This document shows, piece after piece, positions 1-64,000 of a DNA stretch of 64,000 bases. The stretch is from contig NZ_NWFK02000001.1 in assembly GCF_002313155.2 (NCBI RefSeq), forward strand, positions 3,038,001 to 3,102,000, given 5' to 3'. A program made the position numbers and the translations under genes. A model generated the notes under the pieces. That model was not told the origin of the DNA. It saw only the letters and a list, made by a program, of their open reading frames with translations, and searched no databases. Source of the stretch: Psychrobacter sp. FDAARGOS_221 (lineage in GTDB: Bacteria > Pseudomonadota > Gammaproteobacteria > Pseudomonadales > Moraxellaceae). How positions within the stretch are numbered: position 1 is the first letter of the stretch; each line of letters starts with the position of its first letter.

Positions 1-143
1 CCGCGCCTATGCATTAATTAAAAATAAGGAGGGTTATTGTCGCTAATTTTTGGTCATATAGCAAACGCTGTCACCCTTTTTTTATGACCAGCTCAGTACG
101 CAAAGTGCCTTTGATAGCCAGTCATAGCCTATATTAAAGTGTT

Positions 144-1070
144 TTAGGCGTTATCGATTTGTTTTTGTAACCAGTTCAGCAAATCTTGATAGACCAGTTG
201 ATTGTCTTTTTCATGCAAGGGTTCATGACGCATTAAGGGGTATAAAAGCTGTTCAACTTGTTTGAACCCTTGCTTTTGCATGCGAATGGTTAGTTTGCGT
301 ATGCCTTTACCCATATCACCGACTGGATCATCTTCGCCACTGATAAATAGCATAGGGAAGCTTGGGTCAATGGTATCCGCCCAGCCTTTGTCAAGACCGG
401 CTTGCATTAATTGGAATAAAGTCAAATAGCCATTGTTGGTGAAGTCAAAACCACACAGAGGATCATTTTCATACTCTTTAATGGCTTCAGGATTGGCACA
501 TAACCAGGCACGATCTGATTTGATACGGTTATTCTTTAAGCGTGAATTGAATAATTTATTAACCACAGCGGTAAAGGTGGCATTAGGGCGCTTCGGTTGT
601 AATCGATTAAGTGTTTTTGCTAATGGAATACCTAATTTAACCAATGGGTTGTAATCACTGCTGCCCATTAAAATGGCGCCATCAAACTCACTACTGTGAA
701 CTTGTAGCACAGTACGAGCGATAAATGAGCCCATTGAATGCCCTAAGATAAAGTGAGGTACATCAGGGTATTGCTGCTTAAGAATATCAGCCATGATAAT
801 GACATCTTTTAACAGCGTTTGCATCGGGTGTTTTTTGGCGAAATAACCCAATTCATCAGCATTACGAATACTGCGTCCATGACCTAAATGATCATAGGTT
901 AGGACAGCAATACCGTGCTCTGCTAAAAACTGAGCAAATTTGGCATAGCGCCCGCTGTGCTCAGTCATACCGTGTAAAATCAGCAAGGTTGCTTTGGCAG
1001 GTTGTTTTGGCTCAAATAGGGTATGGTTTAGAGTGTGAATCTTATCTGATGAGAGCAGAGTCTTAACCAT
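144..1070 (-). CDS. Alpha/beta hydrolase, monoacylglycerol lipase-like
   Basis: A 308-residue serine hydrolase of the Hydrolase_4 / lysophospholipase family, probably a cytosolic esterase or monoacylglycerol lipase. Seen: an oxyanion-side HGMTEHSGR segment at residues 33-41, DHLGHGRS near 60-67, the nucleophile elbow GHSMG at 110-114 (Ser112), a probable acidic residue in SGEDDPVGD near 244-252, and a C-terminal His in RHEPL near 282, so the triad looks complete. No signal peptide is evident. The start is supported by AGGA eight bases upstream. It is transcribed alone and divergently from the TRAP operon. The exact substrate cannot be read from sequence. Confidence 0.85.
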   Translation of the reverse strand: MVKTLLSSDKIHTLNHTLFEPKQPAKATLLILHGMTEHSGRYAKFAQFLAEHGIAVLTYDHLGHGRSIRNADELGYFAKKHPMQTLLKDVIIMADILKQQYPDVPHFILGHSMGSFIARTVLQVHSSEFDGAILMGSSDYNPLVKLGIPLAKTLNRLQPKRPNATFTAVVNKLFNSRLKNNRIKSDRAWLCANPEAIKEYENDPLCGFDFTNNGYLTLFQLMQAGLDKGWADTIDPSFPMLFISGEDDPVGDMGKGIRKLTIRMQKQGFKQVEQLLYPLMRHEPLHEKDNQLVYQDLLNWLQKQIDNA

Positions 1071-1518
1071 GAAGCGTCCTTTATATAATAGTATTGGTTT
1101 TTGCTTGATATTGTATGAAGTCTGACCAGAGTACAGCTGTTTACATCCGTTGTTTTAAGTCAACAGCTATTGCCTGTTAAAACTAATAATCCGTAAACTA
1201 GTGAATAATCTTGACCGATATTGATTGAAAATATTGGTTCAAATTTTTGGTAAATAATGACTTATTATACCTGATAATTGCATAGCGCTCAGGGTCTAGA
1301 TGCTGATATTATTATTGCGCTTTAGTATCAGTTTGTTGCAATATATGCTATAAATATTACTACTTCAAAAAATAAATTTTGTAAGTTTATGATAATCACA
1401 CTCTGCATTAGTTTATATTGAAAATCGAAGTATGCATTTTAACTTTCAGCGTATAACCATAGCTGATAACTTATATCAATAATTCATACCACTCATTCAT
1501 AGGTACTAGGATATAACC
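1071..1518. other. Divergent intergenic region
   Basis: This 448-base AT-rich gap lies between the divergent hydrolase and TRAP operon and must carry promoters for both. No convincing open reading frame, tRNA or strong hairpin was seen. The TRAP gene start has TAGGA about eight bases upstream of its ATG. Confidence 0.5.
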
Positions 1519-2535
1519 ATGACAAAAAAATCATTTAAAACAAAAGCATCTTTATTAGCAACTGTACTTTTAGCAAGCAGTCTTGGCTTGAGCGCATGCT
1601 CAAATGAAAGTGATACAAATAGTGCTGCAGATAGTGAAGCAGCAGTATCGGCAGATAAATTACAAACTAAGTTTGTTACGCTTGCAACTGGCGGTGCATC
1701 TGGTCCATATAACATTATTGGTACCTCTCTAACAGAAGCTTACAATGCGACCTATGGCGTTAACTCTAAAACGCAAACCACAGGTGCTTCGGTTGAAAAT
1801 ATGAATTTGATCGATCAAGGCAAGGTTGAAATGGCCTTTGCAATGAGCGATGTTGTGAACGATGCTGTGCTGGGTAGAAATAACTTTAATGCACCAATCA
1901 CTAAAGTACAGCAAGTTGCAGCGCTATATCCTAACTATGTTCAAATCGTGACTTCAAAAAAATCAGGTATCAAGAACTTTGAAGACTTGAAGGGTAAACG
2001 TATTGCAGTGGGTGCACAAAACTCTGGAGTTGAAGTAAATGCGCGCAACTTACTACAAGGTTTTGGCATGACATATGATGATGTTAAAGTTGACTATTTG
2101 GGTTATGCAGAAGCTGCTGATGCCTTAAAATCAGGTAAGCTAGATGCCGCTTTCTTAACCAGTGGCTTGCCAAACTCGTCGTTAATGGAGCTGCAACAAG
2201 GGTTTGATTTGCAGTTGGTTAGTATCGATCCTGCTAAGGTTGCAGAAATTGCTCAAGATGAAACTTACTTTACGGCAAAAGAAATTCCAGCAGGCACCTA
2301 TGGCAATGAAACTGCTATTCCGACAGCTGCTATCATGAATGCTTTGGTTGTAAGCTCTGATATGTCAGAAGATGATGTTTACAAGTTAACCAAAACCTTC
2401 TTTGAGAGCTTGGATAAGTTAAAAACAGCGCATCAGGCAGCAGCGGATATTAGTTTAGAAAATGCACAACAAGGCATGGTTGCACCTGTTCACCCTGGTG
2501 CTCAAAAGTACTATGATGAGCAAGTTGCTCAGTAG
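1519..2535 (+). CDS. TAXI-family TRAP transporter solute-binding lipoprotein
   Basis: A 338-residue periplasmic binding component of a TRAP transporter, which captures a small organic anion and hands it to the membrane permease encoded two genes downstream. The N-terminus has a basic stretch, a hydrophobic segment and a lipobox ending at Cys27 (LSAC), so it should be a lipid-anchored protein rather than a free periplasmic one. The GGASGPYNIIG segment near residue 58 and the overall length fit the TAXI (TRAP-associated extracytoplasmic immunogenic) family. The gene is followed after 24 bases by the DUF1850 gene. The ligand is unknown; some TAXI systems have been linked to glutamate or other carboxylates. 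Confidence 0.9.
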   Translation: MTKKSFKTKASLLATVLLASSLGLSACSNESDTNSAADSEAAVSADKLQTKFVTLATGGASGPYNIIGTSLTEAYNATYGVNSKTQTTGASVENMNLIDQGKVEMAFAMSDVVNDAVLGRNNFNAPITKVQQVAALYPNYVQIVTSKKSGIKNFEDLKGKRIAVGAQNSGVEVNARNLLQGFGMTYDDVKVDYLGYAEAADALKSGKLDAAFLTSGLPNSSLMELQQGFDLQLVSIDPAKVAEIAQDETYFTAKEIPAGTYGNETAIPTAAIMNALVVSSDMSEDDVYKLTKTFFESLDKLKTAHQAAADISLENAQQGMVAPVHPGAQKYYDEQVAQ

Positions 2536-2559
2536 TATTTATTAGGTTATTGTCTTTAG

Positions 2560-3186
2560 ATGATAAAGCCATTAAAAAACCAGTACGGCCAACTTCGCTT
2601 TACTGGTTTTTTTGTTTTGGTATTCTTGATTAGCGGTGTTTTGTTAGTTGCTAATTGGCAGCAACAACGCATTGAAGTTGTCTTTAAAAATCAATCTTGT
2701 CTGTTAGAAGGAACAGCCTTTGAACTTCAATGGATTCATTCAGTTGAAAAGCAACAATGGGTGGAAGCTTATCAAGTTCAAGATAAAAACTTATTGCTAA
2801 CAGATACCTATTTTGAAACCTTTGGTGCCGGATCGCCGTCGATGTCTGCAAGTGACTTAATAGACGATAGTATTCAACACCAATCACAGTTGTTGAATCA
2901 AAAGCAAGCCGCTGCTTACCAAGCTAGACAGAATCACTTGAATCAAAAATATCAACATTATGTGCACTATCAAGTTAATCAGCAACTGCCATATCTAAAC
3001 TGGATGGTGTCCTCTCATGTAAAGGCTATCATTATCAATCAGAATCAAACACTGCCAATTTATCAATGGGTTAGTGATTATACTAATATTTATATTGCAC
3101 CCAAGAAACTAACAGTATGGGCGCAGCTGTTACAGGAATCATGTCATGACTACACCGCACACAGTTCGGCCAGAATCAGAGGATGA
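2560..3186 (+). CDS. DUF1850 domain protein of the TAXI-TRAP operon
   Basis: A 208-residue protein with one N-terminal membrane segment (about residues 15-31) followed by a mostly hydrophilic, extracytoplasmic region. The IHSVEKQQWVEAYQV stretch and the following FETFGAGSPS stretch match the hallmarks of DUF1850, a family usually encoded between the TAXI binding protein and the fused permease. Its role is undefined; the conserved position suggests an accessory of the transporter. The C-terminus overlaps the permease gene by 41 bases in another frame, and the extra Gln-rich middle section (about residues 100-140) looks lineage-specific. Confidence 0.75.
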   Translation: MIKPLKNQYGQLRFTGFFVLVFLISGVLLVANWQQQRIEVVFKNQSCLLEGTAFELQWIHSVEKQQWVEAYQVQDKNLLLTDTYFETFGAGSPSMSASDLIDDSIQHQSQLLNQKQAAAYQARQNHLNQKYQHYVHYQVNQQLPYLNWMVSSHVKAIIINQNQTLPIYQWVSDYTNIYIAPKKLTVWAQLLQESCHDYTAHSSARIRG

Positions 3187-5179
3187 TTTAGGTTCACCAT
3201 CTGCTGAAAAGCAGCAGCAGATACTTGAAAAGTTTGATAGAGAGTCAGTCACACGACGTTTAAAAAATAAGCACATTGGTTGGTTTATTTCAGCTTTGGC
3301 TATCGCTTATGCTGCTTTCCACTTATATATTACATTTAACCCAATGCCAGCATTATTGCAGCGTGCCATTCACGTTGGTGTCGGATTTGCATTAATTTTT
3401 CTAATTTTCCCGGTATCTAAAAAGTCATCGAGACAGAAAGTGGCCTGGTATGATTGGATCTGGAGTATTCTTTCATTTTCAGGTGTTGCTTACCTAATGG
3501 TTGAATACCAGGATATTGTTACTGTGCGCGGGGGGATACCAAATCAGTTAGATATTGTCTTCGCTATAATTACCGTCCTGTGCGTATTAGAAGGCACACG
3601 ACGTATTACAGGGTTTATTTTGCCGTTATTCGCCCTTATCTTTTTAGCATATCCCTTCTTTAGTCATTTAGACTTTATGCCTAATAGGCTATTAACCAGA
3701 CCCTATGATATCGGAGATATTTTCGGTCAGTTATATTTAAAAACCGAAGGTTTATATTCAACTGCCATCGGTGCCTCTGTTACTTTTATCTTCTTATTTA
3801 TCTTATTCGGTGCTTTTTTATCTCGATCAGGGATGGGGCAACTGTTTAATGATTTAGCATTAGCGCTGGCAGGGCATAAGCAAGGCGGGCCAGCAAAAGT
3901 TGCGGTGATATCAAGTGGATTTATGGGAAGTATTAATGGTGCAGCTGTCGCAAACGTCGTAGGCACCGGTGCCTTCACCATTCCTCTAATGAAAAAAGTT
4001 GGTTATCATAAAAACTTTGCAGGTGCTGTTGAAGCCAGTGCTTCTGTGGGCGGACAAGTGTTGCCACCTATTATGGGTGCCAGTGCTTTTATCATGGCCG
4101 AAACAACTGGGGTTAAGTACAGTACCATTGCATTAGCAGCATTACTGCCAGCAGTTTTATACTATCTTGGTGTGATTGCTCAAGTGCACTTTCGAGCAGG
4201 ACGCCGTGATTTAAAAGGGATTGCAAAAGAGAGTTTGCCACGCCTTAAAGATGTGATGAAGGCACGTGGGCATATGCTATTACCGATTGTATTTCTAGTC
4301 TTTTTGTTAGGTAAATCAGTACCTGTAGGTTTCGCTGCAGCATATACTATTGGGTTTACGGTAGTAATGAGTATGCTAAAGGCTGAAACGCGTATGGGCT
4401 TTAAGGATATACTGGGTGCTCTTGAAGATGGTGCTCGCCAGTCTTTAGCGGTAATGGCAGCTTGTGCGGTGGTAGGTATTATCATCGGTGTGGTGAGTTT
4501 AACCAGCTTTGGCTCGGTAATGACTTCTTCCATTGTGACCTTAGGCGCAGGTTCATTATTCTTAACCCTTATTTTGACCATGTTAGCGTCTATGGTATTG
4601 GGTATGGGTCTACCTTCAATTCCTGCGTATATTATTACGGCGACTATGGCAGCGCCAGCATTGGCAGGTTTTGATATTCCTATTTTAGCCGCCCATATGT
4701 TTGTATTTTACTTTGGTATCTTCGCTAATATTACACCGCCAGTTTGTTTAGCAGCCTTTGCTGGTGCGGGTATTGCCGGCGGTGATCCAATGAAAACAGG
4801 CTTCCAGTCTTTAAGACTGGCTTTAGCTGGATTTATTGTTCCCTTCATGTTCATCTATAATCCCACCATGTTAATGATTGACCCAGCAGGGCTTGCAGTG
4901 ACTGCCAAAGAGTTCCCTTTACCACCAGTGATTGAAATTATTACAGTTGTATTTACTTCAGTGACTGGTGTGATTGGATTAAGTGCAGCAGTAGAAGGGT
5001 ACTTTAAAGGTGAGATGAATGCGATTACTCGTGTGGTATTGGCTATCGGAGCATTACTGCTTATTTACCCTGAAGTTATGACAGATATTGTCGGGGGCGT
5101 TATCGTATTCGGTATCATTGCATTCAATATTAATGCTAACAAGTCAAATAACAAACCGGTTTCTGTGACTCGACTCTAA
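3146..5179 (+). CDS. TRAP transporter fused permease (TAXI type)
   Basis: A 677-residue inner-membrane protein combining the small (DctQ-like, 4 TM) and large (DctM-like, 12 TM) TRAP subunits in one chain, as is usual for TAXI systems. Seen: a charged cytosolic N-terminus of about 45 residues, then many hydrophobic helices, with the conserved GLPSIPAYIITATMAAPAL stretch in the second half. It would drive cation-coupled uptake of the ligand presented by the lipoprotein at 1519. The start overlaps the DUF1850 gene by 41 bases, implying translational coupling. A strong hairpin terminator follows at 5215-5254. Confidence 0.92.
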   Translation: MTTPHTVRPESEDDLGSPSAEKQQQILEKFDRESVTRRLKNKHIGWFISALAIAYAAFHLYITFNPMPALLQRAIHVGVGFALIFLIFPVSKKSSRQKVAWYDWIWSILSFSGVAYLMVEYQDIVTVRGGIPNQLDIVFAIITVLCVLEGTRRITGFILPLFALIFLAYPFFSHLDFMPNRLLTRPYDIGDIFGQLYLKTEGLYSTAIGASVTFIFLFILFGAFLSRSGMGQLFNDLALALAGHKQGGPAKVAVISSGFMGSINGAAVANVVGTGAFTIPLMKKVGYHKNFAGAVEASASVGGQVLPPIMGASAFIMAETTGVKYSTIALAALLPAVLYYLGVIAQVHFRAGRRDLKGIAKESLPRLKDVMKARGHMLLPIVFLVFLLGKSVPVGFAAAYTIGFTVVMSMLKAETRMGFKDILGALEDGARQSLAVMAACAVVGIIIGVVSLTSFGSVMTSSIVTLGAGSLFLTLILTMLASMVLGMGLPSIPAYIITATMAAPALAGFDIPILAAHMFVFYFGIFANITPPVCLAAFAGAGIAGGDPMKTGFQSLRLALAGFIVPFMFIYNPTMLMIDPAGLAVTAKEFPLPPVIEIITVVFTSVTGVIGLSAAVEGYFKGEMNAITRVVLAIGALLLIYPEVMTDIVGGVIVFGIIAFNINANKSNNKPVSVTRL

Positions 5180-5214
5180 CAAAGAGCTTATTTCAACCGA
5201 CGCGTTTTATCTGT

Positions 5215-5254
5215 AAAAAAGGAGGTCTACTTATTGGCAGACCTCCCTTTTTTT
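5215..5254. terminator. Bidirectional rho-independent terminator
   Basis: A run of six A, an 8-bp stem (GGAGGTCT with AGACCTCC), a 10-base loop and a run of T. The A and T runs on either side allow it to end both the TRAP operon on the plus strand and lipA on the minus strand. Confidence 0.85.
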
Positions 5255-5296
5255 ATTGCTTAGAAAATAGCTTTTATAAATTTAGAAAGCTATCAA

Positions 5297-6349
5297 TTAG
5301 CAACCTAACTTTTTGCCAGCGGCTTCCGCTTCCAACGCTTTTTTGCTGCGAATTGGCGCTGGGCAATCTTCGCCATAGTATTGACGATCAGCGAAGTAGC
5401 TTGAGCGTACCATAGGACCTGCCCAGATACTAAAGAAGCCAATCTTCTTACCATAGTCCATATAGCGCTGGAACTCATCTGGATGCACATAACGGTCGAC
5501 AGGGGCATGGTTTTTACTTGGCTGTAAGTACTGGCCAATGGTAATCATGTCCACGTCATGTGCTTTTAAGTCATCAAGTAGTTCGTAGACTTCTTCTTCT
5601 GTCTCACCAAGACCGACCATAAAGCCACATTTAGTTGCAATATCTGGGCGACGTGCTTTGTACTCTTTTAACAGATTTAGTGAGTGTTGATAGTCTGAAC
5701 CTGGACGGAATGCTTTGTATAAGCGGGGCACGGTTTCGATGTTATGGTTAAACACATCTGGCGCGGTCTTAGTTAATAAATCTAACGCCACTTCCATACG
5801 ACCACGGAAATCAGGTACTAAGATTTCAATTAAGCAGCTAGGGCTTAATGCACGAGATTCATTCATAACGTCAACGAAATGCTGTGCACCACCGTCTTTA
5901 AGATCATCACGGTCCACAGAGGTGATAACCGCATATTTTAGACCTAAGCCTAAAATAGTTTCAGCGGTATGACGTGGCTCATCAGGATCCAACTCATTCG
6001 GACGACCATGCGCCACATCACAGAATGGGCAGCGACGGGTACAGATATCACCCATAATCATAAAGGTCGCTGTACCATCACCAAAGCACTGGGCTAGGTT
6101 AGGGCAGGCAGCTTCTTCACAAACAGTATATAGCTTTTGTTCACGCAACGTCTTTTTGATGCGCGCAACTTCAGCAGGCGAGGACATTCTGACACGAATC
6201 CAGTCCGGCTTTTTAGGCGCTTCTACCGTTGGGATGACTTTAATTGGGATACGGGCAACTTTGTCGTATCCACGTAACTTTTCCCCTTTGACCGCTTTTT
6301 TTGGTTTTGGCGAGGCTTTAGGGACAAAGGTTTCTACAGTATTTGTCAT
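5297..6349 (-). CDS. lipA: Lipoyl synthase
   Basis: Radical-SAM enzyme that inserts two sulfur atoms into octanoyl chains on lipoyl domains of 2-oxoacid dehydrogenases and the glycine cleavage system. Seen (350-residue numbering): the auxiliary cluster motif Cys77, Cys82, Cys88; the radical-SAM CxxxCxxC at 103, 107, 110; and the C-terminal RSSY. The longest frame would begin at 6379, but that ATG lacks a ribosome binding site, whereas the ATG at 6349 has AGGA eleven bases upstream, so the shorter form is annotated. No lipB is adjacent. The start is supported but not certain; the function is clear. Confidence 0.95.
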
Positions 6350-6526
6350 AATAATATCTGTCCTAACCCTTTTTAGCATAAGGGTTTTATTGATTTCATT
6401 GGTTTTTTATTAGTGGTTAATAGCACTATAAAATTATGAACGCCATTATAACAGATATAGGGGGCAGATGCCGATAACTCAAGGGTGTAATCGTAGTATT
6501 AGAATTTATAACCCTAAAGCTTAATT

Positions 6527-6937
6527 TTAGAGCTCGGTTAAATCAAATCCCATCTCAGTTAACACTTCAATCGCCGCTCGGAATGCTTTTTGAGTGGCTG
6601 GCGCACCGCAGTAAGGTAGACTGTGCATCAATACTTCGCGGATTTCAGCAACCGTTGCACCATTATTAATTGCACCTCGTATATGCCCTTTAAGCTCATT
6701 TGGACTTTTTTGAGCAATTAAAAATGCCATGGTAACCAATGAGCGGTACTTATGCGGTAACACTTCATCGTCTTGCCAAGTGCTGCCCCAAGCGTGTTCA
6801 ATAATCCAGTCTTGAAGCGGCTGAGTAAACGGGGTTGCTGATTGCAAAGAGCGTTTGACATGTGTCTCGCCCATTACTTTAGTACGTACCTTTAGACCAT
6901 TTTGATAATTGTTACTGTCATAGTTGTTGTCTGACAT
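6527..6937 (-). CDS. Carboxymuconolactone decarboxylase family protein
   Basis: A 136-residue protein of the AhpD/CMD family, closest in layout to the PcaC-like branch: RSLVTMAFLIAQ near the middle, then HIRGAINNGATVAEIREVL and YCGAPATQKAF. The two-Cys AhpD motif CxxC is absent; one Cys occurs in the YCGAP segment. PcaC decarboxylates 4-carboxymuconolactone in the protocatechuate pathway, but no pca genes are nearby, so that reaction is not assigned. It is a single gene transcribed away from acnB. Confidence 0.8.
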   Translation of the reverse strand: MSDNNYDSNNYQNGLKVRTKVMGETHVKRSLQSATPFTQPLQDWIIEHAWGSTWQDDEVLPHKYRSLVTMAFLIAQKSPNELKGHIRGAINNGATVAEIREVLMHSLPYCGAPATQKAFRAAIEVLTEMGFDLTEL

Positions 6938-7204
6938 TGCCGCGCATCCTTCAGCTAGTGAGAAGTTAGTGGGGTTAGTATTTATAACATCAGTTAAATG
7001 AGTCTGGAAAATAACCTTACTTTGTTAAATAAGACGTTGTCAATCAACTTGTGTGCTTTGTCGATTGAGCCAATCAAGATTTGGCTAAAAAGTAAAAATG
7101 ACTGACCAACAGATATTTGACGCTAACATCAGTCTTTATACCATGTATTTCTAAAATAAATGTTCGATATGGCCTTAAAATACGGCCGCTTTACAGTTTG
7201 GTGA
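6938..7204. other. Intergenic region between CMD gene and acnB promoter
   Basis: Divergent promoter DNA, AT-rich, with a short GGCC inverted repeat near 7175-7190. No gene was seen here. Together with the acnB leader it makes a gap of more than 500 bases. Confidence 0.4.
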
Positions 7205-7233
7205 TTAACTTTTTAGCTAATTTAAGCTATATT
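7205..7233 (+). promoter_or_regulatory. Predicted sigma-70 promoter of acnB
   Basis: TTAACT at 7205-7210 and TATATT at 7228-7233 with exactly 17 bases between them. If used, transcription begins near 7240 and leaves a leader of about 220 bases before acnB. Confidence 0.5.
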
Positions 7234-7462
7234 ATGCGGCAGTGTTAAACCCACCTGCATGGTGTCGGAAGCCACCACTTAAATCGATAGAATATCGTTG
7301 CCTACAACGGTCTTATACGTGATGAAAATGATCATAAGTAAGCTGTTATTATAAAAATAGGGCATATCTGATAAGCGATAGCATTGATGAATCAATAATA
7401 TCGGTCTATCTTTAGTGGCAGCTACCCAAGCCTGCATCAAATAATTAAAGAGGATGCTTATT

Positions 7463-10066
7463 GTGTTAGACGCATATCGTAAACATGTCGAAGAACGTGC
7501 CCAACTTGGTACAGTACCTTTACCACTTTCTGAGCACCAAACAGCCGATCTAGTTGAGCTATTAAAAAACCCACCAGCAGGTGAAGAAGAGTTTTTAATG
7601 GACTTGTTGGTTAACCGTGTACCAGCAGGTGTTGACCAAGCCGCTTATGTTAAAGCAGCGTTCTTAGCCGCTATCGTAAAAGGTGAAGCAACCTCACCAC
7701 TTATCGACAAGAAAAAAGCTGTTGATATCTTAGGTACTATGCAAGGTGGTTATAACGTATTACCTCTAGTTGAAGCACTAGATGATGCTGAAGTTGCTGA
7801 AAACGCAGCGACTGCTCTTAAGAGAACATTGCTTGTATTTGATGCGTTCAACGACGTCACTGAAAAAGCTGAAGCGGGTAACGAGAAAGCAAAAGAAGTT
7901 ATCCAGTCTTGGGCAGACGCTGAGTGGTTCTTAAACCGCCCAGAAGTACCTAAAAAGATGACTTACACTGCGTTCAAAGTGACTGGCGAAACCAACACTG
8001 ACGACCTATCACCAGCACAGGATGCGTGGAGCCGCCCAGACATTCCACTACATTCATTAGCGATGCACAAAAACTCTCGTGACGGCATCCAAGCTGACGA
8101 AGAGGGTGTACGTGGTCCAATGAAGCTAATTGATGAGCTTAAAGAAAAAGGCCATCCATTAGCATACGTTGGTGATGTTGTTGGTACGGGCTCAAGCCGT
8201 AAATCAGCGACTAACTCAGTACTTTGGTTAATGGGCGATGATATCCCTAACGTACCAAACAAACGTGCTGGCGGTCTTGTACTAGGTGGTAAAATTGCAC
8301 CTATCTTCTACAACACTATGGAAGACTCAGGCGCATTACCTATCGAAAACGTTGCTGTTGATAACATCGACATGGGTGATGTATTTGATATCTACCCACA
8401 TGATGGCAAAATCACTAAGCATGATTCAGACGAAGTTCTGTCAACTTTTGAGCTAAACTCAAACACGCTACTTGACGAAGTTCGTGCTGGCGGTCGTATC
8501 CCATTAATCGTTGGCCGTGCATTAACTAACCGTGCTCGTGAGTACATGGGTCTTGAGCATTCAGACGTATTCGCTAAGCCAGAACAACCAGAATCTTCAG
8601 ACAAAGGCTTTACTTTAGCTCAGAAGATGGTTGGTAAAGCATGTGGTATGGAAGGCGTACGTCCAGGTATGTACTGTGAGCCTAAGATGACCACTGTTGG
8701 TTCGCAAGATACCACTGGTCCTATGACTCGTGACGAACTAAAAGACTTAGCTTGCTTAGGTTTCCAAGCAGACCTAGTTATGCAGTCTTTCTGTCACACA
8801 GCCGCTTATCCAAAGCCAGTTGACGTTGAAACTCAGCACACACTACCTGACTTCATCATGAACCGTGGCGGTGTTAGCTTACGTCCAGGTGACGGTATCA
8901 TTCACTCATGGTTGAACCGTATGCTTCTTCCAGATACTGTTGGTACTGGTGGTGACTCGCATACTCGTTTCCCAATGGGTATCTCATTCCCAGCAGGTTC
9001 TGGTCTGGTTGCGTTCGCAGCAGCGACTGGTGTTATGCCACTAGATATGCCTGAATCTGTACGTGTTCGTTTCGTTGGTGAGCGTCAGCCTGGTATCACT
9101 CTACGTGACCTAGTACACGCTATCCCATTACAAGCGATCAAAGAAGGTTACTTAACTGTTGATAAGAAAGGTAAAATCAACGAGTTTAACGGCCGTATCT
9201 TAGAGATCGAAGGTCTAGAAGACTTAACCGTTGAGCAGGCGTTCGAATTATCTGACGCATCAGCTGAGCGTAGTGCTGCTGGTTGTACCATCACTCTATC
9301 TGAAGAGTCAGTCACTGAGTACTTAAACTCTAACATCACACTACTTAAGTGGATGATCTCTGAAGGTTATGGCGATGCGCGTACGCTAAGCCGTCGTATC
9401 GAAGCTATGCAAGAGTGGTTGAAGAGCCCAAGCTTAATGCGTGCTGACGAAGATGCAGAATACGCAATCGATATGACTATCGATATGAGCCAAATCAAAG
9501 AGCCAGTACTTTGCTGCCCGAACGATCCAGATGATGCTAAGACACTATCTGACGTTGCTGGCGACAAGATTGACGAAGTATTCATCGGTTCTTGTATGAC
9601 TAACATCGGTCACTTCCGTGCCGCTGGTAAACTATTACAAGAAGTACCTGCAGGTAGCTTGAAAACTCGTCTATGGATTGCACCACCAACTAAGATGGAT
9701 GCACGCCTATTGATGGAAGAAGGTTACTACAATACTTACGCACAAGCCGGCGCACGTACTGAAATGCCAGGTTGTTCACTATGTATGGGTAACCAAGCAC
9801 GTATTGCTCCAGGCTCTACTGCAGTATCTACTTCTACTCGTAACTTCCCGAACCGTCTAGGTCAAGGTGCTAACGTATACCTAGCATCAGCTGAGCTTGC
9901 TGCGGTTGCTGCGGTACTTGGTAAACTACCTACTAACGAAGAATATCAGCAATACGCTGGCATGCTAAACAGCATGGGTGACGAAGTATATCGTTACATG
10001 AACTTCGACCGTATGGAAGAGTACACTGAAGAAGCAGATAAAATTAACGTGGCACAACTGTCATAA
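7463..10066 (+). CDS. acnB: Bifunctional aconitate hydratase 2 / 2-methylisocitrate dehydratase
   Basis: TCA-cycle aconitase B, interconverting citrate and isocitrate, also able to act on 2-methylisocitrate. Seen: N-terminal [12 protein letters not shown] and the [18 protein letters not shown] block typical of the B-type domain order, and the 4Fe-4S ligands near Cys711 (GSCMTNIGH), Cys771 and Cys774 (CSLC). The ATG at 7454 lies inside the AGAGGA ribosome binding site; the in-frame GTG at 7463 sits eight bases after it and gives an N-terminus matching E. coli AcnB, so 867 residues are annotated. Monocistronic, with a long leader and a strong terminator. Confidence 0.97.
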
Positions 10067-10095
10067 GTTGACCCATTAAACGTTAATTTTTAGCT

Positions 10096-10133
10096 AAAAA
10101 AAGACCCCGTATCGAAAGATTCGGGGTCTTTTT
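10096..10133 (+). terminator. Terminator of acnB
   Basis: Stem GACCCCG with CGGGGTC, an inner ATC-GAAA-GAT mini-stem with a GNRA-type tetraloop, and flanking A and T runs. It follows the acnB stop by about 30 bases. Confidence 0.9.
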
Positions 10134-10236
10134 ATGATGACTCAATTCGTATTATTGTTGAACCAGTTTATAATTAAAATCTGTTCTTATAAATCTAGCT
10201 CTTGAATTGAAGGAATTAATGAAGGTTTATTTAGCA

Positions 10237-10362
10237 TCAATCATCTTGTTCAAAAAATGCAATCTTAATGACATAGACTAAGAATAAAAGCGCTAATACC
10301 AGTAATACGGTTTCAATCACATTATCCGTTAACGACTGATTTAAATACATGGTTTGTTTCAT
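10237..10362 (-). CDS. 41-residue single-pass membrane peptide coupled to the BCCT transporter
   Basis: A short frame whose ATG overlaps the stop codon of the BCCT gene (ATGA, four bases shared), with AG-rich sequence from the transporter's last codons (GGAGAAAAAAGAG) as ribosome binding site. The translation has a polar N-terminus (MKQTMYLNQSLTDN), one strongly hydrophobic segment of about 20 residues (VIETVLLVLALLFLVYVIKI) and an acidic tail ending FFEQDD. The overlap and topology suggest a co-translated small subunit or regulator of the transporter, but I do not recognise the family. It is too short for routine gene callers. Confidence 0.6.
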   Translation of the reverse strand: MKQTMYLNQSLTDNVIETVLLVLALLFLVYVIKIAFFEQDD

Positions 10363-11891
10363 AGCTCTTTTTTCTCCGTAGGATAATCACGGCGTAACTG
10401 TCTTCTTAAGGCAGCCATCCATAAGTAAGTTAAAAAGACGAAAGGGAATCCAGCGAAAGATCCAACAGCCTTAATGCCTTCTATTTTTCCGGTAACAACA
10501 ACCGCATAAGCAACTAAAGCAATCAAGACACTCCAGACCACCGCTTTATAACGGCTTTCAGTACGTCCATCATGACTGGTCATAATACCTAAAGAAATGG
10601 CGGCACTGGTAACAGTAGTGACCACAAATCCTAAGAATAAAATAACGGTCACCACTTTAGTGACGGCAGAGCCAGGTAGCATCTCTAGAAGATAGTAGAA
10701 GGTGCCTTCATAATCGCCTTTATTAGCAATTTCGGCTAATTTACCGCTACCTTCAATGGTATCGAGTAGGCTAAAACCTGAGAAAACGGAAAACCATATA
10801 ACGATAAATCCAGTTGGAACAAGGATGCTAGCAAGTACAAACTGGCGAACTGTCCTACCATAAGAAATCTTTGCTAAAAACACACCAACAAAAGGTGCCC
10901 AAGTGACCCACCACACCCAATAAGCCATGGGATACCATACAATCCAATCACGTGGTTCAAATAAATACAATTCAAATGAATGCGGTATGGTTTGTGTCGC
11001 TATATTGCCAACAGCGACGACCATCGTACTTAGAAAATAATGACTTGGTCCAACTACAAAAACAAAGGTAAGTAAGGCTAATGATAAATAAACGGTCATA
11101 TTACCCAAAAAGGTCATACCTTTAGCAATTGGTAAAATGGCTCCTAATGTATATAAAGCCGTAATAACGATTAATATAATGGTTTTCCAGCCTAATGAAG
11201 CAAAAGAAATACCAGTGATAATCTCTAAGCCTGAACCTATTTGTCCTGTTGCCATTGCTACTGATGAGGAAACAGATAAAGCAATTGATATAATCGCTAA
11301 AGCTGTAATAATGATACCAACTGGTTTCACCCAACGCTTTTTGGGAAAGGCTTTTTGCAAGGGAGCGGCAGGGCTGAACTCCATCTTATGCTGATATGCA
11401 AAATAAGCCATAACAATGCCGGCTAATGTATATAATGCCCATGCCGGCAAGCCCCAAACGTGCAGTGCTAGGCTCATCGCGTTGCCAACCTGTTCATATG
11501 TGGCTAGGCTGGTATCTTTAACGCCGATAGAGGATTGATAGTAGTGCCATAAGCCTTCGATAGGTCCGTAAAAGACGATACCAACCCCGATGCCAGCGGT
11601 AAAAAGCATGTTCATCCATGTTAAAAAGGAGTATTCGGGTTTGGCTTCTTTACCTCCGAGGCGAATATTACCATAACGTGAGAAGGCGACTGTTAGGCAA
11701 ACAATTAATGCCAATAAAGGCAGCCACATTATTAACCAATCAAATGCTTGATAGAAAAAGTTACTGGCTGCAATAATAACACCGGTTAACACGGTTGGTT
11801 TCCAGACTGCAATAGCAGCAATAATACCAACCAATATAGCCGTATACAGAAAATAGTTTATTCTCTTAGACTCATTGATGTTAAGACTCAT
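10359..11891 (-). CDS. BCCT family betaine/carnitine/choline-type transporter
   Basis: A 510-residue inner-membrane secondary transporter with about 12 hydrophobic helices, importing a quaternary ammonium osmolyte or related compound. Seen: GIGVGIVFYGPIEG in the third helix, corresponding to the glycine-rich GMGIG stretch of BCCT carriers, and the family signature WWVTWAPFVGVFLAKISYG. The C-terminal tail is very short, unlike the long osmosensing tail of BetP or BetT. The longest frame starts at 11936, but the ATG at 11891 has GGGGAG eight bases upstream and is preferred. Its stop overlaps a 41-residue membrane peptide gene. Substrate cannot be told from sequence. Confidence 0.92.
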   Translation of the reverse strand: MSLNINESKRINYFLYTAILVGIIAAIAVWKPTVLTGVIIAASNFFYQAFDWLIMWLPLLALIVCLTVAFSRYGNIRLGGKEAKPEYSFLTWMNMLFTAGIGVGIVFYGPIEGLWHYYQSSIGVKDTSLATYEQVGNAMSLALHVWGLPAWALYTLAGIVMAYFAYQHKMEFSPAAPLQKAFPKKRWVKPVGIIITALAIISIALSVSSSVAMATGQIGSGLEIITGISFASLGWKTIILIVITALYTLGAILPIAKGMTFLGNMTVYLSLALLTFVFVVGPSHYFLSTMVVAVGNIATQTIPHSFELYLFEPRDWIVWYPMAYWVWWVTWAPFVGVFLAKISYGRTVRQFVLASILVPTGFIVIWFSVFSGFSLLDTIEGSGKLAEIANKGDYEGTFYYLLEMLPGSAVTKVVTVILFLGFVVTTVTSAAISLGIMTSHDGRTESRYKAVVWSVLIALVAYAVVVTGKIEGIKAVGSFAGFPFVFLTYLWMAALRRQLRRDYPTEKKEL

Positions 11892-12099
11892 TTTACGAGC
11901 TCCCCAATACAATGGCTGACGGTCATAATAAACCATCGGCTTAGTTAATAAGGTTTTCTAAAATATATTAATAGATTAACCTATATTGCCGCTTTATTAC
12001 TATACCTATTTAAAACCTATACTAGGCAAGATTAATAAAATAACTCAGTAGAATGGTTGCTTAATTTAATAGCAGAAGATAAAGAACCAGGAGAGTATC

Positions 12100-12525
12100 T
12101 TGATCCATTTATCCCCAATAAAACGTCGCTTAGTCTATGTGACTGTCTTTGAGATTATTGCCATCATCATGTCGACCTATATCTTAATGTGGCTAAGCAA
12201 TAGTGAGGCAGTGGAGTCATTACCGGTTGCAGTGATGGTGTCGGTGACGGCAGTGATATGGAATTTTATATTTAATACTGGGTTTGAAGCGTGGGAGAGA
12301 CGACGCCAAAATCACGAGCGCACGTTTTTAATTCGTAGCATGCATGCAATAGGCTTCGAGGGCGGATTAATCTTAATTTGCTTACCGCTATATATGATTT
12401 GGTACAAGGTTGGCCTGTATCAAGCGTTTATGATGGAGGCAGCATTGCTGTTGTTTTTCTTAGTTTATACCTTTGTGTTTACCCTGATATTTGACAAAAT
12501 TTTTGCATTACCCAATCAGTCATAA
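12100..12525 (+). CDS. PACE efflux family membrane protein, copy 1
   Basis: A 141-residue inner-membrane protein of two bacterial transmembrane pair (BTP) domains with four predicted helices, the PACE family typified by the Acinetobacter chlorhexidine exporter AceI. The acidic residue essential in the first helix of AceI is matched by Glu18 (VFEIIAI), and the FNTGFEAWERRR and FTLIFDKIF stretches resemble the repeat ends. The start is TTG preceded by AGGAGAG, confirmed by the parallel copy downstream. PACE proteins export biocides or polyamines in exchange for protons; the substrate here is unknown. Confidence 0.88.
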   Translation: MIHLSPIKRRLVYVTVFEIIAIIMSTYILMWLSNSEAVESLPVAVMVSVTAVIWNFIFNTGFEAWERRRQNHERTFLIRSMHAIGFEGGLILICLPLYMIWYKVGLYQAFMMEAALLLFFLVYTFVFTLIFDKIFALPNQS

Positions 12526-12639
12526 TCACAATCATAATGCTCTATTAAAAAGAGAACTACTGAGTTGTATTTTTATGATTTCACAATAGAGTTATCATTT
12601 TTAGTTTGATGTAGTGTCTTTAATTTTATGGAGAGGGCT

Positions 12640-13065
12640 TTGATTTATTTATCCCCGCTCAAGCGTCGCTTAGTGTATGTGATAGTCTTTGAAGTAGTCG
12701 CTATTATTTTGTCCACGTATATTTTAATGTGGATTAATGGCGGTGAGACGATGGAATCATTACCGGTGGCGGTGATGGTGTCGCTGGCCGCTGTGATTTG
12801 GAATTTTATCTATAACACAGCATTTGAGGCGTGGGAGCGTCGGCGTCAAAACCAAGAGCGTACGCTGTTGGTTCGCAGTATACATGCGGTCGGTTTTGAG
12901 GGTGGGCTGATTTTAGTTTGCCTACCGCTTTATATGATTTGGTATGACGTTGGGGTATATGAAGCGTTTATGACGATAATAGGTTTGTTGCTATTTTTCT
13001 TAGCTTATACTTTTGTATTTACTTTGATATTTGATAAGATTTTTCCACTGTCTAATCAGCAGTAG
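12640..13065 (+). CDS. PACE efflux family membrane protein, copy 2
   Basis: A tandem paralogue of the gene at 12100, also 141 residues when read from the TTG at 12640, which aligns exactly with the first copy's start; an ATG four codons earlier at 12628 overlaps the GGAGAGG ribosome binding site. The two proteins are nearly colinear, with most differences conservative. The first-helix Glu18 is retained. They are 114 bases apart and probably co-transcribed. Possibilities are a heteromeric pair, as in paired small multidrug resistance proteins, or a recent duplication with divergent substrate. Confidence 0.87.
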   Translation: MIYLSPLKRRLVYVIVFEVVAIILSTYILMWINGGETMESLPVAVMVSLAAVIWNFIYNTAFEAWERRRQNQERTLLVRSIHAVGFEGGLILVCLPLYMIWYDVGVYEAFMTIIGLLLFFLAYTFVFTLIFDKIFPLSNQQ

Positions 13066-13133
13066 TCTAAGTAATTGTTATTTATACCTTAACCATTATT
13101 TCCATGCTTTAACCAGTGATTTGTGACGATAAC

Positions 13134-13162
13134 AAAAGCCCCTTTATAATAAAGGAGCTTTT
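13134..13162. terminator. Weak bidirectional terminator
   Basis: AAAAGC/GCTTTT and CCTTT/AAAGG paired around one C-A mismatch with a five-base loop, between the convergent PACE and enoyl-CoA hydratase genes. Confidence 0.55.
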
Positions 13163-13206
13163 ATTGTCTGTATCGTATGAATTAAAATGGATATTTGAAG
13201 TAAGCG

Positions 13207-14007
13207 CTACTTATTGTAAACCGGCTTACGTTTTTCAACGAAAGCCGTGATGCCTTCGATAAAGTCATCGGTTTTGGCCAAGCGAGCTTGCTGTAATACT
13301 TCCATGTCTAACGCCTCATTAAGACCAGAGTAGGCATGGGTATTCAGCATATGCTTCATGGTTGCCAAAGCAGTGGCGGGCAGGGAAGCCAAGCGAGTGG
13401 CCAATGTCATTACCGCATCATCTAACTCGTCAGCACTAACCACTTGATTAAGTAGGTTTAAGTCATCCATATCCTGTGCAGATATCTTCTCACCTAGCAT
13501 AATAAGCTCAGTGGTCTTAGCCGGTCCAATCAGATGGTTTAACAAATATACGCCGCCTGCATCAGGTACTAAGCCGATGTGTACAAAGGCTTGTAAGAAT
13601 TTAGCGGTGTCGCTGCTTACACGGAAGTCGCAGGTCAAGGCTAAGTTCATGCCAGCACCGGCAACGGCGCCTTCAAGTTTTGCGATGATAGGTTTGTGCA
13701 CTTTGCGCAGCTTTAAGCTAACTTCACCAGCGCCTTCAACCATGCCTTTTAAGGTATTTGATAAGCTGTCTTTGTCCATGCCGTTAGACAGCATTTCTTT
13801 GATATCGCCGCCACTTGAGAAGTTGCCGCCAGCACCTTGCAGGATAATGACACGTACCTCATCATCAGCTTCGGCTTTATTTAACACTTCCATTACGCTG
13901 TTTTTTAAAGGCGTGCTAAAAGCATTTAGGCTTTTTGGATCATTTAGCGTAATGGTAGCAATATTATTTTCAACGCTATACAAAACGAGAGACTGAGACT
14001 GGGTCAT
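13207..14007 (-). CDS. Enoyl-CoA hydratase/isomerase family protein
   Basis: A 266-residue crotonase-fold protein acting on acyl-CoA thioesters. Seen: the CoA-binding SSGGD loop at 64-68, the oxyanion-hole stretch GAVAGAG at 113-119 and LVPDAGG with Asp149. The position that holds a catalytic Glu in classical hydratases appears to be Phe142, while Asp149 matches the PaaG-type isomerase/hydratases, so an isomerase or auxiliary beta-oxidation role is more likely than the standard hydratase. The ATG has AGGA eight bases upstream. It stands alone, not in a fad operon. Confidence 0.85.
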   Translation of the reverse strand: MTQSQSLVLYSVENNIATITLNDPKSLNAFSTPLKNSVMEVLNKAEADDEVRVIILQGAGGNFSSGGDIKEMLSNGMDKDSLSNTLKGMVEGAGEVSLKLRKVHKPIIAKLEGAVAGAGMNLALTCDFRVSSDTAKFLQAFVHIGLVPDAGGVYLLNHLIGPAKTTELIMLGEKISAQDMDDLNLLNQVVSADELDDAVMTLATRLASLPATALATMKHMLNTHAYSGLNEALDMEVLQQARLAKTDDFIEGITAFVEKRKPVYNK

Positions 14008-14123
14008 AATCGATATCCTGCGATTAATAAAATATAAGTGCTAGAACGGTTTATATTTAAGTGGCTGTTTATATTATAAATAACGCTTTAAATTGTAAAT
14101 AACTGATAGGTTGAAATAAAGGT

Positions 14124-15173
14124 CTAGCTCATTGTCTGCTGTTTAAGCATGGTTAAGAATTTTACCACTTGATCGGGTAGGGTTGCCCACGAGGTGACCA
14201 AGCGGACGATACTATACTCATCGTCTACGGCTTCCCATTCATAGAAGTCAAACTCAGTCTTTAAGTGGGTGATCAAGGTGTTGGGCATTTTAGCAAATAC
14301 TTGATTACTTTGGGTCGGTACAAACAGCTCTAAGCCGCAGTCAACTATACCTTGCGATAGCTGAGCAGCCATCGTATTGGCGTGACGACACAGCTCAAGA
14401 TATTTATCATCTTTTAATAACACATCAAACTGTAGCGCTAGCAAATAACCTTTTGCCAATAAGCCGCCATGCTGCTTGAGATAAATATTAAAGTCTTCGG
14501 CAATCTGCTCGTTAGGAATGATTAAGATTTCACCGAACATGGCGCCCATCTTTGTTCCGCCAAACCAAAAGATATCGGTTAATTCTACAAAGTCGGCCAA
14601 AGTGACATTACGCTGGTCTGGATTGTCATGATAGCTGGCGATGGCAGCGCCTAAACGTGCACCATCCATAAATAAATACATGTCATGTTCGCGGCAAAAC
14701 TCAGAGATAGCCTTTAACTCTTCATAGCTATACACAGTACCAAGCTCAGTGGTATTAGAGATGTAGACCGCTTTGGTACGCACCACATGAGGGGCGAAGC
14801 TGTGACGCATGCGAACTTTACGTAACGCTTCAATGGTGAGCTTTCCATTGGTTGATGGCGCTAAAATCACTTTGTGACCGGTCGCTTCAATTGCGCCTGC
14901 TTCATTAACAGCGATATGTCCTGTGTCACAGGCGATAATACCATCGATGGAGTCGAGCATAGCATCGATACAGACTAAATTGGCTTGAGTACCAGTAATG
15001 CCAAAATGAATGGCAATATCTGAGTTGCCAAGTTGCTGCTGAACAGTATTGCGGACTTTGGCTGAGAACTCATCGTAGCCATAGCCTTTATGTTGTTGTA
15101 GGTGGCTATCTTGTAAGGCGGCGATGATGTCGGGATGGGCGCTTTCGCTATAATCATTCAAAAACTGATACAT
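14124..15173 (-). CDS. Threonine aldolase family PLP enzyme
   Basis: A 349-residue fold-type I PLP enzyme of the beta-eliminating lyase/threonine aldolase family, expected to cleave L-threonine or allo-threonine to glycine and acetaldehyde. Seen: GITGTQANL at 58-66 for phosphate binding, FMDGARLGAA with Asp170 and Arg173, and WFGGTKMGA with the likely Schiff-base Lys208. It belongs to the branch lacking the N-terminal LRSDT motif of E. coli LtaE, so exact substrate preference is uncertain. Monocistronic; a cluster of GTACA motifs lies upstream. Confidence 0.82.
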   Translation of the reverse strand: MYQFLNDYSESAHPDIIAALQDSHLQQHKGYGYDEFSAKVRNTVQQQLGNSDIAIHFGITGTQANLVCIDAMLDSIDGIIACDTGHIAVNEAGAIEATGHKVILAPSTNGKLTIEALRKVRMRHSFAPHVVRTKAVYISNTTELGTVYSYEELKAISEFCREHDMYLFMDGARLGAAIASYHDNPDQRNVTLADFVELTDIFWFGGTKMGAMFGEILIIPNEQIAEDFNIYLKQHGGLLAKGYLLALQFDVLLKDDKYLELCRHANTMAAQLSQGIVDCGLELFVPTQSNQVFAKMPNTLITHLKTEFDFYEWEAVDDEYSIVRLVTSWATLPDQVVKFLTMLKQQTMS

Positions 15174-15568
15174 GACGGGATTTTAACTCTCTGTTGGGGA
15201 TTGGTCTGTCACAAAAAAAGCCTGTTTTAAGATACGCCACTTAATACAGTCAACGTCATATAAAGCTGTCAAAATACAGGGTAACCAAGTGCGAATACGA
15301 CCAAATTAGACGTGGCAAGGGTACAACTTAACTGTTTTATAACACTATGACTAGGGGTGTACAGACGATATGTGTACATTAAGTTTGGTATCAAAACAGG
15401 CCGAAGAAGTACAATAAAAAATAATAAAGGTACAACAATAAATAAGTTTTTTAATTATAAAGGGTTAGCGTTATTTTAAACACTAACTTGCTAGTTTTTC
15501 AGCTATTTTTTATTAAGTTAGCTAGCTTTTTATCAATCAGCTTAAGGTTATTAATTAGATTCATATCA
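15174..15568. other. Intergenic region between dnaB and the threonine aldolase gene
   Basis: This 395-base gap contains five GTACA motifs between 15321 and 15434, including two TGTACA palindromes (15358-15363 and 15373-15378) spaced nine bases apart, and an AT-rich stretch after the dnaB stop. No clear gene or strong terminator was found. Confidence 0.5.
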
Positions 15569-17008
15569 TTATTCATCCGCTTCAAAGGCAGCATCGGCCA
15601 TGAAGTGATCTGGTGTTAGGTTAATAAAGCGCGTGTATTGACCTTCGAATGCTAGGCGCACAGTACCAATTGGACCGTTACGCTGCTTACCAATGATAAT
15701 CTCAGCAACGCCTTTTAGATCAGAGTTTTCGTTATAAACCTCATCACGATAAATAAAAGTAATCAAATCCGCATCCTGCTCAATCGCACCTGACTCACGT
15801 AAGTCAGACATGATGGGGCGTTTGTTGGGACGGTTTTCCAGACTACGGTTAAGCTGAGATAGAGCGATCACTGGGCAGTTCAATTCACGAGCCAAGGCTT
15901 TCAAACTACGTGAAATCTCAGAAATCTCTTCCACACGGTTACCACTTAAGCTGGGTACTTTCATCAGCTGCAAATAGTCGACTACGATTAAGCCCAAGCG
16001 TCCATCATGGTTTTTGGCGATACGGCGACAACGTGAGCGCAGCTCTGAAGGCGGTAAGGCAGTACTGTCATCAATATATAAGTGCTTTTCTTGCAAGTGG
16101 GTCACAGCGTTCATCATACGTGCCCACTCATCTTCATTCATTTGACCTGAGCGCAAATTGGTTTGGTTAATTTGGCCCCAAGAAGAGAGCAGACGCATCA
16201 CGATTGATTCTGCGGGCATCTCCATTGAGAACACCACTACTGGCAGGTTTTCATGGAATAACACACCTTCAGCTAAGTTCATCGCAAAAGTGGTCTTACC
16301 CATAGAAGGACGGGCGGCGACAATAATCAAATCACCCGCTTGCAAGCCTTGAGTTTTATTATTGAGCTCAGTGAAAGGGGTTTGCAGACCAATCATGCCA
16401 TCTGGGTTGTTCTTTAACTCATCGATTTGCTCGATAACATTGGCCAATACCGAGTTGATATCCGCCGGTCCACGTTGCTCAGCACGCTTGTTATGCTGCT
16501 CGTTAATAGCGAAAATCTTAGACTCAACAGTATCTAGAATTTCACTGACGCCACGCTCTCTTGGATCATAAGCGAGCGCTAGCATTTCATTACCCGTGGT
16601 AATTAACTGACGCAATGTCGACAGCTCACGCACACGCTGAGCGTAGGCGGTCAGGTTAAATAAGGTACCCGGGCTTTGAGTCAGGATATCGGCAAGATAG
16701 CTTTCACCTCCGGCTTGTTTTAGCAGCTTTTGCGAGCTTAGCCAGTCATGCACCATCACCGTATCATACGGTTCGCCAACCATCGCTAGATGTGAAATCG
16801 CCGCAAAGATATGCTGATGACGTCCGGCATAAAAATCATCTTGAGAGACGATATCAGACACCTTCTCAAAAGACTCTTCGATACTCATTAGCGAGGCGAT
16901 CAGTGCTTTTTCGATGTCGATATTATGCGGCGGCTGCTGGCTGAGTAAGTCGGTTAAGCCTGCATCATTATTGTCTTTTTTGTCACTTTTTTTGTTGCTG
17001 TCTGCCAT
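15569..17008 (-). CDS. dnaB: Replicative DNA helicase
   Basis: Hexameric 5'-3' helicase that unwinds the replication fork. The 479-residue length is typical. Seen: a charged N-terminal tail, the DnaB N-terminal helical domain (about 25-130), a linker, and the RecA-like C-terminal domain with Walker A ARPSMGKTT at 232-240 and Walker B LIVVDYLQLM in the 340s; SQLNRSLENRPNKRP follows as expected. No intein is present. In many relatives dnaB sits near rplI and alr; here neither neighbour is visible. Confidence 0.97.
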   Translation of the reverse strand: MADSNKKSDKKDNNDAGLTDLLSQQPPHNIDIEKALIASLMSIEESFEKVSDIVSQDDFYAGRHQHIFAAISHLAMVGEPYDTVMVHDWLSSQKLLKQAGGESYLADILTQSPGTLFNLTAYAQRVRELSTLRQLITTGNEMLALAYDPRERGVSEILDTVESKIFAINEQHNKRAEQRGPADINSVLANVIEQIDELKNNPDGMIGLQTPFTELNNKTQGLQAGDLIIVAARPSMGKTTFAMNLAEGVLFHENLPVVVFSMEMPAESIVMRLLSSWGQINQTNLRSGQMNEDEWARMMNAVTHLQEKHLYIDDSTALPPSELRSRCRRIAKNHDGRLGLIVVDYLQLMKVPSLSGNRVEEISEISRSLKALARELNCPVIALSQLNRSLENRPNKRPIMSDLRESGAIEQDADLITFIYRDEVYNENSDLKGVAEIIIGKQRNGPIGTVRLAFEGQYTRFINLTPDHFMADAAFEADE

Positions 17009-17063
17009 AGGGTACTTGTCTTTTTAAATTGGATAACTAATGGGGCTGTTAATGGGTGCCGCT

Positions 17064-17133
17064 GTATTTGCTTTAATGTATTTACTTTAACGTATTCGGT
17101 TTAATCTGTTGGGTTTAAAGAGCTAGGTTTAAT
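17064..17133. repeat. Degenerate 14-bp tandem repeat, five units
   Basis: Five consecutive 14-base units (17064, 17078, 17092, 17106, 17120), the first three beginning GTATT and all ending in TTTAA plus one base. Identity decreases toward the last units. Confidence 0.65.
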
Positions 17134-17574
17134 ATCAGTGATATGATTAATAGTATTCAATCACCAGTAGAACCTGTGGAAAAAAGGGATGGTGCTATGG
17201 TGTTAGGTTAATAGATTTAATGAGTTTTAGCTATTTGCATTCAAACGTCATGTCATATTGGAGCGATTAATACGTTTGTCATTTATAGGCTTTAATTTGG
17301 CCCTAACGGTTGTCATTTCTGCTAATAGTATAGTGGCTTGTTTGGTCACAACAATCAGACTTATCTTGCAGTGATATCGATTGTGTTATTGTTTATGATA
17401 AAGTGGCGGCATGCAGCAATAAAACAAGTGAAAAATTAAAGCATGACGCATTTTATAGGGAACTGATAAGTGTAGCATAAAGCCCAAATAACTAAAACGG
17501 CATTGTCCTACGTACTCATATATAAGTGCACCCGTTTAACCATCCGTTTTACTTACGTTAATTAAGCATATCAG

Positions 17575-17664
17575 TTAAATAAAGCGAATGTATTAAATAA
17601 ACAGTTTCATTTAAATAAATAGACTCTGTTAAATAAACAGACTCCGTTATATAAAGTAAATCAA
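17575..17664. repeat. Degenerate 18-bp tandem repeat, five units
   Basis: Five 18-base units starting at 17575, 17593, 17611, 17629 and 17647; four begin TTAAATAAA and the fifth TTATATAAA. The tract ends about 57 bases before the pdxA start. Confidence 0.75.
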
Positions 17665-17721
17665 TCAAATCAAAAGAAACCCCAAATTAAGATAAAAATA
17701 TAGCTATAAAAGGCAACTTAG

Positions 17722-18909
17722 ATGACCAATACAGCAAATAATCATAAGCATAAGCGCAATGCGCCAAATAATAAGATGAGCATCACACCATCGAAAAAGC
17801 CATTAGTAGTCACCACCGGTGAACCTGCCGGCATAGGGATGGATATTGTGCTACAACTGGCGGTGCAGGGTAAGCTGCAAGCGTTAGAGCATCCAGTTAT
17901 TGTGTTGGCCGATGAGACTGTGCTAAAGCAGCGTGCACAGGCCATCTATGGCGAGCAGATATTTGAGCAGTATCCCAACCTATGGCAGCGTATTGATAGT
18001 GAACAGGATATCAGTGAGCAACTGGCTACACACGAGTCAGATAATGCTGCGCCACGCTTTTATATGATTGATGTACCTTGTGCAGCACAAGTGACAGCGG
18101 GTCAGTTAAATGTACAAAATGCGCAGATGGTGATTAACCAATTAAAACTGGCGCACCAATTGGCGATATCAGGGTCTGCTGCTGCAATCGTGACAGGGCC
18201 ACTGCAAAAGTCGGTTCTGATAGATGCGGGTATTACGCTGGCTGATGGCAGTATGTTTACTGGGCATACTGAATTCTTTATGCAACAAAGTGGCTGCGAC
18301 AAAGTGGTGATGATGTTGGCCAATGCCGCCATGAAAGTGGCTTTAGTCACTACTCACTTACCATTAAGTCAGGTAGCAGCGGCTATTACTACTGAAAACC
18401 TACAAAAAACCATACAAATTTTAATGGCCGATTTAAAACAAAAATTTGGCTTATCTCAGCCTAAAGTATTGGTTTGTGGATTAAATCCACACGCTGGAGA
18501 AGATGGTCATTTGGGTACAGAAGAGATTGATATTATCAATCCAGTACTGCGTGAGTTTCAGCAACAAGGCATGGATTTGTCATTAGCGATGCCTGCTGAT
18601 ACCTTATTTACGCCCAGACATTTGCAGCAGTGTGATGCGGTGCTTGCCATGTATCATGACCAGGGCTTGCCGGTATTAAAATCACATGGCTTTGGCGATA
18701 CGGTTAATTTGACCTTGGGTCTGCCTTACATTCGTACCTCAGTCGATCATGGTACCGCGCTTGATTTGGCCGGTCATCCGGTTAAGCCAGAAGCCAATCA
18801 AAATGGCCAAGTCGATGATATCAAGCAAGTCGCAAATAGCCATAGCCTGTGGCAGGCATTGACTATGGCATCTGATATGGCCAATGCAACCGTGCCTGAT
18901 TTGCGTTAA
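17722..18909 (+). CDS. pdxA: 4-hydroxythreonine-4-phosphate dehydrogenase
   Basis: NAD-dependent, metal-requiring enzyme of the DXP-dependent pyridoxal phosphate pathway. Seen: TTGEPAGIGMD near the N-terminus, VTGPLQKSVL, the metal-ligand histidine regions MFTGHTEFF, GLNPHAGEDGHLG and AMYHDQGLPVLK, and the C-terminal DHGTALDLAG. At 395 residues it is longer than the E. coli enzyme (about 330), through a hydrophilic N-terminal tail of some 27 residues and an insertion near residues 88-115. The first ATG has AAAGG eight bases upstream, so the tail is kept. As in E. coli it precedes rsmA. Confidence 0.95.
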   Translation: MTNTANNHKHKRNAPNNKMSITPSKKPLVVTTGEPAGIGMDIVLQLAVQGKLQALEHPVIVLADETVLKQRAQAIYGEQIFEQYPNLWQRIDSEQDISEQLATHESDNAAPRFYMIDVPCAAQVTAGQLNVQNAQMVINQLKLAHQLAISGSAAAIVTGPLQKSVLIDAGITLADGSMFTGHTEFFMQQSGCDKVVMMLANAAMKVALVTTHLPLSQVAAAITTENLQKTIQILMADLKQKFGLSQPKVLVCGLNPHAGEDGHLGTEEIDIINPVLREFQQQGMDLSLAMPADTLFTPRHLQQCDAVLAMYHDQGLPVLKSHGFGDTVNLTLGLPYIRTSVDHGTALDLAGHPVKPEANQNGQVDDIKQVANSHSLWQALTMASDMANATVPDLR

Positions 18910-18985
18910 ATTTATACATCTGCCGGCCTGATTGCGGGCTAATTATGCTAAACTAAATCCTTTTATAATTGATAATTAAGACCTT

Positions 18986-19903
18986 ATGACACAATCAAAT
19001 TCTAGCAAACATCCTTTGCATGGCACCTTACAAAAAGCAGCCAAACATCAACCACGTAAACGTTTTGGTCAAAACTTTTTGCATGACGCCAGTGTTATCT
19101 CTCAAATTGTAGACAGTATTGGTCTCAATAAAGACGACAATCTGGTCGAAATTGGTCCAGGTATGGGCGCCTTGACTGAGCCGTTACTTGAGCAAGTAGA
19201 TGCCATGACAGTGATTGAGCTGGATCGAGATTTGGCAAGTAGCTTACGTATTAGAATTGGCGCCAACAGTCATCCTAACTTTAATATTATCAATACCAAT
19301 GCGATGCATTTTGATTATTCCAGCCTGTATCAACAGCCAGATGCTGAACAAAGCACGGCTGGCAAGAAGCTGCGTATTGTGGGCAACCTGCCATACAATA
19401 TTTCTACGCCATTATTATTTACGCTGCTTGACTACGCAGATATCATTGAAGATATGCACTTTATGCTGCAAAAAGAAGTGGTTGAGCGTATCACCGCAGA
19501 AGTGGGCAGCAAGATTTATGGTCGCTTGTCAGTCATCATGCAGTACTTCTGCGAAACTGAGTATTTATTAACTGTACCTAGAGGTGCGTTCAATCCGCCG
19601 CCAAAAGTAACCAGTGCTGTGTTTCGCTTACGTCCGCATCAACAAAAACCTGTGGTCGCTGAAGATGAGAAACTGTTTGCCTTGGTAGTACGTGAGACCT
19701 TCAACCATCGCCGCAAAACCTTGCGTGCCATTTTCAAACAATCTTCATTAATGCCAACCTTAACTGATGCCGATTTTGAAAGCATTGGCATATCATCAAG
19801 TGCGCGTCCAGAGACGTTGGATGTAAAAGACTTTGTGGCATTAAGCAATGTGGTGAATATCAAGCAACAACAGCAAGCTGAAGAAGATAATCAATCAGAA
19901 TAA
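18986..19903 (+). CDS. rsmA: 16S rRNA (adenine1518/1519-N6)-dimethyltransferase
   Basis: Known also as KsgA; dimethylates two adjacent adenines in the 3' hairpin of 16S rRNA during small-subunit maturation. Seen: RFGQNFLHD, the SAM-binding [18 protein letters not shown], and the catalytic NLPYNIST motif; [11 protein letters not shown] follows. The 305-residue length is slightly above the usual 270-290, with a basic N-terminal tail and a Gln-rich C-terminal tail. It follows pdxA by 76 bases, consistent with the pdxA-rsmA-apaH order known from enterobacteria. Confidence 0.96.
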
Positions 19904-20116
19904 ATGAGTTGTATCTGTATCTATTTATCAGCTGTAAAATAAGCAGTTGTTTTAATGTCCCAGTCACTTAAGTATTGGGTAATTAGAGCTGTTAATAATT
20001 AAAGTTATTAAACATAATACTGATTGGAATTTGATATCAGTATTGCGGATGATATACCCTAAAGTAATGTTTACAAGGTATTTTTAACTAAAATAATATG
20101 AGACTAGAGTAATTAT

Positions 20117-20950
20117 ATGACTTATCGTGCCGAGTATGTAATCGGGGACCTGCAAGGATGCTACGCTGCTTTTGTTGATCTCTTAGACAAAATACAATTT
20201 GATCCTAATCAAGATAAGATTTGGTTTGTCGGGGATATTGTGGCGCGCGGTGAGGATTCATTGGCTACTTTACGTCATGTTAAGCAGTTGTGTGAGCAGG
20301 GCGCTGCGCAAACCGTATTGGGTAATCATGATATTAATTTGATTGCGGTATGGCGTGGTTTTGCACCTTTAAAGGACAAAGACAAAACCCGTCCCATCTT
20401 TGAAGCAGAAGACTGCACTGAGCTGATGGACTGGTTACGTAAGCAGCCATTATTATTGATGCCTAATAAAGATACGGTGATGGTACACGCAGGAATTCCG
20501 CCGCATTGGAGTGTTAAACAGGCTAAAGGTTATGCTCGTGAAGTAGAAGTGCAACTTTCAAGCAGTCTTAAGCAGTTAGATAGGGTATTGCCGCACCTGT
20601 ATAGTAATGATGCCGATGAGTGGTCAGAGAGTCTACATGGCTTTACACGGATTCGTGCGATTACCAATTATTTAACGCGCATGCGCTTATGTAAACAAGA
20701 CGGCACATTAGAGCTTAGCTTTAAGTCAAGCTTGTCTGACGAAATGCCTAAAGATTTCTCACCTTGGTTTGATTGGGAAGTTGAGCGTAAGCACAAGATT
20801 TTATTTGGTCATTGGGCGGCATTAAAAGCAGAGATTGATTTGCCACATGCACGTGCACTTGATGCAGGCTGTGTGTGGGGTAATAGTTTGCTGGCTTATC
20901 GCCTCAGTGACGGCAAAGTATTTACCACTTCTGACAAATGTCCAAAATAA
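20117..20950 (+). CDS. apaH: Symmetrical bis(5'-nucleosyl)-tetraphosphatase
   Basis: Hydrolyses Ap4A to two ADP, and in E. coli also decaps Np4-capped RNA. The 277-residue protein shows the calcineurin-like phosphoesterase motifs: GDLQGC near residue 10, GDIVARG, LGNHDINL and a C-terminal FGHWA. All metal-binding positions visible are intact. It is separated from rsmA by 213 bases, so it may have its own promoter, and ends in a bidirectional terminator at 21021-21055. Confidence 0.95.
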   Translation: MTYRAEYVIGDLQGCYAAFVDLLDKIQFDPNQDKIWFVGDIVARGEDSLATLRHVKQLCEQGAAQTVLGNHDINLIAVWRGFAPLKDKDKTRPIFEAEDCTELMDWLRKQPLLLMPNKDTVMVHAGIPPHWSVKQAKGYAREVEVQLSSSLKQLDRVLPHLYSNDADEWSESLHGFTRIRAITNYLTRMRLCKQDGTLELSFKSSLSDEMPKDFSPWFDWEVERKHKILFGHWAALKAEIDLPHARALDAGCVWGNSLLAYRLSDGKVFTTSDKCPK

Positions 20951-21020
20951 TATCTGCAGCTATTCCGGCCAGTCTTGATTAAGTTTAGCGTGCTTTATTT
21001 CTGTTTTATCGAATAAACAA

Positions 21021-21055
21021 AAAAGCCAGTGAGTTGTCATCACTGGCTTTTTTTT
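21021..21055. terminator. Bidirectional terminator after apaH
   Basis: A 12-bp perfect stem (AAAAGCCAGTGA with TCACTGGCTTTT), seven-base loop and T run. Serves apaH and the convergent SDR gene. Confidence 0.88.
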
Positions 21056-21113
21056 ATTTCATTTAATAAGGGTTTGTAAAGTTGGTTGGCAGGCTAAGTG
21101 CTAGGCTGGTAGG

Positions 21114-21848
21114 CTACTGAGCAGTTAAGCCGCCATCTACCACAAACTCAGAACCGGTTGAATAAGTTGAATCATCTGATGCTAAAAATAGCACCATGCC
21201 GCTGACTTCTTCTGGCTGAGCAACTCGCTTTAAAGGAATGCTTTTCGCGAACTGCTCAACCGCATCTTTGGTATCGCCCTGCATAATCATAGGGGTAGCA
21301 ATAACGCCAGGATGGACAGAGTTAACACGAATGCCATAGTTGGCCAGCTCAATAGCGGCGGCCTTGGTCATGCCTCTGACCGCAAATTTAGAATCGGTAT
21401 AACCAATGGCGCCACCGACCAGACCATTAATAGATGAGATGTTGATAATAGATCCATTTTCGGTCTTTTTCATTGAAGGCACCACCGCCTTCATGCCCAA
21501 GAATACAGACACCTGATTGATCTCTAAAATGCGGCGATAGTCTTCAAGTGAGGTCTCTAGCATCGATTTGGCCATGGTGATGCCGGCATTATTAACCAAA
21601 ACATTGATGGGGCCAAAGTGGGCTTCAGTTTGTTCAATCACCTGTTGCCAATCTTGCTCATTAGTCACGTCATGTTTGATAAATAAAGCATTGTCACCCA
21701 GCTCAGCGGCTAGCGCAGCGCCTTTTTCTGCATTAATATCGGTTAACACCACTTTAGCACCGTGCTGTAAACATAAGCGGGCGTGGCTCTCGCCCATACC
21801 TTGGGCGGCACCGGTAATGATAATGACTTTATCTTGTAATCTAGACAT
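21114..21848 (-). CDS. SDR family oxidoreductase
   Basis: A 244-residue classical short-chain dehydrogenase/reductase. Seen: TGAAQGMG at 12-19 for the dinucleotide, Asp37 favouring NAD(H), NNAG near 86-89, Asn111, and the catalytic Ser138/139, Tyr150 and Lys154 in YTDSK. The closest characterised pattern is that of 3-alpha/20-beta-hydroxysteroid or cyclopentanol dehydrogenases, but the true substrate cannot be assigned. AGGAG six bases upstream supports the start. The gene shares orientation with the Gcr-like gene upstream (93-base gap). Confidence 0.88.
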   Translation of the reverse strand: MSRLQDKVIIITGAAQGMGESHARLCLQHGAKVVLTDINAEKGAALAAELGDNALFIKHDVTNEQDWQQVIEQTEAHFGPINVLVNNAGITMAKSMLETSLEDYRRILEINQVSVFLGMKAVVPSMKKTENGSIINISSINGLVGGAIGYTDSKFAVRGMTKAAAIELANYGIRVNSVHPGVIATPMIMQGDTKDAVEQFAKSIPLKRVAQPEEVSGMVLFLASDDSTYSTGSEFVVDGGLTAQ

Positions 21849-21941
21849 GACTAACTCCTATGGTTTAATGGTTATTAATGAGTCGTTATAGGCTCTTTTT
21901 AAGATTACTTGGTCGTCTTATAAGAATAATTATTAACCATA

Positions 21942-24437
21942 CTATTCAGGAAGCTTAGGTGGATTTTTGGGTTTTGGTAACGGTTTTTTAGCATTTTTGG
22001 TTTTCTTATCTTTAGCAGTCTCTGCTTTAGCGCAGTCAACTTCATCAGTAGTTTTATTGTCACTGCCTGACTCATGGTTTGAGCTCATGGCATGATATTT
22101 TTCATCGACATAATCATACTTTAGATGACTTAAGGCTACCGCATAATCATCGGTCTCTAAAGTAGCAGGCAAATTGCTTTTTGGCTTAGAGTTTGACTGC
22201 TGTTTGTCTTTGAGTTTCTCTTTTAACTCTTGCTGCTGATTAGGCTTAGTCGCAGTGTTGTCTTTGGTATCTGTTGCCTTATGATCAGCAGCAACCGTTT
22301 CGGCGGATACCTTAATGTTAGCCAGACGACGCACCGCAAAATGTTTGGGGAACAGTTTGTGCTTTTGAGACTTGCTGCTTTCTTCATGAATCATGTGCCC
22401 ATCGCTGTCGATTTCTGCATAATGCATCGGCTCAGGACGGGGTAGGATAAAGTCTCTTGGCTGAGTGACTAAGTGGGTGGTCATCAGTTTGCTGATGGTT
22501 TTCCACTCAGGTATTTGTACCCCTTTTGAACGTAGCGCCACGGTCATCGCTAAGAAGAAGCTCACCATTAAGTTGATGATACCAATTAATGCCACACCCA
22601 GCAGAGAAATCATGATAACGCCAAGCGTCAAATCATCTCCTGGAATATTAAACACGCCATGTGCAAAGTTAGCAGAGGCAAACGCGATATGGCGGATATC
22701 AAGCGGCATACCAAATAAGAAGCCAACGGTTGCGGTACTGCCTAGGAACACACCAAATAAGAAGTTACCCATGATGGCGCCTAGGTTATTCTCAATAAAC
22801 AATCCTAAGCGCTCTGGCCAATGTACCGGTAATATTTTGACTAATAGCTTATGACGGGCAATACGCTCGCCAATATTATTAAATAACGCCAAGTTGTCGT
22901 AGTAACCAGCAATCAGACCAGCCAAGAATAAGTACACACCAGCGATGGCGGCATGGAACAGGGCTAATGAATGAAATGGATGTAAATCATGCAGCAAATG
23001 CTCAGCTTGTGCAGTATCTATCATCGGAGTACCAAACTGCTGCAACCACAAAAATGAGATTAATAGCGCAAGCGGCATCGCTATCATCACGTTACCCATA
23101 ATGGCAATAAACTGGGTACGGACGATATCAACCATCAGCTCAGAGAGCTTAGCCAGCTGATGGGACTTCTTACCAGAGCTATCAGAGATGGTAGAAGCAA
23201 TGGCAGCGGCGGTCATCGCAGGCTGCTTAGTAGCAACCGTACCGTGAATAATATGAATAAACACAAAGCCTAAGCCGTATATCATACTATTAACAAAGGC
23301 TCGGCTCATCGGTGCAAGATCAAGGTCGTAGGACAAGATTTTTATAGTCGCCATAAAGGCAATCACAAAGCCACCGACTGCGGCCATCTTAAACATTTTG
23401 ATATAGCCCGACTTATCGGTACTAATATAATGCTCACCGACACGCCCTGAGTTCTCAGTAATCTTGCGCGATAACAGCTTGGTATTGTTGTTAATCAAAT
23501 AGCCAATACTATAGCGTCTTTTTACACTGACGATAATGGCTTGAGTCAGCTCAATCACCGCCTTATCACGTTTTTTAGAATCGTCACCGAGTAAGTAGCC
23601 AAGGATATGCATCCGCTTTAGACTTTGCTCTAAGCGCAGTAGCATATTGGTTAAGCGAATTGAGATACCAGTTTTATAAATACGCTTGCGCACAATATTG
23701 ACGATATTGTCACATTGCTCGAGCATCACAAACAGTGGCGCAAGGTCGGTGGCTTGTTTGGGTATGACATCCGCAAAGCTGTCTAGCTGATGCATCTCAC
23801 GGTATTCATTGGCAAACAGTACCGCTTCTTGGTTCTGTGCAACGAAGGCGGCTGAATAGTCGAGCATTTGAGGGTAGGACTTCATCAAGTCAGGATGTAA
23901 GCCGATGCCGCTGACCCGATAGGACAAGATTACCATCGCATTTAGAATGTTGTTTTTGGCAGTGGCGACTAGATTTGAGTGGGCATCATCAACCATCAGC
24001 AGCTCAATTAACTCATGCCACAAGCTTAAATCAATACTGGCTAGCCAATCTTCATCATGTTTGCCATCAAACAGATAAGCGACCAGCTCTACGATAGAGT
24101 TATCCTCTGGTAATAATGGCACAAAGCGGTGTCCCACTAAGCGCATTAAGCTGCTTGAGAAGCTATGATCCGACAAGATACCGGTATCGGTATATAACGA
24201 CATACGGTGATACTTGTTCAACAGGGTCAGGATGAAAATAGCTAAGCCGTTAGCATACTCAGGGTGCTGGCGAAGTAGGGCATTTAGATTACGTAACTGT
24301 TCATTGGTGCAGTCTGGATTTCTTTTAAATTCAGTCTCTGATACCCGCAGGGTGTCAATCAGCTTCTTTAATAAAAATGGCTCAGGAGTGTCACCTAGTG
24401 CATTTATTTTTTGCAAAATATCTTTTAATTCTGCCAC
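21942..24437 (-). CDS. Gcr-type 'site-specific recombinase' family membrane protein
   Basis: An 831-residue protein resembling the SpecificRecomb / Gcr family (COG4389). The N-terminal 340 residues are soluble and helical; about six hydrophobic segments lie between roughly 345 and 650 (for example AVGGFVIAFMATIKIL and GVALIGIINLMVSFFLAM); the last 150 residues are a Lys/Asp/Thr-rich, probably disordered tail ending in proline-lysine runs. Nothing in it looks like a tyrosine or serine recombinase, so the historical name is doubtful and a membrane role is more likely. Start is GTG with AAGGG upstream. Confidence 0.72.
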   Translation of the reverse strand: MAELKDILQKINALGDTPEPFLLKKLIDTLRVSETEFKRNPDCTNEQLRNLNALLRQHPEYANGLAIFILTLLNKYHRMSLYTDTGILSDHSFSSSLMRLVGHRFVPLLPEDNSIVELVAYLFDGKHDEDWLASIDLSLWHELIELLMVDDAHSNLVATAKNNILNAMVILSYRVSGIGLHPDLMKSYPQMLDYSAAFVAQNQEAVLFANEYREMHQLDSFADVIPKQATDLAPLFVMLEQCDNIVNIVRKRIYKTGISIRLTNMLLRLEQSLKRMHILGYLLGDDSKKRDKAVIELTQAIIVSVKRRYSIGYLINNNTKLLSRKITENSGRVGEHYISTDKSGYIKMFKMAAVGGFVIAFMATIKILSYDLDLAPMSRAFVNSMIYGLGFVFIHIIHGTVATKQPAMTAAAIASTISDSSGKKSHQLAKLSELMVDIVRTQFIAIMGNVMIAMPLALLISFLWLQQFGTPMIDTAQAEHLLHDLHPFHSLALFHAAIAGVYLFLAGLIAGYYDNLALFNNIGERIARHKLLVKILPVHWPERLGLFIENNLGAIMGNFLFGVFLGSTATVGFLFGMPLDIRHIAFASANFAHGVFNIPGDDLTLGVIMISLLGVALIGIINLMVSFFLAMTVALRSKGVQIPEWKTISKLMTTHLVTQPRDFILPRPEPMHYAEIDSDGHMIHEESSKSQKHKLFPKHFAVRRLANIKVSAETVAADHKATDTKDNTATKPNQQQELKEKLKDKQQSNSKPKSNLPATLETDDYAVALSHLKYDYVDEKYHAMSSNHESGSDNKTTDEVDCAKAETAKDKKTKNAKKPLPKPKNPPKLPE

Positions 24438-24626
24438 TTATACACCCTTAATTGATTAAATTAATAGACGTTAGTCAAATCTTTAAAAAACTCAATCGTT
24501 TTGATGCTAATTATATAACCGTTTTAAATTTTTTGTGAATTTATAATAATTTATTACATCATTAATGAGCAGGCATAACGGTCATCAGATACCATATACA
24601 CCTGATAAATAACCTCTTATTTTGAC

Positions 24627-24656
24627 AAAAAAGACAGCTCAATGAGCTGTCTTTTT
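24627..24656 (-). terminator. Terminator of the acyl-CoA dehydrogenase pair
   Basis: An 8-bp stem GACAGCTC / GAGCTGTC with A and T runs, three-base loop, located 40 bases after the stop at 24698. Confidence 0.85.
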
Positions 24657-24697
24657 GTAACGTTATCAGACTATTATAAGCGATATTGTTAAATCAT

Positions 24698-26482
24698 TTA
24701 GCTGATATTTTGTTCAAAGTACGAAATATCAAAGTCCATCATAGGCTCACTACCGGTTCTTACCATATCAGCGTGTGCTTTGATGCGTGGTAAGATACGG
24801 CCAACGAAGTAAGTGGCTAGTTTTAGCTTATTAGCATAGAACTCGCCTTCTTTGTCGTGTGCCGCTTCAACCATCATCGCAAACATGAACGCATAGCATA
24901 GGTAGCCCATCGCGTGTAAGTAATCCACTGCACAGCCGTTGATTTCAGTCTTACGAGTGCTGATGTTGGTTAATACAGTTGTGGTTAGTTCTTCGATCAC
25001 GCTAGCTGCATCTAAAGTAGCCTGCTTGATTTCGTGGTCTGCTTTCATGTTGGCCACAAACTCACGGATTTCAGCTAGGAAGCTTTCTAAGTATTTGCCT
25101 TGGTTACGAGCGATTTTACGACCTAACAAGTCAAGGGCCTGAATACCGTTAGCGCCTTCATAAATCTGAGAAATACGCGTGTCACGAACGATCTGTTCCA
25201 TACCCCATTCACGGATATAGCCATGACCGCCGAATACTTGCTGGCTGTCTACCGCTGCTTCAAACGCTTTGTCGGTTAAGAAAGCTTTTGCGATTGGTGT
25301 TAATAGAGCAACATGCGCAGCAGCTGCTTTAGCATTGTCCTCATCAATACTGAACTTAGACTCATCTAATTGCTTAGCAACGTACATAGCGAAACAACGT
25401 GATGCTTCAGCGTTAGCACGCGCGTTCAATAGCATGCGGCGCACATCAGCGTGATGGATGATGCTGTCAGCTGCTTTATCAGGATTTTGAACACCTAGGT
25501 CGCTACGGCCTTGAGTACGGTCTAGGGCATAAGCGGCGGCATTTTGATACGCAAGCTCAGTACCACCTAGGCCTTGTAGACCCATAGTCACACGCTCATA
25601 GTTCATCATGACGAACATAGAAGCCAGACCGGTGTTTTCTTCACCAACCATCCAGCCTTTAGCGTTATCAAAGTTCATCACACAAGTTGCTGAGCCTTTG
25701 ATACCCATTTTGTGTTCGATAGAGCCGGCTGCTAACGTGTTACGCTCGCCTAGGCTACCATCTTCATTAACCATAAACTTAGGTACTAGGAATAGTGAGA
25801 TGCCTTTTGAACCCGCTGGTGCATTTGGTGTTTTCGCCAATACTAAGTGTACGATGTTGTCGGCTAGGTCATGCTCACCGCCAGTAATAAAGATTTTAGT
25901 ACCTGAGATAAGGTAGCTGCCGTCATCTTGTGGTTCGGCTTTGGTTTTGATAATACCTAAGTCAGTACCTGCATGTGGCTCGGTCAAGCACATGGTACCT
26001 GCCCATTCACCGCTGTACATTTTTTCAAGATAGGTTTGTTTTTGCTCTTCAGACGCAGAAGCTAATAAACAAAGCGTCGCACCAACAGTTAGGTTAGGGT
26101 ATAGCGCGAAAGCTTGGTTGGTAGTGAATACCATTTCTTCGGTTAGCATGGTGACCATTTTTGGGAAACCTTGACCGCCGTATTCAGGATCACCACCTAG
26201 ACCAATCCAACCTGCTTCTGCGTACTGTTTGAACGCATCTTTAAAGCCGGCAGGTGTAGTTACTACGCCATCACCATGGTAGGTTGCGCCTTCTTCATCA
26301 CCAGAGCAGTTTAATGGCAATAATACGTTCTTAGATAGTTTTGCCATCTCTTCAAGTACCATATTGACGGTATCCATATCAACATGGGCTAGATTTTCAT
26401 TGGCTTGCCAGAACTTTTCAACGTCAAAAACGTCGTTCAGCATGAAGCGCATTTCATCAAGTGGTGGATTGTAAATTGCCAT
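24698..26482 (-). CDS. Acyl-CoA dehydrogenase, long C-terminal-domain type, copy 1
   Basis: A 594-residue FAD enzyme catalysing alpha-beta dehydrogenation of an acyl-CoA in fatty-acid or related degradation. Seen: MCLTEPHAGTDLG in the middle domain for FAD and substrate, a GSATCVMNF block, and FGGHGYIREWGMEQIVRD plus IYEGANGIQALDLLGR in the C-terminal domain; a further 120-residue C-terminal extension is typical of the DmdC-like group rather than the 380-residue short-chain enzymes. AAGGA six bases upstream supports the start. It follows a paralogue and the two are probably co-transcribed; chain-length specificity is not readable. Confidence 0.92.
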   Translation of the reverse strand: MAIYNPPLDEMRFMLNDVFDVEKFWQANENLAHVDMDTVNMVLEEMAKLSKNVLLPLNCSGDEEGATYHGDGVVTTPAGFKDAFKQYAEAGWIGLGGDPEYGGQGFPKMVTMLTEEMVFTTNQAFALYPNLTVGATLCLLASASEEQKQTYLEKMYSGEWAGTMCLTEPHAGTDLGIIKTKAEPQDDGSYLISGTKIFITGGEHDLADNIVHLVLAKTPNAPAGSKGISLFLVPKFMVNEDGSLGERNTLAAGSIEHKMGIKGSATCVMNFDNAKGWMVGEENTGLASMFVMMNYERVTMGLQGLGGTELAYQNAAAYALDRTQGRSDLGVQNPDKAADSIIHHADVRRMLLNARANAEASRCFAMYVAKQLDESKFSIDEDNAKAAAAHVALLTPIAKAFLTDKAFEAAVDSQQVFGGHGYIREWGMEQIVRDTRISQIYEGANGIQALDLLGRKIARNQGKYLESFLAEIREFVANMKADHEIKQATLDAASVIEELTTTVLTNISTRKTEINGCAVDYLHAMGYLCYAFMFAMMVEAAHDKEGEFYANKLKLATYFVGRILPRIKAHADMVRTGSEPMMDFDISYFEQNIS

Positions 26483-26546
26483 GGTTATTCCTTTTAAATT
26501 ATTAGAATGAGTAACGAATCAATGGGTTGCTATACAGTGAGTTGCG

Positions 26547-26584
26547 ACGCAATAAGCACCACCTAATGGTAGCACTTATTGCGT
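26547..26584 (-). other. Intercistronic hairpin between the two acyl-CoA dehydrogenase genes
   Basis: A perfect 10-bp inverted repeat (ACGCAATAAG / CTTATTGCGT) enclosing 18 bases that contain a smaller ACCA/TGGT pairing. No T run follows, so it is unlikely to be a terminator; it could protect or cut the dicistronic message. Confidence 0.5.
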
Positions 26585-26611
26585 TAATTCTATAGCATCG
26601 AATAGTGTGGC

Positions 26612-28405
26612 TTAGAATGCAAATTGATCAACATCCATGCTCATGTATGGCTCAGCACCCGAATCAATACGCGCTAAGTAAGTGCGGGTACGTGGTAATA
26701 GTTTGCTGTAGTAGAATTGAGCAGTTTTGATTTTGGCATCATAGAAGCCAGTTTCAGTGGTACCGTCAGCCAATGCTTTCTTAGCAACAGCCGCCATGCG
26801 AGCCCATAAGTAAGCAAGGGTTACGTAACCGCTGAAGTACATGTAGTCTACTGCAGCTGCGCCTACTGAGTCAGGATTTTGAGTGGCTTGCATGCCAATA
26901 CGTGCAGTTAAGTCAGCCCATTCGGTATTTAATTTGGCTAATGGACGTACAAATTCACCCATTGAGTCATCGTCTTCATGCTCTTTGCAGAATTTATGGA
27001 TAACTTTAGTGAAGTTGGCCAACATTTTGCCTTGTGAGCCCAATACTTTACGGCCTAATAGGTCTAAAGATTGAATTTCAGTAGTACCTTCGTATAGACA
27101 TGCGATACGCGTGTCACGTACGTTTTGCTCCATACCCCACTCAGAGATGAAACCATGGCCGCCGTATACTTGAACACCGTGGTTGGCTGCTTCATAACCA
27201 GTTTCTGTTAAGAAGGCTTTGGCAATAGGGGTTAATAATGACAACATTTGATCAGCGTATTGCTGTTCTTCACCAGTGCCTTTAGCAACGACGTCAGCGA
27301 ACATGGCTAAGTAATACACTAGCGCACGACCGCCTTCAGCAAATGCTTTTTCAGTTAATAGCATGTTGCGAACCGCTGGGTGAACAATGATAGGATCGGC
27401 TACTTTATCTGGCGCTTTAGCACCGGATAGTGAACGCATGGCCAGACGCTCTTTAGCGTACTCAAGTGAGCCTTGGAAAGCCACTTCTGATGCGGTTAAA
27501 CCTTGTACTGCAGTACCGATACGAGCAACGTTCATGAAAGTGAACATGCAGTTTAGACCACGGTTTTCTGGGCCAATTAGGTAGCCGGTCGCACCGTCAA
27601 AGTTCATCACACAAGTGGCTGAGGCTTTAATACCCATCTTGTGTTCGATTGAGCCACAAGTCACGCCATTGCGCTCACCTAGGCTACCATCAGCGTTTAC
27701 ATTTACTTTTGGTACGATGAATAATGAGATACCTTTGGTACCAGCAGGCGCGCCAGGTAGGCGAGCCAATACGATATGAATGATGTTCTCAGTCATATCA
27801 TGCTCACCGGCTGATATGAAGATTTTTTGACCAGTGATGCTGTAAGTACCGTCGTCATTTGGCTCAGCTTTAGTACGAATAATACCTAAGTCTGAACCGG
27901 CATGGGCTTCGGTTAAGCACATGGTACCTGACCACTCACCAGTAACCATTTTTTCTAAATAGATGGCTTTTTGCTCATCGGTACCATGGTGCTCAAGAGT
28001 AGCAATCGCACCATGTGATAGGCCTGGATACATAGAGAATGACCAGTTGGCTGAGCCCATAATTTCGTTTACGACAGTACCTAGTGAGAATGGCATGCCT
28101 TGACCGCCAAACTCTTCTTCGGCAGCAAGTGCTGCAAAGCCAAGTTCGCAGTATTGTTTGTACGCTTCTTTAAAGCCTTTAGGCGTGGTCACTTCACCAT
28201 TGTTAAACGTACAACCTTCTTCGTCACCACTACGGTTTAGTGGGGCAATTTCATTTTCTGCAAAGGTAGCAGCTGCTTCAATATAGCTGTCAATAATGTC
28301 ACGCTCAACTTCTGCGTACTGAGGTAAGCTTTGATAGTGCGTAGTGCTGTCTAAAAGCTCATGTAAAACAAACTGCATGTCACGAAGAGGGGTTTTATAC
28401 TGCAT
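26612..28405 (-). CDS. Acyl-CoA dehydrogenase, long C-terminal-domain type, copy 2
   Basis: A 597-residue paralogue of the downstream dehydrogenase, with the same blocks: MCLTEAHAGSDLG, IFISAGEHDM, KASATCVMNFDGA, YGGHGFISEWGMEQNVRD and LYEGTTEIQSLDLLGR. The glycine-rich FAD-binding pattern is intact. The two differ enough to suggest distinct acyl-chain preferences. The start has AAGGA seven bases upstream. It is the first gene of the pair and is preceded by a 687-base gap that should hold the promoter. Confidence 0.92.
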   Translation of the reverse strand: MQYKTPLRDMQFVLHELLDSTTHYQSLPQYAEVERDIIDSYIEAAATFAENEIAPLNRSGDEEGCTFNNGEVTTPKGFKEAYKQYCELGFAALAAEEEFGGQGMPFSLGTVVNEIMGSANWSFSMYPGLSHGAIATLEHHGTDEQKAIYLEKMVTGEWSGTMCLTEAHAGSDLGIIRTKAEPNDDGTYSITGQKIFISAGEHDMTENIIHIVLARLPGAPAGTKGISLFIVPKVNVNADGSLGERNGVTCGSIEHKMGIKASATCVMNFDGATGYLIGPENRGLNCMFTFMNVARIGTAVQGLTASEVAFQGSLEYAKERLAMRSLSGAKAPDKVADPIIVHPAVRNMLLTEKAFAEGGRALVYYLAMFADVVAKGTGEEQQYADQMLSLLTPIAKAFLTETGYEAANHGVQVYGGHGFISEWGMEQNVRDTRIACLYEGTTEIQSLDLLGRKVLGSQGKMLANFTKVIHKFCKEHEDDDSMGEFVRPLAKLNTEWADLTARIGMQATQNPDSVGAAAVDYMYFSGYVTLAYLWARMAAVAKKALADGTTETGFYDAKIKTAQFYYSKLLPRTRTYLARIDSGAEPYMSMDVDQFAF

Positions 28406-29092
28406 GTGGCTATCCTTAAGATATGTTGTGGGTTAATGTAACCGCCTAAAAATCTGTCCGTTTCATACCAAATCTGCTGCTTAAACAGTCAATTTTTATT
28501 TAAGCAAATGGGCTGAAATGACTGAATAGGATTCAACTTAAATGCAAATTTTATGAGGGTAATGTTAAGGCTACATGTCTTAAGTGGTGACGACCTGCTT
28601 TTAGTTATTAGGTGTTGTCACTGTTAAGCATTAGCTTTTATAAGTCTTGGATTAGCACCCTAATGACTTATTGTTCATAGACTTATCGCTCATGTACTTG
28701 CATCTGATTTAACAGAACCGTTAATCAAATGTCGTCTTACCCTAAACAAAAGAAGATAAAAGAAGGGGTATAGATAACATTTTTCACAACAAAAGATAGT
28801 AGTTAGGCCGTTATTTTACAAGCGTTTGCAAAGACTTATGGGTCACAAATAAAATATTGAAATACAAAAAAATGCGTTGTTTAACACATTTTGTATTATC
28901 GACTAAAGGTTTTAGCCTGTGATTTGAGGGGTAATTTGAAGGTTGATTTGAGGATTAGTAAGAGTGGAAATTTAAACCGGTATCTACTAACGATAACCGG
29001 TGTTATTGGTGAAATTTGAATTATTTGGCTTGTCTAACTTATCTCGTCATGACAACTCAATCCATTAAGCCTCAATCCATTAGCGAGGGTAA
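28406..29092. other. Intergenic region upstream of the acyl-CoA dehydrogenases
   Basis: A 687-base AT-rich gap between two same-strand units. An imperfect hairpin with a T run on the minus strand lies at 28860-28897 and may end the rsmE transcript; the remainder probably holds the dehydrogenase promoter. No gene, tRNA or strong repeat was seen. Confidence 0.45.
28860..28897 (-). terminator. Possible AT-rich terminator after rsmE
   Basis: Read on the minus strand: a stem AAAATGTGTT / AACGCATTTT (one G-T wobble), four-base loop, then a T-rich tail. Weak because of low GC content. Confidence 0.4.
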
Positions 29093-29977
29093 TTAGACAT
29101 CGCCATTAGCATCATTTGCCATAGTCATTAAAGTCGCTAAGGCCACAACTGGTGCGGTCTCAGTACGTAACACACGATTGCCAAGCTGCCAAGGTAAGTA
29201 ATTGGCTTGGCGTGACAGCTGATATTCATTGTCAGATAAACCGCCTTCAGCACCGATCAATAAATCAAAGCGCGGCAGTGCTGCTTTATTGTGATATTCA
29301 GCTAAATGCTGTTTGATGGACTGATTGGCATTAAGGGTAGCTTGCTCTTGTTGGCTAGGCACGGCTAGCACAAGGGCAAGAGATGATAGATTGAAATAAG
29401 TTTGATAATAATCATCATCTAGCAAGTAGCTGACGCTAGAGTGACAGTCACCAACGTTTTGTTGTAACCAGTCTTCAATGGATAACGGTGACAGCACCAA
29501 AGGTGGCCGGTTTAAGCCACATTGCTCACAAGCAGATAGCGCCACTTGCTGCCAATGATTTAATTTTTTGTCTACTTGATTGGCTTTTAGGCGCACCTCA
29601 CCATGCTGACTGCTTAGCAGTTGAATGGCGGTTGCCCCAAGTTCTGTGGCCTTTTGGATGGCATAATCCATGCGGTCACCACGACTCATCACCAAGGCAA
29701 TGGTGCTGTAATAGGCAGAGGTGTTATCAGTAGCATCATGAGATAGGACGCGAGCAGTGGCAGTTTTTTTATCAACAGCCACTAACTCAACCACAGTCTC
29801 ACCGCCTAAGCCATCAAACAATACGCTTTGTTCCCCAACTTTGGCACGCAGTACACGGCACCAATGATGATACACATCATCGGGTAGAGTAAGCTCAGTA
29901 TTAATAGGCAACTGTTGTAAACCTAAGTGGTCTGGTTGTTCGGACAGCTGCTGAGCGGGATAAAAAAAACGGCGCAT
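29093..29977 (-). CDS. rsmE: 16S rRNA (uracil1498-N3)-methyltransferase
   Basis: SPOUT-class methyltransferase modifying U1498 in the decoding region of 16S rRNA. The 294-residue protein has an N-terminal PUA-like part (VYHHWCRVLRAKVGE near 36-50) and the C-terminal knotted domain with LIGAEGGLSDNE and LGNRVLRTETAPVVAL. It is about 50 residues longer than E. coli RsmE through an insertion before the GAEGG motif (a Ser/Leu-rich region around 175-225). AAGG eight bases upstream fits the start. Confidence 0.92.
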   Translation of the reverse strand: MRRFFYPAQQLSEQPDHLGLQQLPINTELTLPDDVYHHWCRVLRAKVGEQSVLFDGLGGETVVELVAVDKKTATARVLSHDATDNTSAYYSTIALVMSRGDRMDYAIQKATELGATAIQLLSSQHGEVRLKANQVDKKLNHWQQVALSACEQCGLNRPPLVLSPLSIEDWLQQNVGDCHSSVSYLLDDDYYQTYFNLSSLALVLAVPSQQEQATLNANQSIKQHLAEYHNKAALPRFDLLIGAEGGLSDNEYQLSRQANYLPWQLGNRVLRTETAPVVALATLMTMANDANGDV

Positions 29978-30085
29978 ACCGGATGCCTTATTATTGATAA
30001 GCTGTGTTGATAAAAGATGCTAGATAGCTAGATAATGTTGATAAGTGGTTGGCTGTGGTTTAGCTTAAAATTTACCACTAAGCAG

Positions 30086-30940
30086 TTATGCTTGAGTGGT
30101 TAATCCTAAAGACTCGACCAAGCGCTTGTTTGGCTCTATTCGGTTCATAGAATAAAAATGCAGTGCAGGCACGCCCTCAGCAATAAGCACTTCACATAAG
30201 CGGTGTACCACTTCAAAGCCAAACTCACGGATGGCTTTACGATCGTCGCCATAATCGGCTAACTGCTTGCGAATAAAGCGTGGGATATCAGCGCCACAGC
30301 TGTCGGCAAATCGAATTAAGCTGCTAGAGTTGGTGATTGGCATGATGCCAGCGACCAGTTTGTGCTTGTCAGTATCAACACCGCGCTTTTCTAAAGCATC
30401 ACGTAGGTATAAATAGCTTTCTGCGTTATAGAAAAACTGAGTGATGGCAGAGTTGGCACCGGCTTCGAATTTATTCACTAAGTTTTGAATGTCTGAGTCA
30501 AAGCTTTTGGCTTGCGGGTGCATTTCAGGATAGGCTGCCACTTCAATTTGAAAGTGATCGCCAGAATGTTCACGGATAAAACGTACCAAATCTACAGCAA
30601 ACGGTAATTCACCCATGCCAACCTGACCTGACGGTAAGTCACCACGTAGCGCTACCATGCGATTAATACCAATTGACTTATAAAAGTCTAGCAGCTTGGC
30701 GATTTCGTTTTTGTCATCACCGATACATGAGATATGTGGTGCAATGGGGGTATTAGCACGTGATCGAAGGGTACCAACGATGCCCAAGGTGCGCTCACGA
30801 GTGGTACCACCAGCGCCATAAGTCACTGAAAAATAACTGGGTGCTAATTCATTAAGTGCATCAAAGGTGTGACACAGTTTTTCAACACCCTCATCGGTTT
30901 TAGCTGGGAAAAACTCAAAAGAAAATTGCGGCTTGCTCAT
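30086..30940 (-). CDS. metF: Methylenetetrahydrofolate reductase
   Basis: FAD enzyme reducing 5,10-methylene-THF to 5-methyl-THF, the methyl donor for methionine synthesis. The 284-residue length is typical of bacterial MetF. Seen: FSFEFFPAKTDEG at the N-terminus with the catalytic Glu, the TYGAGGTTRERT block, MVALRGDLPSG and the EVAAYPEMHP segment, ITQFFYNAESY. AAGGA six bases upstream supports the start. It lies downstream of ahcY on the same strand, joining two steps of the methyl cycle, with a large palindrome and a candidate promoter in the gap. Confidence 0.95.
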   Translation of the reverse strand: MSKPQFSFEFFPAKTDEGVEKLCHTFDALNELAPSYFSVTYGAGGTTRERTLGIVGTLRSRANTPIAPHISCIGDDKNEIAKLLDFYKSIGINRMVALRGDLPSGQVGMGELPFAVDLVRFIREHSGDHFQIEVAAYPEMHPQAKSFDSDIQNLVNKFEAGANSAITQFFYNAESYLYLRDALEKRGVDTDKHKLVAGIMPITNSSSLIRFADSCGADIPRFIRKQLADYGDDRKAIREFGFEVVHRLCEVLIAEGVPALHFYSMNRIEPNKRLVESLGLTTQA

Positions 30941-30976
30941 ACCCTGTCCTTGATGAAAATAAATAACGCTTAAATA

Positions 30977-31026
30977 TTATAGCCCTTACTAATAAGCTGA
31001 GAAATTAATGATAATTTCTCAGCTTA
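30977..31026 (-). promoter_or_regulatory. Palindrome overlapping a candidate metF promoter
   Basis: A perfect 15-bp inverted repeat (30993-31007 and 31012-31026) around a 4-base centre, built on TGAGAAATTA and its complement, lies just upstream of a TATAAT at 30977-30982 on the minus strand. No T run follows, so an operator or an RNA hairpin is likelier than a terminator. Confidence 0.5.
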
Positions 31027-31113
31027 GGGTAAACGGTTTATTTTGACTTGTTAAATACTAAAATGGTTTAAGGTTAGTACTTTTAGTTGTTAAGTACTCG
31101 TTAAGTGATTAAG

Positions 31114-31140
31114 ATCCTTAATCCTTAATCCTTAATCCTT
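31114..31140. repeat. 7-bp tandem repeat ATCCTTA
   Basis: Three full units and six bases of a fourth, located just downstream of ahcY (its stop is at 31179 reading leftward). Confidence 0.8.
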
Positions 31141-31178
31141 TAGCGTCTTAGTGTTTAACTTTTAATATTAATAGTCTA

Positions 31179-32585
31179 TTAATATTTATAGTCATTAGGC
31201 TTGAATGGGCCTTCAACAGGGACTCCAATATAGTCCGCTTGTTCTGGTGTTAACTTAGTCATGACACCATTAAAGCCGGCAACCATAGCGGCAGCCACTT
31301 CTTCATCAAGTTTCTTCGGTAATACTTTTACGTATAGGCCGTTTGCACGCTCATCTGCTGGAAGCTCAGAGAAATTTTGCTCATGAAGATACATTTGTGC
31401 CAATACTTGGTTGGCAAATGAACCATCCATCACACGTGATGGGTGACCAGTGGCGTTACCAAGGTTAACTAGGCGGCCTTCAGCCAATAAGATTAAGTAG
31501 TCGCCATCTTCTTCTGAGCGGTATACTTGGTGTACTTGCGGCTTAATCTCTTCCCAGCGCCAGTTGTCACGCATAAACTGAGTATCAATCTCAGTATCAA
31601 AGTGACCGATGTTACAAACCACAGCGCCTGATTTTAACGCGGCTAACATGTGTTTATCACACACATGATAGTTACCAGTGGTGGTAACGATTAAATCAGT
31701 ATCTTGTAGTAGTCGAGTGTTGATGCCTTCTGCTGAGTTGGTGTTGTTACCATCAATGTATGGCGATACTAGCTCGTAGCCGTCCATACAGGCCTGCATG
31801 GCACAAATTGGGTCAACTTCAGTAACACGTACAATCATACCTTCTTGACGTAAGCTTTGTGCTGAGCCTTTACCCACGTCACCATAACCGATGACTAGAG
31901 CGCGGCGGCCAGCAAGTAGCATGTCAGTACCACGCTTGATGGCGTCATTTAAACTGTGGCGACAGCCGTATTTGTTGTCGTTTTTAGACTTAGTTACCGC
32001 GTCATTGACGTTAATCGCAGGTACTTTTAGCGTACCTTTGTTTAACATTTCGATCAGACGATGCACACCAGTAGTGGTCTCTTCTGAGATACCATTGATG
32101 GTGTCAAGCATTTGTGGGTAGTCATTGTGGATTAGTGCCGTTAAGTCACCGCCATCATCCAAAATTAGGTTGGCATCCCACAGCTCGCCATTTTCTTCGC
32201 CGCCAACGAATAACTGTTGACGTAAGCACCACTCGTATTCTTCTTCGGTTTCGCCTTTCCAAGCAAACACTGGAATACCATTGGCCGCCATTGCCGCAGC
32301 AGCGTGGTCTTGAGTAGAGAAGATATTACATGAGGTCCAGCGTACTTCAGCACCCAATGCCACTAGGGTTTCAATCAGTACCGCGGTTTGAATGGTCATG
32401 TGAATACAACCTAGGATTTTAGCACCGGCTAAAGGCTGTTGCTCACTGTAGCGCTTGCGTAGGCCCATTAGCGCTGGCATTTCTGCTTCTGCTAGTGAGA
32501 TTTCACGGCGGCCATAATCGGCTAGGCTGATGTCAGCTACTTTATAATCTGTAAAACTTGAATCGATATTAGACACTGCGTCCAT
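31179..32585 (-). CDS. ahcY: Adenosylhomocysteinase
   Basis: NAD-dependent hydrolase of S-adenosylhomocysteine to adenosine and homocysteine, relieving product inhibition of methyltransferases. Seen: [17 protein letters not shown], the NAD-binding [28 protein letters not shown] and the C-terminal FKPNDYKY with the conserved Lys and Tyr. The frame is open back to 32657, but the ATG at 32585 has AAGGAG six bases upstream, giving 468 residues; upstream codons lie in the leader. A candidate SAH riboswitch and promoter precede it, so excess SAH should raise expression. metF follows. Confidence 0.96.
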
Positions 32586-32694
32586 CTCGAGCTCCTTGGT
32601 GTGAAAAAATAAATTAAGGGGGAAAGAAACGCAGGTGTCGTTGTTTGCCATCGACAAAGAGAGTTCACTAAAAGCTAAATCAATAAAAGCTATG

Positions 32695-32775
32695 CTTGTG
32701 TTCTAAGATGTTATAAAAGATGGCTAACCGAGCCTGACAATTGCTAAAGCAACTGATGCAACACCTCTCGGCAGG
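32695..32775 (-). promoter_or_regulatory. Candidate SAH (S-adenosylhomocysteine) riboswitch in the ahcY leader
   Basis: Read on the minus strand, CCGAG (32767-32771) pairs with CTCGG (32728-32732), enclosing GGTGTTGCATC and a GTTGC/GCAAT inner stem, with CAGG just before the closing CTCGG. These match conserved features of SAH riboswitches (CCGAG, GxGYTGC, AGGCTCGG). A downstream AACAC (32698-32702) can pair with GTGTT to form the pseudoknot. The class is known upstream of ahcY in beta- and gamma-proteobacteria and turns expression on when SAH is bound. Confidence 0.8.
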
Positions 32776-32780
32776 CAAAT

Positions 32781-32809
32781 ATTGTAAAGGATGTGCTCGC
32801 TAAAGTCAT
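32781..32809 (-). promoter_or_regulatory. Predicted ahcY promoter
   Basis: Minus-strand ATGACT (32804-32809) and TACAAT (32781-32786) with a 17-base spacer. The predicted transcription start, near 32774, falls just before the riboswitch, so the two predictions support each other. Confidence 0.6.
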
Positions 32810-32928
32810 CTTTAACCGCCAAATTTCGCCTAAATTTTGTTGAATTAAGTGTGTGGATGTTAATACTGTTAACGATTGTCAATATAGTTAACAGCGACTA
32901 GTACTGATTATCACAACCATTTACTAGA

Positions 32929-33726
32929 TCAGCCACTGACGGCGGCAACAGCCAGATTCAGGTAGGGCAGATACAGATAGGTTAGGGGCGGGTGACTGTT
33001 GTTATCAGACTTTGTAGCTAATTGTTTGTCAGTTAATGATTGTTGATAACTAAATGCGTTATGCAGTTCAAGGTTTAGGTTGTGTTGCATATGCTGTTGA
33101 TAATCTGTTAATAGCTGCTGTGCTGGCAGGCTTAGATCTGTTTTTAAGCCCGATATTAGCTGATCGGTACCAAGTGCTTTAATAGAGGCTTCTTTTAGCA
33201 TCCATAATAAGTTGCGTGCTTGTTCAACAGACATTGTTTGCTTAATAGTTGCTTGTTTTGGACAGGAGTGCATTAATGACAGTTGTGGTAATGAATTTAA
33301 CCACAGTAGCTCATTGGGATGAAAGAAGCGCTTACTGACTTTAGCCGATACCGAATTAAGTTCTATATCGATACCGATGTCAGCACTGCTAATCGCACAA
33401 GCCACAGACCGCTGAGAATGCGAAAAGCTGATCGGATAGCCAACAGGTTGTAATCGATAGGGATAGTGAGAGTCATCTAAGCGGACATCTTGATGTGCTG
33501 TTTGAAAAGCAGAATGAGCGCTAAGCGTTGATATTAATTGGCTAGCCAGTTGACGTACGGCCAGTTTTTGCGCCTGTTGCTCATTTAAAGCTGTATTAAC
33601 CGAGTCAAAGCTTGCAGACGCCAGCCAAATCTTAGCGTTCGATGACAATAAAGGTTGCTGTCTGCCGTGACAATCATAGGCAAGCAAATGTGAGTCGATT
33701 AGATTGACGCTTTGTGAAGTTGTCAT
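32929..33726 (-). CDS. Sfp-type 4'-phosphopantetheinyl transferase
   Basis: Transfers the phosphopantetheine arm from CoA to a carrier protein, activating acyl, peptidyl or polyketide carriers. The 265-residue protein shows the superfamily motifs: FSHS at 101-104, the metal-binding IGIDIE at 117-122 (Asp120, Glu122), FFHPNE near 134-139 and WMLKEA at 175-180. No biosynthetic cluster is nearby, so the partner carrier is unknown; it could serve fatty-acid ACP or a carrier elsewhere. No strong ribosome binding site was seen. Confidence 0.85.
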   Translation of the reverse strand: MTTSQSVNLIDSHLLAYDCHGRQQPLLSSNAKIWLASASFDSVNTALNEQQAQKLAVRQLASQLISTLSAHSAFQTAHQDVRLDDSHYPYRLQPVGYPISFSHSQRSVACAISSADIGIDIELNSVSAKVSKRFFHPNELLWLNSLPQLSLMHSCPKQATIKQTMSVEQARNLLWMLKEASIKALGTDQLISGLKTDLSLPAQQLLTDYQQHMQHNLNLELHNAFSYQQSLTDKQLATKSDNNSHPPLTYLYLPYLNLAVAAVSG

Positions 33727-33800
33727 GAGGCTGCTAATTAGGTTCTCGTTATTGACGCTTGTGGCGACTGCAATGTGCTCGCTGTATAAAACTCTATCTC

Positions 33801-33836
33801 AAATAATAAAAGCCTGATACACAGGGTTATCAGGCT
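33801..33836 (-). terminator. Terminator after pal
   Basis: A 9-bp stem AGCCTGATA / TATCAGGCT with an 8-base loop; on the minus strand it is followed by TTTATTATTT. It ends the pal transcript. Confidence 0.8.
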
Positions 33837-33882
33837 CTCATGCGACTTAATTATAAGATTTAATCAGCTAGAGATGACTAAA

Positions 33883-34395
33883 TTAGTAAGCCAGTTCAGC
33901 GCGACGGTTTTGTGCGTGTGACGCTTCATCAGTGCCAGGGGCAAGCAGACGGTCTTCACCATAGCTGATGGTTTCAACGCGCGCATCAGGAATACCTTGC
34001 GCTGCTAAATAAGCTTTAACCGCTTGGGCGCGACGCTCGCCTAACGCGTGGTTGTATTCACGGCTACCGCGCTCATCGGTATGACCTGCCACTAACACAC
34101 GTGCATCAGGGTTTTTGGCCAAAAATGCAACCTGCTCATTTAAGATGTTAGCCGCTTCAGCACTGATATCGTAGCTATCGAAAGCGAACTGTACCACGCT
34201 GCGCACATTTTGAGCATCAGCACGAATCTGATCAGAGTTAGAAATCAAAGGTGCTGTTTGGTGAGCGGCGTTACCTGGTACGGCCATAGGAGCGACCACA
34301 AGATCAGATGAGCTTGACTTAGTGGTACAGCCAACAGTGGCTAATAAAGTAGCAGACACAAGCGCAACGGCTGGAAGTTTAAGATATGAAAACAT
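33883..34395 (-). CDS. pal: Peptidoglycan-associated lipoprotein (OmpA-like)
   Basis: A 170-residue outer-membrane lipoprotein that binds peptidoglycan and, in the Tol-Pal system, keeps the outer membrane attached during division. Seen: a signal peptide with lipobox LLATVGC ending at Cys23, a short Ser-rich linker, and an OmpA C-terminal domain with VQFAFDSYDI, AGHTDERGSREYN, LGERRAQAV and ISYGEDR, close to Pal. GAGGA six bases upstream supports the start. It is not next to tolB here, so a second OmpA-like lipoprotein rather than the Tol partner remains possible. Confidence 0.82.
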   Translation of the reverse strand: MFSYLKLPAVALVSATLLATVGCTTKSSSSDLVVAPMAVPGNAAHQTAPLISNSDQIRADAQNVRSVVQFAFDSYDISAEAANILNEQVAFLAKNPDARVLVAGHTDERGSREYNHALGERRAQAVKAYLAAQGIPDARVETISYGEDRLLAPGTDEASHAQNRRAELAY

Positions 34396-34669
34396 ATGAG
34401 TTCCTCAGTTTACTCAAAAGTGTCTTAAGCGTCGCATTGCTTATCAAAGATAGGAGTCAATGCTGCTGACTAACACTGGAATTTTGCAAATAATATAATT
34501 TCAGATGCATTATAACTAATATTACACAAATAAAAATAGTTATTGTGTTGTGTTATTAGTGTTACTCGATAGTGATATTAGAATAATGACAAAATTTAAT
34601 AAGGATAACAAGCCTATTTATTGCATTGCGGTTCTGATTGAAAGCTTGAAATTGTTGATTCATCAACCG

Positions 34670-35377
34670 CTACCAACGGTATTTATCAAAATTTTCAGGA
34701 TTAGCCCAGTATTTGGCATTTAACCAGTCAGGGCGCTGTTTATAATCGTACAAATTAAACTGCCAGCATTGTAGCTTGGTATGGTTAGCGCTAGGCGCAT
34801 CTTCATTCGTTTCATTATGAGCCACATCAATGGGGGTTAAGATATAGCCGAGTCCATTTAAATTATTAACCTGTTTATGCTCAGCGTCCACTTTTGGAGC
34901 AGATATAAATAAAACACTTTGTTGTGCAAACAGGTCACGTAGACGGATGGCAATAGTTTGTTGCTGCTTTAGCTTATCGGGTCTGACTTCAGAAGTATTT
35001 GATGAGGCCGAAGATGTATGTTGTGGCTGGCTTGTACTATTTGTATTGTCAATTAACGGCTGTTTATTGTCGATTAATTGGGCATCTATAAAGCAGCTTA
35101 AATTGTAGCGGCTGTCAAAAGCGGCGTTGACAAAGTCAGTCGCTGTGCTAGCGCGCACTTTTATTTGATTAAATGTTTGTTTAAGCGGTGTCAGCAGAGA
35201 ATCATTGATATCGGCATCACAGATTAATAACAGACTAAAAGCGTCTGCCGTTGATGTTTGGTCAGTGCTGTTGTCTTTTGGACTGTCTTGATTGGCTAAG
35301 TAGTTAATAACATGGCATAAATGCTGAAAAATGGCATCGATGGTCGCTGTTGTATGGGTAGCAGGGGGTGTTGGCAT
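34670..35377 (-). CDS. Uncharacterised protein, DUF6231-like
   Basis: A 235-residue soluble protein without signal or membrane segments. A polar Gln/Ser/Thr/Asn-rich stretch lies at about 105-140. The N-terminal part has alternating hydrophobic strands (SLLLICDADI), and the C-terminus carries an aromatic-rich WQFNLYDYKQRPDWLNAKYW segment ending in DKYRW, a pattern I associate, from memory only, with DUF6231 proteins of pseudomonads. No catalytic motif was recognised. It is divergent from pepN across the 20-bp repeat array. Confidence 0.6.
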   Translation of the reverse strand: MPTPPATHTTATIDAIFQHLCHVINYLANQDSPKDNSTDQTSTADAFSLLLICDADINDSLLTPLKQTFNQIKVRASTATDFVNAAFDSRYNLSCFIDAQLIDNKQPLIDNTNSTSQPQHTSSASSNTSEVRPDKLKQQQTIAIRLRDLFAQQSVLFISAPKVDAEHKQVNNLNGLGYILTPIDVAHNETNEDAPSANHTKLQCWQFNLYDYKQRPDWLNAKYWANPENFDKYRW

Positions 35378-35530
35378 AATCAGAAATTGTGTCCGTGTTA
35401 TAAGAGTAGGGGTTTAAAATAGCAGCAATGCTACAATATACAAACTATACTATATCTTACTGGGTTTAAATAAAGAAAGATTGACCCTAATTTTAAAACC
35501 GTTAATTTTTAAACCCTGCATATAGACTTT

Positions 35531-35712
35531 AAATGATAAACGTAACCTTTAAATTAAAAGCGTAACCCTGAAATTAAAAGCGTAACCCTGAAATTAAAAG
35601 CGTAACCCTGAAATTAAAAGCGTAACCCTGAAATTAAAAGCGTAACCCTAAAATTACAAACATGACCTTGTTACAAGCGTTACCTTTTTAACAGTATAAC
35701 CCTCAAATTAAA
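35531..35712. repeat. 20-bp tandem repeat array upstream of pepN
   Basis: Five consecutive 20-base units from 35551 to 35650 read AAATTAAAAGCGTAACCCTG, the last with one change (final A). Degenerate units flank them at 35531-35550 and 35651-35670, and a partial unit ends near 35712, just before the pepN ribosome binding site. The unit equals about two helical turns. Confidence 0.92.
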
Positions 35713-35724
35713 AGAGACTTATTT

Positions 35725-38328
35725 ATGACAACCGAAACCCTAGAGACCACAGCCACTCACGTTGAAAAAATCTATCTAAAAGATTACACCCCGCCAAGTT
35801 ACAGCGTCGATAGCGTGGCATTAGACATCAAAATGTTTGATGACCATGCGACAGTAGATAGCGAGCTACATATGACGCGTCAGCACCCTGGGGATTTGGT
35901 GTTATTCGGTCAAAACATGAGCTTAACTGCTATTAGTATCAATGACGAGCCATTAGATGACAGCCGTTATCAGCTTGATGACAGTCAATTGGTGATTGCT
36001 GATGCGCCAGATGATGTGGTGCTAAAAATTAGTGTGCGTCATCAGCCACAAAAGAATACGGAGCTTGAGGGTTTGTACATCGCCGGTGAAGGCGATGAGG
36101 TGATGTTTGTCACTCAATGTGAGCCAGAAGGGTTTCGTAAAATTACCTACTATCCAGACCGCCCTGATGTGTTGTCGGTGTTTACCACGCGTTTAGAAGC
36201 GGATAAAAAGTTTCCAACGTTACTGGCCAATGGTGACTTGATTGAATCGGGGGATGTAGAAGGCGATAGTAGCCGTCATTATGCGATTTGGCATGATGCC
36301 AGCAAAAAGCCAAGCTACTTATTTGCTTGTGTGTTCGCCAATTTATCAGTATTAGAAGACAGCTATACCACTATTGAAGGCCGTGAGGTTGCGTTAGAAA
36401 TCTATACTCAAGACTATGACATTGATAAGTGTCATTTGGCGATGCAGGCACTAAAAGATGCGATGCATTGGGATGAAGTAAACTATGGTCGTGCTTATGA
36501 TTTAGACCGCTACATGATTGTTGCGGTGAAGCAGTTCAATATGGGTGCGATGGAAAATAAAGGCTTGAATATCTTTAACACTTCTTGTGTGTTATCAAGC
36601 CCTGAGACCACCACGGACGCGCGCAGCTTTAGCGTGAAGTCAATTATCGCCCATGAGTACTTCCATAACTGGACCGGTAACCGAGTTACTTGTCGAGATT
36701 GGTTCCAATTGTGTCTTAAAGAGGGCTTAACCGTCTTTAGAGATCAGTCATTCTCAGCCGATCATCAGTCACCGGCAGTACAGCGTATTGATGATGTCTC
36801 TAGACTGCGTGCATTCCAACTCACCGAAGATGCAGGTCCGTTAGCGCATCCGCCACGTCCAAGCAGCTTTGTTGAGATTAATAACTTTTATACCGCTACT
36901 GTCTATGAAAAAGGCGCGGAAGTGGTACGCATGCTTGCCAATACCTTAGGTGATGAATATCGTCAGGGTACTGACACTTATTTTGAGCGTTACGATGGTC
37001 AGGCAGTGACTGTTGAAGATTGGCTGTCTGCGCTTAGCGCCAATGGCAAATCAGTTGAGCGCTTTATTGATTGGTATACCCAGCCCGGTACGCCTGAAGT
37101 GTCAGGGTCACAGCAGTTTGATAGCGCAACGGGCACTTTGACCGTTAGCCTGTCGCAACAGACCCGCCATGTTGAGGGTTATGATGCGCCAAAAGCGTTA
37201 CCAATTCCAATTGCAACCGCCATCTTTGATAGAAGCAGCGGTGAGCTGATTGAAGAGCGCTTATTGATGCTAGATAAGTGGCAACAAGACTTTGTGTTTG
37301 AAAATGTGAAAACCGTTGATTCACAAGAGCCTGTGGTGTCATTACTGCGTGACTTTAGTGCGCCAGTGCAGCTTAAATACAATCACAGCGAGCAAGACTT
37401 AGCCTTTTTACTAGCCCATGAGACCAGCGGCTTTAACCAGTGGCAAAGTGCTCAAGCCTTGGTCAATCAGGTACTCATTCAAAACAAGCCAGCCGACACC
37501 TATTTACAAGCTGTCAAAAAGGCGTTCTTAGACTTAACTGAGACCGATGCCATGTTGGCTGCACGTATTTTAGATATACCGGCTGAGCGTGAGCTGGCAA
37601 GTTCGGTGAACGCCGATTATCAGCCTGAACAGATGCAGCAAAAATGGCAACAGTTAAAACAACAGGTTGCCGATAGCATGGTTGATAAATGGGCTGATAT
37701 CTATCAACAGTTGCCAATTAACGAGTACGAAGATACTCCAGAAGCGCGTGGTAAACGAGCGTTGCGTAATGTGGTGCTGGACATGGCATTGACTGCCGGT
37801 ATTGAAGAGGCGCAGCAGTGGGCTAAAGCACAATATGAAATGGCCAGCTGCATGACAGAGCGTTTGGGTGCTTTAAGTGCGATGGTTAATCATCAGCACC
37901 CACAAAAAGATGAGATGTTAGCTGATTTCTACCAGCGCTTTAATAAGCAAGCTTTAGTGATGGATCTGTGGTTTAGCGTTCAGGCAGCTGACGTCAATGC
38001 CAACGTCGACGATATTCAGGCATTAATTGAGCGTGATGACTTTGATTGGGGAACGCCAAACAGAATCCGTGCGGTTGTCAGTAGCTTTGCAGCGCAGCCA
38101 ACTAAGCTGTGGACTAAGAAGGGGGTGCAGACTTACATCTCTGTGGTGCAAAAATTAGATAGCACCAACCCAGTATTGGCTTCTCGCTTATTACAAGCCT
38201 TGTCACGTTGGTACACCCTTGCTGAGCCGATGCGCGCTGAAGCGAAGCAGCAATTACAGCAGCTGGGCACACAAGTGACCTCTAAAAACGTCACTGAAAG
38301 TCTGCAAACCTTGCTACAAGCAGGTTAA
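35725..38328 (+). CDS. pepN: Aminopeptidase N
   Basis: Zinc metallo-aminopeptidase (M1 family) removing N-terminal residues from peptides in the cytosol. The 867-residue length equals that of E. coli PepN. Seen: the substrate-recognition GAMEN within FNMGAMENKGLN and the zinc motif HEYFHNW with the third ligand Glu in KEGLTVFRDQ 18 residues later. The 3' end, including the stop codon, lies in a short 19-bp duplication. AAGAGA precedes the ATG. The upstream repeat array may influence transcription. Confidence 0.97.
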   Translation: MTTETLETTATHVEKIYLKDYTPPSYSVDSVALDIKMFDDHATVDSELHMTRQHPGDLVLFGQNMSLTAISINDEPLDDSRYQLDDSQLVIADAPDDVVLKISVRHQPQKNTELEGLYIAGEGDEVMFVTQCEPEGFRKITYYPDRPDVLSVFTTRLEADKKFPTLLANGDLIESGDVEGDSSRHYAIWHDASKKPSYLFACVFANLSVLEDSYTTIEGREVALEIYTQDYDIDKCHLAMQALKDAMHWDEVNYGRAYDLDRYMIVAVKQFNMGAMENKGLNIFNTSCVLSSPETTTDARSFSVKSIIAHEYFHNWTGNRVTCRDWFQLCLKEGLTVFRDQSFSADHQSPAVQRIDDVSRLRAFQLTEDAGPLAHPPRPSSFVEINNFYTATVYEKGAEVVRMLANTLGDEYRQGTDTYFERYDGQAVTVEDWLSALSANGKSVERFIDWYTQPGTPEVSGSQQFDSATGTLTVSLSQQTRHVEGYDAPKALPIPIATAIFDRSSGELIEERLLMLDKWQQDFVFENVKTVDSQEPVVSLLRDFSAPVQLKYNHSEQDLAFLLAHETSGFNQWQSAQALVNQVLIQNKPADTYLQAVKKAFLDLTETDAMLAARILDIPAERELASSVNADYQPEQMQQKWQQLKQQVADSMVDKWADIYQQLPINEYEDTPEARGKRALRNVVLDMALTAGIEEAQQWAKAQYEMASCMTERLGALSAMVNHQHPQKDEMLADFYQRFNKQALVMDLWFSVQAADVNANVDDIQALIERDDFDWGTPNRIRAVVSSFAAQPTKLWTKKGVQTYISVVQKLDSTNPVLASRLLQALSRWYTLAEPMRAEAKQQLQQLGTQVTSKNVTESLQTLLQAG

Positions 38329-38373
38329 GTCAAGGCAAGCAGGTTAAATAAAAGCAAGCAGGTAACCTAAAGT
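38317..38373. repeat. 19-bp tandem repeat over the pepN stop codon
   Basis: Units at 38317-38335 and 38336-38354 share CAAGCAGGTTAA, and a third partial unit starts at 38355. The first copy supplies the last pepN codons and its stop. Confidence 0.7.
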
Positions 38374-38403
38374 CTCTCTTTTTAATGAAAGGGAGACTTT
38401 TTT
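38369..38403 (+). terminator. Terminator of pepN
   Basis: Stem AAAGTCTC / GAGACTTT with T run, 40 bases after the stop codon. Confidence 0.8.
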
Positions 38404-38451
38404 ATCATCCACCGTTCATTAATCATTTAGCTTTCTTTGGCTTTGCCCAAT

Positions 38452-38484
38452 AAAAAACGCCTAACGTGTGGTTAGGCGTTTTTT
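38452..38484. terminator. Bidirectional terminator before the DAHP synthase end
   Basis: Stem CGCCTAAC / GTTAGGCG flanked by six A and six T, five-base loop. Its main role is likely to end the minus-strand DAHP synthase gene. Confidence 0.88.
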
Positions 38485-38522
38485 GTATCGTCAGTAAAAT
38501 AGTATTCGTTGTTAGTAAAATA

Positions 38523-39608
38523 TTAGCGGTTAGGCAACACGTCTTTGATGGTGTTACGTAAGTTGCGAAGAGAGGCAACCGTGCTGTCCCAATCTAGGCA
38601 GCCATCAGTGATTGACTTGCCGTATTCAAGTTGACTTGGATCACCGGTTAGCTTTTGGTTGCCGCCTTTTAAGTGACTTTCAATCATCAGACCCATAATC
38701 GACTTGTTACCATTGCTGATTTGTTCAGCGACATTTTGGATAACCATTGGCTGCAAGTATGGGTCTTTGCCAGAGTTGGCATGGCTTGAGTCAATCATGA
38801 TTTTGACTTTGGCATTGCCTTTTTCTAGTTCATTTTCAGCTTGTTCAACTGATGATTGATCATAGTTAGGCTTGCCATTACCGCCGCGCAATACCACGTG
38901 AGCGTATGGGTTACCTTTTGACTTAATGATACACACTTGACCATCGCTAGATAGGCCTAAGAAGTTGTGACCCGTTTTAACCGCGTTCATAGCGTTAACG
39001 GCCACGGTCATGCCGCCATCAGTACCATTTTTGAAGCCAACAGGACAAGATAGACCTGAGCTCATTTCACGGTGTGTTTGACTCTCTGTGGTACGCGCGC
39101 CAATAGCAGACCAGCTGATTAAGTCTTGGATATACTGAGGCGTGTTCGGGTCCAGTGCTTCTGTCGCACAAGGTAAGCCTTTTTCGTTTAAGTCGAGCAA
39201 TAGCTTACGTGCAATACGAAGACCTTTTTCGATATCAAAGCTATCATTCATATCAGGGTCATTAATCAGACCTTTCCAGCCCACTGTAGTACGTGGCTTT
39301 TCAAAATAGACGCGCATGACGATATAGATGCTGTCTTTTAACTCTTCCGCCAATTTGACCAGTTTGTCCGCGTACTCATTAGCGGCTTTGACATCATGGA
39401 TAGAGCAGGGACCTACCACGACCAATAATCGTTTATCCGTGCCATCCAAAATATTTTGAATGGTAGTACGTCCTGCAAGCACCGTGTCATACGCTTTATC
39501 AGATAAAGGGTATTCAGCTTTTAAGCTGGCAGGAGTCATTAAAGGGATAAACTTTTCAATATTCACGTCATCAATATCTGCTGTGTGGGTAGTCGAATTT
39601 GTCGTCAT
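38523..39608 (-). CDS. 3-deoxy-7-phosphoheptulonate synthase, AroFGH class
   Basis: First enzyme of the shikimate pathway, condensing phosphoenolpyruvate and erythrose 4-phosphate. The 361-residue length and motifs LVVVGPCSIHD, MRVYFEKPRTTVGWKGLINDP, ARTTESQTHREMSSG, and MIDSSHANSGK match the E. coli-type class I enzymes. It resembles AroF/AroG more than the type II family; feedback specificity for Phe, Tyr or Trp cannot be decided by eye. It stands alone and is divergent from lpxB. Confidence 0.95.
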   Translation of the reverse strand: MTTNSTTHTADIDDVNIEKFIPLMTPASLKAEYPLSDKAYDTVLAGRTTIQNILDGTDKRLLVVVGPCSIHDVKAANEYADKLVKLAEELKDSIYIVMRVYFEKPRTTVGWKGLINDPDMNDSFDIEKGLRIARKLLLDLNEKGLPCATEALDPNTPQYIQDLISWSAIGARTTESQTHREMSSGLSCPVGFKNGTDGGMTVAVNAMNAVKTGHNFLGLSSDGQVCIIKSKGNPYAHVVLRGGNGKPNYDQSSVEQAENELEKGNAKVKIMIDSSHANSGKDPYLQPMVIQNVAEQISNGNKSIMGLMIESHLKGGNQKLTGDPSQLEYGKSITDGCLDWDSTVASLRNLRNTIKDVLPNR

Positions 39609-39919
39609 ATATATGTGCCTAGTTTAAAATTTTGTTAAAGGTTTGAAAAGTAATTATTGGGATATCCTTATGCCTGTTGCCTCAGGAGTACTCGTAAGGG
39701 CTTAATACTTCTAAATAAATGTACAGTCACTTATACTTTATTATGGGGGGTTACTCTGAGATTGACAAGTGTTACCGGCATCTTATTGCCTTATATAAGG
39801 AATGGATGGGCTAAAATTTTGTTATACTGTTTTATTGTATTTGTTGATGTACTTAAGATTTAATGCGGTTTTTATTTTTAACCTATTTTGTATATCGTGA
39901 TTTCATTTTAAAGTAGAGT
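39609..39919. other. Divergent intergenic region DAHP synthase / lpxB
   Basis: A 311-base gap. A plus-strand extended -10 element TGTTATACT lies at 39820-39828, about 97 bases before the lpxB start. A 68-codon frame on the plus strand here has no ribosome binding site and was judged spurious. Confidence 0.45.
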
Positions 39920-39925
39920 TTGGTT

Positions 39926-41221
39926 ATGTTAGCAAGTTCGGCACGTCAGTCCACAGCAGTAAATAGCACAGGTTTACAGCCTAATAAGCCTTTGGTTATT
40001 GGTATTGTGGCAGGAGAGGCTTCGGGTGATAGCTTGGGTGCCGACTTTATGGCACAAATGAATGAGCTGTCTGACGATGTTATTTGGGTTGGGGTAGGCG
40101 GGCCTAAGATGAAGGCACAGGGCTTGCAGTCTTTGTTTCCGTTAGAGCGTCTGGCAGTTATGGGTCTGGTTGAGGTGCTGTCTCAGTTACCGGACTTATT
40201 AAAGGCGCGTAAAGAATTGGTCGCTGCCTTTACTGAGGCCAATGTCGATTGGTTCATAGGTATTGATGCGCCTGATTTTAATTTGCGAGTGGCACAGAAG
40301 CTTAAGCCAAAAGGCATCTTTTGTGTGCAATATGTCAGTCCCTCAATTTGGGCATGGCGCGAGTCACGTATTAAGTCGATTAAGCAAGCGACTCATTTGG
40401 TGCTGTGTTTATTCCCATTTGAGTTAGAAGTGTATCAGCGTCATCATCATCCGGCCGTCTGTGTTGGGCATCCGCTGCTACATAACTTGCCGCAGCAACT
40501 GCTTGAGATATCCACTCAAGAGCAGCGCCGTGAGTTGATTTGGCACAATTCTGAGCTTAATCAGTTCTTCGTCAAACGTAAAGAAGACATCAGCTTAATG
40601 ATCTGTCTAATGCCAGGTTCACGTCGATCTGAGATTAATGCAATTTTGCCATTAATGTTAGATGCTGTGACCCGTCTGCTGCATGTCGATGAGAACTTGT
40701 GCTTTGTTATCCCGACCGTTGACAAAAATCATCAGTACATTGTGCAAGACTTAATCGACAGACAAAATGAATCACTACGTCAGGCAGTGGCCGTAGCTTA
40801 CGATGAATCACAAACTCAAACCCACTTTAGCCAGTCAATTATGGCAATGAGTGACATGGTAGTGTTAGCGTCGGGTACCGCGACGCTTGAAGCCATGCTA
40901 TTGACACGCCCCATGGTAGTGGTGTATCAGATGAATAAGATGACTTACAGCATTGCCAAGCGTCTTGTCAAAGTACCTTATGTTTCTTTACCCAATATTT
41001 TGGCACAGCAGCAGATTGTGCCTGAGCTCATTCAAGAGCAAGCTTCTGGTGAGAATATTTGTCGTGAAGTAACACGCTTAATGACGCCACGCGCCTATGA
41101 AGAGCAGCTGCATAATTTAGAGCAAACCAGTATTTGGTTAAATCAGCAGAGCAGTCAAAGCCCAGTATCGGCGGTGATTAATACTTGGCATGATTATATG
41201 AGACGTCAGAATCAGCAATAA
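39926..41221 (+). CDS. lpxB: Lipid-A-disaccharide synthase
   Basis: Glycosyltransferase (family GT19) joining UDP-2,3-diacylglucosamine and lipid X during lipid A assembly at the inner membrane face. Seen: IVAGEASGDSLGADFM near the N-terminus, WVGVGGPKMKAQG, QYVSPSIWAW and MPGSRRSEIN, LASGTATLEAML and MVVVYQMN. The frame opens with TTG at 39920, but the ATG at 39926 is seven bases after AGAG and is preferred (431 residues). lpxA and fabZ are not next to it; rnhB follows after 62 bases, an order seen widely. Confidence 0.95.
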   Translation: MLASSARQSTAVNSTGLQPNKPLVIGIVAGEASGDSLGADFMAQMNELSDDVIWVGVGGPKMKAQGLQSLFPLERLAVMGLVEVLSQLPDLLKARKELVAAFTEANVDWFIGIDAPDFNLRVAQKLKPKGIFCVQYVSPSIWAWRESRIKSIKQATHLVLCLFPFELEVYQRHHHPAVCVGHPLLHNLPQQLLEISTQEQRRELIWHNSELNQFFVKRKEDISLMICLMPGSRRSEINAILPLMLDAVTRLLHVDENLCFVIPTVDKNHQYIVQDLIDRQNESLRQAVAVAYDESQTQTHFSQSIMAMSDMVVLASGTATLEAMLLTRPMVVVYQMNKMTYSIAKRLVKVPYVSLPNILAQQQIVPELIQEQASGENICREVTRLMTPRAYEEQLHNLEQTSIWLNQQSSQSPVSAVINTWHDYMRRQNQQ

Positions 41222-41283
41222 CAATCTGACTTTTATCATTAAACCTGCTAATCATTCACTATGTCAGCTAAGTAAGTCATTAT

Positions 41284-42387
41284 ATGAACCAAGCCACTCA
41301 ACAAAATCCGCATCAAAGCCCGAAACAAGACGATCATCAGAGTCAACACGATTGCATTCAAATTGATAAACAACTCGATAGCCTACAGCTGGTATCTGAA
41401 AGCTCTGCTGCTCAGCCTAGCTTTCCAATGCCTTTGACTCAGCCAATTATTTTACAAGGTCAAATACATCGACAGGCGTTGCTTAAGCAAACTAGTGAGT
41501 GGTTAAACTCATCTCAGTCGCAAACTCAGACCCAAGCTCAGTCTCAATTATCATACGAATCTCAAACCCAATCGCAGCTGCAATTACAATTACAGTCATC
41601 GAGCACTAATGATGCAACTGCTAGTTACTCTGATACTGAAATTGACAACAACACTCATTGGCTAGATATAGGTATTGATGAAGTGGGGCGTGGGCCATTG
41701 TATGGCAGTGTGGTTGTGGCAGCCGCCATCCTACCTGAGGCTTGGTCTGCAGAAACCGATCAATTAGCGTTACATGAGACAGTATTAGCAGATATCACTG
41801 ATTCTAAAAAGTTAACCGAAGTCAAGCGGGAGCGTTTATTTGAGCCAATTAAAAAACATGCTTTGGCTTATCTAATAGTCGACGTGCCAGCGGCAGTGAT
41901 TGATGAGATTAATATTTTACAAGCGACACTGCAGGCAATGCGTTTGGCTAGTGAGCAGCTGATGCTTGAGGTGGTGTCTCTGCTTGAAGATTCGTTAAAT
42001 ATAGGACAGGTTAATAACAATCAGAAACAGCAGGTTGGCTTTAAGCTGCTAATAGATGGCAATAAACTGCCCAGTCTCGACAGCCAAACCCTAGCTAGTC
42101 ATGGTATAGGGGAGAGTAGCAGATACCCGCTACAGTCGGAGGCTTGGGTCAAAGGTGATGCTCGGCATACGGCGATAGCCGCTGCCAGTATCTTGGCAAA
42201 AGTAACTCGTGATAGACAATTAGTCATTGATGGACAGCGTTATCCTGGTTATGGGCTAGAGAAGCACAAAGGCTATCCAACCAAGACCCATATCGAAGCG
42301 CTGCATAAACTTGGCGTCTTACCTGAACACAGACGCAGTTATAAGCCGGTGCAATTGGCATTAGCTGATACCGGCCCTGTTAAATAA
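41284..42387 (+). CDS. rnhB: Ribonuclease HII with Gln-rich N-terminal extension
   Basis: Cleaves RNA of RNA-DNA hybrids, including single ribonucleotides in DNA. The catalytic core begins near residue 127: IGIDEVGRGPLYG (Asp132, Glu133), ITDSKKLTE, the segment DGNKLPSL, VKGDARHTAIAAASILAKVTRD and GLEKHKGYPT. The protein is 367 residues, against about 200 in E. coli: residues 1-120 are Gln/Ser-rich, including SQ, TQ and LQ runs at 76-105, and a further insertion lies near 225-245. The extension is low-complexity and its role unknown; an internal start cannot be excluded. Confidence 0.93.
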   Translation: MNQATQQNPHQSPKQDDHQSQHDCIQIDKQLDSLQLVSESSAAQPSFPMPLTQPIILQGQIHRQALLKQTSEWLNSSQSQTQTQAQSQLSYESQTQSQLQLQLQSSSTNDATASYSDTEIDNNTHWLDIGIDEVGRGPLYGSVVVAAAILPEAWSAETDQLALHETVLADITDSKKLTEVKRERLFEPIKKHALAYLIVDVPAAVIDEINILQATLQAMRLASEQLMLEVVSLLEDSLNIGQVNNNQKQQVGFKLLIDGNKLPSLDSQTLASHGIGESSRYPLQSEAWVKGDARHTAIAAASILAKVTRDRQLVIDGQRYPGYGLEKHKGYPTKTHIEALHKLGVLPEHRRSYKPVQLALADTGPVK

Positions 42388-42500
42388 TGGCTCAAATAAT
42401 GGGTGAAGTAATTAGCCAAATAAATGCGATAGCTAACTGAGTCATTGTCATTCAATTAGTCAGTTAGCTACTAGCTATCCATCCTATTCATCACTCTATC

Positions 42501-45077
42501 TTACTCATCACGGCGCTCAACGGGATGATCGCGTAAGTGTTGATGTAAAATCTTACGCAGCGTCAATACCGCTTCAGGAGATTCATGGATACCATGCCCG
42601 CCTGAAATGATGGTTTCACTGGCAGCGCCCTCTAAGTGCGAGCTGCTATAGGGCACTATACCATCAGAGATATTGGGCGACAACGATTGCGCGATATCTT
42701 TGGTGAGACTGCTTTCATCTTCCTTCGATTTCATTTCCGCAACTTTCTCTTCATCTGCCTCTTCTGAAATTGACTCAGAGCCGATACTGGCTGTTTTTTC
42801 TGTCAGCTCCTCTGTTGAAGGTGCAGGCTTATCTGATAACGCAGTCTCTGGCTGTGAGGTGATATTCAGACGCATTAAGCCTTGATACAGATCAGAGTCT
42901 CTATTGGCAATAATAGAGTGGTAGGTCACATCATCAGCAATTTTTAAATCAGAAGTGAGCTTCATAAATGAAGACTTATCACTGAGCTGGCTGGCGCCAT
43001 TTTCAAATATTAGTGCACCCATTGGGTTCTCAACCAATTCACCTTCGGTCACGATACTGGTTAGGTTGCCTTTAATGGTCTGTGCAAAGCCAAGTGGCAA
43101 CTGTACAACGCGGCGCAATAGTTGAGTAAACCAACGATCTGCAAAGTCAGTACCTCTAAATGGTGCTGAGATAAACACAGCCGTATCAACACTATCGAGC
43201 TTTTTCAAATGCAGACGGTTTTTGATACGCATTTCGTCGAATTGAGTATCTAGCAGATCACTGATTTCTCTGTCTCTTTTACCTTCGGCTAAGCGCTTGA
43301 AGTTGGCTTCAAGGTTTTCGTTAGATACCATCATACGACCAATCACGGCACCCATACTATGACCAATCAGCACCGTATTGTGACTGGCAATGTGCTCTGC
43401 ATTTGGATCATTCATTTCAAATGCAGTCTCAATTAACTCTTGAATACGATAACGGTTTTCAAGCATGGGAATGTTGGTAGCATAAAATATCTGCCACACT
43501 TGGTAGTTGTCACGTAGTTTGGGGTCATTTGAAATATCGTTGGTCACACTCACCCAAGTGGCAGGACTTGATGCCAAACCATGCAGCATAATAATAACCC
43601 GCTTATTAGGGTCGTAAGGCTCTAGCATGAACAGCTGTGGCTGAGTTAAGGTCTGCTGTTTTGCTAATAAATTAAAATAACCAACATTGTCTAAACGGTT
43701 TTCGGCCAGCCACATGCCATAGCTGGCAGAGAAGTTGGCAGCCAAATAATAGGGTTTACCTAAAATATCGACCACCTTGGTGTGGTACGGGTTATACAGT
43801 CGCAAATCAAAGTCATGGCTGTCTAGCACTTCTGCTAGCGTCTCACCATGAGGAGAGATAACCGCAGACAGTAGCAAGTTGCCAGTCAGATGGATACGGT
43901 CTTTTGGGTCTTCAGCGTTAATGCGATTGTTATTGGCTCTGATTAATCCAGCAACTGAAGTGTTTAGTCGCTCATCAAACAAGGTGACGTAACTGACGCC
44001 AAAGCCTTCACGCTCACTAATGGTATTAAGACCGGAAAAGCTTAAGTCATGGCTGGCATATAATTCATCAATAGACTTGTTATGAGTTTGCGTATTTTGT
44101 AGATATTCAGGCTCATTGGGCAAATACACATCAAGGCTCACGGTTTTGGTGCCAAGATTGTATTTTTGCTGGTCTTCTTTAATAGACTGCGCGACTTCTT
44201 CGGCTTCTTCTTCTTTCGAGGTGTTGTCTAGATGATCCATCAGCTCATCGAAGTAGGGATCTTCATTAATAGGCGGGAAGGTAAAATTAAGCACTTTAAG
44301 CTGCTCGCCATATTGGGAGTTGTCTTTGCGTTTTGCACTATTAGACATGGCCGTCTTAGAATCATCCACCAATTTGGGACTGATAAAAGAGGTCATCTTG
44401 GCCACTTGCTGACTGTGATCTTTATTGGCATACAGCTGCTTAATCAAGGCATCAGTCGCCGCCTCATAGACGTCTTGAGTTTGAATATCTAAGTCTGTGA
44501 TTAAGTTGCCTGGCTCTGGTTGGTCAGAGTTATTGGTATTATTGTGCGCCGTTAATTGATCATAAAATAAATAAGCGTAGCTGTATTTAATGGCACTTAA
44601 TAAGTTGTCACGGTAATCGGTATTACATTGACGAAGGTACTGCATGCGCTGCAAATTATCTTCTGGCGTCATCGGTGCGTTGGCATAATAGGGATCAATA
44701 GGCGGTCTTAATATTTTAGAGACGCAGTCTTCTGACGCCTGAATTTGTCTAGCCCTTGCCATATATAACTCTGCAAATAATGCTAACGATTCGCGGCTAT
44801 TAGTGTTTAACACCCCTGAATGTACCTTTGCTATACAGGCGTCAAAGTTTTCATAGCACTGATTGGCTGGCACGCCCATAGAGACAAGAACAGAGGCACT
44901 TTTGTTACTTAATGAGTTTTTAGTGACGATGTTGTCTCGCTGTTGGACAATAGTCCTACTGGCGTTTTTTTCAGATACAGAGACGGTATTACAAGCCGTC
45001 ATCAAGGCACTGAGCGCTAATATCGAACCAAGGCGCAGTGTTAATTTATTCAATCTTTTTGGAATATTTATAGGCAT
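42501..45077 (-). CDS. Large alpha/beta hydrolase lipoprotein
   Basis: An 858-residue secreted lipoprotein: a basic N-terminus, hydrophobic segment and Cys29 in LMTAC. After a helical N-terminal region of about 330 residues, the hydrolase part carries the oxyanion segment MLHGLASSPATW and nucleophile elbow LIGHSMGAVIGR, and the C-terminal SGGHGIHESPEAV likely supplies the His. An acidic, low-complexity stretch of about 60 residues interrupts the C-terminal part before DGIVPYSSSH. It is probably an esterase or lipase, perhaps PGAP1-like. No clear ribosome binding site precedes the start. Confidence 0.8.
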   Translation of the reverse strand: MPINIPKRLNKLTLRLGSILALSALMTACNTVSVSEKNASRTIVQQRDNIVTKNSLSNKSASVLVSMGVPANQCYENFDACIAKVHSGVLNTNSRESLALFAELYMARARQIQASEDCVSKILRPPIDPYYANAPMTPEDNLQRMQYLRQCNTDYRDNLLSAIKYSYAYLFYDQLTAHNNTNNSDQPEPGNLITDLDIQTQDVYEAATDALIKQLYANKDHSQQVAKMTSFISPKLVDDSKTAMSNSAKRKDNSQYGEQLKVLNFTFPPINEDPYFDELMDHLDNTSKEEEAEEVAQSIKEDQQKYNLGTKTVSLDVYLPNEPEYLQNTQTHNKSIDELYASHDLSFSGLNTISEREGFGVSYVTLFDERLNTSVAGLIRANNNRINAEDPKDRIHLTGNLLLSAVISPHGETLAEVLDSHDFDLRLYNPYHTKVVDILGKPYYLAANFSASYGMWLAENRLDNVGYFNLLAKQQTLTQPQLFMLEPYDPNKRVIIMLHGLASSPATWVSVTNDISNDPKLRDNYQVWQIFYATNIPMLENRYRIQELIETAFEMNDPNAEHIASHNTVLIGHSMGAVIGRMMVSNENLEANFKRLAEGKRDREISDLLDTQFDEMRIKNRLHLKKLDSVDTAVFISAPFRGTDFADRWFTQLLRRVVQLPLGFAQTIKGNLTSIVTEGELVENPMGALIFENGASQLSDKSSFMKLTSDLKIADDVTYHSIIANRDSDLYQGLMRLNITSQPETALSDKPAPSTEELTEKTASIGSESISEEADEEKVAEMKSKEDESSLTKDIAQSLSPNISDGIVPYSSSHLEGAASETIISGGHGIHESPEAVLTLRKILHQHLRDHPVERRDE

Positions 45078-45296
45078 AAGATTAAGGCTTTTGATGTTTA
45101 TTGAAGAACAATATGACCCATTAATTATGAACCACTAATATAGCAATATAGCAGGTAATAATCAGAAAAAAATGGAATATACTAAATATTTGTTTGCAGA
45201 GACAAGCATCGTTTAACCGGCACAGCCAATAAACGTTTTAAAATTAATGAGTAAAGGAATAGTAATAAAGTGTGTAGGAGCAGATATAAAAATAAG

Positions 45297-45322
45297 TAAA
45301 GCCACTCAATTAAGTGGCTTTA
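45297..45322 (-). terminator. Terminator of the TPR-like lipoprotein gene
   Basis: A 10-bp stem (TAAAGCCACT / AGTGGCTTTA) with a six-base loop and, on the minus strand, a T-rich tail. Confidence 0.8.
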
Positions 45323-45376
45323 CTTCCATGTACGATTATTTGCTATTGTCAGCGATAGAGCTGATGAGATGCCATT

Positions 45377-46276
45377 TTAGTTGGCTGGTAAATCCCAAAT
45401 ATAATATTTACCAGATTCAACGATCTGAATTTGTTTGGCGATAGTGGCATCATCAGGATGCTTTTGCTGCAGACGCTTTAAGCGCTCTAATGCTGCAGGA
45501 CGGTTGTCGCCTAATAGGTCTGCTTGAGCAATACTTTGCTCAGCTTCTTTGTAGCTTTGCTCTGCTGCTTTCAGCAAGTATTTTTTACCTTCTTTAAAGC
45601 CGCCGCCCTCAGAAAGCATCATGCCATAAATGAAGTTGGCTTCTGCGCTGTTAGGCTGTCTATCAATTGCTTTAGCAATAAAAGTACTGCCACGTACCGC
45701 ATAATCTGAACCTAAGTCTAAGTTACGACCCATGCCGTTTAACTTAGCAGCACGCAATAATACTTCATAAGACGCGTTTTCATTTTCTGCAAATGGGCGT
45801 AACCATTCTTCTAACTCTTTTAACTTCTCTTTGGCATAGTAGCGGTCAGAAGGTGTTTTGAAGTTTGGCGGATAGTGACGCGCATTAGGACTGATTGAGT
45901 CAATGAAGTCATCTAGCAAACTTACGTCAAGCTGATCTGAAGGGTTGTTTTCAAATTTTGGAATAATAACCGTTGGGATATAGCTGTTATTAGCCACGCT
46001 CACCACTGGGGTAGGAATACCAGATAAGCGGTTAGTAGAAAGGTCAGTGGCTTTGTATAACGGATCAGCAGCTAATTCATTTTGCTTGTATCTGTCTTTG
46101 TGGTCGCCAGTTGAAACAGCAATAGCAGCTTGAGTTTCTTGAGCCGTTGGTGTGCTCACCGTGCTGCTGGTTGAGCTGCTAGAGCCTGGAATATTAGGCA
46201 GTGATTCACAACCTGTGGCAGCAAGTGCTAAAAGTGTAGCACTTGATAAAAGTTTGATAGAGACTTGCTTGTTCAT
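45377..46276 (-). CDS. TPR-like lipoprotein
   Basis: A 299-residue lipoprotein with lipobox LAATGC ending at Cys23, a Ser/Thr-rich linker, and a C-terminal helical region around residues 190-285 that looks like tetratricopeptide or Sel1-type repeats (for example NSAEANFIYGMMLSEGGGFK and AALERLKRLQQKHPDD). It likely acts in the periplasm as a protein-binding adaptor. AAGGA seven bases upstream supports the start. No close functional match was recognised. Confidence 0.7.
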   Translation of the reverse strand: MNKQVSIKLLSSATLLALAATGCESLPNIPGSSSSTSSTVSTPTAQETQAAIAVSTGDHKDRYKQNELAADPLYKATDLSTNRLSGIPTPVVSVANNSYIPTVIIPKFENNPSDQLDVSLLDDFIDSISPNARHYPPNFKTPSDRYYAKEKLKELEEWLRPFAENENASYEVLLRAAKLNGMGRNLDLGSDYAVRGSTFIAKAIDRQPNSAEANFIYGMMLSEGGGFKEGKKYLLKAAEQSYKEAEQSIAQADLLGDNRPAALERLKRLQQKHPDDATIAKQIQIVESGKYYIWDLPAN

Positions 46277-46753
46277 AATAAGATCCTTGTGATAACGTCA
46301 TGCACTGATGTCTTATTTAACATCAAATCAACGCTATTAGTAGGGTTGATCTGATCGCCTGTAAGCCATCATGCTAAGCGTTATTTATGATTTAAATAAT
46401 AAACAGTTTTTTGGCTAAGTAATTTGGGGCCATATAACTTTATGATTATTAACGTTATGACTGTTTCAATAACTATCTAAAAGTAATTATCGAAAACAGT
46501 GATTGCTCATAAAAAAATTAATTCAATTGTCAGATAAATCATTAAACCAGATAAGTGGTTGATAACCGTTCAATTGCTATGGATAAAATTGAATCCCATA
46601 AGATACCAAGTTTGTAAATAGGATAAAAGTGGCAGGTTGTAAACGACCAAACCATTTATGTGTATTATTAATCTACCCTAAAGACTGGTGCTTATGGAGT
46701 TACAGTAAATGCCAAGCCATTTATATGACTTAACCTGGTAATATAAGCAACGA
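46277..46753. other. Intergenic region between coq7 and the TPR-like lipoprotein
   Basis: A 477-base AT-rich gap on the same strand. It contains a small 6-bp palindrome near 46709-46726 and no clear gene or terminator. The lipoprotein promoter is expected here. Confidence 0.4.
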
Positions 46754-47395
46754 TTATAAATGATAAGCAACCGCTTTCATTTGGTTCGCCATCCAGCGCA
46801 TGGTTGATTTAACTGGTGCGGGTAATACTTGACCACCATAATCTAAAGCCGCCTGACGATGTTCTAACTCTTCAATATTCATCTGCGCCAATATCTCTTT
46901 ACTGCGGGTATCCTGCTCAGGCAGTTTGCCCATGTGATCTTCTAAGTGTTCGCTCACTTGCGCTTCAGTTTCTGCAACAAAGCCTAAGCTAAACTCATCA
47001 GAAATCAAGCCAGCAACCGCGCCCAGACCAAAAGATAGGCCATACCAAACTGGAGTAAACACACTAGGATGGCTGCCAAGCTCATCAAGGCGGGTTTCGC
47101 ACCAGACTAAGTGATCAATTTCTTCATCGGCTGAATGCTGCATTGCGTCTTTGACATGGGCATTTTTGGCAGTGAATGCTTGCCCATGATATAAGCCTTG
47201 AGCACAAACTTCGCCGGTGTGGTTGATACGCATCAAGCCTGCCACGTGGCGTGATTCATTAATTGATAGCTGAGGGATGGTCTCAGAGCTGACAGGGAGA
47301 GGGCGTGTCGATGGGTTTGAATGAGGAATGATGGCACGCAAGCTGCTGTCAAACCCCACGATTGCTTTGTCTATCAAAGTTAGATTTTTTGCCAT
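46754..47395 (-). CDS. coq7: Ubiquinone C6 (DMQ) hydroxylase
   Basis: Di-iron monooxygenase that hydroxylates 2-polyprenyl-3-methyl-6-methoxybenzoquinone in ubiquinone synthesis. The 213-residue protein shows the paired carboxylate-His helices: HTGEVCAQGLYHGQ, SADEEIDHLVWCETRLDELG, EHLEDH and EELEHRQAALDYG. AGAGGG upstream supports the start. It is a Coq7/CatA type enzyme, replacing UbiF in pseudomonads and Moraxellaceae. Isolated from other ubi genes. Confidence 0.95.
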   Translation of the reverse strand: MAKNLTLIDKAIVGFDSSLRAIIPHSNPSTRPLPVSSETIPQLSINESRHVAGLMRINHTGEVCAQGLYHGQAFTAKNAHVKDAMQHSADEEIDHLVWCETRLDELGSHPSVFTPVWYGLSFGLGAVAGLISDEFSLGFVAETEAQVSEHLEDHMGKLPEQDTRSKEILAQMNIEELEHRQAALDYGGQVLPAPVKSTMRWMANQMKAVAYHL

Positions 47396-47488
47396 AACGC
47401 CCTCTATATTGATTAATTATCGATCGTTGTTATTGAATGACGGTAGTAAAGGTAATAATAAAGCGCAGCTTGTTATATTAGCTCGGCT

Positions 47489-48832
47489 TTATTTTAGCTC
47501 GACAGTTGCGCCTTTTTCTATATTAGCAAACAGTTCCAGCACATCCCAGTTAGTCAAGCGTACACAACCTGCTGAACCTTGGCGACTGATACCTTCAGGT
47601 ACTGGTGAACCATGGATACCATAAGAAGGTTTAGACAGTCCCATCCAAACTACGCCTACTGGATTATTCGGTCCTGGCGGCAACATGAATACTTGCTGCT
47701 TATCAGTGCCTTTGTTAACTGTAGACTTATACCAAGGCATTTTTACTTTATTAATAATTTTAAAGCTGCCCGTCGGTGAAGGGGTGGTGTCGCTACCCAC
47801 TGTGGTTGGGTAGGTTGCTACTAGCATATCGCCTGAGTACGCGTATAAGGTTTTGTCTGCTTTATTGGCAACCACACGGTCAACTTTTGCTTTTAATGGA
47901 TCAGCAGTATTAATAACAGTGATGGTTTCACCTTCAACAAACTTCTTGCCCTTGTTAAGCTTTTTCAAATAACGAATGTCCATATGGAAACGTTCGCCAA
48001 ACATCTCTTCGATGTTTTCGTAATACAGACCTTTAACTTTTGATTTGGCTTCAGAGCCTGATGGTGTTGGGGCAAAAGTGGTATTTACGTCTTCTTTGGT
48101 AATGGTGTATTTAACCAATACCGGTTGATTGGTATCGATGTTTTTAGTTAAAGCATCCCAAGTGGCTTGGTCCATGCTACCGGTTGCTGGCAGGCCACTC
48201 ATTTTTTGGAAATTGGTCAGCGCTTTGATACTGTTCATACCCCAACCGCCATCAAGTGGGCCTGGTGAGGCATGGTTCCAATCAAGCAGTGCTTGCAGTT
48301 TTACAGTCATCGCTGTATTTGGATTCATATTTGGTGTCCAAGTGGCGCTGTTCACCGCTTTGGCATAGCCAGACAGGCTAAGGGTAGTATAGACTTTTCC
48401 ATCTTTATTTTCGATGCTTTTGATAGAGGCTTCGTCAATCTCAAGGCCCTTACTGGCAACAGCTTGACCGCCATCTTCACTTGACTCAATTTCTATTTGT
48501 TGATCGTTAGTTTTTGGCGTTTTTTTGGCGGCGGTTTTTTCGGTGACACCTTCGGTCTCTTCGATCAGTTGTTGTAGTCGATCGACTGAATCAACATCAT
48601 TGCTAGCTGTGGCTTGGATATCCTCAACTTCAGCGCTATCGACTTTGGCTGTGCTGTTTTTTTGTTGAGCAAATACCGGGCTGCTGATGGCAAGCATGCC
48701 GCTGGCAACACCGGTCATGATAAGTTTGGTTAGATATGCCGACTGATGAGGCTGGTTATTTTTATAGGAAGTTTTATTGGTTGTTGTGGTTGTTAATGTA
48801 TTGTTTTTTGAGGTTTTATTGATCATAGTCAT
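47489..48832 (-). CDS. L,D-transpeptidase with peptidoglycan-binding domain
   Basis: Periplasmic cysteine transpeptidase forming 3-3 crosslinks or attaching lipoproteins to peptidoglycan. The 447-residue version begins at the ATG at 48832 (GGTGA seven bases upstream), not at the frame's first ATG at 48889. Seen: signal segment ending near SSPVFAQQ, an acidic linker, PG-binding-like GPLDGGWGMNSIKALTNFQ, a LysM-like stretch before the YkuD domain, and the catalytic HGSP...SAGCVR with Cys423. The layout resembles E. coli YcbB (LdtD) less than YkuD-type enzymes; exact substrate is open. Confidence 0.88.
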   Translation of the reverse strand: MTMINKTSKNNTLTTTTTNKTSYKNNQPHQSAYLTKLIMTGVASGMLAISSPVFAQQKNSTAKVDSAEVEDIQATASNDVDSVDRLQQLIEETEGVTEKTAAKKTPKTNDQQIEIESSEDGGQAVASKGLEIDEASIKSIENKDGKVYTTLSLSGYAKAVNSATWTPNMNPNTAMTVKLQALLDWNHASPGPLDGGWGMNSIKALTNFQKMSGLPATGSMDQATWDALTKNIDTNQPVLVKYTITKEDVNTTFAPTPSGSEAKSKVKGLYYENIEEMFGERFHMDIRYLKKLNKGKKFVEGETITVINTADPLKAKVDRVVANKADKTLYAYSGDMLVATYPTTVGSDTTPSPTGSFKIINKVKMPWYKSTVNKGTDKQQVFMLPPGPNNPVGVVWMGLSKPSYGIHGSPVPEGISRQGSAGCVRLTNWDVLELFANIEKGATVELK

Positions 48833-49127
48833 TTCATATTCACCGTTGTAGAGACTTGCTATTATGCGACGAAATGAGGCTACTGGCAAATGTTTGGCAC
48901 AAATTCAAAATGAAGCGTAACAATTGTGCTATTTAAGGTGGTGGCTTGATAACAAACCACTAATTTTAGGTTAAATAATTCAGGTATAATCAGTAACATT
49001 TAGCTTATTTTTTATTCATTTGTATTTTTAACCATTATATTTAACACGCATTTTAAATTAGGTGTTTTATTTAGATTTATTTTGGTTTTATTTAAATTGT
49101 TTTTTATTGAAGACACCAGGGGATAGC

Positions 49128-50111
49128 ATGGCGGCTCAGAGTGACCGGACAAACGATAACAATAAGCTAAATAAAGCAAATAAAGTAAAAGACGATGAGT
49201 TTTATACGCAGCTAAAAGACATCGAAAAAGAGCTGCCACATTATCAAGATTATTTTAAAGACAAAATCATTCTGTGTAATTGTGATGATCCATCAAAAAG
49301 TAATTTTTTTAAATATTTTGCGATTAACTTTGATCAGCTGGGTATAAAACAGCTAATAGCGACTTATTTTAACGCTAATAAACCGGTTTATAGATATGAA
49401 GTCAATAATGCCCTGAGCTTAAACAAAGACGGTAATATTGATTTAACTGAAGTAAAAAAGACACCGCTACAGCAGCAAGGTGACTTTCAAAGTTCTGAAT
49501 GTATTGAGATTTTAAAGTCTGCAGATATTGTTGTTACCAATCCGCCGTTTTCATTGTTTAGAGCTTTTATAGAAGTGCTGATGCAGCATGAAAAGCAGTT
49601 TTTGGTTATTGGTAATAGCAATGCCATCAGTTACAAAGATTGCTTTGAATATATTATGAATGACCAAATGTGGTTGGGTTACAATAATGTGCGTTGGTTT
49701 TACAAGCCAGACGGGACGTTGTTTGAAGCTGCGCGCTCATTTTGGTATACCAACTTAGATAATTTAAAGCGGCATAAGCGTTTTGAGCTGGATAAAACTT
49801 TCTGTGCAGACGACTATCCACAATATGATAATATTCATGCTATCGAGGTCGGCAAGGCCAAAAATATTCCGATTGATTATAGCGGGGTGATGGGCGTACC
49901 GATTACCTTTATTGATAAGTACAATCCAGATCAGTTTGAAATTGTTGGTTTAGACTACCATGTAAAAGAGGGTAGGCTGCCACATCTTGTCAAAAGTGAG
50001 TGGCAAGGTAAGCTAGATAGGGCATATTTAAAGGGCAAGCGGCTTTATTCGCGAGTGTTAATTAGGCACAACTTAGATAATACAGCCCATATAATAATGA
50101 ACAAGGATTGA
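49128..50111 (+). CDS. EcoRI-family adenine-specific DNA methyltransferase
   Basis: A 327-residue N6-adenine DNA methyltransferase. Seen: DEFYTQLKDIEKEL, CNCDDPSKSNFFKYFA and NPPFSLFR at 138-145 (motif IV NPPF), a pattern close to M.EcoRI in order and length (about 326 residues). The frame opens at 49062, but the ATG at 49128 has AGGGG six bases upstream. The next gene starts five bases after its stop. A modification enzyme of this kind normally protects the host from a cognate endonuclease, which makes the downstream gene a candidate. No C-protein regulator was seen. Confidence 0.88.
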   Translation: MAAQSDRTNDNNKLNKANKVKDDEFYTQLKDIEKELPHYQDYFKDKIILCNCDDPSKSNFFKYFAINFDQLGIKQLIATYFNANKPVYRYEVNNALSLNKDGNIDLTEVKKTPLQQQGDFQSSECIEILKSADIVVTNPPFSLFRAFIEVLMQHEKQFLVIGNSNAISYKDCFEYIMNDQMWLGYNNVRWFYKPDGTLFEAARSFWYTNLDNLKRHKRFELDKTFCADDYPQYDNIHAIEVGKAKNIPIDYSGVMGVPITFIDKYNPDQFEIVGLDYHVKEGRLPHLVKSEWQGKLDRAYLKGKRLYSRVLIRHNLDNTAHIIMNKD

Positions 50112-50116
50112 TCAGC

Positions 50117-50854
50117 ATGCCCTTCGAGTACGTTAATATTGACTGTCAGCAATCGGGTCCGCCCTCTCAGTATCTGGATAAACGCTATACCCTGGTAAAG
50201 TGTGTGTTCAAAAATAAAGTTAACTTATCGAAGGACTATCATGATAAAGCTTGGGCATTGGCGCAACAAGTTAATCCCAAGCAGGCCAATGATGCGGTTA
50301 GCTCAAGAGACAAGCAGCGATTGATTCAAGATGCACTAGGCGGTGTGTTAGCAGAGTATGGTTGGTTTCATTATATTAATCGTGTTTTTGGTGATAATTC
50401 CGTCAGCTTTACAGAAATGAAGCAGGGCGAGCAACAGATCGACTTAAAACTCAGTAATGGCACGACCATTGAGGTGCGTTCTTCTTTTCCAAGAAATGGT
50501 ATTGAGTTTGCGGTTTGTCATAGCCGTCATCAATTCAAAAATATCTGTAAGTATGAAAACCTGTACAAATTGCAAGAGACAGCAAAAGACTTCTTCGCTT
50601 GCGTCTATTTTGAAACTCAAAAAGATCAGTTATTGGCCGCTGAAGAGATAGTGTTTTATTTGGTGGGTGGTTCGACTCGCGATATGATGCTTGACGATAG
50701 CATCGCCTATGACACAGACTTGGTCGCTGAAGATGATTTAACCCAGCAAACAACCAAATACAAGGTGATTAATATCAGTAATGCACTGGATATCAGCGGC
50801 TTTGAGCAATACATGCAACAATTGGGATATCAAAAAAATAACACCCTGTTTTAA
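50117..50854 (+). CDS. Candidate restriction endonuclease (PD-(D/E)XK-like) paired with the methyltransferase
   Basis: A 245-residue soluble protein I do not recognise. It shows a plausible nuclease core: a helix with Glu80 in LGGVLAEYGW, then Asp109 in QIDLKL, a short turn and Glu119-Val-Arg121 in TIEVRSSF, followed by a hydrophobic strand FFACVYF. That order fits PD-(D/E)XK folds, though the catalytic Lys is replaced by Arg. It does not resemble EcoRI itself. The TTG at 50108 opens the frame, but the ATG at 50117 follows AAGGA by nine bases. Function as the cognate endonuclease is inferred from position and motif. Confidence 0.6.
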   Translation: MPFEYVNIDCQQSGPPSQYLDKRYTLVKCVFKNKVNLSKDYHDKAWALAQQVNPKQANDAVSSRDKQRLIQDALGGVLAEYGWFHYINRVFGDNSVSFTEMKQGEQQIDLKLSNGTTIEVRSSFPRNGIEFAVCHSRHQFKNICKYENLYKLQETAKDFFACVYFETQKDQLLAAEEIVFYLVGGSTRDMMLDDSIAYDTDLVAEDDLTQQTTKYKVINISNALDISGFEQYMQQLGYQKNNTLF

Positions 50855-51019
50855 TTAAATCAGCAGCTGAATCATTTAAACTATTTATCAATAGCAATAC
50901 TTAACAGCACTTTACTAAACTATTTTATCAACCATTAACCAATCACTTAATTAAAACTTTTTTTAACTTAGATTCTTTAAATTTACATTCTTTTAATTTA
51001 ACCAATAGGCTCGTGTACT

Positions 51020-52219
51020 ATGTCAACAAACGATTCATCAACGTCTAATATTCAAGACAACGCATCACTTTCAGCGGTAAACCTTGATCCAGAAGCCTTA
51101 CTGGCACAAATCCAAAGCGCTAATAATGACACTGGCGGCTACAGCATGGAAGAGATTAATCTACAGCAAGATGGTCAGTTTGATGGCCTACTGGCTGATT
51201 GCGATGAGGCTTTAACCTCACTGCTAACCATTCGTGACTTTATTCGCTTTTGCGTGACTCAATTACGCAATCATGACGTGGTCGTGGCTCAAGGCACCAA
51301 TGATGTGTTCGCTGAAGCCGCTGCCATTGTATTACACAGTTTGTCGCTAGATTGGTCGGCAGAAGAGCAGATTTTAGATTGTCGTTTGACACCGTCTGAA
51401 AAAGGCGAGGTGTTAACCTTATTACAAGCGCGAATTATTTATCGTAAGCCACTAAGCTACTTGGTGAATCTGGCTTACTTCTGTGACTTGCCTTTCTATG
51501 TGGATGAGCGAGTGCTGATTCCAAGATCACCAATTGCCGAGTTGATACGTCAACAGTTCTATCCTTATTTTGAAACCAATGAATATGCTCAGCCACTAGC
51601 TCCGGATTCCACTGTGGATATTCCGGTATTTTATATGCATGGCTTAGAAGAAAAGCAGCTGTATCAGCCAGAGCGTATCTTAGACTTATGTACTGGTTCA
51701 GGCTGTATCGCTATTGCACTGGCCAGTCGCTTTAGAGATGCGTTGGTGGATGCGGCTGATATTGATACCGATGCGTTGCAAGTGGCGGCGGTTAACGTTG
51801 AGCACCATGGTATGGAGCATCAGCTAAACTTAATCGAGTCAGATTTATTTGACAAAATACCTGCTGAGAACCAATATGAGCTTATCGTCACCAACCCGCC
51901 TTATGTTGACGCGGCAGCGATGGCTGAGTTACCACCTGAGTTTATCCATGAGCCTGAGCATGCATTAGCTGCAGGACAAGATGGCTTGGATTTGGTACAT
52001 AAAATTTTGCTAGAAGCACCTGATTATTTGAGTGCTGAAGGTCTGTTGGTTTGTGAAGTCGGTGACAGTGAATGGGCGCTGCGTCAGGCATATCCAGAAA
52101 TTCAGTTTGACTGGTTAACCTTCGTACATGGCGGACACGGTATCTTCGCAATAGATCGTGCTACTTTATTAAATTACCGTGATTTGTTTGCAGAACAGGT
52201 TGCACAGCTAAGCGAATAG
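51020..52219 (+). CDS. prmB: 50S ribosomal protein L3 N5-glutamine methyltransferase
   Basis: Methylates a glutamine side chain of ribosomal protein L3. The 399-residue protein has an N-terminal domain with CRLTPSEKGEVLTL-type residues, KPLSYLVNLAYF and FYVDERVLIPRSPIAELI, then a Rossmann SAM domain with LDLCTGSGCIAIALA and the VTNPPYVD motif. It is about 90 residues longer than E. coli PrmB owing to a polar N-terminal tail and a short insertion before the SAM motif. aroC follows after 76 bases, a frequently conserved pairing. Confidence 0.93.
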   Translation: MSTNDSSTSNIQDNASLSAVNLDPEALLAQIQSANNDTGGYSMEEINLQQDGQFDGLLADCDEALTSLLTIRDFIRFCVTQLRNHDVVVAQGTNDVFAEAAAIVLHSLSLDWSAEEQILDCRLTPSEKGEVLTLLQARIIYRKPLSYLVNLAYFCDLPFYVDERVLIPRSPIAELIRQQFYPYFETNEYAQPLAPDSTVDIPVFYMHGLEEKQLYQPERILDLCTGSGCIAIALASRFRDALVDAADIDTDALQVAAVNVEHHGMEHQLNLIESDLFDKIPAENQYELIVTNPPYVDAAAMAELPPEFIHEPEHALAAGQDGLDLVHKILLEAPDYLSAEGLLVCEVGDSEWALRQAYPEIQFDWLTFVHGGHGIFAIDRATLLNYRDLFAEQVAQLSE

Positions 52220-52295
52220 TTGGCTAGCTGTACTTTTCAAAACTTTTCAAATTTAGGCGTATACCTATTAACACTCAATAAATAGAGCATGAGCT

Positions 52296-53402
52296 ATGGC
52301 AGGAAATAGTATTGGACAGGCATTTAAAGTGACGACTTGTGGTGAGTCACATGGGCCAGGGTTGTTGGCTATCGTTGATGGCGTACCGCCAGGACTTGAG
52401 TTAAGTGCTGAGGATTTGCAGCAAGACTTAGACAGACGTAAGCCAGGTACCTCAAAATTTGCAACCCAACGCCGTGAACCTGATGAAGTTGAGATCATAT
52501 CAGGGGTGTTCGAGGGCAAAACCACGGGCACTTCTATTGGTCTGCTTATTCGCAATACCAATCAAAAGTCCAAAGACTATAGCGACATCAAAAACACCTT
52601 CCGCCCAGGTCATGCCGACTATACCTATAGTATGAAATATGGCTTTCGTGACTATCGCGGCGGCGGACGCTCATCTGCCCGTGAAACTGCAATGCGAGTC
52701 GCGGCCGGTGCCATTGCCAAGAAGTATCTGCAACAGCGCCTGGGTATTAATATCCATGGCCATGTGGTCCAAATCGGTAATGAGCTGGCAAAACAGCAAG
52801 ATCCTAGCACTATCGACTGGGAGTTTGTGAATAGCAATCCTTTCTTCTGTGCTGATGCGGATGCCATACCACGCTTTGAGTCGTTGATTACCGATTTACG
52901 CAAACAAGGCAGTAGCTGTGGCGCTAAGCTAGAAGTGATTGCTTCGGGTGTGCCGGTTGGTTTGGGTGAGCCTGTTTTCGATCGATTAGATGCTGATATT
53001 GCGCATGCCATGATGAGTATTAACGCGGTAAAAGGCGTTGAAATTGGCGATGGTATGCAGGTAGCAGAGCAGTTTGGTCATACTTCGCGTGATGAGCTAA
53101 CCCCTGAAGGCTTTACTGCCAATCATTCTGGCGGAATATTGGGCGGCATATCATCAGGACAGGACATCAAAGTGAGTATTGCGCTAAAGCCAACCTCTAG
53201 TATTACCACAGCAGGCGACAGTATCGATCAGCAAGGTAATCCAGTGCAAATGTTGACCAAAGGCCGTCATGATCCTTGTGTTGGTGTTAGAGCAACGCCT
53301 ATCGCTGAAGCGATGCTGGCGATTGTATTGATGGATCATTATTTGCGTCATCGTGGTCAAAACGCTGATGTCACTTATCCACTTGAGCCCATCGCGCCTT
53401 AA
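52296..53402 (+). CDS. aroC: Chorismate synthase
   Basis: Last shikimate-pathway enzyme, forming chorismate from EPSP with reduced FMN. The 368-residue length is typical. Seen: [18 protein letters not shown] near the N-terminus, [29 protein letters not shown] and [19 protein letters not shown]. All signature blocks are intact. It probably shares a transcript with prmB; a second shikimate gene, DAHP synthase, lies elsewhere in the window. Confidence 0.97.
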
Positions 53403-53454
53403 GGTTTTAACACTGAAAGCTCATCAGGGTTTGAGTAGTTAGAGGCCTGATATA

Positions 53455-53522
53455 AGCACTCTGATGAGCCAAGTACTTTAATAAGCTAAGTGCTCTGATG
53501 AGCCAAGTACTTTCATAAGTTG
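53455..53522. repeat. 34-bp direct repeat, two copies, downstream of aroC
   Basis: Copies at 53455-53488 and 53489-53522 differ at about six positions and share CTCTGATGAGCCAAGTACTT. Their CTGATGAGC is the inverse of GCTCATCAG at 53419-53427, so a long-loop hairpin that may act as aroC terminator is possible. Confidence 0.75.
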
Positions 53523-53649
53523 AGCGTTCTAATCACATTGAACAATGGCACCTTAACCGATTGCCGCTTAATAGTAATAACAATAACCTAGCAGAATATT
53601 ATAAAAATATATTACAAATAAATATTATAAAGAATAAGGACAGAAGATT

Positions 53650-54288
53650 ATGACTCAATCACATCATCACCCGATAGCAGACAGTAACGATCAACAGGCA
53701 ACCTCTGCTTCAGTCACAGATGAGCAGGTCATTAATTGGATTAAGTCGCGTCGCAGTATTGGTAACTTGAGCATACCGGCGCCCAATGCAAATCAACTAA
53801 AGGCAGCTATTGAATGTGCGATGACAGCACCAGATCATAAAAAACTACAACCCTGGCGCTTTAGCATTGTTGAAGGGCAGGCAAGACATGAGATGGGGCG
53901 AGCATTACTTGAAGCAGCACAAGCGCAAGCAGAGCGTGAAGGTACGGAGCTTGACGAACGCACAACAGAGAAGACGTTGAAGATGCCGCTGCGTGCACCC
54001 ATGATAATAACAGTGACGACTCGTATGCGTTATCATGAAAAAGTGCCGTCATTCGAGCAAATGCTCAGTACCGGCGCTGCAGTACAAAACTTAATTTTAG
54101 CGCTACAAGCACAAGGTTTTAGTAGTGTCTGGCGTACCGGTACATTGGCCAACGAGCCAGCAGTGAAGCGTTACTTTAACGTTGGTGCAGAAGATTATAT
54201 TTGTGCTTTTGTGTATGTGGGCACTAGCCATTGTGCGATGCCTGGTCGTGGTGACTTTGAGATAACCGACTTTGTGCGCCATATGTAA
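53650..54288 (+). CDS. Nitroreductase family protein, YdjA-like
   Basis: A 212-residue FMN-binding NAD(P)H oxidoreductase. Seen: RRSIGNL near residue 36 where nitroreductases have RRS, APDHKKLQPWRF for FMN contacts, and STGAAVQNLILALQAQGFSSVWRTG. The length and motif spacing fit the small YdjA type rather than NfsB. Its physiological substrate is unknown. Monocistronic, with a 247-base gap upstream containing a repeat. Confidence 0.88.
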   Translation: MTQSHHHPIADSNDQQATSASVTDEQVINWIKSRRSIGNLSIPAPNANQLKAAIECAMTAPDHKKLQPWRFSIVEGQARHEMGRALLEAAQAQAEREGTELDERTTEKTLKMPLRAPMIITVTTRMRYHEKVPSFEQMLSTGAAVQNLILALQAQGFSSVWRTGTLANEPAVKRYFNVGAEDYICAFVYVGTSHCAMPGRGDFEITDFVRHM

Positions 54289-54616
54289 CCGTTTTATTTA
54301 GAGCCTTAATTGACCTAAAACTCTGTTTGATCTAGAGCTTTATTGAGTTCATGACGCCATAAACTTAGCAACTTTATTTAACTTCTGCTTAAAGCCTTAA
54401 ACTATCGACAATGCAGGGCAATGGAAATAATTGCGATAGATTGGCTCACAACTGGCAGATTGTTTATTTTACTGTTTTAGGTTAATTTAACTTAATAATA
54501 TAGCCTAATATTAGCCGGCTTAACCTTGATTGCATTTATTTAAATATTTAAAAAATTATCAGATTTAAATCAAACCGCATTTAACACATTAACATTAATA
54601 ATATGAGAGTAAGTCA
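54289..54616. other. Intergenic region upstream of gpsA
   Basis: A 328-base AT-rich gap. A weak promoter candidate, TTGATT-17-TAAAAA, lies near 54529-54557. Nothing else was seen; GAGAG seven bases before the gpsA ATG supports that start. Confidence 0.35.
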
Positions 54617-55909
54617 ATGACAGACGATAACCTAGTGAATAAGAAGGATGACAATCCAGTTGCTGCTGATGATCAAAACAAAACAGCAGAAGACAAGCCT
54701 GGCTTTAACTCAGGTATTATTGCCAGCTTATTTGAAAAGGCCACTAAGGCGACAAAAGCCAAACGCAACCCTATATTCGACCCATCGGTAGTCGAAGAGA
54801 TTGTGGTCAATAATATGAATAAACCACAGCCGCCAAAAGGCATGCACAATTTGCGCTTGACCTTCTTAGGCGGGGGTAGCTTTGGTACTGCCATGTCAAA
54901 CTTAGCGGCTCGCAATGGCTGTGACTCAACCTTATGGGTACGTAATAAGCGCACCGTTAAGTCACTGCAAAAGACACGTATTAACAAAAAATATTTGCCA
55001 GACTATACCTTAGATGAGCGCTTAAAGTACGAGCATGACTTGCAGGCTGCGGTACAAGATAAAGATATTATCTTTGTGGCCGTACCAAGCTCGGCATTTA
55101 GAGAAACGCTTAGAAAAATTAAACCTTATTTGACAGGTCAGTCTGTGGTATCACTGACTAAGGGTATGGAAAAAGACACCTTTAGTTTAATGAGCGATAT
55201 CATCAAGCAAGAGCTACCAGAAGTGAACTATGGCGTGATGTCAGGGCCAAACTTAGCGGTAGAAATTATGCAGAACATGCCGTCAGCCTCAGTCATCGCC
55301 AGTGAGTCTGAGCACCTGCGTCATGCGGTTCAATCTGCATTGCACAGTGCTTTTTTTAGAATATTTGCTTCGGATGATGTGAAAGGGGTTGAGCTTGGCG
55401 GTGCGCTAAAAAATATCTATGCGATTGCCATGGGTATGGCAGCTTCATATAACGTGGGTGAGAATACCAAAGCCATGCTATTGACTCGTGCGTTGGCTGA
55501 AATGAGCCGCTTCGGTGCTGCTGCTGGTGCAAATCCGTTAACCTTCTTAGGCTTATCCGGTGTTGGTGATTTATACGCAACTTGTAGCTCTGAGCTGAGC
55601 CGTAACTACCGTATTGGTAATATGCTGGGTAAGGGCATTAGTTTAGAAGCCGCCATTAAAAAGTTAGGTCAGACCGCTGAGGGTGTGAATACCATTCAGC
55701 AGGTGCATGAAAAGGCAACCAAGCAAGGTATATATATGCCAATTACCCATGCGCTGTATGCGGTTATCTTTGAAGATCAAGCAGCATTAGGGGTTGCACT
55801 AAACCTTATGGAGTCTGGCTTTAGAAGTGATGTTGAGTTTGTCATGCCACATGAATATAGCAATGAGGCACTCAATGCTCAGATTGCTGCGGCAACTGAC
55901 CAAGAGTAA
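54617..55909 (+). CDS. gpsA: Glycerol-3-phosphate dehydrogenase (NAD(P)+)
   Basis: Reduces dihydroxyacetone phosphate to sn-glycerol 3-phosphate for phospholipid synthesis. The catalytic part begins near residue 78 with LTFLGGGSFGTAM (Rossmann), then VPSSAFRETL, SLTKGME, MSGPNLAVEI and GGALKNIYAIAMG with the active-site Lys. The first 77 residues are polar and Asp/Lys-rich, absent from E. coli GpsA (339 residues). GAGAG at good distance before the first ATG argues that the extension is translated. sixA follows after 64 bases. Confidence 0.95.
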   Translation: MTDDNLVNKKDDNPVAADDQNKTAEDKPGFNSGIIASLFEKATKATKAKRNPIFDPSVVEEIVVNNMNKPQPPKGMHNLRLTFLGGGSFGTAMSNLAARNGCDSTLWVRNKRTVKSLQKTRINKKYLPDYTLDERLKYEHDLQAAVQDKDIIFVAVPSSAFRETLRKIKPYLTGQSVVSLTKGMEKDTFSLMSDIIKQELPEVNYGVMSGPNLAVEIMQNMPSASVIASESEHLRHAVQSALHSAFFRIFASDDVKGVELGGALKNIYAIAMGMAASYNVGENTKAMLLTRALAEMSRFGAAAGANPLTFLGLSGVGDLYATCSSELSRNYRIGNMLGKGISLEAAIKKLGQTAEGVNTIQQVHEKATKQGIYMPITHALYAVIFEDQAALGVALNLMESGFRSDVEFVMPHEYSNEALNAQIAAATDQE

Positions 55910-55973
55910 TAACCAGATTCATTTACTCTGAGTTAGCAAATACTGTTATAACCAACAAATAGGCTGAAGTGTT

Positions 55974-56471
55974 ATGAAGCTCATTTTAATGCGTCATGGA
56001 CAAGCAGGGTATCAAAGCACCAATGATGCGGATCGTCAATTAACTGAGTTTGGTCAAAAGCAAGCTCAGCAATCAGCGCAGGCTTTGCTAGAGCGCTATC
56101 AGCCTGATTTGTTTGTGGTGAGCCCTTATACTCGAGCCAAACAAACGTTAGCCGCTTTCACCAAAATAAACCCTGAAATACCGGTGGTTGAGCTTGAAGG
56201 CATTACCCCAGATGCGGACCCAGTCAAAGGGTTAGACAGCATATTTGATTTGGTATTAGATGCTGCTAAGCAAAACGGCGTAAGCGAGCAAGATAAGCTT
56301 GAGTGTGTATTGGTGGTTTGTCATATGCCTATCGTGGCTAAGATGGCAGGTTTATTGATTGCACAAGATGCTGAGCCTTATGCACTGGCAGAAGCTAGAG
56401 TGTTTGATGCTGAGTTGGTAGCGCCGGATATGGGTGACGAAGTGGATCGATTTGTACCCGATCAATATTAA
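55974..56471 (+). CDS. sixA: Phosphohistidine phosphatase SixA
   Basis: A 165-residue histidine-phosphatase (RHG) enzyme that dephosphorylates phosphohistidine residues in signalling or PTS proteins in E. coli. Seen: LILMRHGQA with catalytic His8, SPYTRAKQT, and VVCHMPIVAKM carrying the second His. The gpsA-sixA order is common in gamma-proteobacteria, and the 64-base gap suggests co-transcription. Confidence 0.9.
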   Translation: MKLILMRHGQAGYQSTNDADRQLTEFGQKQAQQSAQALLERYQPDLFVVSPYTRAKQTLAAFTKINPEIPVVELEGITPDADPVKGLDSIFDLVLDAAKQNGVSEQDKLECVLVVCHMPIVAKMAGLLIAQDAEPYALAEARVFDAELVAPDMGDEVDRFVPDQY

Positions 56472-56603
56472 ATTTCTTATTCAACATGCAATATCTAGGT
56501 CTAAGTAACATCCAAGTATAAGCACGAACAGTTTAAATACCAGTTATTTGAGTTTCGGTTGTTTTGATAGTTGTATTATTAATAGTTAAGGAGGCAAGGG
56601 CCA

Positions 56604-57161
56604 ATGGATAATAATAACGATAGAAAGCAAGTGCCGCTAACGCCTCCTGAGCCGCCCATCTCTAATAGTGGTCCTTTTGCTCCTGATGCTAGTTTAGAGC
56701 AGCAGCGCTTACACCAACTTTCAACGGCACGTCATTCAGGACTTTCTGGACAGTCGACTCTAAGCGACGAGCAGCTGACAAATTTGGTGAAATACAACCA
56801 TATAAGCTATTTGCTGTATGTGCTCAGTATTTTCACAGCAGGCTTGTTGTGGATAGTGCCGATTATTATGAATTACGCACGTCGACGCGAGGCAGATAAT
56901 ACTTGGCTTGCGACTCACTTTGACTGGCAGATTAAAACCTTTTGGTACAGTATTATCTTTGTCGCTGCCGGTATTATTATAGGATTGATTGGACTTGGCG
57001 GCTTAGGTATTGGTGTATTTTCTGAGAGTAGTGGTATGGCTCTTGGCTCGGTACTGCTGACCATTATCGGTGGCGGGATATTTGTGTTCGCTAATTTTTG
57101 GCATATTTATCGAATCGTCAGAGGCTGGATTGCACTGACAGATCATAGACCCGTTCCTTAG
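56604..57161 (+). CDS. COG3671-like inner-membrane protein
   Basis: A 185-residue membrane protein. The N-terminal 65 residues are polar; then three to four hydrophobic segments follow (about residues 70-92, 113-140, 147-170), with conserved-looking NYARRREADNTWLATHFDWQ between the first two. That pattern matches uncharacterised COG3671/DUF4870-like membrane proteins. An unusually strong ribosome binding site, AAGGAGG, precedes the ATG by about 14 bases. No function is known. Confidence 0.7.
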   Translation: MDNNNDRKQVPLTPPEPPISNSGPFAPDASLEQQRLHQLSTARHSGLSGQSTLSDEQLTNLVKYNHISYLLYVLSIFTAGLLWIVPIIMNYARRREADNTWLATHFDWQIKTFWYSIIFVAAGIIIGLIGLGGLGIGVFSESSGMALGSVLLTIIGGGIFVFANFWHIYRIVRGWIALTDHRPVP

Positions 57162-57481
57162 TTTTGCTAAAGCTAATAATGGGTTTGTATATTTTTACTT
57201 ATCATCACTAACGTCAATGACGCTATAGGCAGCTAATGAAAAGTCTGGCTTATAGCGTATACATTTGTTGTGATAAACCGATGAATTACATCAATTATAC
57301 TGTTATAATCGTCACCTCTTAAGTATCACTGACTAAGAGTCCCTTAAACTCATTATGGGTCTAAATATAGTCACTGATGATAACGTTTTAAAAGCAGATT
57401 TTTTACATTTCAACTCTTTAACAAATGCTTTACTGATAGCTTTGTTCTATTTACTTATCCCATAACAGGTTACCCAACGTT
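57162..57481. other. Intergenic region upstream of pyrD
   Basis: A 320-base gap with an extended -10 promoter TGTTATAAT at 57301-57309. The implied leader of about 165 bases contains a CTCTTA/TAAGAG inverted repeat near 57318-57341. The role of the leader is unknown. Confidence 0.45.
57301..57309 (+). promoter_or_regulatory. Extended -10 promoter of pyrD-cvpA-purF
   Basis: TGTTATAAT, an extended -10 (TGn plus TATAAT). No good -35 was found, which is tolerated for this type. Confidence 0.5.
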
Positions 57482-58516
57482 ATGTCATACGCCTTATTAC
57501 GCCCTTTTTTATTCAACCTTGACCCTGAACATGCCCATGAATTAACGCTTCAATTATTGGAAAAAGCGCATAAAGCCCATGCGTTAGGCTTTATCTATTC
57601 TCAGCAATCGCTACCAACTGAATGTATGGGTATACAGTTCACTAATCCAGTTGGACTGGCAGCGGGTTTGGATAAAAATGGCGATTATATTGACGCTTTG
57701 GCAGAGCTGGGCTTTGGCTTTATTGAAATAGGCACAGTCACGCCCAAACCGCAGGCAGGTAATGAGAAGCCCAGATTATTTAGAATAAAAGAGGCGGGGG
57801 CAATTATTAACCGTATGGGCTTTAACAACTTGGGTGTTGAACATTTAGTTAACAATGTAAAAAAATGCAAATATCAGGGTGTTATTGGTATCAATATCGG
57901 TAAAAATGCCATAACCCCGGTTGAAAATGCTGCTGATGACTACATATATTGCCTAGAGCGGGTTTATCCGTATGCTTCTTATATTACGGTGAATATATCT
58001 TCGCCCAATACTAAGAACTTGCGTGATTTGCAAAGTGGCGATGCATTAACCGAACTGTTAGATGCGATTAAATCCCGTCACAATCAGCTAGCAACCGAGT
58101 ATGGCTTTTATGTGCCAATGGTGCTGAAAGTAGCACCTGATTTAACCACAGAACAAGTGGATTATATTGCCCAGCAGCTGATCGACTTTGATATAGATGG
58201 TCTTATTGCGACCAATACCACGTTAAGCCGTACTGGTGTAGAAGATTTACGCCATGGCGATGAAGATGGTGGCTTATCAGGTCGTCCAGTGGGTCATTTA
58301 AGCAACCAGATTATTGAGCAGTTTGCTGAACGCTTAGACGGTAAGTTGCCTATTATAGGTGTTGGCGGTATTGACAGCAGTGATAAGGCGGTTCGCAAAA
58401 TTGAAGCGGGCGCGCAAATGATTCAACTGTATAGCGGTATGATTTATAAAGGACCTAGGTTGGTTCAACAATGTATTGAAGCGATTGCCAGTCATCGTGA
58501 CAGCGAGCTGAGATAA
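57482..58516 (+). CDS. pyrD: Dihydroorotate dehydrogenase (quinone), class 2
   Basis: Membrane-associated flavoenzyme oxidising dihydroorotate to orotate with quinone as acceptor. The 344-residue protein has the N-terminal amphipathic quinone-interaction part ([19 protein letters not shown]), [49 protein letters not shown] block with the catalytic Ser region (here [12 protein letters not shown]), ATNTTLSR and [11 protein letters not shown]. Only a weak ribosome binding site precedes the ATG. cvpA follows after three bases. Confidence 0.96.
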
Positions 58517-58519
58517 CGG

Positions 58520-59068
58520 ATGAGTATGCTAGATATTATTATTGCCATTATTGTCTTACTCGGACTGTGGCGAGGATTTTCAGTTGGATTCATTCGTAGT
58601 GCGATTGCATTGGTGGGTTGGTTTATTGCTTTATTAGCCGCCACTCGCTTAGCGGATGATGTCGCGCCTTATTTTGCAGGCGTGGTACAGTCACCTGTGT
58701 TACAAATGGGTGCCGGCTTCTTGGCTGTTGTGTTAATCGTGATGCTGGTTATTCAGTTATTAACCTTGATGGTATCTGGCATTGTTAACAGCTTAAAGCT
58801 CGGTTTTGTAGATAAGTTTTTAGGCGGCACTTTAGGTGCTGCCAAAAATATTTTGGTGGTGTTGGTATTGCTGAGTGTTTCAGCGCCAGCCTTAATGACA
58901 ACCTCAATGTGGCAATCATCGGTATTAGCGCCTGAGCTACTACCTTATGCCCCATTTGCCAAAGAATTTGCTGCCAAGGTTTTAAGTGGTGCATGGGAAC
59001 AAATAGACATGCCCGCCGAAGACGTTGAGTCAGTAGATGGCCACACTGTAAATGATCAAACTTATTAA
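58520..59068 (+). CDS. cvpA: CvpA family membrane protein
   Basis: A 182-residue inner-membrane protein with about four hydrophobic helices, first studied for its effect on colicin V export in E. coli. Seen: MLDIIIAIIVLLGLWRGFSVG and FIRSAIALVGWFIALLAA near the N-terminus, and KLGFVDKFLGGTLGAAKN in the middle. The position just upstream of purF is widely conserved. The molecular function is unclear; envelope or bile stress roles have been proposed. Confidence 0.9.
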   Translation: MSMLDIIIAIIVLLGLWRGFSVGFIRSAIALVGWFIALLAATRLADDVAPYFAGVVQSPVLQMGAGFLAVVLIVMLVIQLLTLMVSGIVNSLKLGFVDKFLGGTLGAAKNILVVLVLLSVSAPALMTTSMWQSSVLAPELLPYAPFAKEFAAKVLSGAWEQIDMPAEDVESVDGHTVNDQTY

Positions 59069-59189
59069 TTAAGTTGGGTCAAATATAACTGGTCGTAAGT
59101 AACACGCTGATAACCTCAGTGATAACGATAGATTAGCAACCACTAATTTAATCGTCTAACCAATAAAGACTATTTTAAAAGGATAGAGT

Positions 59190-60734
59190 ATGTGTGGAGT
59201 TGTAGGTATCGCAGCGCATGAACCAGTCAATCAGATGTTGTACGATGCTTTAACAGTGCTACAGCATAGGGGTCAAGATGCCGCCGGTATCGTGACCATG
59301 AAAGATGGGCGTTTTTTCCTACGTAAAGACAATGGTATGGTGCGTGATGTATTCATGACGCGTCATATGGTGCGTTTGGTTGGTGAGTTTGGTGTCGGTC
59401 ACGTTAGATACCCAACCGCTGGAACCTCAAGTAGTGCGGAAGCACAACCGTTTTACGTCAACTCTCCTTATGGTATTACACTTGCGCATAATGGTAATTT
59501 AACCAATGCTGAACAGTTGGCCAAAGAGCTGTATCAAGATGATTTGCGTCACTTGAACACCAATTCTGACTCAGAAGTGTTGTTAAACGTGTTAGCGCAT
59601 GAGATTCAAGCATTGGGTAAAACCAAGCCAACCCCAGAAGATATCTTTAGTGCTATCAGCTCTATGTATCAGCGTATTGAAGGCGCTTATGCGGTTGTGG
59701 CGTTGATTACTGGCCAAGGCCTAATCGCCTTTAGAGATCCAAATGGCATCCGTCCACTGATTTACGGTGAGCGTTTGGCTGCCGATGGTGGCACAGAGTA
59801 TATGGTTGCTTCAGAATCTGTTGCATTAACCGGCTCTGGCTTTAAAGTGGTGCGTGATGTCAAGCCAGGTGAAGCCATCTTTATTGACTTAGATAATAAC
59901 TTACATACCTTCCAGTGTATTGAGCCAAAAGAATACACCCCTTGTATGTTTGAATATGTATACTTCGCGCGTCCTGACTCTATCATGGACAATATCTCAG
60001 TATACAAAGCGCGTTTACGCATGGGTGAAAAACTGGCCCAGAAGATTCGTGATGAATGGGGTGAAGATCATGATATTGATGTGGTCATTCCAATCCCAGA
60101 TACTTCACGTACCTCAGCGATGGAATTGGCACTTAACCTCAACATTAAGTACCGTGAAGGCTTCATGAAAAACCGTTATATCGGTCGTACTTTCATTATG
60201 CCAGGTCAGCAGCAGCGCAAAAAATCAGTGCGTCAAAAGCTAAATGCGGTACCTTTAGAGTTTAAGAACAAGAACGTCTTATTGGTTGATGACTCTATTG
60301 TGCGTGGTACCACGTGTCATGAGATTATTCAAATGGCGCGTGATGCCGGTGCTAACAAGGTATTCTTCGCCAGTGCTGCGCCACCGGTGAAGTTCCCTAA
60401 TGTCTATGGTATTGACATGCCTGTTCGTCATGAACTGATTGCTTCTGGCCATACGGTTGAAGAAGTCCGTGAAATCATTGGCGCGGATCGTCTGATTTTC
60501 CAAGACTTAGATGACCTAGTAGAAGCGGTACAAGACACCAAACACAGCAAGGTCGAAGGCTTTGATTGTGCGGTATTTGATGGTAAATACATTACTGGTA
60601 ACATTACTGAAGAGTATTTACAGTACTTGCAGCAGCAGCGTAATGATAAGGCTAAGAATAAAACTGGCGGCGTACAAGTGATTGCGGACACTCCCGTTGA
60701 TATGACGGGCGTTCCTGAAGACGAAGCGTCTTAA
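59190..60734 (+). CDS. purF: Amidophosphoribosyltransferase
   Basis: Committed step of purine synthesis: moves the glutamine amide to PRPP. Seen: the nucleophile Cys2 (MCGVVGIA) of the Ntn glutaminase domain, [25 protein letters not shown] and LAHNGNLTN; the phosphoribosyltransferase domain carries [13 protein letters not shown] for PRPP. The 514-residue length matches E. coli PurF, without a propeptide, so it is the non-Fe-S type. Ends in a perfect 14-bp terminator. Confidence 0.97.
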
Positions 60735-60817
60735 TCGGCTGCATACACGCTGTTATGGCTAAGGCCAAGTTAGTATCTTTGTATTTAACATCATAACTTG
60801 CCTTAGTAGTTAGCTAT

Positions 60818-60855
60818 AAATAACCTGCCTTTAACTGAAGGCAGGTTATTTTTTT
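60818..60855 (+). terminator. Terminator of purF
   Basis: A perfect 14-bp stem (AAATAACCTGCCTT / AAGGCAGGTTATTT), six-base loop and T run. Confidence 0.92.
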
Positions 60856-61018
60856 GGCTGTAGTTTGGCCAGTTATTAAGGTTTTGATTTATACAATTAA
60901 CAATCAATCTTTCGATTTTATTTTCCGATGAAAACATGCTATTGCTAGGTAATAAAAATACTTAAAGATAAAAGTGCTTAATGATAAAAATTCTTGGCCA
61001 TATAAATTACTTAGCCAT

Positions 61019-61053
61019 AAAAAAGCAGCTAACCTTGGGTTAACTGCTTTTTT
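61019..61053. terminator. Terminator of the DASS transporter gene
   Basis: Stem GCAGCTAACC / GGTTAACTGC with one C-A mismatch, three-base loop, six A and six T on the flanks; usable in both directions. Confidence 0.85.
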
Positions 61054-61120
61054 GTATTACTTAATTAATTGCACATCAATTGAGCGTCAATTGAATGAAG
61101 AGTTGGTTATATGCTTGGAC

Positions 61121-62617
61121 TTAGTAGTAACCTAGGATTTTCCACCAAACTAGACCAGCTGCAATCCATACTACTAGGTTAACCACACTCATAACCGCAC
61201 CCATTTTCCACCATTCGGCAAGCGTGGTATAGCCAGAGTTAAAGATAACAGGCGCAGTACCTGTTGCATAGTGGGTCAAGGTCATCATGATGTTACCGGC
61301 TGCTGCTAAGATTAATGCAAATAGCATTGGCGGCGCACCTAAGCTAAGACCAACAGCATAGAAGGCAGCAAACATGGCTGTAATATGCGCTGTGGTACTG
61401 GCAAAGAAGTAGTGCATATATAGGTATACCAAGGTTAAGATAACCACAGCACCCACCCAGCTAACACCTGTCATGCCAATCGCTGTTTCGATGTTGCTTG
61501 AGAACCAGGTAATTAAGCCAAGTTTGTTTAGGTAGTTGGCCATCATAACTAACGCACCGAACCACACAATGGTGTCCCAGGCAGATTTCTCTTTCAACAC
61601 ATCTTGCCAGCTTAATACGCCAGTAATTAATAGAACAGACAATCCAATAAAGGCGGTAGTCGTAGCGTTGACACTGAACTGATCGCCAAAAATCATAGCT
61701 GGTACGTTTGCCCAAAGTAGCAGCATAAGTGTGAACACGCCTAACATGATTTTTTCATGACTGCTGACTTTACCAAGTTTGGCCAGATTTTCTCTAGCAT
61801 AACCTTTAGCATCTGGTGTTTCTTTAATTTGAGGTGGGTATATCCAATAAACGACCAATGGCATCAAAATTAGACACAATATACCAGGTACAAACATGGC
61901 GAGTGCCCACGTTGTCCACGACAATTGAATCTCACTCCCAGTGGCTTTATTGACCAGGTCAACCACTAATGGGTTAGGTGCTGTGGCGGTAATAAACATA
62001 CCAGAGGTGATCGGGTTGGCATGATAGTTAACCATCGCCAAGTAACGCCCAATTTTGTTTTGAGTGCCTTGCTGCGGCGTAGAGTCAAAGCTTAACGAAA
62101 TAGAGCGCATGATAGGGTGAATAATACCACCACCACGAGCGGTGTTCGACGGTGTGATAGGGGCAATGATGAGCTCAGCAATGGCCAATGCATAACCAAT
62201 ACCCAAAGTACGCTTACCAAAAATTGAAATAAAGTAATAGGCGATACGAGAACCAAGGCCCGTCTTAATCAGACCGCGTGAAATCATCACAGCGATACCA
62301 ATTAACCAAATCAGAGGGCTAGAGAAACTCGATAATGCATCATTAATAGCATCTTTTGGTGTCTCTGCGGTCACCCCAGTCACTGCCACTAGGGTAATGG
62401 CAATCATCGCCAATGCACCAATAGGTAGAGCTTTACCAATAATGGCAACGATAGTGGCTACGAATAATGCCAACAGATGCCACGCATTATCGGTGACACC
62501 CTCAGGTGTTGGAATCACTAACCAAATGATCAATCCAACCGCAATGGCTATCGCTGCGGGAATTGGCTCAAATGCGAGTTTTTTTTCAGGTTCAGAATTT
62601 TTCTCGGAATCAGACAT
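61121..62617 (-). CDS. DASS (SLC13) family anion:sodium symporter
   Basis: A 498-residue inner-membrane carrier of the divalent anion/sodium symporter family, which includes CitT and TtdT in E. coli and imports dicarboxylates, citrate or sulfate. Seen: about 12 hydrophobic helices, the first substrate-binding loop SNTARGGG at around residue 156, and the second ASTTAHITAMFAA at around 405, both typical SNT-type motifs. AGGA seven bases upstream supports the start. Substrate is not readable; a dicarboxylate or tricarboxylate is likely. Confidence 0.9.
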   Translation of the reverse strand: MSDSEKNSEPEKKLAFEPIPAAIAIAVGLIIWLVIPTPEGVTDNAWHLLALFVATIVAIIGKALPIGALAMIAITLVAVTGVTAETPKDAINDALSSFSSPLIWLIGIAVMISRGLIKTGLGSRIAYYFISIFGKRTLGIGYALAIAELIIAPITPSNTARGGGIIHPIMRSISLSFDSTPQQGTQNKIGRYLAMVNYHANPITSGMFITATAPNPLVVDLVNKATGSEIQLSWTTWALAMFVPGILCLILMPLVVYWIYPPQIKETPDAKGYARENLAKLGKVSSHEKIMLGVFTLMLLLWANVPAMIFGDQFSVNATTTAFIGLSVLLITGVLSWQDVLKEKSAWDTIVWFGALVMMANYLNKLGLITWFSSNIETAIGMTGVSWVGAVVILTLVYLYMHYFFASTTAHITAMFAAFYAVGLSLGAPPMLFALILAAAGNIMMTLTHYATGTAPVIFNSGYTTLAEWWKMGAVMSVVNLVVWIAAGLVWWKILGYY

Positions 62618-63032
62618 TATAAAATCCTATATAGTGTTATCTAGATAGATTTATTACATGGTTTAAGTTGAAGTGAAGTCATACAAAAGTGTGGTCATAC
62701 AAAAAAGATAAAAAATATAAAATGGCTGCCGACTAATGTGTGTTACTCGACATTTTTTTGGCCAACTATAACATGGTGCTTATGAAGTTATTATTAATAA
62801 AATATAAGTAACACAGCAGTACCATAAATAAAATTTATGTTGGTTATTCCTATAGGATTATTATGACAAAACAAGATGACAAATTAAGCATTATTTTAGT
62901 GAGTTCATGTTGATTTGTGTTAACTACTCAAGCCATTCTAAACCCGCTATTAAGTAAAAAAATAAGTAATAAATAATGGGTTAAATTTGCAAATTTTTGA
63001 GGGAAATGAGGGCTGTCTACGTTAAGCTAAAA
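62618..63032. other. Intergenic region between DinF-like gene and the DASS gene
   Basis: A 415-base AT-rich gap that should contain the DASS promoter on the minus strand. A 16-codon plus-strand frame at 62863-62913 has AGGA upstream but no supporting context. No terminator for the DinF-like gene was clear. Confidence 0.4.
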
Positions 63033-64000
63033 TTAAGATTCGGTCTGCTTAACTTGAGCAATTAATTGTGATTTATGACGCCATAACATTAAGGCGGCAA
63101 CCGCAAAACGGGACAGCAATAACCAATAAACGGCAAACCAAATAACCGGCATCGCATAAGTGCTGCCAAATTTTTGATAAATAAACCAGGTTAACGGGAA
63201 GAAGATAGCGGCGACAATAATGGCTACTTGACGAATTTTACTGCCTGCGGTCAAGCCGAACATAACGCCGTCCAACCAATATGCACCGGCGCCAATAATG
63301 GGTAATAGGATAGCGATATAACGATATTCTAACGCTAGGCTAGTGACACTAGGAATGTCGGTCATCAGATCTAAGAATGTGGGTAAAAATATCAGCCACA
63401 ATACACTTAGCCCGACCGCTAGCCAAAAGGTCATCACACCGGTTCGCTTTAATGCTTTTATAAATAAGGCATGACCTTTACGCGCTGCTGCTTGACCGGA
63501 CAGACTTTCAGCAGCAACTGCCACACCATCTAACGCAAAGGCTGAAATGCTTAATACCTGCAATAACACCGCATTGGTTGCCATTACAAGATCACCTTGC
63601 TGTGCTGATAGACGGGTAATCCAAGCAAAGCTTAACGTCAGTAAAATAGTGCGAATAAAAATGTCTTTGTTTAGGGAAAACAGGCTAAGCATTTTTTCTA
63701 ACGCATATATCTCAGCAAGCCGCTGACGAATGCTTGGTTGAGCGTTAAGTTGACCGTTTTGTTGAGCGTCTAGTTGAGGATTAAGCGACTGCTGAGAAGA
63801 TTTAGTAGTTTTTGAATTAGCTTGCGATAATGAGTTTTGGCTTAAAATGCGACGTGCCAATAAAAAAGCAGTACTACAGCCGATGGCATAACCAATCACT
63901 GTGCCTAATGCTACGCCTTTAAGTCCCATATCTAATAGATAGACAAAGCTTAAGGTCAGAACGATATTGATGGTAGAAATCAATAATTGAACCATCATCA
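63033..64000 (-). CDS. DinF-like MATE family efflux protein (5' end beyond the window)
   Basis: The visible 321 codons are the C-terminal part of a multidrug and toxin extrusion antiporter; the frame remains open at the window edge, so the start is outside. Seen: two N-half helices, a hydrophilic Gln/Asn/Ser-rich linker of about 40 residues between the halves, and the C-half with SFAWITRLSAQQGD and ALDGVAVAAESLSGQAAA, a pattern typical of the DinF branch. MATE proteins expel cationic drugs with sodium or proton exchange; DinF members are also linked to oxidative stress. Confidence 0.85.
   Translation of the reverse strand, partial: MMVQLLISTINIVLTLSFVYLLDMGLKGVALGTVIGYAIGCSTAFLLARRILSQNSLSQANSKTTKSSQQSLNPQLDAQQNGQLNAQPSIRQRLAEIYALEKMLSLFSLNKDIFIRTILLTLSFAWITRLSAQQGDLVMATNAVLLQVLSISAFALDGVAVAAESLSGQAAARKGHALFIKALKRTGVMTFWLAVGLSVLWLIFLPTFLDLMTDIPSVTSLALEYRYIAILLPIIGAGAYWLDGVMFGLTAGSKIRQVAIIVAAIFFPLTWFIYQKFGSTYAMPVIWFAVYWLLLSRFAVAALMLWRHKSQLIAQVKQTES

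Follow-up and report, generated by a model that had tools for sequence, protein, structure and literature searches.

Two adjacent genes were found on the forward strand of the window, a term used here for the whole 64,000-nucleotide stretch of DNA analysed. The first, termed M (49128..50111), encodes a 327 aa EcoRI-type adenine-specific DNA methyltransferase, assigned through PF13651 and PADLOC MTase_II, which starts at an ATG preceded by an AGGGG stretch and stops at a TGA. Five nucleotides beyond this stop codon is the ATG of the second, termed X (50117..50854), encoding a 245 aa predicted PD-(D/E)XR nuclease and candidate restriction endonuclease, on the basis of its relatives, conserved residues, structural model and fold neighbours; an ORF check confirmed both the length of this frame and its spacing from the methylase, as given in a preliminary description of the region. 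The G+C content of M is 36.5% and that of X 40.9%, relative to 42.2% for the window. The pair is delimited by two A+T-rich spacers. One (48890..49127; 26% G+C) separates M from a divergent L,D-transpeptidase gene and, from its composition, is presumed to comprise the left edge of an insertion and the promoter region of M; the other (50855..51019; 24% G+C), between X and prmB, is presumed to be the right edge, given its composition and the absence of the pair from this site in all 12 congeners.

Both flanking genes, which had been described as housekeeping functions, were recovered in profile searches, the left as a YkuD L,D-transpeptidase and the right as prmB (TIGR03533, 364.8 bits against a cut-off of 229.7); neither mod nor res of a type III system is found beside the pair, the neighbours of X being M, the transpeptidase gene and prmB. 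The prmB gene was searched for in 19 genomes (the window's own, 12 congeners and six more distant), and its neighbourhood was compared in the 12 congeners. In every one of these the transpeptidase gene lies beside prmB with neither M nor X there, hence the window copy is an insertion, as had been anticipated from its position between housekeeping genes. A repeat scan of the insertion edges found no clear target-site duplication, and a scan for promoters and terminators returned nothing informative. Gene content suggests that the family is Moraxellaceae and the genus Psychrobacter-like. Among 299 genomes of this family X was found in just one, and a profile of four rows likewise found it in one of 398 genomes of the phylum, in each case the window's own genome. 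Matches to PF13651 are present in six of the 299 family genomes and five of the 398 phylum genomes, one of the latter below the cut-off, with the window's genome included in both counts.

EcoRI-type methylases and the nuclease genes beside them

The assignment of M to the EcoRI-type family is strongly supported by a Pfam profile search (PF13651 EcoRI_methylase, E 9.1e-108, 361 bits against a cut-off of 26.4) and by the PADLOC MTase_II model PDLC03297 (E 5.8e-100), and the motifs DEFYTQ, CNCDDP, SNFFKYFA and NPPFSLFR, previously noted in the protein, are all present. By family, M appears to be the stand-alone, sequence-specific DNA methyltransferase characteristic of Type II restriction-modification (R-M) systems. 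Its length is almost the same as that of the methylase of an Escherichia coli EcoRI plasmid (326 aa), and it is 55% identical to the M of a second M-X pair, found on a Campylobacter coli plasmid (L002). A tree of M sequences was computed by a quick method without bootstrapping and contains 83 rows, as six of the 99 available loci had a broken or split M and were omitted, and ten identical sequences were merged. The window and C. coli proteins are sisters in this tree (SH-aLRT 100), and the four-row clade holding the tree's two EcoRI-linked methylases stands apart from them. The likeness to M.EcoRI that had been described therefore holds for family, length and motif order, but does not extend to tree position, and M was rejected as a true M.EcoRI orthologue.

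The nuclease genes neighbouring this methylase family are varied. Considering the same strand within 400 nt of M, a GmrSD_N/HNH gene was found at 55 of the 99 loci (downstream at 51), EcoRI at three, X at two and none of these at 39, the last figure consisting of 37 loci without any match and two with a match that was not placed within that distance; anywhere in the fetched locus, the corresponding figures are 57, 3, 2 and 37. These loci, comprising 11 from L002 and the genome searches, 80 viral contigs and eight others including the window, are not independent, containing 88 distinct longest M frames and, in L021 and L024, the same place twice; six of them supplied the GmrSD_N/HNH profile and a single one the EcoRI profile. 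The pairing of a conserved EcoRI-type methylase with a non-EcoRI nuclease, put forward as a novelty in the preliminary description, is consequently common, and neither is the particular pairing with X confined to this genome, since it recurs on the C. coli plasmid. The methylase family, like X, thus swaps partners, and GAATTC should not be assumed to be the target of M in the window; that the target is a 6 bp palindrome is likewise an assumption. Avoidance of GAATTC was discarded as a clue to the target, the counts being uninformative (two sites in the window against 4.1 expected, and 277 in the genome).

The commonest locus form of the EcoRI-type methylase is that in which it is accompanied, usually directly downstream, by a GmrSD_N(DUF262)-HNH gene; examples are L015, L016, L017, L024, L026-L028, L132, L135 and many of the viral contigs L051-L129. 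Such a combination has the appearance of an independent restriction pair. In all five of the other family genomes containing PF13651, at least one copy is associated with a GmrSD_N/HNH gene, that in G045 being a remnant, and several EcoRI-type methylase copies in G098, G056 and G045 (L017, L019-L025) are either split or carry internal stop codons. A different arrangement occurs at L088, L096 and L131, the last of these on the Psychrobacter plasmid pA3H10, where the methylase gene is followed by an overlapping frame for a 278 aa protein, which in L131 matches a D12 methyltransferase, and no nuclease; the M sequences of these three loci form their own clade. On a plasmid of Campylobacter sp. RM16187, an EcoRI-type methylase is followed by a 209 aa protein without a Pfam match (L136:3438-4067), in which a PDLGHD...SIKSS stretch appears X-like by eye, and which is possibly another PD-(D/E)XK partner.

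The X protein and its relatives

X had no Pfam or NCBIfam match above a curated cut-off, and PADLOC gave nothing at E <= 1; PHROGs returned only weak matches to tail proteins (E 0.003-0.006), and comparison with the sequences of solved structures yielded a single weak match (E 0.18). The X family profile found none of the latter sequences at E <= 10. A nucleotidyltransferase identity was dismissed because the match to the poly(A) polymerase head domain PF01743 reached 20.5 bits, below the cut-off of 23, and covered just 32 residues; CdiI_4, DnaA-inactivator and tail-protein identities were similarly rejected, the matches all being weak. The EcoRI endonuclease model was absent from the Pfam matches of X at E <= 1, and a profile made from one E. 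coli EcoRI sequence did not match at E <= 1e-3, in agreement with the earlier remark that X does not resemble this enzyme. GmrSD_N, DUF262 and HNH domains were likewise absent from its Pfam matches. The X family has no model in the four libraries searched, novelty being judged here against family libraries only.

Searches with tblastn and short-pattern scans of DNA identified 12 relatives of X, one of them a fragment (L011), the 11 full-length proteins sharing 23-60% identity and coming from both bacteria and archaea; owing to the manner in which the family was gathered, every count of X is a lower bound. The closest, at 60% identity to the window protein, is that of the C. coli plasmid, and the remainder are found on a Methanomethylovorans plasmid (L003), a viral contig (L004), six GTDB loci (L006-L011) and plasmids of Thermococcus (L012), Methanocaldococcus (L013) and Lactococcus (L014). 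The first pattern scan of genome contigs confirmed no X loci and the second six; the scans of viral contigs contributed L004 alone, and none was found in the phage records scanned.

The preliminary description had proposed that Glu80, Asp109 and Glu119-x-Arg121 constitute a PD-(D/E)XK core in which Arg replaces the usual Lys. In an alignment of 12 rows, including the window protein and omitting the fragment L011, E80, E119 and R121 are invariant, even between rows only 22% identical, and D109 is in place in ten, the archaeal L012 and L013 having an Asp two columns earlier; this residue pattern is more than would be expected by chance. The E-x-R triplet ends in Arg, and never in the Lys of the canonical motif, in all 12 rows, for which reason the label 'PD-(D/E)XR variant' is used. 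Also invariant are G76, T117, S122, S123 and Y215, together with R64, F140, Y146, K151, E154, K157, D158, Y181 and G184, a set of non-catalytic residues whose conservation would be unusual were specificity diverging freely.

The fold predicted for X moderately resembles that of PD-(D/E)XK nucleases, in line with the nuclease-like fold that had been proposed. The AlphaFold2 model has a pLDDT of 81.2 and a pTM of 0.83. The 50 chains listed as its structural neighbours are nearly all, as far as we could identify them, PD-(D/E)XK-fold nucleases, including NhoI, DpnI, EcoRV, HincII, PvuII, SwaI and HhaI; the VIA-align Z values are below 8, a range in which, according to the tool's own warning, arrangements may agree by chance. 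The best BFVD match is annotated as 'Restriction endonuclease' (E 1.4e-6); a Foldseek search of the PDB found no match at E <= 0.001, the best having an E of 0.094, and the 50 structural matches listed for a second member of the X family include no restriction nuclease.

Methylases associated with X

At 11 of the 13 X loci, the immediate neighbour of X is a DNA methyltransferase, and these enzymes are of five kinds representing four Pfam families, the small beta-class and type III Mod proteins both having PF01555; on account of this shared domain, a description of the partners as 'unrelated' was dropped. The EcoRI-type enzyme is the partner in the window and L002, a small beta-class N6_N4 enzyme (PF01555) in L006 and L009, a D12-class enzyme (PF02086) in L010, an Eco57I/IIG-like enzyme (PF07669) with a TaqI_C specificity domain in L012 and L013, and a type III Mod in L003, L004, L007 and L008, the Mod of L008 being assigned to its class by alignment to that of L007 (65% identity). 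Among proteins of solved structure, CcrM is the nearest to the L009 methylase (E 6e-36), and the L010 enzyme is nearest to 259 aa chains labelled as DNA adenine methylase (E 9e-43), presumably T4 Dam. Going by their families, the EcoRI-type, CcrM-like and Dam-like partners may all have targets of the GA...TC type. No C5-cytosine enzyme occurs among the partners, although 11 loci are too few for this to carry any meaning. A match between the L006 methylase and M.RsrI, with a shared GAATTC target, was considered and rejected, because RsrI is only among several weak matches and another of these is better.

At ten of these 11 loci X comes immediately after the methylase, with spacings, measured from start codons chosen here (in the C. 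coli record the annotated start is further downstream), that range from a 20 nt overlap to a 33 nt gap; the exception is L003, where X precedes mod by approximately 80 nt. The two loci without a methylase neighbour are L014, in which X lies between an IS6 transposase and a convergent AlwI-type system, and L011, where the X fragment is at a contig edge upstream of a type III res and no methylase was seen on the 4.7 kb contig. Among the loci found, then, X does not occur widely in the absence of a methylase, a distribution that had been named as one that would refute an R-M pair. In the archaeal IIG-like methylases (L012:1261-4860 and L013:1455-4991), the N-terminal motif reads by eye as PD...ExE rather than ExK, the domain match in L012 being below threshold; these proteins perhaps have a decayed N-terminal nuclease domain, and X may supply the cutting there.

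The sister relationship of the window and C. coli methylases, taken with the 60% identity of their X proteins, indicates that M and X travel as a pair. The association is nevertheless not fixed: the X of L006, at 57% identity to that of the window, is about as close as the C. coli protein, yet is accompanied by a methylase of another class, hence the partner has changed while X stayed. That X proteins 57-60% identical are associated twice with an EcoRI-type methylase and once with a beta-class enzyme implies either that both methylases protect one site, or that X is independent of a fixed site.

Possible roles of X and comparison with known systems

The interpretation favoured here, which is considered probable, is that M and X constitute a compact, horizontally acquired, Type II-like R-M pair, in which X is a partner-swapping PD-(D/E)XR endonuclease cutting unmarked DNA. 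Judging from its family, M would mark adenines at its target in the host DNA. X, given its predicted fold, would be a metal-dependent nuclease of the PD-(D/E)XK fold, its active site comprising E80, D109 and E119, with Arg121 replacing the usual Lys, and would cleave incoming DNA without the mark of M; M and X would have a shared target, and M would give protection. X belongs to a rare family that has been re-paired in the course of evolution with methylases of five kinds, so that its target would have to be shared with, or protected by, each travelling partner. A single methylase with X, the classical Type II layout, appears to be present at seven of the 13 loci, as judged from ORF lists or record annotations of the outer genes.

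A further five relatives of X are in type III loci, with both mod and res at L003, L004, L007 and L008 and res only at L011, and suggest a role broader than that of a simple Type II enzyme. X lies between mod and res at L004, L007 and L008, and as Res retains its own PD...ExK motif in all four proteins read, X is not replacing a missing nuclease. Among 74 viral loci retrieved for their related res, using a query made of X-linked Res, 67 have mod upstream; the interval between the two contained no ORF of at least 90 aa in 45 of these, another ORF in 17 and X in one, which is again the L004 contig, while in the remaining four a GmrSD_N/HNH match is present at some position, and in two of these an ORF also separates mod from res. 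An ORF of at least 90 aa therefore occupies this interval in 20 of the 67 loci (within L138-L210). In two plasmid records (L211 and L212), PDDEXK and DUF262 genes are annotated between mod and res, and other inserts appear by eye to be PLD-, RhuM- or Fic-like; the position thus accepts varied extra genes.

Such loci bear on an alternative that is unlikely but deserves consideration, in which X is an accessory methylation-sensitive nuclease, carried as cargo beside amino-methylases, that shares no target with them and cuts in response to a general signal, for example missing adenine methylation or the state of DNA during restriction. This would accommodate the breadth of the partners across four Pfam families, with type III loci whose Res retains its nuclease motif among them, the exchange of extra genes between mod and res, and the invariance of so many non-catalytic residues; the seven loci of classical layout instead fit the R-M pair favoured here. 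Sites of type III systems carry methylation on a single strand, so a simple Type II cutter with the target of Mod would be dangerous in these loci, and this misfit leaves room for an X that answers adenine methylation in a broader context. There is accordingly a slim chance that X acts as a portable nuclease distinguishing self from non-self, which reads adenine methylation in a broad sequence context and can be licensed by any partner, functioning alongside EcoRI-type, CcrM-like, Dam-like, IIG-like and Mod enzymes because it has no fixed site.

It is doubtful to a similar degree that X is a weakened or inactive PD-(D/E)XK protein binding DNA or the methylase, for instance as a specificity or regulatory subunit. 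The substitution of Arg for the catalytic Lys throughout the alignment, and the displacement of D109 in two archaeal rows, might be taken as signs of decay, but an inactive core should tend to diverge, rather than to maintain E80, E119 and R121 across bacteria and archaea, and a dedicated subunit is unlikely to have partners from four Pfam families. Least credible is that the window copy is a recently acquired, non-functional remnant and M in practice solitary, for although 277 genomic GAATTC sites indicate no strong avoidance, if this is the target, and X is missing from the other 298 family genomes searched, both frames are intact, as are those of the C. coli pair, X has every family-invariant residue, and a recent arrival would not be expected to have produced avoidance of a site that may not be its target.

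If X does cut DNA, as the R-M pair interpretation requires, it would represent an endonuclease family lacking a model in the libraries searched and having Arg at the catalytic Lys position, which spans bacteria and archaea and is found beside five kinds of methylase. Recognition of this family would allow annotation pipelines to flag a 'hypothetical protein' beside a methylase as a likely restriction system at several loci.

The pair can be compared with a number of known systems. With Type II R-M systems of the EcoRI family (PF13651) it shares the methylase family, length and motif order, and a methylase adjoining one nuclease candidate; however, EcoRI precedes the methylase in the loci read, whereas the order in the window is M then X, the sequence of the nuclease is unmatched by X, and the window M lies off the EcoRI-linked part of the tree. 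The GmrSD_N(DUF262)-HNH pairs similarly combine a methylase with one nuclease gene, usually directly downstream (51 of 55), but X is instead PD-(D/E)XK-like and has no DUF262 or HNH match. The X family profile has no sequence match to EcoRV, HincII, PvuII, DpnI or NhoI, from which X differs in having Arg for Lys and additional invariant residues in its C-terminal half. Five X relatives are found in type III (mod/res) loci, three with X between mod and res, but the window locus is without either gene, and Res in the type III loci has its own nuclease motif.
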